Of a stretch of DNA of 36,200 bases, positions 1 to 36,200 are shown one piece after another. Made by a program: the position numbers and the translations under genes. Position 1 is the stretch's first letter. Each line of letters opens with the position of its first letter. The notes beneath the pieces are model-generated. The model saw nothing but the letters and a program-made list of their open reading frames with translations, made no database searches and was not told the origin of the DNA. Source of the DNA: Chthonomonadaceae bacterium (lineage in GTDB: Bacteria; Armatimonadota; Fimbriimonadia; Fimbriimonadales; Fimbriimonadaceae); assembly GCA_016788345.1 (NCBI GenBank), contig JAEURO010000004.1:1-36200 (forward strand). Reading direction: 5' to 3'.

Positions 1-252
1 TTCGTCAGACAGCTTGGCCAAAGGGTTCAGTCCGAGGCGATCATCGAAGCTATCGTGACGCTGTCAAAGTCGATGGGGTTTGCAGTGACAGCCGAAGGGA
101 TCGAAACCGAAGACCAACTCGGACTCGTCAAGCGGCTAGGATGCGACCTTGCCCAAGGCTACTTCTTCTCGCCGCCAGTGACCCCCGAGCAGATAGAGGC
201 TATCCTGGACATTTCCACGACTCCAAACGACTCCCTAAGAGCCGCAAGCTAA
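1..252 (+). CDS. EAL-domain protein, C-terminal fragment (5' end outside window)
   Basis: The reading frame is open from the first base and ends at a TAA at 250-252, so this is the last 83 codons of a larger protein. It carries the signature end of EAL phosphodiesterase domains: VTAEGIET (where the AEGIE motif lies), then an LGCDLAQGYFFSPP stretch close to the C-terminus. EAL domains hydrolyse cyclic di-GMP to pGpG in the cytoplasm. The catalytic EAL motif itself, and any GGDEF, PAS or sensor domain, would lie upstream and cannot be judged, so an inactive EAL domain is possible. The gene ends 3 bases before the stop of the convergent PilT gene; with twitching ATPases next door a role in surface motility control is possible but is only inference. 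Confidence 0.9.
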   Translation, partial: FVRQLGQRVQSEAIIEAIVTLSKSMGFAVTAEGIETEDQLGLVKRLGCDLAQGYFFSPPVTPEQIEAILDISTTPNDSLRAAS

Positions 253-255
253 CGG

Positions 256-1449
256 CTACTCCCGTCTGTAACCAGGCCGGTTTGGCTGGCCCCGGACTGG
301 GCCGGCGGGTTTGGGCTGGTCGGTCACGGTTTCCTGGTTGGTGGCTTGCTGCACTTGCTTGGCTCGATCAGCCAAGGTGTTGCCTCCGGTCTGTATCAAT
401 CTCAAGAACTCGCCAGGATCTTTGGCCTTGGTCATGGCTTCGTCTTTATCCACGATCCCATTGGCTGTGAGCCGCGCGAGAGACTGGTCCAACGTTTGCA
501 TGCCTTGCTTCGACCCAGTCTGGATGATCGAGCCGATCTGATAGGTTTTGTTCTCTCGGATCTGGTTGCGCACGGCGCTCGTCGCGTTCAGGACTTCGAA
601 AGCGGCGACACGCCCCCTGCCATCTTTTCGCTTGACAAGGGACTGCGAGACAACCCCAAGCAAGTTGACAGAGAGCTGCATTCTGATTTGCTGCTGACTA
701 TGGAGCGGAAAGACATCGACGATGCGGTCGACAGTTTGGACAGCGTCGACAGTGTGCAGTGTGGCGAAGACGAGGTGGCCAGTCTCGGCGGCCGTGATAG
801 CGAGGTGGATTGTTTCAAGATCGCGCATTTCTCCAACCAAGATCACGTCCGGATCTTGGCGCAGGACATACTTGAGCGCGTTGGCAAACGACTGCGTGTC
901 GACGTCCAATTCACGCTGATTGATCAGAGCAACGTGGTCGTCATGGACGAATTCGACTGGGTCTTCGACCGTCATGATATGAACTTTTTGGGTCCTGTTG
1001 ATACGGTCGATCATCGAAGCCAGTGTCGTCGACTTGCCCGATCCCGCCGGTCCAGTCACGAGTACGAGTCCTCGCGGCCGCTCAATGAACTCATAGCAGA
1101 CCTGTGGCAAGTGCAGATCCTCCATATTTTGGATTTCGTAAGGAATCACACGAAACACGGCCTGGGCGTGCTCGCGCTGAATGTACATGTTTCCACGGAA
1201 CCTAGACACTCCCTCAATCTCCAAGGAGAAATCTAGCTCCATGTCTCGTTGGAACTTTGCGACTTGCTCTGGTCGAAGCAAAACGTCCATTGCCGCCAGG
1301 AACTCTTTATCTGTAAAGGCAGGGAGGTCGTCTGCTGGGATCAAATCGCCATGGACCCGAACATATATCTTTCCCGTGTCCGATTTGAGGTGGAGATCAG
1401 ACCCCCCCATCTCCACGCACCTTCTTAGCAAGTCCTTAACTGGTAACAC
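256..1449 (-). CDS. PilT/PilU-type twitching motility ATPase (second of tandem pair)
   Basis: A 397-residue PilT-family hexameric ATPase, which in the family powers retraction of type IV pili at the inner face of the cytoplasmic membrane. Visible are the N-terminal SDLHLK motif (about residues 17-22), Walker A GPAGSGKST (133-141), the Asp box VEDPVEF, Walker B ILVGEMRD and the His box GHLVFATLHT. After the family core it has a tail of about 35 residues rich in Gln, Pro and Arg, which the upstream paralogue lacks; this tail is why it resembles PilU-like accessory ATPases more than a minimal PilT. Its ATG overlaps the end of the upstream pilT by 14 bases, so the pair is probably translationally coupled. 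No pilin, pilB or pilC is in the window. Exact paralogue naming is not secure. Confidence 0.93.
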   Translation of the reverse strand: MLPVKDLLRRCVEMGGSDLHLKSDTGKIYVRVHGDLIPADDLPAFTDKEFLAAMDVLLRPEQVAKFQRDMELDFSLEIEGVSRFRGNMYIQREHAQAVFRVIPYEIQNMEDLHLPQVCYEFIERPRGLVLVTGPAGSGKSTTLASMIDRINRTQKVHIMTVEDPVEFVHDDHVALINQRELDVDTQSFANALKYVLRQDPDVILVGEMRDLETIHLAITAAETGHLVFATLHTVDAVQTVDRIVDVFPLHSQQQIRMQLSVNLLGVVSQSLVKRKDGRGRVAAFEVLNATSAVRNQIRENKTYQIGSIIQTGSKQGMQTLDQSLARLTANGIVDKDEAMTKAKDPGEFLRLIQTGGNTLADRAKQVQQATNQETVTDQPKPAGPVRGQPNRPGYRRE

Positions 1450-2533
1450 CGGCCACCTCCGCTGTCACCAATCCTTGGTTCATGGCCCTTCTAGCAAACT
1501 CCGAAGGCAACGAGCTCTTAGTCAACGCATGCTCATAGTCAATTAGGCCGTCTTTAAGGCATTTGAGCAAGGCTCCATCAAGTGTTTGCATTCCGAACTG
1601 GTGTCCAGTCTGTATGTCGTGGTAAAGCGCGTGGGTTTTTCCGTCACGGATCATCGTCCTTATCGACGGTGTCACCACCATGATTTCGTGGGCAGCGACC
1701 CGCCCGGTGCCGTCCTTTAACGGCAATAGAGTTTGGGAGACAACAGCCTGTAAGGTGACGCTAAGTTGCGTCCGGATCTGCTCTTGCTGCTCAGCTCCGA
1801 ACACGTCCACAATCCTGTCAATAGTTTGGGCCGCGTCGACCGTATGGAGGGTCGAGAAGACCAAGTGTCCCGTCTCTGCTGCTGTGATGGCCAAAGTGAT
1901 TGTCTCCAAATCGCGCATTTCACCAACTAGGATCACATCAGGGTTCTGGCGCATGACGTGCCTCAATGCTTCATTGAACGAATGCGTGTCCGTACCCAGC
2001 TCGCGTTGATTGATGATCGACATCTTGTCTTCATGGACATACTCGATTGGGTCTTCGATCGTAATGACGTGCCGCCTGGTCGACAGATTAATGTGGTTGA
2101 TCATTGCGGCCAGGCTCGTGGACTTTCCAGAGCCCGTCGGACCTGTCACTAGGACAAGCCCTCGTGGCATGAGAGCGATAGATTTACAGACCTCGGGCAA
2201 CCGGAGTTCATCAATTGTCCTAATCTTGTAGGGAATCAGTCGGAAGACTGCCCCAACCTTTCCTCTTTGCCAAAAGAGGTTGACCCGGAACCGGGCCAAC
2301 CCTGGGATGGCATAGGACAGGTCGCACTCTTTGTACGTGAACAGCCGTTCTTTTCTTTCGTCATTGAGGATCCCGAGGAGCATGTTTTGGTGTTCATCTG
2401 TCGCTACGGCGGGCATCTGCAACCTTTGAAGGTCGCCATGAATCCGCATGATCGGCGGATTGTTTGCCTTGAGGTGCAAATCGCTCGCATCGAGCTCCAC
2501 AAGCTTCCTCAGCAGTTCGTCCAACTTTGACAT
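1436..2533 (-). CDS. pilT: PilT-type twitching motility ATPase (first of tandem pair)
   Basis: A 365-residue PilT-family ATPase, the usual length for PilT. It has SDLHLK at residues 17-22, Walker A GPTGSGKST (131-139), an Asp box IEDPIEYVHE, Walker B ILVGEMRD, and the His box GHLVFSTLHT. The family drives type IV pilus retraction, giving twitching motility and DNA uptake. It is the promoter-proximal gene of a two-gene operon with the second PilT-family gene, which starts within its last codons. The start is an ATG at 2533 that begins directly with the conserved helix leading to the SDLHL motif, so no longer start is needed. The 118-base divergent region upstream is shared with the MFS gene and holds a candidate -10 box. 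The two paralogues are clearly diverged from each other, so this is an old duplication. Confidence 0.94.
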   Translation of the reverse strand: MSKLDELLRKLVELDASDLHLKANNPPIMRIHGDLQRLQMPAVATDEHQNMLLGILNDERKERLFTYKECDLSYAIPGLARFRVNLFWQRGKVGAVFRLIPYKIRTIDELRLPEVCKSIALMPRGLVLVTGPTGSGKSTSLAAMINHINLSTRRHVITIEDPIEYVHEDKMSIINQRELGTDTHSFNEALRHVMRQNPDVILVGEMRDLETITLAITAAETGHLVFSTLHTVDAAQTIDRIVDVFGAEQQEQIRTQLSVTLQAVVSQTLLPLKDGTGRVAAHEIMVVTPSIRTMIRDGKTHALYHDIQTGHQFGMQTLDGALLKCLKDGLIDYEHALTKSSLPSEFARRAMNQGLVTAEVAGVTS

Positions 2534-2651
2534 TCAGTCTCGCAACCCTTATATTGGGGTCTCATTGTATCTGGTTCCCACGTCGGATCGCCGCCCCTTA
2601 GGACGGCTCGACCATTGAATCCCCGTCAGATTTCTAGGGTTCAATAACTGC
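2534..2651. promoter_or_regulatory. Divergent promoter region pilT / MFS transporter
   Basis: A 118-base gap between two divergently read genes must hold both promoters. On the minus strand a TACAAT box lies about 32 bases before the pilT ATG, a good match to a sigma-70 -10 hexamer, but I see no convincing TTGACA partner. On the plus strand no clear -10 box close to the GTG start of the MFS gene stands out. No riboswitch-like or strong inverted repeat was seen. Confidence 0.35.
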
Positions 2652-3893
2652 GTGGATCGACAACCGGCGAATCCTTGGTCAAAACAGGAGGTCATCCTAC
2701 TCGCGGTGGCCTGGATGGGCTGGACGTTCGACGTGATGGACGTAGCGCTCTTTAACTTTGCCAAGGTCCCTCTCATGACTGAAATCCTAGGAGGTGAGGC
2801 TAACTACAAGGCGACGGGAGGCCCGATCGAAGCCAACCTCTTGTTCGTTCTCATGTTGGGTTGGTCTGTCGGTGGATTCTTCTTTGGATGGTTGGCGGAC
2901 AGGATCGGCCGCATGCGATGTTTGCTCGTGACAGTGCTAATTTACGCCGTTTTCACCGGATTGACAGCGTTTTGCCACACTGTAGAGCAGCTCTACGTTG
3001 TCAGGTTTTTGACCGGGTTAGGAGTTGGAGGGGAGTGGGCGGCGGGGGCGGCCCTAGTCGCCGAAAACGTATCAGAAGACAAACGCGCAAGGGCGGCGTC
3101 TTGGCTTCAAACAGCTGCAGCCTTCGGGCCCTGGTTCGCGGCCATGATCAACTTCGCTTTGGTCGGACATGGTTGGCGTGCCTTGTTCCTGGTCGGCGTC
3201 CTTCCGGCTCTTGCGACACTTTTTCTGCGGCGATTGGTATCGAGCAGCGAAGTTTCCCTAAAACAGGAGTCCCCACAGGTTGCAACTCTGGTCGCGACCA
3301 AGGTTCCTTGGAAGCGTGTGGCTGTCGGACTCGCCCTTGGGACGGCCGGAATCGCTTCCGCCACGAATGTCTCGTTTTGGTTGCCGAACATTGTCAAGCA
3401 ACTCAGTCCTGGAATGCCCGCTGCAGACATACAGTCAAGGCAATCTGTAGCTGCCTTGGTGCTCCACATCGGTACCCTGGCCGGGGTTTTTCTGGTGCCT
3501 TGGCTGTGTTCTCGATTAGGAAGAAGGCTAACGCTATTGCTCTGCTTCTTAGTCAGTCCGGTGATCGTGACGATCGTGGCCACTGTCGCAAAGGACTTTC
3601 AAGCCTTGCTCCTCATGTCACCCTTGATGGCGCTCCTAGGGATTGGCACTAGCGCTGCGTTCGTCCTCTATTTCCCTGAGCTATTCCCATCCCGGCACCG
3701 CGCCTTTGGAGCTGGAGTCTCGTACAATGGGGGCCGGGTCCTGGCTGCTATGTTCCCCCTCTTGACTGCGCACCTGCCGGCGTTTCAGACAGACGTGACA
3801 AAGTCGGTGGCTCAGACGTCACTATTCTTGGCGTTCGGTGCCATCGCCTTGCTCTTCGCTCCAGAAACAAAAGGAGACCCACTCCCTGCATGA
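2652..3893 (+). CDS. MFS transporter, 12-TM, sugar/organic-acid type
   Basis: A 413-residue Major Facilitator Superfamily permease. The characteristic motif A between helices 2 and 3 is clear (GWLADRIGRMR, about residues 79-89), followed by a GLGVGGEWAAGA stretch in helix 4-5 typical of the sialate/aromatic-acid/sugar-type MFS proteins. There are about 12 hydrophobic segments, with a central loop around residues 195-220, and a cytoplasmic-side repeat CSRLGRRLT in the second half. It would move a small organic solute with proton coupling; the substrate cannot be read from sequence. The start is GTG, close to the first amphipathic segment. Its stop overlaps the start of the downstream propeller-M23 gene in an ATGA arrangement, so the two are co-translated. 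This suggests uptake of something released by, or related to, wall turnover, which is inference only. Confidence 0.88.
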   Translation: MDRQPANPWSKQEVILLAVAWMGWTFDVMDVALFNFAKVPLMTEILGGEANYKATGGPIEANLLFVLMLGWSVGGFFFGWLADRIGRMRCLLVTVLIYAVFTGLTAFCHTVEQLYVVRFLTGLGVGGEWAAGAALVAENVSEDKRARAASWLQTAAAFGPWFAAMINFALVGHGWRALFLVGVLPALATLFLRRLVSSSEVSLKQESPQVATLVATKVPWKRVAVGLALGTAGIASATNVSFWLPNIVKQLSPGMPAADIQSRQSVAALVLHIGTLAGVFLVPWLCSRLGRRLTLLLCFLVSPVIVTIVATVAKDFQALLLMSPLMALLGIGTSAAFVLYFPELFPSRHRAFGAGVSYNGGRVLAAMFPLLTAHLPAFQTDVTKSVAQTSLFLAFGAIALLFAPETKGDPLPA

Positions 3894-5998
3894 CGAACTT
3901 TCTTGTCCTCCTTTGTACAAAACCAAATTCCGACCTCATAGCAGTCCGGACTCTCCTAGAGGGAAGATCGCAACTGACTTTGTTGCGCAGGGGCCGGGCC
4001 GAAACCATCAACTCGGACAGCGATCCAATCGGATGGTCCCCAAACGGGCGTTGGCTTGTGCTTGGGACTAAGCATGCCGATGGAACGTTTTCGCTCTCGC
4101 TCGTCGATACGGCCGCCGCCACACTTGACCCGTACGAACTCCAGGGCCGCTCGTCATTACCGACATGGACTGCGGATGGCGGCACTTTTTTCGTGAGCAT
4201 GAAGGACAAAGGGATCTTGTCAGTCCGAGTTTCAGGCACGGAGCCCCAGACCTCCACTTCTCATATCATGGGCGACCGACCAGATTGGTCGGCGGCCAGC
4301 CATCGATTCGCTTATCTCGATTCCGCTGGAGACCTGTGGGTCTCGTCGTCCGAAGCTGGTGCCAGGAAGAAATTGTCATCCAATGCGAGAGCGGCCAAAT
4401 GGTCTCCAGACGGGCAATCCTTGGCCATCGTTCGTACCGTCAATTCTAAGAACGAACTTTGGCTGTGCTCCGCTAGCGGCGAAGATAAACGGAAATTGGC
4501 GAGTGTCGATTCGTTGGAGACTTCATGGTCTCCAAACGGGAACAGCCTGCTTTATCGCCTATCAGGAGATTGGAAGGTGATCGACATGGGCCAAAAGACA
4601 GTGTCGACGGGAACTGGGGGAATTGCGCCTGTGTGGGTCGATTCAAAGACACTACTGGCTAACAAAGAGGGCCTGCTACAGACATTCGACATACGATCGG
4701 AATCTTGGCGAGGAGCGACATTCGAGGGTTTACCTGAGGGCCAGGTCATGTCGTTTGCCCGATTCCAAGGCTTAGTCGTCGAGAAACGCAGCCGCGGCCC
4801 TGAGGCCATTCCAGAACCTGCAAAAGGCCGGATCCGGGTGACCGCCACCGTCCAAGCACTCGATGTTCTCAATGACAGGGCTACCCTCCGTGTTTCGTCG
4901 GTACTGGGCAGCGACAAAATGGAACTGAACTTTGCGCAGCCTGTAGATCAAATTGTGACTTGGGACGCAAACACGACGATCACTCAAGGTTCGGTCACAT
5001 CGCCTTTCAGAGGCACAGATTTGGTTCCGGAGGCGTCTGTGGTTCTCTGGCTCAAAGGAAGCAAAGCGGGCGTGCCCGAGCCGCTTTTGGTCGAATCGTT
5101 GTGGATGGACCGACCCATAACTCCTTCTCGTAAAGGATCACGGGACGTTGAGCGCGGAAACACACGATCGATCGAGTACGACGGAGTGTGTATGGACGAA
5201 GTCGCCGTCCCCATGGCCTTTCCGCTTGTTGACGGGGTCAAGTGGTCGGACACATTCTTGAGAGACCGGGACGGGGGAGCACGAAGGCACCATGGGCAAG
5301 ACTTAATGGCAGAAAAGATGCGGCCGCTGGTCGCTACATTTGATGGCCAGGTCTCGTTCTCGTCAAGTGGTTCGGGGCATCACATCATTTATGTTAAGGG
5401 CGATTGCGGCTGGACTTCAGCCTACATGCATGTTAACAACGACACCCCGGGTACTGACGATGGAAAAGGCGGGCCGCGCTTTGCCTTTGCGCCTGGCCTC
5501 AAGTCAGGTGACCGCGTGGTCAAGGGGCAACTTGTTGGATTTTGCGGTGACAGCGGCAATGCCGAATCTGTGGGCAGCCACTGCCACTTTGAACTCAGAG
5601 AACAGGCGACTGGCGGGGTGTTCAACGCGCATCTCTCGCTTTCAGAAGCCGAAGTCCTTCGTTCACCGATTTATCCCGGGCCAGTACTGGGATCAAAGGT
5701 TTTGCCAAAGAAGCACCGATGGGACATGTTGGTGACGAAAGTCGACGTAGACCGAGACGTGCTGGTCGGAGAATTGATTGGCGAAGCAGGACCTGGCGAG
5801 GCAGCCCAAAGCATTCTGAAACCACAACTTGTGTACGTAAAGTTGTCGCCGGGCACTCGATTTGTCGAGCGTGCGACCTGGGCCGACACCCAAAAAGCCA
5901 CGGTGACAGTCGGCACGTATATCACGGTTTTCGGCACCCCGACAGGCAACTCGCTTTCATCATTGTTGGTCGCTGTCGGAGCCGGTCTAGGCGACTGA
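3890..5998 (+). CDS. WD40-like (TolB/PD40) propeller fused to M23 metallopeptidase
   Basis: A 702-residue multidomain protein. Residues about 45-260 hold five or six PD40-type repeats marked by W-S-P-[ND]-G turns (WSPNGRWL, PTWTADGG, PDWSAASH, AKWSPDGQS, TSWSPNGNS). Residues about 312-405 form a beta-rich region. Residues about 465-570 are an M23/LytM peptidase with HHGQD (H467...D471), AYMH (H514) and the HCH motif H564-x-H566, so all zinc ligands expected for the family are present. A last beta-rich region (about 611-690) follows. M23 enzymes cut peptidoglycan cross-bridges or other Gly-rich peptides. No classical signal peptide is obvious: the N-terminus is only weakly hydrophobic, which is odd for a wall enzyme, so the start may be imperfect or export non-classical. 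It is coupled by a 4-base overlap to the MFS gene. Confidence 0.88.
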   Translation: MTNFLVLLCTKPNSDLIAVRTLLEGRSQLTLLRRGRAETINSDSDPIGWSPNGRWLVLGTKHADGTFSLSLVDTAAATLDPYELQGRSSLPTWTADGGTFFVSMKDKGILSVRVSGTEPQTSTSHIMGDRPDWSAASHRFAYLDSAGDLWVSSSEAGARKKLSSNARAAKWSPDGQSLAIVRTVNSKNELWLCSASGEDKRKLASVDSLETSWSPNGNSLLYRLSGDWKVIDMGQKTVSTGTGGIAPVWVDSKTLLANKEGLLQTFDIRSESWRGATFEGLPEGQVMSFARFQGLVVEKRSRGPEAIPEPAKGRIRVTATVQALDVLNDRATLRVSSVLGSDKMELNFAQPVDQIVTWDANTTITQGSVTSPFRGTDLVPEASVVLWLKGSKAGVPEPLLVESLWMDRPITPSRKGSRDVERGNTRSIEYDGVCMDEVAVPMAFPLVDGVKWSDTFLRDRDGGARRHHGQDLMAEKMRPLVATFDGQVSFSSSGSGHHIIYVKGDCGWTSAYMHVNNDTPGTDDGKGGPRFAFAPGLKSGDRVVKGQLVGFCGDSGNAESVGSHCHFELREQATGGVFNAHLSLSEAEVLRSPIYPGPVLGSKVLPKKHRWDMLVTKVDVDRDVLVGELIGEAGPGEAAQSILKPQLVYVKLSPGTRFVERATWADTQKATVTVGTYITVFGTPTGNSLSSLLVAVGAGLGD

Positions 5999-6003
5999 CC
6001 TCC

Positions 6004-6804
6004 TCAATGGGCGAACGACATCCGTCGTCCGAGCACGATCCTTGTCGCAACCATCACGACCACGGCCGTCACAAGAAGGACGATCGCAAGGGCCTTCGCC
6101 TGATCCATGTCCGATTCAAACCCCACATAAACCGCCAGCGGCATAGTCTGAGTCACGCCTTTCAGGTTTCCAGCGAACAAGATGGTCGCACCGAACTCTC
6201 CGAGGGCCCTCGCCCATGCCAGTCCCAACCCTGCAATGACAAACGGGGCTGCTAATGGGAGCGATACTTTTCGAACCGTCATCCAAGTGGTCGCTCCATC
6301 TAGCTTAGCCGCTTCCATTAAGTCTGGCCGCATCGACCTGAATGCAGACAACGCTTCGCGAAAGAAAAACGGGCACGAAACAAACACTTGCGACACGACT
6401 ACTGCTGCGGTTGTGAACGCCAACGTGACTCCCTGTGCCTCTAACCAAGGGCCAAGAACACCACGGCGCCCGAATGCAAGCAACAGCGACAAACCGATCA
6501 CTGATGGCGGCATCACTGCGGGCAACGTGAGAACCGTTTCCCAAACGGTCGCAAACAAGGGCCTGCATCTGCTCACTCCATAAGCGAGAAAGAGTCCAAG
6601 GACTCCCACAATGAATGTGGAAAGGACTGTCGTACGCAGGCTCAGGCATAGGGCTTCCCAAGTGTCTTGCTCCCTGAGCTTTTGGACTACGAGGTCGATC
6701 GGCGTGGACACAACAAGTGCAAAGAGTGCTGTAGCGACCAATACCAGCAACGGGCTCCCCACTACGAAACCGACCAACGAACTTTGCCAGTCTCTGCGCT
6801 TCAT
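6004..6804 (-). CDS. modB: Molybdate ABC transporter permease ModB
   Basis: A 266-residue inner-membrane permease of the ModB/CysT type. It shows several hydrophobic helices and the cytoplasmic coupling loop of ABC permeases (EAA motif): EAAKLDGATTW followed by KVSLPLAAP and then a conserved RALGEFGATILFAGN stretch diagnostic of ModB. It would form the channel through which molybdate delivered by ModA passes. Its start overlaps the modA stop by 4 bases, so modA-modB are translationally coupled. The gene ends 5 bases from the stop of the convergent M23 gene, so no modC ATPase follows here; the ATPase must be encoded elsewhere or shared. Tungstate rather than molybdate cannot be excluded. Confidence 0.93.
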   Translation of the reverse strand: MKRRDWQSSLVGFVVGSPLLVLVATALFALVVSTPIDLVVQKLREQDTWEALCLSLRTTVLSTFIVGVLGLFLAYGVSRCRPLFATVWETVLTLPAVMPPSVIGLSLLLAFGRRGVLGPWLEAQGVTLAFTTAAVVVSQVFVSCPFFFREALSAFRSMRPDLMEAAKLDGATTWMTVRKVSLPLAAPFVIAGLGLAWARALGEFGATILFAGNLKGVTQTMPLAVYVGFESDMDQAKALAIVLLVTAVVVMVATRIVLGRRMSFAH

Positions 6805-7529
6805 TTTCTCCGGGCCCGCGAAGATCCGAAGCCAAAGCGGGAAAGCACCTGGCGCCCGCTGCTCGACACGAGAAAAGAAATAAAGCGTTTTGCAACCGGT
6901 TTGTTTCGAGAGTCCAAAACCACGGCTACGGGGTAGTCCGCCACAACGTTAAATCTGTCAGGGATCAACACTTCCTTGACCCTCGTCCGCGCTGACCAGG
7001 CGTCCGTCTGATACACCACACCAGCGTCGGCCTCACCTAGCGCGACTTTGGCAAGCACTGATCGTACGTCAGGTTCCCGGGACACAATGTGGCCTCGCAC
7101 CTTGTTCAACCAAAAATTCCCATAGGCCTTTGCAGCCTTAGCAAGGAACTCATCTGCGTACTCCCCTGCAGGTACGGATTCCCCTGCCAACACAATTTTC
7201 GTCACTTTCGACAACTCCCGGACAGTGCTGACACCCTTCCTGCCCTTCGCCAAAACCAGTGTCAGCTTGTTCGTCGCGAACAAGGTCGGGACTGCGGTGT
7301 ATGGGCTGGCAACTGACATTGTCTTCATTGAGGCAGTTGCGAGCACATCGGCCCTGGCTCCGTTTTTCACTTGCGCCGCCAGGGTTTGTGACCCGGCAAA
7401 GCTAAAAACAACTTTCACACCAGGTTCGCGGCTTTCGAAGGCATCTGCGACGGATTCAAACGCGTCTTTCAGCGATGCGGCAGCAAACACGGTCAAGGAA
7501 GCAGTCGTCAACGCGAAAGCCGCTATCAT
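6801..7529 (-). CDS. modA: Molybdate-binding periplasmic protein ModA
   Basis: A 242-residue solute-binding protein of the ModA family. The N-terminus MIAAFALTTASLTVFAAAS is a short signal peptide running into the mature start LTVFAAASLKDAF, a hallmark of ModA. FSFAGSQTLAAQVKNGARAD with its Ser/Ala oxyanion-binding loop and the later VALGEADAGVVYQTD segment are also family-typical. It captures molybdate in the periplasm and hands it to ModB. The ATG at 7529 is preceded by a TAAACT box 9 bases away and by no Shine-Dalgarno sequence. The signal peptide is short for a Gram-negative protein, but no upstream in-frame start is evident. Confidence 0.93.
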   Translation of the reverse strand: MIAAFALTTASLTVFAAASLKDAFESVADAFESREPGVKVVFSFAGSQTLAAQVKNGARADVLATASMKTMSVASPYTAVPTLFATNKLTLVLAKGRKGVSTVRELSKVTKIVLAGESVPAGEYADEFLAKAAKAYGNFWLNKVRGHIVSREPDVRSVLAKVALGEADAGVVYQTDAWSARTRVKEVLIPDRFNVVADYPVAVVLDSRNKPVAKRFISFLVSSSGRQVLSRFGFGSSRARRK

Positions 7530-7538
7530 CGTCGCTTC

Positions 7539-7544
7539 AGTTTA
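7539..7544 (-). promoter_or_regulatory. Candidate -10 box, modA
   Basis: Read on the minus strand this is TAAACT, ending 9 bases before the modA ATG. No -35 match was seen. A start of transcription 6-8 bases downstream would give an almost leaderless message. Confidence 0.35.
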
Positions 7545-7606
7545 CACTTGGGCTTTCACATTCCATCGTCGAATTCGGGTAAAAGTCGCTTGGAACAGGA
7601 TGTCCG

Positions 7607-8788
7607 ATGGTTGTAGTTTTGAGTTTGGCGGCAGTCATGGCCGCAAATGAAAAAAACATGACGTTTGCAGAAGACGTGGCCTTTTTGAAGAAGCACACGA
7701 ACGCGATAGTCTTGAAAGGCGAAGTTGGTGCCGCCGTCGCAGTTGTGCCCGCATATCAATGCCGCGTCATGACGAGCACGACTTCGGTGAAATCCGGTGA
7801 AGGTTTTGGGTGGATCAATTACAAGCTGATTTCCAGCGGCAAGGTTCAAAAGCATATCAATGTTTATGGTGGAGAAGACCGGTTTTGGCTCGGCCCAGAA
7901 GGCGGACAGTTTTCCATCTTCTTCAAGGACTTTGCCCCTTTCGACCTTGAACATTGGCAGACACCTGCCCCCATCGACACCGATGCTTACAAAGTCGTCC
8001 AGCGGTCTGATTCGAGCGTGACATGCATGCACCAGTTTCGACTGGTGAACAACAGCGGAACTCCGTTCGACGTGAAGGTTGATAGGACGGTGGCACTTAT
8101 TGGCCGTGTAAAGGCCACGGGCCTTCTCGGTGTTCCCGATATGGGTGGCGTCCAGATGGTTGGCTATGAGACCCGAAACACCGTCACAAACATTGGCAAA
8201 GCCGCATGGACAGAAATGGACGGCGCCTTGTCGATCTGGATCCTCGGTATGTTCAAACCAAGTCCCACAACGACGGTCATCCTGCCCTACAACACATCCG
8301 GCGACGGGAGAGTTGTCAATGACACCTACTTTGGAAAGGTGCCAGCAGAAAGGCTGAAGGTCAGTGACGGGTTGGTCCTCTTTTCAGGTGACGGCAAGAT
8401 GCGCACGAAAATTGGACTGCCTCCTTCTCGTGCCAAAGACGTCGTCGGCAGCTACGACGCCTCTCGCAACCTGCTGACGATTGTTAAGTTCACCTTCAAT
8501 CCCGAAGCGACATCATATGTCAATTCAATGTGGGAGCTCCAAGACAAGCCGTTTGGTGGCGATGTCACGAACAGCTACAACGACGGGCCACCAAAGCCGG
8601 GTGCCAAACCTCTTGGGCCCTTTTATGAATTGGAAACTTCGTCGCCAGCCATGTTCCTTTCACCTTGGGCCTCGCACACGCATCTGAGCCAGACGTTCCA
8701 CTTTACTGGACCACGTGAAGCCCTCGACAAGATTTCCATGAAAGTCCTCGGGGCCGAGCTAGACGCCGTCTCCAAGGCGTTCAAATGA
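7607..8788 (+). CDS. Secreted/periplasmic beta-rich protein, DUF6786-like
   Basis: A 393-residue protein that I associate with the DUF6786 family, remembered from planctomycete- and Bacteroidetes-type genomes; function unknown. It begins MVVVLSLAAVMAA, a short hydrophobic leader, followed by TFAEDVAFLKKH and the block VAVVPAYQCRVMTS. Further blocks are FGWINYKLISSGK, HINVYGGEDRFWLGPEGGQ and SIFFKDFAPFD, which together resemble a galactose-mutarotase-like beta-sandwich. The C-terminal half has ELETSSPA and HLSQTFHFTG. An AGGA Shine-Dalgarno-like sequence lies about 7 bases before the ATG. Its stop overlaps the apt start in an ATGA arrangement, making it the first gene of a six-gene run to dapF. 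Carbohydrate binding or isomerisation is a guess from fold only. Confidence 0.75.
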   Translation: MVVVLSLAAVMAANEKNMTFAEDVAFLKKHTNAIVLKGEVGAAVAVVPAYQCRVMTSTTSVKSGEGFGWINYKLISSGKVQKHINVYGGEDRFWLGPEGGQFSIFFKDFAPFDLEHWQTPAPIDTDAYKVVQRSDSSVTCMHQFRLVNNSGTPFDVKVDRTVALIGRVKATGLLGVPDMGGVQMVGYETRNTVTNIGKAAWTEMDGALSIWILGMFKPSPTTTVILPYNTSGDGRVVNDTYFGKVPAERLKVSDGLVLFSGDGKMRTKIGLPPSRAKDVVGSYDASRNLLTIVKFTFNPEATSYVNSMWELQDKPFGGDVTNSYNDGPPKPGAKPLGPFYELETSSPAMFLSPWASHTHLSQTFHFTGPREALDKISMKVLGAELDAVSKAFK

Positions 8789-9333
8789 CTCAAATGGAAA
8801 CAATAGAAACCTCACACAGACTTCTTGCCGAAGACTTGATCCGTGACGTCCCTGATTTTCCCAAAGAGGGGATCCTGTTCAAGGACGTCGCGCCGGTGTT
8901 GCAGAGCCCTGCCGCCATGCAGGAGGTGATCGAACTGATTACAGCGGACGCCCAGGCTAAGGGTGCCGAAGTCATTGTGGGCATTGAGAGCCGGGGGTTT
9001 GTCTTCGGAGTTCCCGTGGCTCTGCAAGCGGGGCTCCCATTTGCGATGACTCGGAAGCTTGGCAAACTCCCTTACGACCGGATCACCGAAGAATATGCAC
9101 TCGAATATGGGACTAACACGATAGAAATGCATACCGATGCCGTCTCGCCTGGACAAAGGGCATACATCATCGACGACCTCCTCGCGACGGGAGGCACGGC
9201 TGCGGCAGCAGCACGTTTGGTCTCGCGACTCAATGGCCAAGTGTGTGGGTTTGGGTTTATGGTGGAACTCACATTTCTTGAAGGACGCAAAAACCTGTTG
9301 GGCTACCCAATTTGTGCCCTCATCAGCTTTTGA
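8785..9333 (+). CDS. apt: Adenine phosphoribosyltransferase
   Basis: A 182-residue cytosolic enzyme that joins adenine and PRPP to give AMP and pyrophosphate (purine salvage). Diagnostic features are DVPDFPKEGILFKDV near the N-terminus, the GIESRGFVFG loop, and the PRPP-binding motif YIIDDLLATGGTA at about residues 127-139. The length is normal for Apt. The start used overlaps the stop of the preceding gene by 4 bases; a second ATG three codons in (METIETS) is equally possible. It lies in a plus-strand run with miaA, hfq and dapF, a housekeeping context. Confidence 0.95.
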   Translation: MTQMETIETSHRLLAEDLIRDVPDFPKEGILFKDVAPVLQSPAAMQEVIELITADAQAKGAEVIVGIESRGFVFGVPVALQAGLPFAMTRKLGKLPYDRITEEYALEYGTNTIEMHTDAVSPGQRAYIIDDLLATGGTAAAAARLVSRLNGQVCGFGFMVELTFLEGRKNLLGYPICALISF

Positions 9334-9384
9334 AGCGGTGTGCCGTCCTCAGACTGTCGTCCAGAGTCCAGTATCCTTTAGAAT

Positions 9385-9744
9385 ATGGTTACTCTGTTAG
9401 CGACCCTCGTCCTGGGGTTCCAAGCGGTCAAGCCGGTCGTATCTGCCGACCTGCCGAAATTTGACAAGAAGGCGGTCACGGTCGTTGGAAAGGTCAGCGA
9501 ATTCAAGGAAAAAGTCGCCAAAACATCGAAACGTCCCTACACTATCTTTGTGCTGACTGACCGAAAGGGCAAGGTCAACGTTTTTTTCCAAGGCAAGCTG
9601 ACGACCAGAATCAAGGATGGCGACAAGGTTAGCGTGACGGGACTCTATCAAAAAGAAAAGAAGATCAAGGATCGCGTCTACAAGAACGAGATCGACGCAA
9701 CAAACACAAAGAACAAGAATTTTGGCGTCAAGCCAGTCAAGTAA
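9385..9744 (+). CDS. Small exported OB-fold-like protein, hypothetical
   Basis: A 119-residue protein I do not recognise by name. It starts MVTLLATLVLGFQAV, a likely short signal peptide, followed by a Lys-rich beta-type domain: AVTVVGKVSEFKEK, a Y-x-I-F-V-L-T-D-R-K-G strand pair, then GDKVSVTGLYQKEKK. The order of strands (VxVxGxVxxF ... DxVxVxGxY) is like that of nucleic-acid-binding OB folds placed in exported proteins. The first 6 bases before the ATG are TAGAAT, a -10 box directly abutting the start, so the true start could be slightly downstream. It overlaps the start of miaA by 23 bases. A role in the cell envelope is inference. Confidence 0.65.
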   Translation: MVTLLATLVLGFQAVKPVVSADLPKFDKKAVTVVGKVSEFKEKVAKTSKRPYTIFVLTDRKGKVNVFFQGKLTTRIKDGDKVSVTGLYQKEKKIKDRVYKNEIDATNTKNKNFGVKPVK

Positions 9745-10630
9745 CCCCGCCCTGATCGCGGTCATGGGCCCGACAGCTAGCGGCAAAAGCGATGTGGCCG
9801 AGTCGGTCGCCGAGCGGTTGGACGCCAGGCTTATCAATGCTGACGCCTTTCAGGTGTATAAGGGGCTTAACATCGGTACGAACAAGCCAAGCGACCCCGC
9901 CCGCTATGACTTGATCGACGTCATTGATCCGTCCGAAGGGTTCGGTGTGGGGAATTGGGTCAGCCGAGTGCTTCCGATCCTCCAGGAGACTTTTCTTGAA
10001 GGCCGGTCTGTTGTCGTGGTAGGCGGCACTGGACTCTATATCCGTGCACTGTTCGAGGAATATAACGACATGGCGGCGGCGCCATCGGCCGACCTGCGAG
10101 TGAGCCTGCAAGACGTCCCGCTTCAAGACTTAGTCGATCGGTTGCTCGAACTAGATCCAGAAACACTAGTCGACCTTTCGAATCCTGTGCGAGTGCGCAG
10201 AGCCCTAGAGAGACTCTTGACCGGGGACACCCGGATCAAAGTCAACCTGCCGCCTTTTCGCCGATTCAAGTTCGGACTTTTGGCCGATCCGATGGTGCTC
10301 AATAGCCGTATTGAGCGTCGGACTGAAGAGATGTGGGCAAAGGGTTGGCCAGAAGAAGTGTCATTTCTTTTATCGACAGGCGTCCCAAGCCATGCACCTG
10401 GATTCCGGGCAATAGGGTATCAATCCGTGGTTCGCTATCTTTTAGGAGAACCGGACGCCGAAGAGGCCAAACGCAACATTTGTCTTCGTACGCGCCAGTA
10501 CGCCAAAAGGCAGAGGGCTTGGCTCCGATCGGAGCCTTCGTTGGTCGGACTTTCGGCCACAACTGAATCTGACATTGCGACGGCGGTCGAGAAGATCTTG
10601 GCCGCTGTCAAGAGTCGAGGAGAAAAATAA
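9722..10630 (+). CDS. miaA: tRNA dimethylallyltransferase MiaA
   Basis: A 302-residue enzyme that transfers a dimethylallyl group to N6 of A37 in tRNAs reading codons beginning with U. It carries the P-loop [14 protein letters not shown], the substrate segment [20 protein letters not shown], and [15 protein letters not shown], all MiaA hallmarks; later RAIGYQSVV and [12 protein letters not shown] match the conserved C-terminal part. The start is a TTG inside the last codons of the upstream gene; no ATG exists in frame before the P-loop, so TTG is the best choice. hfq follows after 4 bases, the same miaA-hfq order found in many Proteobacteria. The tRNA-Ser(GGA) in this window reads UCC/UCU and is therefore a class of possible substrate. 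Confidence 0.95.
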
Positions 10631-10634
10631 TAAA

Positions 10635-10898
10635 ATGGGAAAATCAATCAACCTCCAAGACATGTTTCTTAACCAGGTACGGAAGGAGGGCATCAGCGTC
10701 ACGATCTATTTGATGGGCGGCGTACAGCTTCGAGGCGCAGTCCGAGGGTTTGACGCGTTCACCGTCCTTTTGGACTCACCGGGCAAGCCGACCCAGTTGG
10801 TTTACAAACACGCGATCACCAGCGTCGTCCCTTCACGGCAAATCGGGGAGAAGAAAGGCGACCATGAATTCGAGCACTCTCACGACGAAGACGCATGA
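10635..10898 (+). CDS. hfq: RNA chaperone Hfq
   Basis: An 87-residue Sm-like protein that forms a hexameric ring pairing small RNAs with mRNAs. It shows the proximal-face [12 protein letters not shown] start (Q8-like position), the Sm1 strand block [19 protein letters not shown], and the Sm2 YKHAI motif followed by TSVVPSR. The start is the ATG of MGKSINLQ; a longer open frame upstream overlaps miaA and lacks family similarity. A GAGG-type ribosome site lies about 12 bases upstream. The C-terminal tail is short, acidic and His-rich ([11 protein letters not shown]). The stop overlaps the dapF ATG by 4 bases. Confidence 0.96.
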
Positions 10899-11731
10899 AG
10901 TTTACGAAAATGCACGGGATTGGAAACGATTTCGTGATGGTCAACGGATTCAAGGAGTCTGGCCACGATTGGCCGGACACCTCGAGAGCTGTATGCGACC
11001 GTCGGTTTGGCATCGGTAGCGATGGGCTCATTGTGGCGTTTCCAGGTGAGCGTGAGCAGTTTTCGATGCGCATGTGGAACCCTGACGGGTCGGAGAGCGA
11101 AATGTGCGGAAATGGCGTTCGCTGTTTCGCGAAGTTTCTGCATCAAGAAGGACTGACAAACGAGACGAGCATCCCAGTGGAGACTGGCGCGGGCCGACTC
11201 TGCCTGGACATCATGGGCGACCAGGTCCGCGTCGACATGGGCCCAGCAAGACTGACTCGGGGTGAGATCGGTGTCACAGGCGTCCCCGGGTCAAAGATGA
11301 TCAACGAGCCCCTAACCCTTGAACTAGGTGAAGGTCCGTCAGTCGAGCTTTTGGGCACTGCCGTTTCGATGGGCAATCCTCACATCGTCTTCTTCTGGGA
11401 AGACGTCGACGCAGTTCCGCTCGAAAAGTACGGACCGCTCATTGAGCGTCACGAACTCTTTCCAAACCGAATCAACGCGCACTTTGTGCAGGTCTTATCT
11501 CCAACGGAAATCAAAATGCGCACATGGGAGCGCGGTGCAGGCGTGACTCTTGCGTGCGGGACAGGCGCATGTGCTTGCGGCGTCGCCAGTTTCATGAACG
11601 GCAAGACTGACCGCACGGTGCATGTACATTTGCCAGGGGGTTCCTTGCACATTGACTACTTGGCGACGGGCCGGGTCAACATGACCGGGCCGGCAGTCAC
11701 TGTGTTTGAGGGTAACTGGGCAGCAACTTAG
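10895..11731 (+). CDS. dapF: Diaminopimelate epimerase
   Basis: A 278-residue cytosolic enzyme converting LL- to meso-diaminopimelate for lysine and peptidoglycan synthesis. It starts [14 protein letters not shown], typical of DapF. The two catalytic cysteines are visible: C71 in MCGNGVRC and C221 in LACGTGACA. Length is normal. It is the last gene of the plus-strand run and is translationally coupled to hfq (ATGA). Presence of dapF shows the cell makes meso-DAP. A short gap of 48 bases separates it from smpB on the other strand. Confidence 0.97.
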
Positions 11732-11779
11732 CGCCCAGCCGTACCAAGCGAAGTAGTCCGACAGACAAGCGGACTTCAG
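11732..11779. other. Convergent gap dapF/smpB with small hairpin
   Basis: The gap holds a 6-base inverted repeat AGTCCG / CGGACT with a 9-base loop (11755-11775). It lacks a T-run on either strand, so it may be a weak bidirectional terminator or chance. No other signal was seen here. Confidence 0.25.
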
Positions 11780-12253
11780 TCACTCGCCACGCTGAAGTTC
11801 GCGCCTAGTCTCTTTCTTTTTGATCGATTCCCTTTTGTCGTATTGCCTTTTGCCCCTGGCAAGCGCGATCGCGACCTTGACCCTGCCCTTTTCGTTGAAG
11901 TAGACGCGGACTGGAATGATTGTCAGCCCCTTCTCTTGCGACTTCCTCTTGATTAGGTCTATTTCTTTTCGATGAAGAAGTAGCTTTCGGTCACGCCTTC
12001 TGTCGTGACCGAAGTGCGAAGACTTATCGTAAGGCTCTACATCCATGGAGTGGATCCACATTTCTCCATCCTTGACTAAGCAGTAGGCGTCGACAAGGTT
12101 AGCCCTTCCGAGATAAATTGACTTCACCTCCGTTCCGACCAGCGCAATCCCAGCCTCGTATGTGTCGACAAACTCATAGTCGAAAGAAGCTTTTCGGTTT
12201 TGGATCGTCGCTGGCCCGCGCTTTACTTTGTCATTTGCGGACTTAGACCCCAT
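11780..12253 (-). CDS. smpB: SsrA-binding protein SmpB
   Basis: A 157-residue SmpB, the partner of tmRNA in rescue of stalled ribosomes. Evidence: NRKASFDYEFVDTYEAGI, ALVGTEVKSIY, REANL-like GRANLVDAY, and KLLLHRKEIDLI, followed by a basic C-terminal tail (KRQYDKRESIKKKE) as in the family. The frame extends upstream to 12289, but the ATG at 12253 (MGSKSANDK) gives the usual length and avoids overlap with the divergent FKBP gene. A TATCCT box ends 9 bases before this ATG. tmRNA (ssrA) itself was not found in the window. Confidence 0.95.
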   Translation of the reverse strand: MGSKSANDKVKRGPATIQNRKASFDYEFVDTYEAGIALVGTEVKSIYLGRANLVDAYCLVKDGEMWIHSMDVEPYDKSSHFGHDRRRDRKLLLHRKEIDLIKRKSQEKGLTIIPVRVYFNEKGRVKVAIALARGKRQYDKRESIKKKETRRELQRGE

Positions 12254-12262
12254 GAACCAGAC

Positions 12263-12268
12263 AGGATA
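12263..12268 (-). promoter_or_regulatory. Candidate -10 box, smpB
   Basis: Minus-strand TATCCT ending 9 bases before the ATG at 12253, without a Shine-Dalgarno sequence between. It faces the -10 box of the divergent FKBP gene (12275-12280) only 6 bases away, so the two promoters would compete for polymerase. Confidence 0.4.
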
Positions 12269-12274
12269 CCGGAG

Positions 12275-12280
12275 TAAGAT
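12275..12280 (+). promoter_or_regulatory. Candidate -10 box, FKBP lipoprotein
   Basis: TAAGAT ending 8 bases before the ATG at 12289; no -35 and no ribosome binding site were seen. A nearly leaderless transcript is predicted. Confidence 0.4.
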
Positions 12281-12288
12281 TTCATTCA

Positions 12289-13065
12289 ATGCGGCGTAAG
12301 TTGTGGATCGGTCTGGGCTTCGGGCTTCTTGCGGGTTGTCATACCCAAGAAAGCGCTAAAGAGCCGGAGTCAATGTTCAAAAAGCTTTTGACCGAGGACA
12401 TAAAGGTCGGGTCCGGAGCGGCAGCGGAGGAAGGCGACACGGCCCACCTGCAATATGTCGGCACATTCGCCAAGTCTGGCGTGCAATTTGACACCAATGA
12501 CCCCGAACGATCCGAGAAGAACAAGACGCCACTTGCCTTTCAGATTGCTCCGACTTCGACGGTGGTCCAGGGCATGGTGGACGGAGTCAGGGGCATGAAG
12601 GTGGGCGGTGTCAGGAAAATCAAGGTCCCTTATATGCTGGCTTATGGGGCCAGCGGGTCAGAGGGCATACCGCCATATTCAGACTTGATCTTCGAAATCA
12701 AGTTGCTTTACCTTGTCAAAAAGGGCGAAGAGAACGATGTTTATGTGGAAGACGTCCGCATTGGCACAGGGCCTGTGATTGGGCCGAAGGACAAGGTGGT
12801 TGTTAACTATGTGGGCAAATTTGTGAATGGCCGACTGTTTGACAGCACATATTTGCGAAAGGCCCCTGTCACATTTCAGATGGGAAAAACCGAGGTCATA
12901 ACTGGAATCGAGCGGGGCATGGAGGGCATGAAGGTGGGTGGAAAGAGGATACTGACGTTGAACCCGAACGCCGGCTACGGAGGATTTGGAGAAGGCGTCA
13001 TCCCTGCCAATGCAGTCTTGATCTACGAGTTGGAAGTTGTGTCGGCAAAACCAAGCGGGGCTTGA
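12289..13065 (+). CDS. Lipoprotein with two FKBP-type peptidyl-prolyl isomerase domains
   Basis: A 258-residue protein. The first residues form a lipoprotein signal (positively charged MRRK, then a hydrophobic run to LLAGC with the acylated Cys at 17). Two FKBP domains follow: about residues 35-135 (AHLQYVGTFAKSG, VVQGMVDGVRGMKVGG, YGASGSEGIPPYSDLIFEI) and about 145-255 (VVNYVGKFVNGRLFDS, VITGIERGMEGMKVGG, NAGYGGFGEGVIPANAVL). Both retain the G-M-K-V-G-G and P-P/A-x-[AS]-x-L-I-[FY]-E cores. It would catalyse proline cis-trans isomerisation of exported proteins at the outer face of a membrane. Tandem FKBP in one lipoprotein is less common than single-domain FkpA/FklB types. Its start lies opposite the extended smpB frame. 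Confidence 0.92.
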   Translation: MRRKLWIGLGFGLLAGCHTQESAKEPESMFKKLLTEDIKVGSGAAAEEGDTAHLQYVGTFAKSGVQFDTNDPERSEKNKTPLAFQIAPTSTVVQGMVDGVRGMKVGGVRKIKVPYMLAYGASGSEGIPPYSDLIFEIKLLYLVKKGEENDVYVEDVRIGTGPVIGPKDKVVVNYVGKFVNGRLFDSTYLRKAPVTFQMGKTEVITGIERGMEGMKVGGKRILTLNPNAGYGGFGEGVIPANAVLIYELEVVSAKPSGA

Positions 13066-13114
13066 TTTGAACCTGGTCTCGGTTTGCCTTCCTTGTGATC
13101 CTATTTTGGCTGCG

Positions 13115-13780
13115 ATGCTGACTTCTCACCCCAGAGTGTCTTCGTCAGACCTGGCGTGTGGCGAGGGATTGACATTTTGGCAGGGGGACTGGGAACGAAG
13201 AATACTCATTGGGGAGCCCGGCATGCTCTACGGACTTGTCGAAACGACCGACAACAACCCGCTCGTCTGCGCCGACACGTTTTCAGTGCCATCACCTGCA
13301 GGCACATTAGGGGCACTAGCGCTCGCCCCATTGTTTTGGGCAGGCATTGTAGCCGAGCAACCGATTCTCGTCCTTCATGCACCGGAAGCAGAAAGCCGCG
13401 AGTGGGATGCCCTCTTTGGCCCGGACGCTGTCGACGTGCGCTATGAGACGACGACTGTCGAGGGCCTCTACATGGGCCTAGCGATGGCTGTCGTTTCCTG
13501 GAACCTTGAAGACGGCCCAGTCTCTGGACTGTACGATGAAGCTTTTGGCCGCTCTTTCTTTGTGGAACGTTCAATTGGGCCCTTGAAGCCTGAACTCGTC
13601 CTTGGTAAGGCCAAGGCCGTCTATACGCTCAAACAAACCTCGGACGGCGACAAATCTCTGTTGACGATCCAAGTTATCGCCGACAAGAACGGCAAGTGTG
13701 GCGCGGCTCAAGTAGTTCACGCGCTGAACGTCATGGCAGGGTACGAAGAGTCACTGGGTACCGAGTTGGTCACTCTTTGA
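13115..13780 (+). CDS. ArgC-like protein lacking the cofactor domain, hypothetical
   Basis: A 221-residue protein without a confident family. Parts look like the catalytic domain of N-acetyl-gamma-glutamyl-phosphate reductase: a GTLGALALAPLFWAGIV stretch resembles the T-x-x-LLALAPLLKAGLI helix that follows the catalytic NPGCYPT in ArgC, and the C-terminal NGKCGAAQVVHALNVMAGYE resembles ArgC's KGASGQAVQNMNLMFGFDE. The N-terminal Rossmann domain is absent and the position of the catalytic Cys reads VPSP, so it should not be a working reductase. The start is placed at ATG 13115; the frame is open further back to 13037 but would overlap the FKBP gene. It overlaps fmdB tail-to-tail by 11 bases. 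The similarity is by eye and may be wrong. Confidence 0.6.
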   Translation: MLTSHPRVSSSDLACGEGLTFWQGDWERRILIGEPGMLYGLVETTDNNPLVCADTFSVPSPAGTLGALALAPLFWAGIVAEQPILVLHAPEAESREWDALFGPDAVDVRYETTTVEGLYMGLAMAVVSWNLEDGPVSGLYDEAFGRSFFVERSIGPLKPELVLGKAKAVYTLKQTSDGDKSLLTIQVIADKNGKCGAAQVVHALNVMAGYEESLGTELVTL

Positions 13781-14063
13781 CAGAATCTGGGTCGCCGACG
13801 ATCATATCGACGCCGGAACCTGCGATCTTTTCCCAAGTTCCGATTCCTGACTTCTTCCAGGTGGTGAACCCTTTTTTTGCTGCTTTGTCTGCGTCAAATG
13901 TGTACGACTTGACAACAGAAATCTGGCTGACGACTCGTCGGACGTTCAGACCGCACGATGGACAGAACTCCAGGGGCGCCTCGTCTACAGCCTGGACGAC
14001 CCCAAATCTATAGTCGCAGAGCTCGCAATCGTCCCATATGTGCTCGTACTCGTAAACTGGCAT
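13770..14063 (-). CDS. FmdB-family zinc-ribbon protein
   Basis: A 97-residue FmdB/putative regulatory zinc-ribbon protein. It begins MPVYEYEHI, matching the M-P-x-Y-[ED]-Y start of the family, and has two Cys pairs, C13-x2-C16 and C34-x2-C37 (CELC, CPSC), that would bind one zinc. The family is common and its function poorly known; the name comes from a gene near formamidase, not from a proven role. The open frame extends 36 codons upstream, but the conserved start at 14063 is chosen. It lies back-to-back with the uracil-DNA glycosylase gene, only 19 bases between starts. Confidence 0.85.
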
Positions 14064-14068
14064 CCCTG

Positions 14069-14074
14069 TATGCT
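14069..14074 (+). promoter_or_regulatory. Candidate -10 box, uracil-DNA glycosylase
   Basis: TATGCT ending 8 bases before the TTG start at 14083. The same hexamer stands 7 bases before the aminotransferase ATG at 24103. No -35 box was seen. Confidence 0.3.
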
Positions 14075-14082
14075 CCCGTGCG

Positions 14083-14769
14083 TTGTCAGAATATCTCGAC
14101 GTGCTTAATGGACAAATTGTATCGTGCGACCGTTGCCCGAGGTTGCGCGAGTGGTGTCTTAATGTCGCCAAAAGTAAGAAGAGAGAGTTCTTGGACGAGG
14201 ATTACTGGGGTCTCCCTGTGCCAAATTTCGGAGACCCTTTGGGAAAAGGTCTGATTCTTGGGCTCGCTCCGGCTGCACATGGTGCCAACAGAACTGGCCG
14301 CATGTTCTCAGGCGACCGGAGCGGGGACTGGCTCTACGCTGCGCTGCATTCTGCTGGCTTGGCGAACACACCTGACAGCAGAGACATGACCAATGGCCTG
14401 ACGTTGAGTAACGTCTTGATCACGGCCACATGCCACTGCGCCCCGCCAGACAACAAACCGACCCGAGAGGAAATCGAGAACTGCGCCCCATATTTGGCAA
14501 GCCTGCTTGCGAACAATCAGTTCCGAGCGGTCCTATGTCTGGGTTCATTGGCTTGGACATCGGCCCTGTCCCACTTTAGGGTGAGGCCGAAGCCCAAGTT
14601 CGGGCATGGATGCGAAACGGTCGCTGACTCAGGGCAGACCTTGCTAGGGTCTTACCATCCCAGCCAACAGAACACTTTCACCGGCAAGCTGACGAGGGAC
14701 ATGCTCGACGACGTGGTCGCAAGGTTCGCAATGCTCATCGATCCATCTACTTCTTCGTCGGATCGTTGA
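14083..14769 (+). CDS. Type-5 uracil-DNA glycosylase (UDGb-like)
   Basis: A 228-residue family-5 uracil-DNA glycosylase, which removes uracil (and often hypoxanthine and other deaminated bases) from DNA. The catalytic motif 1 is [16 protein letters not shown] (about residues 60-75) followed by GDRSGDWLY; motif 2 is [15 protein letters not shown] near the C-terminus. Four cysteines suited to a 4Fe-4S cluster are C15, C18, C119 and C134 (CDRC and [16 protein letters not shown]). Start TTG at 14083 is the only in-frame start that keeps the first Cys pair. The C-terminus overlaps the convergent aspartyl protease gene by 23 bases, which is a longer overlap than for other pairs here. Confidence 0.93.
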
Positions 14770-15922
14770 CCAGTTGTATTCGTTCAATCTCGTGTCGGAT
14801 CAGCTGACCCTCTCGAGACAAGTCGAGCTTGACCTTTGAGCCAACCTTCCCTTCCAGAAGCGATCTCACGGCACGATAGCTCATGTGATCCACATCCAGG
14901 CCATCCACGCTCAAGAGGTCATCTCCCCGCTTGACCCCGGCTTTGTCGGCAGGGCCATCCGGCATGACCGAATAGATCCTCATCCTCTTTCTCCTGGGAT
15001 CCTTGAACGCGAGGACACCAATCGCCCCGGGCTCCTCGTCATTGCGCGTCCCCGTGTAGTTTTCAAACAGCACGCGCCTGTGGGCCAGGTCGATGGTCAG
15101 GTTGAAGTTACGAAGGAACCTGAACCCTATTGTCCCATCATGGTCTGCCGCGCTACTTGGAAGGTCGATGACCGAAAAGACCGGTTTTTCGACAGGGATA
15201 CCAAAGATTTTGAGATCGGGCATCGCCACATAGAACGTGTCAACTGGGCCAGAAGCCACGACAGACTGTGTCATGAAAGCAGCCTTCTTGCCTTCGGGCC
15301 AGAATTTTTCGCGTTCAAGCACATCACGATGGGTCGTAGCGTATCCTGAGTTGCCAGTGTCTAAGGCCATGACAAGCTTTTCTCCTTTCGGGCCTTGCAC
15401 GCTCAACTCCATCGAGTTGTGCCCTAGCGGAAGGAGCTTTGCCAAAAATGACCGAGTGTTGTCTGGCGTGGTTTGGGTCAGATCAAGAGAAGGGTCGAGG
15501 AAGATAATTTTTTTCTTCTCAAAATTTATTTGAAACGGGCCATCTTTGAACGGCTCCAGACCAAGGATCCCATCACAGTGGACACCATACGCCAGAGAGT
15601 AGTGCTCAGACGGCTGTTGGACAGCCTCCAAGCCCGTGACCTTGACCATACGGTCACCAATTTTCATCGTTTTGATTGGGACGGTCTTCACTTGGAACGC
15701 TCCGACAAAGTCTTGGAGCGAGATCGTCCCTGTCGGTTTGCCAATGTCCAGCTGATCGCCTAAGACAACAGCCCCGGCAAAACCAGTGTCGAACATGAGC
15801 GAGGCCGGCTTACCGTTGACTTCGACATTAATGATGATCGCGTCCTCACCGATCGTGAACGGCACCTCTTGCAGGCTTGAATGGCCCGTGCCTGCAATTG
15901 CAAAAAGTATTCCTATGACCAT
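14747..15922 (-). CDS. Secreted two-lobed aspartyl protease with PDZ domain
   Basis: A 391-residue exported protein. After a signal-like N-terminus ([13 protein letters not shown]) come two aspartyl protease lobes: FDTGFAG (D45) and ALDTGNSG (D188), each with the hydrophobic-D-T-G signature and downstream LGxEPF / [11 protein letters not shown] strands. A PDZ domain at about residues 300-385 follows ([20 protein letters not shown], then [12 protein letters not shown]). The fold is that of retropepsin-like proteins, but two DTG motifs in one chain imply a pepsin-like pseudo-dimer. It would act outside the cytoplasm on peptides or on a surface protein. The start is placed at ATG 15922; the longer frame to 16084 would run into the divergent liv gene. 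Confidence 0.88.
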
Positions 15923-16017
15923 GGACTTGCCCTGCAGATTACAACGTCCGGGGCAAGACAAACATTTCTCGAGTCCCGAGTGTGTCCTGACATAGACCTC
16001 TAGGCTTGCATATCGCG

Positions 16018-16023
16018 TATACT
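16018..16023 (+). promoter_or_regulatory. Candidate -10 box of liv operon
   Basis: TATACT about 53 bases before the livJ ATG, in the 154-base divergent region between the protease and the liv operon (15923-16076). No good -35 was found. An AGGTG ribosome site at 16061-16065 serves the GTG/ATG cluster that follows. No riboswitch or Lrp-like palindrome was evident in the region. Confidence 0.4.
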
Positions 16024-16076
16024 CCGAACACTTTTGATCAGGGCCGTCTCGGCCTGTTCGAGGTGCAACAGTGGTG

Positions 16077-17375
16077 ATGCGCAAAACAATTAATATAGCA
16101 AGCTTTTTTGCCCTGGCGACTTCAATCGTCCTCGGCGCTTACGGTTGTAAAGACAGCGGAGCCAGCGGCAGTACCGCTGGAACAACTGGTACGACCGGCT
16201 CAAATTCGACGGCAGGCGGAGAAACTGCAGGCAGCGGGGGCACGACGGGTTCGGGCCGCAAAGACCCAGCAAAAGATGGCTCTGACATTGGGGAACCCAT
16301 CAAGATCGGACTTGTCGCCAGCCAAAATGGCGACTTGAAGCCGTGGGGTGACGACTGCGTGAAGGGCGCCAACATGGCTGTCGACGAGATTAATGCCGCG
16401 GGCGGGATCAACGGGAAAAAAGTTCTTCTCTTGACTGAAGACAGTAACAGCGATCCTGTCGCAGGTAAGAACGCTGCCTCTAAGCTGGTGACCGACGGAT
16501 GTGTTGGAATCCTTGGCGAAGTGGCCAGTGGCATCACGCAACAGATGGCCAACGTGGCCTTTGACGCTGGATTGCCGATTGTTGCCGTCGGTGCGACAAG
16601 GACGGACATATCGGACATTGGTTCGAACTTCTTCCGCGTTTGCTACACGGACGACTTTCAGGGCCCGGTCATGGCGAAGTTCGCCTACGACTACCTGAGC
16701 CTTCGCAACGTAGCGATCATGACGGACAACAAGCAGCCTTATTCGGTTGGCCTTAGTGACTCGTTCCGAAAAGCCTTCGAAGGCTATGGCGGCAAGATTG
16801 TCGACGAACAGAAATACCAGTCCAAGGAAACGCAGTTTTCAAGCTATATCTCAAACATGAAGTCCAAAAGCCCTGACGGAGTGTTTTTGAGCGGATACTT
16901 CACAGAGGTCGGCCCGATCGTCAGTCAAATGCGGGCTGCGGGACTCAACATGCCCGTCCTCGGTGGCGACGGATGGGACAGCGCCCAGTTGCAGACCTCG
17001 GGTGGCCAGGCCATCGTGGGTGGGTTCTTCTGCAACCACTACAACAACGAAGAGAAGCGGCCAGAGGTTCAAAAGTTCTTGGCCGATTGGAAAGCGAAAT
17101 ATAGTGGAGTGCCTGGCACGACGATGGGGGCACTGGGCTATGACGCTGCCAAGCTCCTGTGCGACGCGATCAAGCGCGCAATGGACAAGGGCGGTAAGAA
17201 ATCCAAGGACATCAGTGCGGCTTTGGAAGACACGAGCGACTTTGCAGGTGTCAGCGGTAAGGTCACTCTTAAAGGCATGAAGGGCAACCCTGCCAAGCGG
17301 GCCCTTGTTGTCAAGGTCACCGCCAACGGGACAACATTTGAAAAGGCGTACGAACCCGAGGAACTTGCAAAGTAA
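16077..17375 (+). CDS. livJ: Branched-chain amino acid ABC transporter, substrate-binding lipoprotein
   Basis: A 432-residue type-I periplasmic binding protein of the Leu/Ile/Val-binding family. It has a lipoprotein signal ending at GAYGC (Cys about 24), then a Gly/Ser/Thr-rich linker of about 40 residues, and the binding domain beginning PIKIGLVASQNGDLKPWG, followed by INAAGGINGKKVLLLTED and VLGGDGWDSAQL, all typical of LivJ/LivK. The linker would hold the domain away from the membrane. GTG-GTG-ATG stand in frame at 16071-16079; ATG 16077 is chosen because MRKTIN gives a normal signal start, but GTG 16071 is spaced better from the AGGTG. It heads the operon livJ-livH-livM-livG. The true ligand may be another amino acid or amide. 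Confidence 0.93.
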   Translation: MRKTINIASFFALATSIVLGAYGCKDSGASGSTAGTTGTTGSNSTAGGETAGSGGTTGSGRKDPAKDGSDIGEPIKIGLVASQNGDLKPWGDDCVKGANMAVDEINAAGGINGKKVLLLTEDSNSDPVAGKNAASKLVTDGCVGILGEVASGITQQMANVAFDAGLPIVAVGATRTDISDIGSNFFRVCYTDDFQGPVMAKFAYDYLSLRNVAIMTDNKQPYSVGLSDSFRKAFEGYGGKIVDEQKYQSKETQFSSYISNMKSKSPDGVFLSGYFTEVGPIVSQMRAAGLNMPVLGGDGWDSAQLQTSGGQAIVGGFFCNHYNNEEKRPEVQKFLADWKAKYSGVPGTTMGALGYDAAKLLCDAIKRAMDKGGKKSKDISAALEDTSDFAGVSGKVTLKGMKGNPAKRALVVKVTANGTTFEKAYEPEELAK

Positions 17376-18560
17376 TTGCTTCATGACACACTGAACCTTG
17401 TGGCAGGACTCGATTTTTCGATCCTGCCACAACAGTTAGTGAACGGCCTCCTCTTGGGCTCGGTTTACGCCCTGATCGCACTAGGCTACACGATGGTCTA
17501 TGGAGTCTTGCGGCTCATCAACTTTGCCCATGGCGAGGTCTTTATGCTCGGATCTTATGCCGCGCTCTTCACTTCATGGTCGCTCGGGTTTTCGCCCGAG
17601 GCATTAGCCGGCCAAGACAAGCCGTCCTCGTGGATCAATCTTGTCTTGATGTTGGTTGTCAGTATGGTCGTATGCGGACTCATCGGCATGGCCATTGAAT
17701 TCCTGGCGTATCGGCCGATGCGGAACCAGCCTCGGATCGCCTCATTAATCACTGCCATTGGGGTCTCGCTGTTCATTCAATATGCCGGCGGCTTGTTCCT
17801 ACCCCAGTCTCCACCCCCGGCAATCAGCGAGCAAGTCAACCCCTATCGGAACGAAAAGGTGACGGTCACGCTTGCACCGCCGCCGCAAGACTTAGTGGTC
17901 CAAGCCAAGGACGCAAGGGCCAAGGCTGACCAAATGGACAAAGCTTATGAGGCGGCCAAAGCCAAAGGCGATCCCACCTCGCTCGAATCCATGCGTCAGG
18001 AAACTCAAGCCGCTAAGAACGCGGCCTCCAACCTTGAGACACAGGTCGCATCTAAGTCCACCGGACTCACTGTCCCTTATGGCCAACTCGGGATGCTCCT
18101 GACAACTCTAGTTTTGATGGCCTTACTATGGTTCATCGTGCAAAAGACGAAGACGGGCCGAGCCATGCGTGCCGTGGCTCACGACTTTGATTCTGCCGCC
18201 CTCATGGGAGTCAACGTTGGCCGGATCATCACGATCACGTTTGTCATTGGGTCAGCACTCGCTGGGGCGGGCGCGATGATGTATGCGACAGTACTGAGAA
18301 CACCACTGACGCCGTTCCTAGGCGTCACTCCTGGCGTCAAGGCGTTCGTCGCAGCCGTCTTAGGGGGAATCGGCAACATCCCTGGTGCTGTGCTTGGCGG
18401 AATTCTGATGGGGATCGTCGAGACGCTGGTGGTCTGGCTAGATGGTGTTGTCCCGGGACTTAGCGGATATAAAGACGCTGTCGCATTCGTCGTTCTGATT
18501 GCCGTGCTTCTCTTTAGGCCTGGCGGCCTTTTGGGATCATCTAAGGTGGAAAAGGTATGA
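17376..18560 (+). CDS. livH: Branched-chain amino acid ABC permease LivH with charged insert
   Basis: A 394-residue permease of the LivH family. The N-terminal half shows QQLVNGLLLGSVYALIALGY, the YGVLRLINFAHGEVFMLG block and FLAYRPMRN; the C-terminal half has VQKTKTGRAMRAVAHDFD (EAA-type loop) and AVLGGIGNIPGAVLGG. LivH proteins are usually near 290-310 residues. Here about 85 extra residues stand between the central helices (about 145-232), including an Ala/Lys/Asp/Gln-rich segment at 172-228 predicted as a helical coil. Start is TTG directly abutting the livJ stop (17373-17375); a GTG eight codons in is an alternative. It overlaps livM by 4 bases. Confidence 0.9.
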   Translation: MLHDTLNLVAGLDFSILPQQLVNGLLLGSVYALIALGYTMVYGVLRLINFAHGEVFMLGSYAALFTSWSLGFSPEALAGQDKPSSWINLVLMLVVSMVVCGLIGMAIEFLAYRPMRNQPRIASLITAIGVSLFIQYAGGLFLPQSPPPAISEQVNPYRNEKVTVTLAPPPQDLVVQAKDARAKADQMDKAYEAAKAKGDPTSLESMRQETQAAKNAASNLETQVASKSTGLTVPYGQLGMLLTTLVLMALLWFIVQKTKTGRAMRAVAHDFDSAALMGVNVGRIITITFVIGSALAGAGAMMYATVLRTPLTPFLGVTPGVKAFVAAVLGGIGNIPGAVLGGILMGIVETLVVWLDGVVPGLSGYKDAVAFVVLIAVLLFRPGGLLGSSKVEKV

Positions 18561-19774
18561 AGTTTTGGGGCGTCAGGGGAGTCTCGATTCTTGCTGGGCT
18601 GGGCTTTGCCTTCGGCTTGGAAACGATGGTCTCAGCCGGCCTCCCCAACATCTATCGTCTTGTTGTCTTGGCTGGTCTCTTCATAACCCTGGCAGTCAGT
18701 CTTAACCTGATCAACGGGATTACAGGCCAATTTTCTATCGGCCACGCCGCCTTCTATATGGTCGGTGCTTACTCTGCTGGATTCGTTTCGAACCAGTTTT
18801 ACGCGCAGCAGAGTTTGGGCCCGCAGCTTTGGCTCGTAGTCATGATGGTTTTCGGAGCCTTTATGGCTGGAATCTCTGGCTTCGTTGTCGGACTGCCTAG
18901 CCTTCGGTTGCGCGGTGATTACTTGGCCATTGTCACGCTTGGGTTTGGGGAGATCTTGCGGATCGTCGTGCAGAACATCGCCCCGCTTGGAGGGGCCTAT
19001 GGGATGAATGTCAAGCCCTTCGGTTCGCCACCAAAAGCCATCTGGATCGTTTGGACTTTGGCAATGGTCTGTATTGCGGTATGCCGGAACCTCTTGCGAA
19101 CTGCGCACGGCCTTCCATTTTTGGCAGTCCGCGAGGACGAAGTGGCCAGCTCAGCGATGGGGGTGAACGTTCCCAAAACTAAGGTCACATCGTTCGTGAT
19201 CGGTTCAGCGTTTGCAGGCGCAGCCGGTGCGCTCTTTGCCCTTTATGACACGTTCATTTCGCCGGACACGTTCAAAATGGACGTGTCCTTCATCATTCTG
19301 ACAATGGTGGTCCTCGGCGGCACGGGCTCGATCACCGGCTCCGTCTTGGCTGCCGTAGCGCTTTTTGCCATTCCTGAATGGTTGCGGACACTTCAAGACC
19401 CTGTGACAAAGGTGGCCATCCAAATCCCTGGCCCTTCTCTTGTCGCGACCATGTTGGCTGTCATCGTCGCAGTTGCTCTGGTGAAGCTGATCCAGGACAG
19501 GTTCTACGGTGACAAAGGAAAGAAGCTGGGCCTCTATGTTGGAGCCGTCGGTGCCGGTGTGGCCGTTCAATTCCTCCTTGCTGCCTTGCTGAAAGGAGTG
19601 CCACAGCTTGCCAAGTTGTCATTCGAGGCGGCAGCGCTCAGAATGGTGATATTTTCAGCCACATTGATCATCTTGATGCTCCTTCGGCCCCAAGGCATCC
19701 TGGCGCACCACGAGTTCAGTTGGGCTTGGGTTTCCAAGCTTTTCGGCCGAAGACCAAGCGAGGCTAACGCATGA
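18557..19774 (+). CDS. livM: Branched-chain amino acid ABC permease LivM
   Basis: A 405-residue permease of the LivM family. It shows LNLINGITGQFSIGHAAFYMVGAY, broken here into LINGITGQFSIGHAAF and the following helix, then VGLPSLRLRGDYLAIVTLGFGEI, a classic LivM motif, and VREDEVASSAMGVN (coupling loop) and VVLGGTGSITG. About ten hydrophobic segments are visible. It pairs with LivH to form the channel. It is coupled to livH and to livG by ATGA overlaps. C-terminal extra helices (about residues 300-390) make it somewhat longer than many LivM proteins. Confidence 0.93.
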   Translation: MKFWGVRGVSILAGLGFAFGLETMVSAGLPNIYRLVVLAGLFITLAVSLNLINGITGQFSIGHAAFYMVGAYSAGFVSNQFYAQQSLGPQLWLVVMMVFGAFMAGISGFVVGLPSLRLRGDYLAIVTLGFGEILRIVVQNIAPLGGAYGMNVKPFGSPPKAIWIVWTLAMVCIAVCRNLLRTAHGLPFLAVREDEVASSAMGVNVPKTKVTSFVIGSAFAGAAGALFALYDTFISPDTFKMDVSFIILTMVVLGGTGSITGSVLAAVALFAIPEWLRTLQDPVTKVAIQIPGPSLVATMLAVIVAVALVKLIQDRFYGDKGKKLGLYVGAVGAGVAVQFLLAALLKGVPQLAKLSFEAAALRMVIFSATLIILMLLRPQGILAHHEFSWAWVSKLFGRRPSEANA

Positions 19775-20547
19775 GCGAGAAACCCGTTGTCTTGTCGCTG
19801 GACAAGGCGACCATACAGTTTGGTGGACTCATTGCTGTCAACAGCGTCACTTTTGACCTCTATAAGGGCGACTTGTTTGGCCTCATCGGGCCGAACGGTG
19901 CAGGGAAAACCACATGTTTCAATCTCATTACTGGAGTCTATAAGCCAACTTCTGGAAGCATCAAATTCAATGGAAAGGAAGTCGGAGGCTTGGCTCCTGC
20001 CAAGATAGCGGAAATGGGGATCTGTCGCACATTTCAAAACATCCGGCTCTTCCCTGCCCTCTCTGTGTTAGAAAACGTCGTAGTAGGGGCTTACCTTCGG
20101 CACAAGACCAGCGTCTATGGGGCATACACCTACCTTCCTCCTGCGATCAATGAGACGGAATCGCTGAAGAAAGATGCTATGGACTTATTGGAAGTCATGG
20201 ACTTGGCCGATATGGCGGGGAGCCGTTCGGCTGACCTGCCCTATGGCAAGCAGAGGAGGTTGGAAATCGCCCGGGCGATGGCGACCAAACCTGACCTCAT
20301 ATTGCTCGACGAACCGGCTGCGGGAATGAACCCTCAGGAAAAAGAGGACCTTCAAGCCACAGTCCGACGCATCCGGGACGAGTTCGGAAAAACAGTGTTG
20401 CTCATTGAACACGATATGAGGTTCGTCATGGGTTTGTGTGAGCGCATTGTGGTCTTGGACCATGGCGAAGAGATTGCCCAAGGGTCGCCCGAAGCGATCC
20501 GGAGCGATCCTAAAGTCATCGAGGCCTATTTGGGCGAAGCTGTCTGA
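19771..20547 (+). CDS. livG: Branched-chain amino acid ABC ATPase LivG
   Basis: A 258-residue ABC ATPase of the LivG type. It carries Walker A GPNGAGKTT (about 40-48), the LivG-specific ICRTFQNIRLFPALSVLENV, the signature-region LPYGKQRRLEIARAMA, Walker B LILLDEPAAGMNP and the His switch LLIEHDM. The signature reads YGKQ in place of LSGGQ, as in many LivG. It powers transport through LivHM from the cytoplasmic side. Normally a LivF ATPase follows; here a serpin gene follows after 41 bases, and no livF is in the window, so the second ATPase is elsewhere or LivG acts as a homodimer. Confidence 0.94.
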   Translation: MSEKPVVLSLDKATIQFGGLIAVNSVTFDLYKGDLFGLIGPNGAGKTTCFNLITGVYKPTSGSIKFNGKEVGGLAPAKIAEMGICRTFQNIRLFPALSVLENVVVGAYLRHKTSVYGAYTYLPPAINETESLKKDAMDLLEVMDLADMAGSRSADLPYGKQRRLEIARAMATKPDLILLDEPAAGMNPQEKEDLQATVRRIRDEFGKTVLLIEHDMRFVMGLCERIVVLDHGEEIAQGSPEAIRSDPKVIEAYLGEAV

Positions 20548-20588
20548 CTATCCTGGGTCGAGAAGGCTGTTTAGGCCATATTCATGCC

Positions 20589-21818
20589 ATGGTTCGCCGC
20601 CTAGTAACCTTAAGTCTTGCTCTGATTTCGGCTGGGTGCAAGATGATGGCTCCCCACGATTCCTATGTAGAGCCCCGACGGAACCTTGGTCTTGCAAAAG
20701 CAACTTCCGCATTGACTGCTGAAGACCGGGCCTATCTAAGGGAACGGTCTGCATTCGCGTCCAAATTGGCCACAGCAATGAAGTTGGGCGCGGATGGACA
20801 AAACGTCTGTGTCTCTACCTTTAGCGTCGATCTAGCGTTGTGCATGTTGGCCAACGGTTCGCAAGGAAACACCTTTGACGCCCTGGCAAAGTGCTTGTCT
20901 TGGAAGGACGCCAGGGTTGACAAGTTCAACTTGGCCAACAGTCGCATTCTTGACCTCTTAGCAAGCGAGCCTGGCGCAGAAGTCAGAGTTTCCAATTCGA
21001 TCTGGAATGTCATACCCGTCCAGTTCAAGAAAAACTATCAAGCCGACATGGAGAAACACTACGCGGCGCAAGTCAAGAAACTTGGTTCGGCAGGCGAGGG
21101 CGCGCTGAAGCAGGTCAACGATTGGGCGAAATATCGAAGCAATGGTCGAATCACGAAGATAATTGATAGTTTAGATAAGAGTACTTATACAATACTAGTA
21201 AGCATGTGTACTTTCGACGGCACTTGGCCCGAACCACTTACTCGTAAGAGTGACCGAGTTTTCATCGGGATCTCCGGGGCGAGGAGGACTCCTTTCGTCT
21301 CATCAGACCGCTTGGGAGAGTCCTTTACTTTCCCTGGGGGGACGGGCGTCCGGGTCCCCTATGCGGACTCGACTCTTAGTCTAAACCTTCTTTTGCCACA
21401 AGCCGGTTCTCCGCCAATGACTGTACTTTCTGCGCCTGCCTTGAAGGCTGTGCTAGATCGACAGAGCACTGATAAATGCAGCTTTGAATTTCCAATCTTT
21501 AACATATCAAGTGCTCTGGACATTCGTGACCCTATTCGGTCATTGTGCGGCGACACGCTGTTTGACGCAGGAGAAGACTTTAAGCCGATGTCGCATGCCG
21601 AAATTTCCGAAGCGAAAATAAGTCTAATGATCCACAGGACATGGATCAAGGTCGATGAGAATGGAACTAAGGCGGCGGCCGGTACAGCAACAGTTGTCAA
21701 AGGTGGCGAGGTGCCAAGTGCTCCAAAAAAGATTGTTTTCGACAGGCCTTTCGCCTTTGTGATCCTCGAAGAGGAGACAAAAGTTCCCCTTTTCCTAGGC
21801 GTAGTCAACCAGCCTTAG
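20589..21818 (+). CDS. Serpin-family lipoprotein (protease inhibitor)
   Basis: A 409-residue serpin with a lipoprotein-like signal (MVRRLVTLSLALISAGC, Cys 17). Serpin landmarks are VCVSTFSVDLALCMLANGSQGNT (shortened here to STFSVDLAL and ANGSQGNT), VSNSIWN, the hinge DENGTKAAAGTATVV at about residues 356-370, and the terminal FDRPFAFVILEEETKVPLFLG. The hinge has Gly, Thr and three Ala at P15-P10, the pattern of inhibitory serpins, so it likely traps serine or cysteine proteases. By spacing to FDRPF, the scissile bond should lie near residues 371-375 (KGGEV). It would sit outside the cell membrane. It follows livG closely and may be co-transcribed. A short AT-rich run at about 21145-21215 differs from the surroundings. 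Confidence 0.92.
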   Translation: MVRRLVTLSLALISAGCKMMAPHDSYVEPRRNLGLAKATSALTAEDRAYLRERSAFASKLATAMKLGADGQNVCVSTFSVDLALCMLANGSQGNTFDALAKCLSWKDARVDKFNLANSRILDLLASEPGAEVRVSNSIWNVIPVQFKKNYQADMEKHYAAQVKKLGSAGEGALKQVNDWAKYRSNGRITKIIDSLDKSTYTILVSMCTFDGTWPEPLTRKSDRVFIGISGARRTPFVSSDRLGESFTFPGGTGVRVPYADSTLSLNLLLPQAGSPPMTVLSAPALKAVLDRQSTDKCSFEFPIFNISSALDIRDPIRSLCGDTLFDAGEDFKPMSHAEISEAKISLMIHRTWIKVDENGTKAAAGTATVVKGGEVPSAPKKIVFDRPFAFVILEEETKVPLFLGVVNQP

Positions 21819-22825
21819 TACCGGCAGACGCGAAGTGCCGCTTCTGTGATTTTGTTCACGCTTGGGAGCACAAACGATTCGAGCGGCTTGACCCACGGAA
21901 CGGGTGTGTCTAGCCTGGTCACGCGCACCGGAGGGGCATCCAGGAGATCAAATGCCCTGTCACTCATTCGGGCCACGATTTCACCCGCAAATCCGCATGT
22001 CATTGGAGCCTCGTTGACGACGACCAAACGGTTGGTCTTCTTCAACGATTCCAAAATAATGTCTTCATCCAAAGGCACCAAGGATCTGATATCAATAACT
22101 TCAGCGCTAAAACCTTCACTCATCAAGTTATCTGCGGCCTGGAGACAGTGGTAAACGTTGTTCCCATATGTAACGATCGTGACGTCTTCTCCCTCGCGTC
22201 GAACTACGCCTTTTCCGAGAGGGACAAGGGCCTCGTCGTTGGCTTTTAGAACTTCAGAAATCTTATTCTGCCGGTAGAGCTCCTTCATTTCATAGACCAT
22301 CACGGGGTTGGGATCCCGGAAAGCGGCCTTTAGCAGTCCTTTTGCGTCGGCGGGAGTTGATGGGCACACAATCTTTAGTCCAGGTGAGTTTGCGAACCAT
22401 GCCTCGTTCATCTGACTGTGATAGAGGGCGCCTCCCCCATAACCCCCGGCTGGGCCACGGATGACCATGTTGATCGCGACTTCGCCAGCAGTACGGTAGT
22501 GGTAGGTCGCCGTCATATTCACAATCTGGTCGAAACCGGTAGAAATGAAGTCAATAAACTGCATCTCGACCATCGCTTTCTTGCCATTGAGGCACATGCC
22601 GCACGCGACCCCTACGATCGCGGCCTCGCTGATTGGCGCGTCGATAACCCGGTCCGGGCCGAACTTCTCCTTTAGCCCCTCGGTGACACCAAAAGCACCA
22701 CCTAAGAACCCAATGTCTTCACCGATGGCAATGACGTTTGGATCGGATTCAAACTCCTCGAAAATGGCCTCTTTGAGGCCCGTGAGGTAGTTCTTTTTGA
22801 GTCCCGGTTCAGCTACTGACATCAA
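21815..22825 (-). CDS. 2-oxoacid dehydrogenase E1 component, beta subunit
   Basis: A 336-residue E1-beta of the pyruvate/branched-chain 2-oxoacid dehydrogenase family. It shows the start LKEAIFEEFESDPNVIAIGEDIG, GVTEGLKEKFGPDRVIDAPISEAAIVG (in parts), MVEMQFIDFI, and GGYGGGALYHSQMNEAWFA; the C-terminal half has DIRSLVPLDEDIILESLKKT and NEAPMTCGFAGEI. With E1-alpha it decarboxylates a 2-oxoacid with thiamine diphosphate and acylates the E2 lipoyl arm. Whether it prefers pyruvate, branched-chain acids or acetoin is not readable with certainty; the SEAAIVG and YHSQ motifs fit all. Its ATG overlaps the end of E1-alpha by 4 bases. E2 and E3 genes are absent from the window. It shares interlocked stop codons with the serpin. 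Confidence 0.93.
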   Translation of the reverse strand: MMSVAEPGLKKNYLTGLKEAIFEEFESDPNVIAIGEDIGFLGGAFGVTEGLKEKFGPDRVIDAPISEAAIVGVACGMCLNGKKAMVEMQFIDFISTGFDQIVNMTATYHYRTAGEVAINMVIRGPAGGYGGGALYHSQMNEAWFANSPGLKIVCPSTPADAKGLLKAAFRDPNPVMVYEMKELYRQNKISEVLKANDEALVPLGKGVVRREGEDVTIVTYGNNVYHCLQAADNLMSEGFSAEVIDIRSLVPLDEDIILESLKKTNRLVVVNEAPMTCGFAGEIVARMSDRAFDLLDAPPVRVTRLDTPVPWVKPLESFVLPSVNKITEAALRVCRY

Positions 22826-23961
22826 TTATCCTCCCGATACACCCACATGCCGCCCTCTTCAGCTTCTGGCAGGGGCGAGTTCACAGCAAACTCTATGCCT
22901 TCGCTCAGATACTGGACGACTTCTGGCGGAAAATCATCGTTACTCACCTCGGACGCGCCTTTTCCTTCTGCAACCCAGTTTGCGGCTTCCTTTTGAGTCA
23001 TGTGCCCCTCGGCCACCATGATTCGCTTCATGACCGCAATAGGATCTCTGGCTCGTCCCTCATCGACCTCTTCTTTCGGCCGATACTTGGCGGCTCGGTC
23101 GTCGTCATGGTCCCCGTGGCCGTAGGCCCGGAAAGTCTTGCACTCGACAATAGATGGACCCTTGCCTGATCTTGCCCAGGCGACCGCCTCCATGACCTTG
23201 TCGTACACATCGAGAACATTTTGACCGTCAGCGACCAAGCCCGGGATGCCGTATCCATCTGCGCGGCGGGCGAAGTCATCCATAGAGAATTCGAGGTATG
23301 TCGGAGTGCCATAGGCCCACTGGTTGTTCTCTATGATCGTAACGACTGGCAACTTATGTACAGCAGCGAAATTCACTGCCTCATGGAAGACTCCTTGGGC
23401 GGTCGATCCTTCACCATTGTAGGTGAGGACAACGGCGTCGCCTCCATCGAGCCGGTCGGCATAGACAACTCCCGCTGCGGCGGGGATTGTTCCAGCCAAC
23501 ATGGAAGTGGAATGGATGATCCGCTTGGCCGACGACCCGATGTGCGACCAATTGTCCCTCGCCCTGCCTGGTGAGTCGACCCGGCCCCACACCTGGGCAC
23601 AGACTGTTCCAACGCTCATTCCCATCCGGTCTGGATTCCGCCAGCCAGCGCGAAAATCTTTCATAAAGAAGGCGGGCATATCGCGGTGGATCGGGCTGAT
23701 CCAATCAGTCGGCTTGAGCCCAAAAAGCGAGCCGACGATAATGGCCTCTTGGTTGTGGCTTGAATATAGGGTCCCGGTCAGCCGCCCACGCTTTTTCTCT
23801 TTAATGAGTCGGACATCGAAGTAGCGGGCCAAGTAGAGCTGCAAAAGCAATTCTTGGAAATCAGACTTTGACAGCTTGGAACTGAACGCTCCAAGCTCGA
23901 ACGATTCTTGTTTGGTTTTCCGCTGGTCGGCTTCTGTTGTGGCCAAGTGTTCTATCTCCAA
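22822..23961 (-). CDS. 2-oxoacid dehydrogenase E1 component, alpha subunit
   Basis: A 379-residue E1-alpha. The thiamine diphosphate motif is NGEGSTAQGVFHEAVNFAA (about 182-200) ending in IIENNQWAYGTP; the first loop has Glu where many have Asp (G-D-G). Other hallmarks are GTLYSSHNQEAIIVG, ISPIHRDMPAFFMK and the phosphorylation-loop-like ECKTFRAYGHGDHDDD. The HRD and the long N-terminus are more like branched-chain E1-alpha than pyruvate E1-alpha. The start is TTG at 23961; no in-frame ATG precedes it before the next stop that fits. A TATCCT box lies 20 bases upstream. It is the first gene of the E1 operon and lies divergent from the aminotransferase gene. Confidence 0.93.
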   Translation of the reverse strand: MEIEHLATTEADQRKTKQESFELGAFSSKLSKSDFQELLLQLYLARYFDVRLIKEKKRGRLTGTLYSSHNQEAIIVGSLFGLKPTDWISPIHRDMPAFFMKDFRAGWRNPDRMGMSVGTVCAQVWGRVDSPGRARDNWSHIGSSAKRIIHSTSMLAGTIPAAAGVVYADRLDGGDAVVLTYNGEGSTAQGVFHEAVNFAAVHKLPVVTIIENNQWAYGTPTYLEFSMDDFARRADGYGIPGLVADGQNVLDVYDKVMEAVAWARSGKGPSIVECKTFRAYGHGDHDDDRAAKYRPKEEVDEGRARDPIAVMKRIMVAEGHMTQKEAANWVAEGKGASEVSNDDFPPEVVQYLSEGIEFAVNSPLPEAEEGGMWVYREDN

Positions 23962-23981
23962 ATGACGTAGGTGAATCTGTG

Positions 23982-23987
23982 AGGATA
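23982..23987 (-). promoter_or_regulatory. Candidate -10 box of the E1 operon
   Basis: Minus-strand TATCCT, ending 20 bases before the TTG start of E1-alpha. The 141-base divergent region (23962-24102) has no other clear motif apart from the aminotransferase box at 24090-24095. Confidence 0.3.
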
Positions 23988-24089
23988 CCGCCTTCCCTAG
24001 TTATGTTCGGTTCAATCGGCCCAGATTGGAGTCTGAATGGCTCGCGCAGGAGACATGCGTCAGTCACGACCGTTCTCAGACCGATACTG

Positions 24090-24095
24090 TATGCT
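24090..24095 (+). promoter_or_regulatory. Candidate -10 box, aminotransferase
   Basis: TATGCT ending 7 bases before the ATG at 24103. The upstream in-frame ATG at 24091 lies inside the box, which argues against that earlier start. Confidence 0.4.
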
Positions 24096-24102
24096 AGTTC
24101 CA

Positions 24103-25323
24103 ATGCCAAAAGTCTCCGAGCGATCGCTCAAGATGCCAGCTTCACCGATCCGACGGCTCATGCCTTTTGCCGAGGAGGCTGTTCGTAGAGGGACGGTCAT
24201 TTATCACCTGAACATCGGCCAGCCAGATGTCGAAAGCCCGAGAGAGTTTTGGGACGCTGTTCAAAACACTGGTCTCAGGTATCTGGAGTACACACATTCC
24301 GCGGGCCGGACGGACCTACGGGAAAAGGTGGCGGCCAGATACCGGGACATGGGTATCGAAGTAGAGGCTTCGCAGGTCATGGTGTGCACGGCAGGGTCAG
24401 AGGCTTTGGCGTTCGCCATGATGGCTTGTTTAAACCCAGGCGACGAAGTGATCTTGCCTGAGCCCTTCTATGCGAACTACTTGAGTTTTGCCATGTCTGC
24501 CGGAGTAGAAATCATGCCGTTGGAAACGCGGATCGAAGACGGGTTTGCCCTCCCTGCGGTCAGCGAGTTCCGGGCCAAGCTGACCCCGCGTACGAAAGCA
24601 ATCCTTATCAATAATCCGGGCAACCCAACTGGCACGATCTATGACCCAGCGCAACTCGATGGATTAAGGCAGTTGGCCCTAGAGCGAAACCTGTTCCTGA
24701 TTTCCGACGAAGTCTATCGAGAGTTCAACTACACGTCTTCACCAGTTCTCTCAATCCTACAATTGGAGGGACTGGACGAGCATGCCGTCATGGTCGATTC
24801 TGTTTCAAAGCGTTTTTCATTGTGCGGGGCCCGGATCGGGTTCCTAGTTTCCAGGAACAAAGCCGTGAACGAGAACGCCCTGAAGTATGCGCAGGCCCGG
24901 CTTGCGCCCCCTCTCTTGGAGCAGTTAGGTGTCCTAGGAGCCCTTGACGCTCCCAAGTCCTATTTTGACCAAGTCCGAGAGGAGTATCGCACTCGCAGAG
25001 ACCTCTTGGTGTCTCGATTGCGTGCCATGTCAGGCGTCGTTTGCCCACTGATCGATGGCGCCTTTTATGCGATGGTCGAATTGCCTATCGATGATTCCGA
25101 TCGATTTTGTCGATGGCTCCTCGAATCGTTCGACCATCGCGGCGAGACTGTCATGCTGTCACCTGCCACGGGGTTTTACTCCCGTCCGGAGCTTGGATTA
25201 AGGCAAGTTCGAATTGCTTATGTGCTTGAAAAAGACAAGCTGAACCGGGCAATGGACTGCCTTGAGGCCGCTTTGCAGACCTACCCAGGGCGGGTCAATG
25301 TCACAGCAGCGGCGAAAAGTTAG
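24103..25323 (+). CDS. PLP-dependent aminotransferase, class I/II
   Basis: A 406-residue fold-type I aminotransferase. It begins MPKVSERSLKMPASPIRRL, the typical start of a broad family of aspartate/aromatic-like aminotransferases. Visible are YHLNIGQPD, TAGSEALAFAM (cofactor phosphate loop), INNPGNPTGTIY, ISDEVYREF, the Schiff-base lysine in DSVSKRFSL (about K236), and a late arginine region PELGLRQVRIAY for substrate carboxylate. It would transfer an amino group between an amino acid and 2-oxoglutarate in the cytoplasm; specificity is not readable. The frame is open back to 24037, but the family start and a promoter box support 24103. It is adjacent and divergent to the 2-oxoacid dehydrogenase E1 operon, which fits amino-acid degradation (transamination then oxidative decarboxylation), though this is inference. 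Confidence 0.93.
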   Translation: MPKVSERSLKMPASPIRRLMPFAEEAVRRGTVIYHLNIGQPDVESPREFWDAVQNTGLRYLEYTHSAGRTDLREKVAARYRDMGIEVEASQVMVCTAGSEALAFAMMACLNPGDEVILPEPFYANYLSFAMSAGVEIMPLETRIEDGFALPAVSEFRAKLTPRTKAILINNPGNPTGTIYDPAQLDGLRQLALERNLFLISDEVYREFNYTSSPVLSILQLEGLDEHAVMVDSVSKRFSLCGARIGFLVSRNKAVNENALKYAQARLAPPLLEQLGVLGALDAPKSYFDQVREEYRTRRDLLVSRLRAMSGVVCPLIDGAFYAMVELPIDDSDRFCRWLLESFDHRGETVMLSPATGFYSRPELGLRQVRIAYVLEKDKLNRAMDCLEAALQTYPGRVNVTAAAKS

Positions 25324-25589
25324 AGCCCGTAACCTGGCTTTTGCAACCAGGCTTTCGGCACTGGCTTGAGGCCACAGAGCACGGCTGCGAACTCCTGGCT
25401 CTTGAGCACGTCGGTTGAAACCACGAGTCGAACCTTGCCGTTTGGCGTATTGATCGTTGCGCGCTGCAGGTTCGCACCTTGGATCCGGTTCTTTTTCGGA
25501 GCCCTAAACTTCCACTGACCCGAGTGGCGGTGCCGAATGTGTTTGGCGTGGTTCGCCCTTTTTCCGCTGACTTGACAAACTTTTGCCAT
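25320..25589 (-). CDS. rpmB: 50S ribosomal protein L28
   Basis: An 89-residue L28. It starts MAKVCQVSGKRANHAKHIRHRH, here kept to the family core MAKVCxVxGK, then KFRAPKKNRIQ-ANLQ, and the strand KVRLVVSTDVLKS, all in L28 order. The start is ATG 25589, preceded by a clear AGGAG about 7 bases upstream; the frame extends 9 codons further but that is not needed. It is longer at the C-terminus (VLCGLKPVPKAWLQKPGYGL) than the usual 60-78 residues. It is a monocistronic gene with stop codon interlocked with that of the aminotransferase. A TATCAT box lies about 26 bases before the ATG. Confidence 0.9.
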   Translation of the reverse strand: MAKVCQVSGKRANHAKHIRHRHSGQWKFRAPKKNRIQGANLQRATINTPNGKVRLVVSTDVLKSQEFAAVLCGLKPVPKAWLQKPGYGL

Positions 25590-25668
25590 TGGTGTGCTCC
25601 TAGATGAACCTGGCATGATACCTCAGGGGCTCTTTCGAGGGTGGGGCTGCCGGCCCTGGATGCAACAA
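25590..25668 (-). promoter_or_regulatory. rpmB upstream region with -10 box and ribosome site
   Basis: The minus strand shows TATCAT at 25615-25620 as a likely -10 box, and AGGAG about 7 bases before the ATG of rpmB. This is one of the few clear Shine-Dalgarno sequences in the window, which contrasts with many leaderless-looking genes. Confidence 0.45.
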
Positions 25669-25688
25669 AGCCCCCAAGGCCGGGGGCT
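25669..25688 (-). terminator. Rho-independent-type terminator after lrp
   Basis: A perfect 7-base stem AGCCCCC / GGGGGCT with a 6-base loop, 20 bases after the lrp stop on the minus strand. It is followed on that strand by TTTGTTGCA, a weak T-tract. It separates lrp from rpmB, both on the minus strand. Confidence 0.7.
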
Positions 25689-25708
25689 AAGACGAATTGG
25701 CGCCTAAC

Positions 25709-26212
25709 CTAGATGGGCAGGGCCGCGGTCGATTTACCTACTGCGAGAACAAAATTGCTTTCGATCCGTCCAACACCTGGAAGCGGGCTGACCGACTCTC
25801 GAACGATCCGTTCATAGTCAGCCATATTGGCGGCTCTAATCTTTAATAAGAAGTCGAAGTCTCCGCTCACTTGGAAGACCTCAAGAACGTTCGGTAATCT
25901 CGTGACACTATCGCGAAATTTTTCGATGGTCTTTTCTTGATGAGACTCTAATGTTATCTTCGTTAGAACCATAAGTCCGAAGCCGAGTATTTGCGCATTG
26001 AGAATCGCCACATAATCAGTGATCAACCCGCTTTCTTCCAGTTTTCGAACCCGTTGGAGAACGGAAGGTGGTGAGAGCTTGACTTTTCGAGCAAGGTCTG
26101 CGTTGGACGTTCGTCCACTTTCTTGAAGGATTGACAAGATTTGCATATCGATGTCATCCAGGCGCTCTAATGATTTAAGATTGCGTGGTTTTATGAGTGC
26201 TGGCATAACCAT
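25709..26212 (-). CDS. Lrp/AsnC-family transcriptional regulator
   Basis: A 167-residue regulator. An N-terminal winged helix-turn-helix (LDDIDMQILSILQESGR, then NADLARKVKLSPPSVLQRVRKLE) is followed by an AsnC ligand-binding RAM domain (GFGLMVLTKITLE, EVFQVSGDFDFLLKI, LPGVGRIESNFVL). Such proteins bind amino acids and form octamers on DNA. The frame runs back to a GTG at 26236, but ATG 26212 (MVMPALIK) or ATG 26206 is more natural. It is divergent from the PLP enzyme for sulfur amino acids, so that enzyme is the first candidate target; other amino-acid genes nearby could also be targets. Its ligand is unknown. Confidence 0.92.
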   Translation of the reverse strand: MVMPALIKPRNLKSLERLDDIDMQILSILQESGRTSNADLARKVKLSPPSVLQRVRKLEESGLITDYVAILNAQILGFGLMVLTKITLESHQEKTIEKFRDSVTRLPNVLEVFQVSGDFDFLLKIRAANMADYERIVRESVSPLPGVGRIESNFVLAVGKSTAALPI

Positions 26213-26343
26213 TTCCAGGTGTTGGATCGCTATCACTTCCGCTTAGTTCCCCAGGTCCCGGAAAAATGTTTTGCGTATGGGCACGTCGACCACATTATCC
26301 CATGCTCCCGAAGCTCTTCCGCCCAGGCTGATAGAATGGTTCG
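26213..26343. promoter_or_regulatory. Divergent region lrp / trans-sulfuration enzyme
   Basis: The 131-base gap should hold the promoters of both genes. On the plus strand TAGAAT at 26332-26337 ends 6 bases before the ATG at 26344. No obvious 15-base Lrp palindrome could be picked out by eye. Confidence 0.4.
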
Positions 26344-27507
26344 ATGGGATTAGGGATCAGCACGAGGGCCATTCACCAGGCCGGACACATCGACGAAGCC
26401 AGCAAAGCTGTGACGTTTCCAATTTATCAGACGTCGACTTTCGGCCAGGAAACGCCGGGTTGTCCGACCGAGTATTTGGGCCGAAAACTTAGCTATGGGC
26501 GGTCAGAGAACCCCACAAGGACGGTCTTGGAGGAGACGCTTGCCTCGGTTGAAGGCGCGAGATTCGGATTGACGTTTTCAACTGGGCTCGCTGCCATTGC
26601 TGCGGTGATGAACACCCTCAAGTCGGGAGACCGGGTTTTGGCTTGTTCTGACCTCTATGGCGGGGCATATCGGCTGTTCACACAGGTGTACGCCAAGCTG
26701 GGCATCCGGTTTGACTTCGTGGATACGACAGACTTATCCGGTTTAGAGCAGGCGCTGCAAACGCCGACGACCTTGCTCTGGCTGGAATCTCCTTCCAATC
26801 CTCTACTCAACGTCACAGACATCGCAGAAGCCTGCCGGTTGGCCAAAGCGGCTGGAGCCTTAGTCTTAGTCGATAATACGTTCGCCACCCCAGTCTTGCA
26901 ACGCCCCTTGGAGTTGGGTGCCAACATTGTCATGCATTCGACGACGAAGTATCTCAACGGTCATGGCGACGTAGTCAACGGCTCACTCATCATGGACGAC
27001 GAGGGTCTGTGGAACAGATTTAAGTTTGTTCAGAACGCATGTGGACTTGTTCCGGGCCCCCAGGACTGCTACCTGATCTTACGTGGAATCAAGACCTTGC
27101 CCCTACGCATGGAGCGGCATTGCTCAAATGCAGCGCAAATCGCGAATCATTTGGCATCGCATTCAAAGGTGTCCAGAGTCTATTATCCGGGATTGGCCGA
27201 CCACCCAGGGCATGAAATCGCAAAGCGGCAGATGTCCGGTTATGGAGCAATGCTGTCGTTCGAGGTGAATGCAGGCGACGCTGGAGCGCGGACTGTCCTC
27301 GAGTCCTTTAAGTTGTTCACTTTGGCAGAGTCATTGGGCTGTGTCATGTCGCTGGTCAACCATCCGGCCTCGATGACCCACGCCTCAGTCCCAGCCGATG
27401 TCCGCCATAGCGTCGGGATCTCGGACGGCCTCATCCGTGTCTCTGTTGGAATCGAAGACATAGAGGACCTAGTCGCCGATCTTGACCAGGCCCTTGCCAT
27501 GGTTTAA
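26344..27507 (+). CDS. Trans-sulfuration PLP enzyme (cystathionine gamma-synthase/lyase family)
   Basis: A 387-residue member of the Cys/Met metabolism PLP-enzyme family. Landmarks: STRAIHQAG, PIYQTSTF, YGRSENPTR (cofactor phosphate of the neighbouring subunit), FSTGLAAIAAVM, LWLESPSNPLL, VDNTFATPVLQ, and the Schiff-base lysine in HSTTKYLNGHGD (K202). Family members do gamma-synthase, gamma-lyase, beta-lyase or methionine gamma-lyase chemistry; the sequence alone does not separate them here, so no symbol is given. It stands divergent from an Lrp-type regulator and ends in stop codons interlocked with GlmL. The start ATG 26344 is preceded by TAGAAT 6 bases upstream and no ribosome site. Confidence 0.93.
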   Translation: MGLGISTRAIHQAGHIDEASKAVTFPIYQTSTFGQETPGCPTEYLGRKLSYGRSENPTRTVLEETLASVEGARFGLTFSTGLAAIAAVMNTLKSGDRVLACSDLYGGAYRLFTQVYAKLGIRFDFVDTTDLSGLEQALQTPTTLLWLESPSNPLLNVTDIAEACRLAKAAGALVLVDNTFATPVLQRPLELGANIVMHSTTKYLNGHGDVVNGSLIMDDEGLWNRFKFVQNACGLVPGPQDCYLILRGIKTLPLRMERHCSNAAQIANHLASHSKVSRVYYPGLADHPGHEIAKRQMSGYGAMLSFEVNAGDAGARTVLESFKLFTLAESLGCVMSLVNHPASMTHASVPADVRHSVGISDGLIRVSVGIEDIEDLVADLDQALAMV

Positions 27508-29390
27508 GGTAGCGGTAACGAAAGGGCCCCTAGCCACTCTCGAAGTTTTGCAATGCGGGCAGAGTCGTCCGATGGAAGGACCATCGGTCGGCCACGGGTG
27601 TCAATGATGAGCCCGACCAACCCATCGACCAGGTTTGTCGTCTGGTTCCGGTTACCTTTCGAATGGTCAAACCGCTTGACCACAACGGCTTTGCCTTTTC
27701 CGGCCCCTACATCGAAGTTCTTTGTTGGGGTCACGGTGATTTCTGTCGTCTTTTCAGTGTCGACCTGCACGACTTTCAACGCGCCGAACGGCACACTGAC
27801 ATCGAGCCCATTGCCTTGCACAGTGACGCACGGCTCTCCATCTTTGCCAGTACCAACTGGGCAAATGCTCGTTCCAATTCTAACGATGCAGTCGCGCTCA
27901 AAAACTTCCCTGGCCGCATCATAGAGATGCTCGGATAGTACGCCGAGGTGCGGCATCATAAAAATCGAATCTACGGTCATCATTGTGATCCCTTCGAGCT
28001 GGTAGGCGTCTAGCATCATCAGCGCTGACTGGGCGCGGCTCGGCGCATGCGACAGCACCCCACCAGATCCGATGACCATGTCAAGCTTCATGAGGTCTAT
28101 CAACGTTTGCCCGGTCGACTGTTGGTCAAAGATTTGCCCGACGTCGCGCTGTTGTTGTGTACCCTTGAGCGATCTTGCCAAAGACTTGTGGTGGTCGAAT
28201 GCGAGGCGGAGCGCTTCTCTAGAGACCGCCTGCTCGATGAGCAGGTCTTCATACGTCTGGGGAATCGTAGTGGGCCGGATCATTTTGTTCCTGAGTCGGT
28301 TTCGAACCTCAAATGCATCGATTTGGAACGGTAACCAGCGGGCGATATTGGCTGTTCCGGCCTCTTTCAAAACATTGCAAATCGAGTAAGACATTCCTAG
28401 GTTTGCGCTGACAGTACGGTTGTAGGTACCTGAAAACACACTAAACACGTCCGTTGTCGCTCCACCAATGTCCACGCCTAGAACGTTGATGCCCTCGTTC
28501 TTCGCGTACTCTTCGAGCAATTTGCCGACCGCGTTTGGAGTCGCCATGACCTCCTCACTTGTCCATTCGAGAAGCTTGCTATAGCCTGGGGCTTGTTGCA
28601 TCACGTGCTCAAGAAAGAGCTCGTGGATTTCATCCCGTGCGGGATCGAGGTTCTCGCTTTCCAGGGTTGGGCGGATGTTGTCGACGACTTTCGTCTCTAT
28701 CGTTTGGCCCAGAACTGTCTGCACATCGGCGCTCGCATCTTTGTTGCCAGCGTAGATGACTGGCAGTTTCATATCTCCGAACCTTGGCTTGGGGTCGGCC
28801 CTATGGATAACTTCTGCCATTTCGATGAGGTGGCTCTTCGTGCCCCCGTCGGTACCGCCTGACATGAGGATGATGTCTGGCCTCAATTGGCGTAGACGCT
28901 CGACCTTTTGGAATTCCTTTCTTCCGTCATCGACTGCAAGCGTGTCCATGAGGATCGCTCCAGCACCCAGTGCGGCACGCTCGGCAGATTCTGCCGACAT
29001 AGCCTTGACGACGCCAGCCACCATCATTTGGAGGCCGCCTCCCGCGCTCGAAGTCGACACATAGAGGTCGCTTGCGTCATTGGCTCCAGACCTCTCGCTT
29101 TTGATCGCTCCTTCTTTTCTGAGGCGCCAGACCTGGCCATCCTTGAGCAACTTGCGCCCACCAGGTTCAAATCCTTCGGGGACATGGGTCTCAGTGATTT
29201 CTTCGAGCTCAGTTATTGCGTTCAGGACTCCGACCGTGACATCTTCAAATGGCTTTTCGACGGTCGTTGGAGCTTCTCCTCTTGCGACCAAGCGGTACTC
29301 ACCTTTCGCGTTTTGCTCGATAAGAATGGCCTTGGTCGTTGTCGACCCGCAGTCGGTCGCCACGATGCGCTTCACGTCCGTCGATGACAT
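27504..29390 (-). CDS. GlmL/MutL-family ASKHA ATPase-like protein
   Basis: A 628-residue GlmL (MutL in glutamate mutase operons, unrelated to mismatch-repair MutL) protein. Two ASKHA-type phosphate loops are visible: ATDCGSTTTKAILI (about 11-24) and VLGVDIGGATTDVF (about 303-316). Between them lie SSAGGGLQMMVAGVV, LMSGGTDGGTKSHL and VIYAGNKDA, hallmarks of this family. The family is found next to B12-dependent glutamate mutase or ornithine aminomutase, and is thought to help maintain the mutase, but its exact role is not established. Here no mutase lies adjacent. The ATG at 29390 is preceded by a perfect TATACT box 6 bases upstream. Confidence 0.9.
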   Translation of the reverse strand: MSSTDVKRIVATDCGSTTTKAILIEQNAKGEYRLVARGEAPTTVEKPFEDVTVGVLNAITELEEITETHVPEGFEPGGRKLLKDGQVWRLRKEGAIKSERSGANDASDLYVSTSSAGGGLQMMVAGVVKAMSAESAERAALGAGAILMDTLAVDDGRKEFQKVERLRQLRPDIILMSGGTDGGTKSHLIEMAEVIHRADPKPRFGDMKLPVIYAGNKDASADVQTVLGQTIETKVVDNIRPTLESENLDPARDEIHELFLEHVMQQAPGYSKLLEWTSEEVMATPNAVGKLLEEYAKNEGINVLGVDIGGATTDVFSVFSGTYNRTVSANLGMSYSICNVLKEAGTANIARWLPFQIDAFEVRNRLRNKMIRPTTIPQTYEDLLIEQAVSREALRLAFDHHKSLARSLKGTQQQRDVGQIFDQQSTGQTLIDLMKLDMVIGSGGVLSHAPSRAQSALMMLDAYQLEGITMMTVDSIFMMPHLGVLSEHLYDAAREVFERDCIVRIGTSICPVGTGKDGEPCVTVQGNGLDVSVPFGALKVVQVDTEKTTEITVTPTKNFDVGAGKGKAVVVKRFDHSKGNRNQTTNLVDGLVGLIIDTRGRPMVLPSDDSARIAKLREWLGALSLPLP

Positions 29391-29396
29391 GCCACA

Positions 29397-29402
29397 AGTA
29401 TA
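29397..29402 (-). promoter_or_regulatory. Candidate -10 box, GlmL-family gene
   Basis: Minus-strand TATACT ending exactly 6 bases before the ATG at 29390; identical hexamer to those before tRNA-Ser and the liv operon. No -35 box was found. A leaderless message is predicted. Confidence 0.5.
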
Positions 29403-29414
29403 GTCTGTCGGAGG

Positions 29415-29777
29415 CTATGGACTGCCGGGGCTCTCAACTAGGATGTCGTGTCCAAAATAGAAGTGCTGAGTCAGAGTCCCTGGCTTTAGCCAGACTAGTC
29501 CGGGAGCGACTTCGGGCAGCAATTGCCGCATGACGTTTTGGCCCTCTTCAGCCGTCAATGGTCCTCGGTCGATCCGTAAGACAAAGACGTGGAGCAAGTC
29601 GTCTTCACCCTCGAACTGGAACCAATACGGCCCAATCTGACCACCAAACTTGTTGGGCTCGGTCTCGAATGCTTGTAGCGCAGTCTCGCCTCGGAACTGG
29701 TACGACGAAGGCCTAGGGAGGCGAATCACGTCCCCGCTAAGGATCGCTGCTAAAACATTTTCAACAACGGGGTGCAC
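29415..29777 (-). CDS. Small hypothetical protein downstream of tRNA-Ser
   Basis: A protein of about 120 residues that I do not recognise. It shows ENVLAAILSGDVIRLP near the start, then FRGETALQAFETEPNKFGGQ, PYWFQFEGEDDLLHVFVLRI, and GLVWLKPGTLTQHFYFGHD at the C-terminus. The mix is soluble, acidic and without a signal peptide. The start is uncertain: the open frame runs back through the tRNA, which cannot be coding, so GTG at 29777, 9 bases after the tRNA CCA end, is the first reasonable start; another GTG is at 29729. It may be co-transcribed with the tRNA. Confidence 0.5.
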   Translation of the reverse strand: MHPVVENVLAAILSGDVIRLPRPSSYQFRGETALQAFETEPNKFGGQIGPYWFQFEGEDDLLHVFVLRIDRGPLTAEEGQNVMRQLLPEVAPGLVWLKPGTLTQHFYFGHDILVESPGSP

Positions 29778-29786
29778 AACGATCTC

Positions 29787-29874
29787 TGGCGGAGTGGGTG
29801 GGATTCGAACCCACGATACGTTGCCGTATACACGATTTCCAGTCGTGCTCCTTCGACCACTCGGACACCACTCC
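29787..29874 (-). tRNA. tRNA-Ser (anticodon GGA)
   Basis: An 88-base tRNA on the minus strand. The acceptor stem GGAGTGG pairs with CCACTCC, followed by discriminator G and an encoded CCA (29787-29789). The anticodon arm CACGA-CTGGAAA-TCGTG gives GGA, which reads UCC and UCU serine codons. A long variable arm (TATACGGCAACGTATC) marks it as a class II tRNA, as expected for serine. The T-arm has GTTCGAATCCCAC. The coding strand has TATACT 10 bases upstream. Confidence 0.97.
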
Positions 29875-29884
29875 TCGACCACAC

Positions 29885-29890
29885 AGTATA
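29885..29890 (-). promoter_or_regulatory. Candidate -10 box of tRNA-Ser
   Basis: Minus-strand TATACT ending 10 bases before the 5' end of the tRNA, consistent with a short 5' leader. No consensus -35 was seen at the expected distance. Confidence 0.45.
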
Positions 29891-29958
29891 CGTGACTTGG
29901 ACCCGAATTGGCCAGACACATGAGTCAGGTAGCTTGTGTCGGGCGTCCTAACCTGTAG

Positions 29959-30993
29959 ATGGGGACAAGCGTTCGCCAGCGGATCGAGGACGAAGAGCGA
30001 TCCCGACTCTCGCCCTATGCCCAATTGGCGGCAGAATCGAGGGGCCGACAAGAGCACGAAGAGCCTGATAGCCTGCGGACTTGCTTCATGCGGGATCGCG
30101 ACCGGATTCTCCATTCAAAGCCGTTTAGAAGGCTAAAGTACAAAACTCAAGTTTTCATATCTCCCCAAGGCGACCACTATCGTACTCGAATGACCCACAG
30201 CTTGGAAGTGGCCCAAATTGCCCGGACAATCAGCCGGGCACTCAGGCTCAATGAGGACTTGACCGAGGCAATTGCCTTGGGGCATGACGTGGGTCACACG
30301 CCATTTGGCCATGTCGGAGAAGAGGCTCTCGACGAAGCTCTGAATAATGTCGCTTCCGAGCGTCGGCAGCCGGACTTTCCTTTGGGCTTTCGTCACCATG
30401 AGCAAAGTTTGCGCGTCTGGACAGTCTTGACGCCAAGCAACTTGACCTTTGAAACGCTTGAAGGAATCGGTGGCCACAGTAAAGGAAGATCCGATTTTTC
30501 TGCTGACGAATCTTCTCACTGCACCACTTTGGAAGCTGCATCAGTCCGAATATCAGACCGGATTGCTTACCTCAACCATGACCTCGACGATGCAATACGA
30601 GGCGGGTTTGTAACGCAAATACCTGACCAGTTTGAGAGTCTGGGATCTACACATGGCCAACGAATTTCAGCCATGGTCCAGGACATCGTCGAGCAAAGTC
30701 TTGAAAAACCTAAAATCCTCATGTCGGAAAGCATGTTAGCCACGCTAAACTCGTTAAAGGAGTGGCTCTTTGAGAATGTTTATCACAAGTATCCTGAGAT
30801 TCTTCCTCAAACCCTTCAAGCTAAGAAATTGGTACAGGCCCTTTTCAACTACTTCTGTAAAGACAACGCGCTCCCGCCGGGGTTTTATGGCATCCAAGGA
30901 GCAGTCGATTATGTGAGCGGAATGACTGACCGCTTTGCCGTAAGAACCTTCGAAAACATCTTTGTTCCAGTCGGGTTTGCAGAGGGCCCTTAA
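29959..30993 (+). CDS. dNTP triphosphohydrolase (Dgt-like HD protein)
   Basis: A 344-residue HD-superfamily dNTPase. Metal ligands are visible: H80 (RTRMTHSLEVAQ), H109-D110 (ALGHDVGHTPFGH) and the later Asp in SDRIAYLNHDLDDA. The N-terminus RDRDRILHSKPFRRLKYKTQVF is a Dgt family hallmark. Such enzymes hydrolyse dNTPs to nucleoside and triphosphate, controlling dNTP pools; some protect against phage. The length fits the shorter, broad-specificity dGTPase-like type rather than E. coli Dgt (about 500). A TAACCT box ends 4 bases before the ATG. Stop codons are interlocked with the downstream ABC permease gene. Confidence 0.92.
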   Translation: MGTSVRQRIEDEERSRLSPYAQLAAESRGRQEHEEPDSLRTCFMRDRDRILHSKPFRRLKYKTQVFISPQGDHYRTRMTHSLEVAQIARTISRALRLNEDLTEAIALGHDVGHTPFGHVGEEALDEALNNVASERRQPDFPLGFRHHEQSLRVWTVLTPSNLTFETLEGIGGHSKGRSDFSADESSHCTTLEAASVRISDRIAYLNHDLDDAIRGGFVTQIPDQFESLGSTHGQRISAMVQDIVEQSLEKPKILMSESMLATLNSLKEWLFENVYHKYPEILPQTLQAKKLVQALFNYFCKDNALPPGFYGIQGAVDYVSGMTDRFAVRTFENIFVPVGFAEGP

Positions 30994-32177
30994 GTCCGAG
31001 CCAAGATCTTTTCTCTGCTAAAGAGGATCAAAGCGATCTTCAATGCAATAACTGCCAAGACAACCGACACTCCAGCCGCAGACGCTATTCCTGCCCAGTT
31101 AGATTTTTCTAACAGGGCTTCCTTAAGACAAAGAGAACTTCCAAGGATGGGGACGAACTTGATACCTGCAGTCTTGTCCAACCCGGTGAACCCTAAGACA
31201 GTGCTAGAAACTGCCGGCAAAATAACAACAAGGTTAGCTACATTCAAGTAGGACTGCGCCTCCCGAACGCTTTTTGCAAGTGCGCTCAAACAAAGCAGGA
31301 TTGCAGCAGTCATGAGGGCCAGAGGCACGACAATAACAAGCAAAGCTATCGCGGACTGAAAAGACAAATTGATCCCTTCTGGAAACAGGGCCTTTGAGTT
31401 TCCGACCCCAGTCGCCCCGACCAACAGGAGTGTCAATAGGCTTGTCGAACTGCTAATAAGGCTCACGACTGCCAGGGCCAAAAACTTGCCAATTGCCACG
31501 CCACCCCTAGTGGCCGGGCTCAGCAGTAATGTTTCAAGAGTTCCCCGCTCTTTCTCTCCTGCGACAATGTCGGCAGCAATGACCATTGCGCCGGAAAATG
31601 TCCAAAGTACTATCAAATAAGGAAGTAAAGATGAAAACGCGGAAGCGCCAAGGCCCTTTGGAGCCTCAGCCTCTATTTTTTCAAACTTGATGGGCTCCAT
31701 TTGTGACTCAGGCACGCCAAAAGATTTGAGCCTCTGTATTATGCTTTCTCTATTGATGACTGAAATGGCAGACTCAATGACTTTTAAGGATATCTCGGAC
31801 ATTGGAGCAGCGGAGTCAAAGATAGCTGTCGCTTTTTGCTGAAACTGCTTGTCCGATCCTGCTTTTCGAGGTTCAAACTCCAGCACCAACGCAACTTTCC
31901 CACTGCGCAAGAGCTTCCGACCCTCGTCTTGAGACTTAACGAAAACTATGCTTTTTGAAATCGACTTGACCAATGTGTCAATTTCCGGATCCATTGTGCT
32001 TCCGACAATTGCGAACGTCTGCTCTTTTTTCTTCGACACGCCGGACGTGATGGTTCCGAACATCATGACAAAGATAAAAACGAAGAATGCAGGCATCACA
32101 AAAGCGCCAGTCCTAAACCGTTTGTCTCTAAAGATCTCTCTAATCTCTTTTTTGAAAACTAAGCTCCAATGGCTCAT
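30990..32177 (-). CDS. ABC-2 type permease, NatB-like
   Basis: A 395-residue permease. It has a first membrane helix after KEIREIFRDKRFRTG (a NatB/ABC-2 N-terminal motif), then an extracytoplasmic domain of about residues 45-185, and five or six helices in the C-terminal half including AGEKERGTLETLLLSPATR, the ABC-2 coupling element. NatAB exports sodium in Bacillus; other members export drugs or have no known substrate. Its start overlaps the ATPase gene stop by 4 bases. The gene pair appears richer in A and T than neighbouring genes. Confidence 0.9.
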   Translation of the reverse strand: MSHWSLVFKKEIREIFRDKRFRTGAFVMPAFFVFIFVMMFGTITSGVSKKKEQTFAIVGSTMDPEIDTLVKSISKSIVFVKSQDEGRKLLRSGKVALVLEFEPRKAGSDKQFQQKATAIFDSAAPMSEISLKVIESAISVINRESIIQRLKSFGVPESQMEPIKFEKIEAEAPKGLGASAFSSLLPYLIVLWTFSGAMVIAADIVAGEKERGTLETLLLSPATRGGVAIGKFLALAVVSLISSSTSLLTLLLVGATGVGNSKALFPEGINLSFQSAIALLVIVVPLALMTAAILLCLSALAKSVREAQSYLNVANLVVILPAVSSTVLGFTGLDKTAGIKFVPILGSSLCLKEALLEKSNWAGIASAAGVSVVLAVIALKIALILFSREKILART

Positions 32178-32926
32178 TGGTTAGCCACCTCCGAACGATA
32201 GCCAACCAAACTTAGAAAGGCTGATTCCAAGGTCGATGATCCTGTCGCGCCAAGTATCTCTTGCAAGGAACCCATGGCAAGGCGCTTCCCTTTGTGAACA
32301 ATAGCAATGTTATCGCAAATCCTTTCTGCTTCCGACATAATGTGAGTGCTGAACACGACAGTTTTTCCTTGGGCCTTTGACAATTCAATGAACTCAAGTA
32401 CAGTTTGCGATGTGACGACATCGAGCCCTGCGGTAGGTTCGTCGAAGAAGACCACTGGCGGGTCATGCAAGATGGCGCGTGCAATGCTGATTCTTTGCTT
32501 CTGTCCAGTGGACATTTTGTCGCATAACTGACCGTAATAATCACCAAGATCGAGAGTTTCTGTAACGTAGTTGATTCTAGATCTTAACTTATTGCCGTCT
32601 AATCCATAGAGGCTTCCAAAGTATTCCAAACATTCCAGCCCTGTCAATCTGCTATAGAGCGCCGTGGACGTGGATAGGAAGCCTATAGACTCTCTAACCT
32701 TCTGCGAGTCCGCCGACACGTCTAGGCAATTGATCATAGCTTTGCCCCTACTCGGTTTGAGAAGAGTGGATAGCATTCGGAGTATTGTCGTTTTTCCGGC
32801 GCCATTGACGCCTAGCAGCCCAAAGGTTTGGCCCGGCTTTGCCTCAAAACTCATGTCCTCGACAGCACAGATTTTCCCTTTCTTAGGGTCAAAGAAGTCT
32901 TTGCCGATTGATTCTACGAGAACCAT
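32174..32926 (-). CDS. ABC transporter ATPase, NatA-like
   Basis: A 250-residue ABC ATPase. It shows Walker A GVNGAGKTTILRML, the signature-like KMSTGQKQRISIARAIL, Walker B PVVFFDEPTAGLD, and STHIMSEAERICD. The signature reads MSTGQ in place of LSGGQ, as is common in NatA/CcmA-like proteins. It forms the energising partner of the NatB-like permease downstream. A TACCTT box ends 4 bases before its ATG. Substrate unknown; sodium export is the best guess from family resemblance. Confidence 0.92.
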   Translation of the reverse strand: MVLVESIGKDFFDPKKGKICAVEDMSFEAKPGQTFGLLGVNGAGKTTILRMLSTLLKPSRGKAMINCLDVSADSQKVRESIGFLSTSTALYSRLTGLECLEYFGSLYGLDGNKLRSRINYVTETLDLGDYYGQLCDKMSTGQKQRISIARAILHDPPVVFFDEPTAGLDVVTSQTVLEFIELSKAQGKTVVFSTHIMSEAERICDNIAIVHKGKRLAMGSLQEILGATGSSTLESAFLSLVGYRSEVANQ

Positions 32927-32975
32927 TTATAAGGTACTACTGATACATCATCGAGACCGTTGCACAGCTCAAGTC

Positions 32976-34388
32976 TTACTGTTTAGGTTCTCTCGGCATC
33001 AACGTTTCTGCACTTGCGAGGTTGTAGCATGTGACTGCGGCCGCAGTGCTGGACTGGACCATATACATGTTGATCGCCGACGCCAGTTTGTCGTGCTGAG
33101 TGTGATGGATGTAATTGTAGTCATGGACACCGGTTTCGATAGTGAAGAAACCTGGAACGCCCACAGCATTAAAACTAGCGTGGTCGCTTCCCCCTCCACG
33201 AGGCATGCGGGCTTGTGCCGAAAACTTCATGGGTAAGTCTGGAAAAGCAGCGTTCAAGGCGGTGATCGTCGGCTCGAACATGGATCGTTGGCTCTCGATT
33301 CCGACGAACCCTCCCCAATAATTAGTGCCGCCGTCGTCGACCAAGCAACAGCTGATCTTATCCATTTCAGCGGCGTGATCCTTGACATAGCCCCTTGATC
33401 CAAACAGGCCCTGTTCTTCACCAGACCACAGGATGAAGCGGATGGTTCGTCGAGGCTTGACTCCTAGTGTACATAGGATCCTGGCGCACTCCATTGTCAC
33501 AGAAGATCCTGTGCCATTGTCCAGCGCACCCTGTGAACCTGGCCCATCCCAGCTGTCGTAGTGTCCACTAACAATTACCACTTCATCTTTTTTGTCGGTA
33601 CCGGGAATCTCGGCGATGACGTTATTGATCGCGATGGGCCCCTTTCGAAATGCTTGTTTGATGTCGAATTCTAGCCTCACTGGCTTGCCAGATTTCAACG
33701 CTTCGGTGACAGCGTCATAATCGCTCTTACGGATCGTCACTCTTGGGGTCTTCGGTAGCTTGTCCCACGTAACGTTGTAGTTTCCACTCGTGATGACAAG
33801 CTCGCCACGGGTTCCGGTAACCAATCCCTTGATTCCAGCACCCTGGAGAGCGTTTTGAAGCTCCTCCCGAGCCTTGGCATCGGGGGATTGCGCGCCGCCT
33901 TGTCGCCCTCCGCCAGCCAGCGAGGGCATCAGCACCCAAGCACCCTTGTAGCTGGCCTTGTTCTTGTTAAATTCTTCTATGTTCGCAGGGCCAAGCACTG
34001 CGGGCCCCTTCTGCAAACCCTTTGTGCCAGGCGTCCATGACGGAGTCGTAAACTGAAATTCACGCTGGAAAGGCGAAGACATTCGCCCCACGTGCCCCCA
34101 TGGCCCTCGGTCGAATCCGACTTGCCACTCGCCCCACTTTTCTAAATGCACGTTTTCGCAACCCCACGACTTGAATTTGTCCATTGCCCATTGTTGTGCC
34201 GCTTCGAGGTGGCTGGATGAAGTCAGCCGTGATCCAAACTGCTCACATATTGACTCTAAGATCAACCGAGTCTGGTTTCGGGACTTGCCCTCTTCAATGA
34301 TTTTTGCAACGGTGTCCGCGTCACCTTGGCCGAAAGCTGGGCTGACTAGGACCGCAGTCAGCGACAAAATGAGAGCACGTGAAGTCAT
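32976..34388 (-). CDS. Secreted M28-family zinc metallopeptidase with PA-like insert
   Basis: A 470-residue exported peptidase. Signal peptide MTSRALILSLTAVLVSPAFG precedes a mature domain. A PA-type insert lies at about residues 125-245. The M28 zinc ligands are H276 (SGHYDSWDG), D290 (ALDNGTGSS), E324/E325 (WSGEEQGLFGS), D351 and a late His (about H428-H429). M28 enzymes are mostly aminopeptidases or carboxypeptidases (glutamate carboxypeptidase II type). It would degrade peptides outside the cytoplasm, providing amino acids. Start ATG 34388. It lies downstream of the carboxyltransferase gene on the same strand, with a 68-base gap. Confidence 0.92.
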   Translation of the reverse strand: MTSRALILSLTAVLVSPAFGQGDADTVAKIIEEGKSRNQTRLILESICEQFGSRLTSSSHLEAAQQWAMDKFKSWGCENVHLEKWGEWQVGFDRGPWGHVGRMSSPFQREFQFTTPSWTPGTKGLQKGPAVLGPANIEEFNKNKASYKGAWVLMPSLAGGGRQGGAQSPDAKAREELQNALQGAGIKGLVTGTRGELVITSGNYNVTWDKLPKTPRVTIRKSDYDAVTEALKSGKPVRLEFDIKQAFRKGPIAINNVIAEIPGTDKKDEVVIVSGHYDSWDGPGSQGALDNGTGSSVTMECARILCTLGVKPRRTIRFILWSGEEQGLFGSRGYVKDHAAEMDKISCCLVDDGGTNYWGGFVGIESQRSMFEPTITALNAAFPDLPMKFSAQARMPRGGGSDHASFNAVGVPGFFTIETGVHDYNYIHHTQHDKLASAINMYMVQSSTAAAVTCYNLASAETLMPREPKQ

Positions 34389-34426
34389 GGTTCGAACGGT
34401 GTTTTACCGGAAAATCCAAGAGAATT

Positions 34427-34438
34427 CCCCTACAGGGG
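34427..34438 (-). terminator. Possible weak terminator after carboxyltransferase gene
   Basis: A short CCCC-TGTA-GGGG hairpin in the 68-base gap, followed on the minus strand by AATTCTCTTGGATTTT. The stem is only 4-5 bases, so this is weak evidence. Confidence 0.2.
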
Positions 34439-34456
34439 CCCACGCAAACTAGTTTT

Positions 34457-36052
34457 CTACATCCGATAGAGACTGAATCCGGCCTCCAGGACCGGTGCGT
34501 TCATGGCCGCTTCAAGGCCCAGCCCGATGACCCGGCGAGTATCTACAGGATCAATGACTCCGTCGTCCCATAGCCGTGCGCTTGAGTAATATGCCGAAGC
34601 CTCCTCCTCATATTTTGCGAGTATCGGGGCCTTGAATTCAGTCCGTTCAGCTTCGGACATTGGAGATCCAGCTTCCCGTACGGTGAGAAGGACGTTTGCG
34701 GCTTGTTCACCGCCCATGACAGAAATTTTTGCGTTTGGCCACATCCAGAGCTGGCGAGGCTGATAGGCCCGCCCGCACATTCCATAGTTTCCTGCACCGT
34801 ATGACCCTCCGACAATCACGGTGAACTTGGGGACGTTGGCCGTTGAGACAGCTGTCACGAGTTTTGCGCCGTTTTTCGCGATCCCCTCGTTCTCATACTT
34901 CTTGCCGACCATGAAACCGGTGATGTTTTGGACAAACAGCAGGGGCACACGCCTTTGGCAGCAAAGCTCGATGAAATGTGCCCCTTTTAGTGCGCTCTCA
35001 CTAAAAAGGATTCCATCGTTGGCAAGGACGCCGACTTGATGACCATAGATCCGAGCGAAACCACACAGCAACGTCCTGCCATAGTTGGCTTTGAATTCCT
35101 GGAACCGAGACCCGTCTAGAATCCTTGCTAAGACTTCCCGCATTTTCATTGGCGTCTTCGAGTCACTTGGGATCAATGAATACAAGTCTTGCGTCGGATA
35201 GGCTGGTTCTTCAGGTTCGACCGAGGTGGGAGGGACAACTTTCGAGCCCGGGCCGAGAGACTCTATGATGTTTCGGACAATGTGCAGTGCGTGTGCGTCG
35301 TCGTTCGCTATGTGGTCCGCCACTCCACTTATCGACGTGTGCACCTCCGCTCCACCGAGCTCCTCGGCGGTGACTTCCTCGCCGGTCGCTGCTTTGACCA
35401 GAGGCGGGCCGCCGAGGAAAATTGTGCCCTGGTTCCGGACGATCACGGTTTCATCGCACATAGCCGGAACGTAGGCGCCACCAGCCGTGCACGACCCCAT
35501 CACAGCGGCGATTTGCGGAATCTTTCGTGCAGAAAGTTGAGCCTGGTTATAAAAGATCCTTCCGAAGTGGTCTCGGTCTGGAAAGACTTCGCTTTGAAGC
35601 GGGAGGAACGCGCCGCCTGAGTCAACGAGGTAAACGCAAGGCAAGTGGTTTTCGAGCGCGATTTCCTGGGCTCGCAAGTGCTTTTTGACGGTCTGCGGAA
35701 AATATGTGCCTCCCTTGACTGTGGCGTCGTTGGCGACGATCATCGTCTCGCGACCACAAACACGCCCTATTCCCGTGACGACACCTGCGGCCGGAGCTTC
35801 TCCTTTATACATGTTCCAGGCCGCAAACATTGACATTTCAAGAAATGGCGACCCTTCATCCAGCAGTCCGTCAATCCTGTCTCGCACGAGCAGTTTGCCT
35901 CGTGATTTGTGTTTTTTCACGGCGTCTTCACCGCCGCAAAGCATGACTCTGTCAAGATTTGCCCGGAAGTTCGCCATGACTTCGTCCATGGCACTGCGGT
36001 TCGTCTTGTGCGCGTCGTTCTGTAGGTCTAGTTGCGACTCGATGACGTCCAT
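34457..36052 (-). CDS. Acyl-CoA carboxylase carboxyltransferase (methylcrotonyl-CoA type beta)
   Basis: A 531-residue carboxyltransferase. It shows [16 protein letters not shown], the block [21 protein letters not shown] (read in two parts), [27 protein letters not shown], and the C-terminal [17 protein letters not shown]. The order and the [19 protein letters not shown] wording match MccB (methylcrotonyl-CoA carboxylase beta) better than PccB, though geranyl-CoA type cannot be excluded. It transfers CO2 from biotin to an acyl-CoA in leucine breakdown. No biotin carboxylase alpha subunit is adjacent in the window. A TATCAT box (36064-36069) ends 11 bases before the ATG, with a GTGAGG ribosome-site-like sequence between them. 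Confidence 0.92.
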
Positions 36053-36063
36053 GTGGCCTCACT

Positions 36064-36069
36064 ATGATA
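36064..36069 (-). promoter_or_regulatory. Candidate -10 box, carboxyltransferase gene
   Basis: Minus-strand TATCAT ending 11 bases before the ATG at 36052. A GTGAGG Shine-Dalgarno-like sequence lies between box and start, but transcription beginning 6-8 bases after the box would leave little of it in the message. Confidence 0.35.
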
Positions 36070-36109
36070 CTGTCTCGCTCACAGGCTCGCTGCCGTCGGA
36101 GGGAAATTT

Positions 36110-36200
36110 CTAAGCTCGAACATTCAATCTACGGATAAGTCCGTATTCGCCTGCCCACTCATACAGAGGAAGCCCCACACAGGTCACGCCAAAAAGGGCC
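36110..36200 (-). CDS. C-terminal fragment of an unidentified protein (5' end outside window)
   Basis: On the minus strand a frame is open from the window edge for 29 codons, ending at a TAG at 36110-36112. It reads ALFGVTCVGLPLYEWAGEYG followed by a basic LIRRLNVRA end. The start is hydrophobic, as in a last membrane helix, and the tail positively charged. I do not recognise the family. It lies 57 bases upstream of the carboxyltransferase gene on the same strand. A chance open frame of this length is possible. Confidence 0.45.
   Translation of the reverse strand, partial: ALFGVTCVGLPLYEWAGEYGLIRRLNVRA

Follow-up and report, generated by a model that had tools for sequence, protein, structure and literature searches.

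A gene for a serpin with a lipoprotein signal, located behind a liv operon in a member of the Fimbriimonadaceae, raises the question of whether its product guards the cell surface against proteases, as the original prediction had proposed, or if the gene is maintained for something else. The window, which is the complete stretch of DNA analyzed here, comprises 36,200 nucleotides. The gene and its signal are located at the following positions.

20589..21818, + strand: serpin gene, an ORF with an ATG start, 409 aa, and a PF00079 match
20589..20639, + strand: signal peptide with the lipobox ISAGC, assigned by sequence and pattern, with Cys17 (20637-20639) as the predicted lipidated residue

The PF00079 match in the Pfam scan (E 3.8e-56) reached 191 bits compared to a cut-off of 27 and covered profile positions 4-370 of 370, which rules out chance; an NCBIfam scan of the protein gave no match. 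Structure prediction had been named, together with a hinge alignment, as a check of the original prediction, and the AlphaFold2 model displayed a complete serpin fold (pLDDT 86.4, pTM 0.88), with pLDDT values below 50 limited to mature residues 1-6 and 346-362 in the N-terminus and the loop. The top structural match of the model was tengpin (Z 43.1, rmsd 2.4, 366 residues), followed within 1 Z by an antithrombin entry (Z 42.2) and then by miropin (Z 41.9). Full-length match and model both bear out the assignment as a serpin. The predicted lipoprotein signal is likewise in place: ISAGC with Cys17 fits a PS51257-like pattern, and the protein would probably be exported across the inner membrane and held there by a lipid tether on Cys17. 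This serpin was the sole one found in its genome (2.56 Mb, 317 contigs, 88.7% complete), which contained no other PF00079 match. A single-sequence search yielded no close relatives in named genomes, and the nearest serpin of the family shared 37% identity with the window copy.

The surroundings of the gene are composed of the following features.

14747-16084: aspartyl protease-PDZ gene
16071..17375, + strand: livJ-type binding protein gene (PF13458)
17376..20547, + strand: livH, livM, and livG, with livG assigned by Pfam and livH and livM by order and conserved neighbourhood
21815-22825, − strand: E1-beta dehydrogenase gene, convergent with the serpin gene, with a 4-base ORF overlap
22822-23961, − strand: E1-alpha dehydrogenase gene, also convergent with the serpin gene
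32976-34388: M28 peptidase gene, ~11 kb from the serpin gene

The liv operon said to lie beside the serpin gene is present, with livJ and livG confirmed by Pfam and livH and livM named by order. The gene order is livJ-livH-livM-livG, serpin, and then E1-beta and E1-alpha facing the serpin gene; 41 bases separate the end of livG from the serpin start codon, both on the + strand. In liv operons, the livF ATPase gene usually comes after livG. Here, livF is absent after livG (20548-21814), and the serpin gene occupies that spot; the second-best listed match to livG in this genome shared 37% identity and was located on a different contig. The livH-type permease (17376-18560) is, at 394 residues, longer than the usual LivH and contains a charged, coiled-coil-like insertion of ~80-90 residues (PYRNEKVT...VASKSTG). 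The aspartyl protease-PDZ gene is divergent from livJ, a position also conserved in loci L033, L037, L043, L046, and L150, the last of these in a genome (G055) without a serpin match. The GC content decreased to 0.47-0.48 at 31001-33000, over an ABC-2 type transporter pair. No promoter- or terminator-like sites were found around the serpin gene, which says little. A liv-serpin operon as a general functional unit was dismissed, since genus g32 has the serpin gene opposite to livJ in each of its eight genomes.

Of the 85 family genomes, 79 were covered by loci at livG, at E1-beta, or at both. As judged with a lineage serpin profile, a serpin-derived ORF adjoins livG, livJ, or E1-beta in 25 of 26 genomes from ten genera. 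In the 26th genome, G034, a tandem serpin gene stands between the two, and the clade serpin gene, ~3.2 kb away from E1-beta, shares its strand. All 26 genomes thus kept the gene, with two partial ORFs among them (G050, cut by a contig end, and G084, interrupted by N). In the other 59 family genomes, the clade profile matched a serpin in 26, one of them (G075) weakly; in the total of 85 genomes, 44 were serpin-positive by Pfam alone and 52 by the clade profile. In a search of 291 genomes of the phylum for loopless forms outside the family, every match with an E value below 1e-20 came from the family itself; the weaker matches in other families reached 2.9e-13 at best.

For the gene tree, 55 serpins were used with the loop columns left out, and a single branch separated from the rest 24 rows that had been chosen from the alignments, by place and by eye, before the tree was calculated (support 93/90, 92% of 200 bootstraps; 86 in a quick serpin tree). 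Not contained in the 55 rows were L042 and L193 (G050), both contig-cut, L174 (G084, interrupted by N), L116, and short fragments of G069, G057 (C100), and G054 (C85); L001, L047, L048, and L049 duplicate loci present under other ids. The excluded L116:4441-5952 (G007) is a serpin-like ORF 3′ of E1-beta, outside the clade, with a long Gly/Pro-rich stretch at the expected position of the reactive loop. A species tree from E1-beta and liv proteins, covering 70 of the 85 genomes with genera g17 (G049) and g24 (G059, G060) unrepresented, united 25 of the 26 genomes in one clade with a support of 100; G030, outside this tree, was assigned by genus code. The agreement of gene clade and species clade fits vertical descent. 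All 24 clade proteins possess a hydrophobic N-terminus at the chosen start, and 19 fit the lipobox pattern; LASC in L170, recognized by eye, is a 20th lipobox, and the remaining four have neither.

Position alone fails to define this clade. Four serpin rows from G001, G022, and G037, all three of them genomes outside the clade, are also located between livG and E1-beta, all with intact hinges (L213 in G001, L212 in G022, and L048 in G037, with two in tandem in G037), and they group in the tree among the other serpins and not with the clade. This indicates that the livG/E1-beta site of the serpin gene is probably older than the clade. In G006, G017, G018, G019, G024, and G055, livG and E1-beta abut with nothing between them.

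Evaluation of the window copy as a possible inhibitor needs to consider its loop.

21657..21737, + strand: reactive centre loop, 27 residues, beginning with P17 (E357) and ending just ahead of FDRPF

From P17, the loop reads E357-N-G-T-K-A-A-A-G-T366-A-T-V-V-K-G-G-E-V-P, with P17-P8 from E357 to T366 and P15-P9 from G359 to G365. The G-T-x-A-A-A hinge had been read correctly (G T K A A A). The hinge alignment was made against the inhibitory consensus E[EKR]G[TS]x(AGS)4, as given in PMC2770083. The residues at P15, P14, and P12-P9 (G T K A A A G at P15-P9) match, and P16 is Asn instead of Glu, Lys, or Arg, which is the one departure from the strict consensus; exactly one mismatch was also present in 11 of the 31 other family serpins. 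Counting from the hinge places P1-P1′ at G373-E374, within the KGGEV stretch named as the P1 region, and Pro376 at P3′.

Serpins inhibit proteases in the manner of a mousetrap. Would such a loop serve as a trap? The window serpin could already be non-inhibitory, with the hinge as a relic on a mere serpin-fold scaffold. This would be in accordance with the Asn at P16, with Ser instead of Asn at the shutter position N186 (Asn in 28 of the 31 other family serpins), with Thr at P54 beside the shutter residues, with the odd P1-P1′ pair, and with the decayed hinge in the sister species. On the other hand, 8 of the 9 sites at P17-P9 fit the consensus or are free, with Thr at P8, and the shutter residues S53, S56, and H334, named by antitrypsin numbering, are kept as S, S, and H, as is W194; His at H334 is present in just three of the 24 clade members, the window copy among them. 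We regard the relic reading as quite unlikely. Asn at P16, Thr at P54, Ser at N186, Gly-Glu at P1-P1′, and the decay in the sister species nevertheless weigh against inhibition by the window protein, so that inhibition may occur but with no certainty, and that it traps a protease would be about an even bet.

The bait itself is not the usual one of the family, since in 24 other intact family serpins (27 minus three near-copies) Thr occupies P1 10 times and Ser or Ala occupies P1′ 18 times. Thr at P1 followed by Ser or Ala recurs in 10 of these 24, namely L002, L004, L006, L007, L009, L010, L014, L015, L018, and others, which are fast-diverging serpins. This recurrent Thr outside the clade hints at one conserved protease target.

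A target protease encoded in the window was ruled out for the 20 scanned proteins, none of which belonged to a serine protease family; the two non-serine peptidases mentioned in the original prediction, aspartyl protease-PDZ and M28, were both located. The search was performed genome-wide instead and revealed eight subtilase (S8) and three HtrA-type Trypsin_2 matches but no papain-family C1 match. Possible endogenous targets therefore exist. A simple guarding function falls short of the comparative evidence: 18 of the 24 clade members are without an intact hinge or loop, in G032, the sister species, the orthologue lost its hinge, and the gene is still kept in 26 of 26 genomes.

The distribution of loop states was as follows. 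In the clade, six serpins are intact by a lenient rule, the hinge is decayed in seven, and the loop is gone from 11 (n = 24); the other family serpins comprise 27 intact and four decayed ones (n = 31). The lenient rule lets P14 be Ala, by which L028 and L031 pass. Full matches to the strict consensus numbered 2 of 24 in the clade versus 14 of 31 in the others, and, with up to one mismatch, 4 of 24 versus 25 of 31. Fisher's p for the contrast in hinge states was 4e-6, with kinship ignored. Grouping by position alone, which added four rows (L017, L018, and two of L021), gave 10 intact, seven decayed, and 11 lost in 28 rows and 23 intact and four decayed in the other 27. Both states meet within sister pairs: the window genome G000 is intact and G032 decayed, and G033 is intact by the lenient rule, with two strict mismatches, and G034 decayed. 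For loop loss, the starred branches of the species tree force at least three changes, and a single origin of the loopless rows on the gene tree was marginally rejected (p-AU 0.035). Genome G034 contains two further serpins besides its clade copy, one in tandem, so the hinge change there may have come after duplication. In the tandem, L210:5690-6895 and 6931-8154, one copy has a near-consensus hinge, and the other is the clade orthologue, in which the hinge is decayed.

Such a distribution may arise if the serpin is a plain inhibitory lipoprotein with one target, and the loop was lost elsewhere with the target, leaving remnants to drift. The intact P15-P9 region, the complete fold, and a loop of 27 residues (23-32 in other intact family serpins) would be expected from such an inhibitor, as would the number of subtilases: five of the six intact-hinge clade members come from genomes with 7-9 S8 matches, and the genomes of the 11 loopless ones all have 1-4. 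This contrast rests on few clades, however, and is broken by G032 (11 S8, decayed hinge) and G029 (two S8, lenient intact). A family-wide link of intact serpins to the number of subtilases, with raw means of 7.0 versus 5.2 in 70 genomes, was rejected because nothing was left after kinship pairing (14 starred pairs, median p of 1).

Drift of the remnants is also hard to reconcile with the loopless copies, which are under purifying selection. Three loopless pairs had dN/dS values of 0.123, 0.088, and 0.172 at dS of 0.65, 0.71, and 1.49, the last being near saturation; the frames are unbroken in all 11 loopless rows, and the gene is present throughout the clade. The plain inhibitor with drifting remnants is, in our judgment, unlikely. 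In these loopless pairs, the liv and E1 genes had dN/dS values of 0.00-0.05, well below those of the loopless serpins, so that relaxed constraint is partly at work. For comparison, the decayed-hinge pair G043/G044 yielded 0.353 and an ordinary family serpin pair 0.17.

Alternatively, the protein may defend the cell surface against foreign proteases in an arms race that leads to fast sequence change. The serpin indeed diverges very fast beside its slow neighbours (18-37% identity to the window protein in the clade, compared to 71-85% for livG and E1-beta), and it possesses the lipobox. The dN/dS of 0.09-0.35 in the five measured serpin pairs speaks against it, and outright loop loss is contrary to what a race over the loop predicts, making such a defence very improbable.

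In the loopless rows, the loop was lost internally and the C-terminal strands were retained; a mid-domain part is also missing, and 9 of the 24 clade rows show a gap at the W194 column. The model of the loopless L069 protein (L069:11028-12059, − strand; CP021423.1, Uphvl-Ar1; pLDDT 83.7) had tengpin on top (Z 28.2, rmsd 3.4, 303 residues), on a par with several other serpins, although its alignment included ordinary serpins, which may bias the model toward the serpin fold. Six of the 11 loopless rows had no Pfam match and two (G045, G077) were below the cut-off. Because Pfam misses most of these rows, loopless serpin scaffolds may go unnoticed elsewhere.

What is kept instead of the loop may be seen in another region of the protein.

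21003..21125, + strand: W139-W179 with P143, G166, and the KLGSAG motif, defined by clade conservation and the model

Both P143 and G166 are present in 24 of 24 clade members but in only 2 and 1 of the 31 other family serpins, respectively, with L041 possessing both. In the window model, P143 falls in the turn that joins the strand at mature residues 114-124 to the helix at 132-142, and G166 in the turn from the strand at 145-148 to the helix at 154-167. By the usual serpin topology, these elements would be s2A, helix E, s1A, and helix F. All 11 loopless rows have Trp at position 142, and EM and LGS close by are largely retained. The area presumably corresponds to the flexible-joint region, which docks vitronectin in PAI-1, and it is probably a partner-binding face.

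Since 18 of 24 members are without an intact hinge or loop and all 26 genomes keep the gene, inhibition cannot explain its clade-wide retention. A serpin body that is kept in relatives that often lost the loop suggests a job that needs no trap. The reading that we prefer, and to which we give an even chance, is that the protein is a tethered serpin, the loop of which may still be a bait, and that the gene is kept clade-wide for a second, loop-independent function; it is the retention and the purifying selection that argue for this function. The ancestor of the clade would have been a tethered serpin with a working loop. A second job on another face of the serpin, already present or gained, would then have allowed loss of the loop without loss of the gene, with a partner probably docking at the face that bears P143 and G166. 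The window copy would have kept both loop and face. If its loop is a bait, cleavage would occur close to G373-E374, or the register may differ, with a cut after K371 for instance, and insertion of the cut loop into sheet A would catch a serine protease outside the cytoplasm, with a subtilase as the most plausible candidate. As a tentative extension, to which we give slightly less than an even chance, the serpin, single in most clade genomes, tethered, and in fixed surroundings, would have a loop-independent second function, and its orthologues would have switched several times in place from a trap to a loopless scaffold, mostly without a duplicate. The window copy would then be a dual-function stage, with its loop still there and a docking face that is already clade-specific.

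How does this protein compare with known serpins? The best PDB sequence match was the bacterial tengpin from Thermoanaerobacter tengcongensis (2pef/2pee/2vh4; E 2.5e-31). On the sequence alignment, both have the same length from the hinge to (D/N)RPF, but they share only 23% identity, and the window serpin differs by its lipobox, Asn at P16, Ser at N186, and the clade-specific P143 and G166. Miropin from Tannerella forsythia (5ncs), also bacterial and itself an example of the known lipoprotein serpins, aligned with the window model at a rmsd of 2.4 over 356 residues but is 22% identical and has a different loop, of which different peptide bonds are reportedly used. The bacterial chloropin from Chlorobium (8gxv) matched with a Z of 39.4. 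According to PMC10090351, it has a secretion signal, the hinge ExGTEAAAA, and Arg-Ser at P1-P1′, and it was demonstrated to inhibit thrombin and KLK7; the window serpin, a candidate inhibitor, differs by its Gly-Glu at P1-P1′.

Bacterial and non-inhibitory serpins are as such already known, as PMC8233489 and PMC2770083 indicate, and the former (Spence et al. 2021), which sorts prokaryotic serpins into groups S, T, and U, calls the role of serpins in many prokaryotes enigmatic. A literature search for serpins with Armatimonadetes returned only a paper on the lamb rumen and with Fimbriimonadaceae nothing. For serpins without a reactive centre loop, it returned only a set of microsporidian genes, a truncated cotton serpin, and SERPING1 mutations. 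The first are NbSPN11/12 of Nosema bombycis (PMC9820262). In the cotton case, GhSER02, one of two orthologues is truncated to 172 residues by a premature stop (PMC12463063); the loopless clade serpins lost the loop internally instead and keep the C-terminal strands.

The clade of liv/E1-beta-linked serpins with mixed loop states appears to be new, judged by these literature searches. Its series from a near-consensus hinge to no loop at all is a natural experiment on what all copies bind. As in the Drosophila serpins described in PMC2770083, the serpin fold is retained after hinge loss. For Drosophila, however, inhibitory and non-inhibitory serpins are not reported there to occur within one set of orthologues, whereas the Fimbriimonadaceae clade has both hinge states in one orthologue set, together with 11 loopless members, and would run counter to this rule from the fly if its intact copies inhibit.
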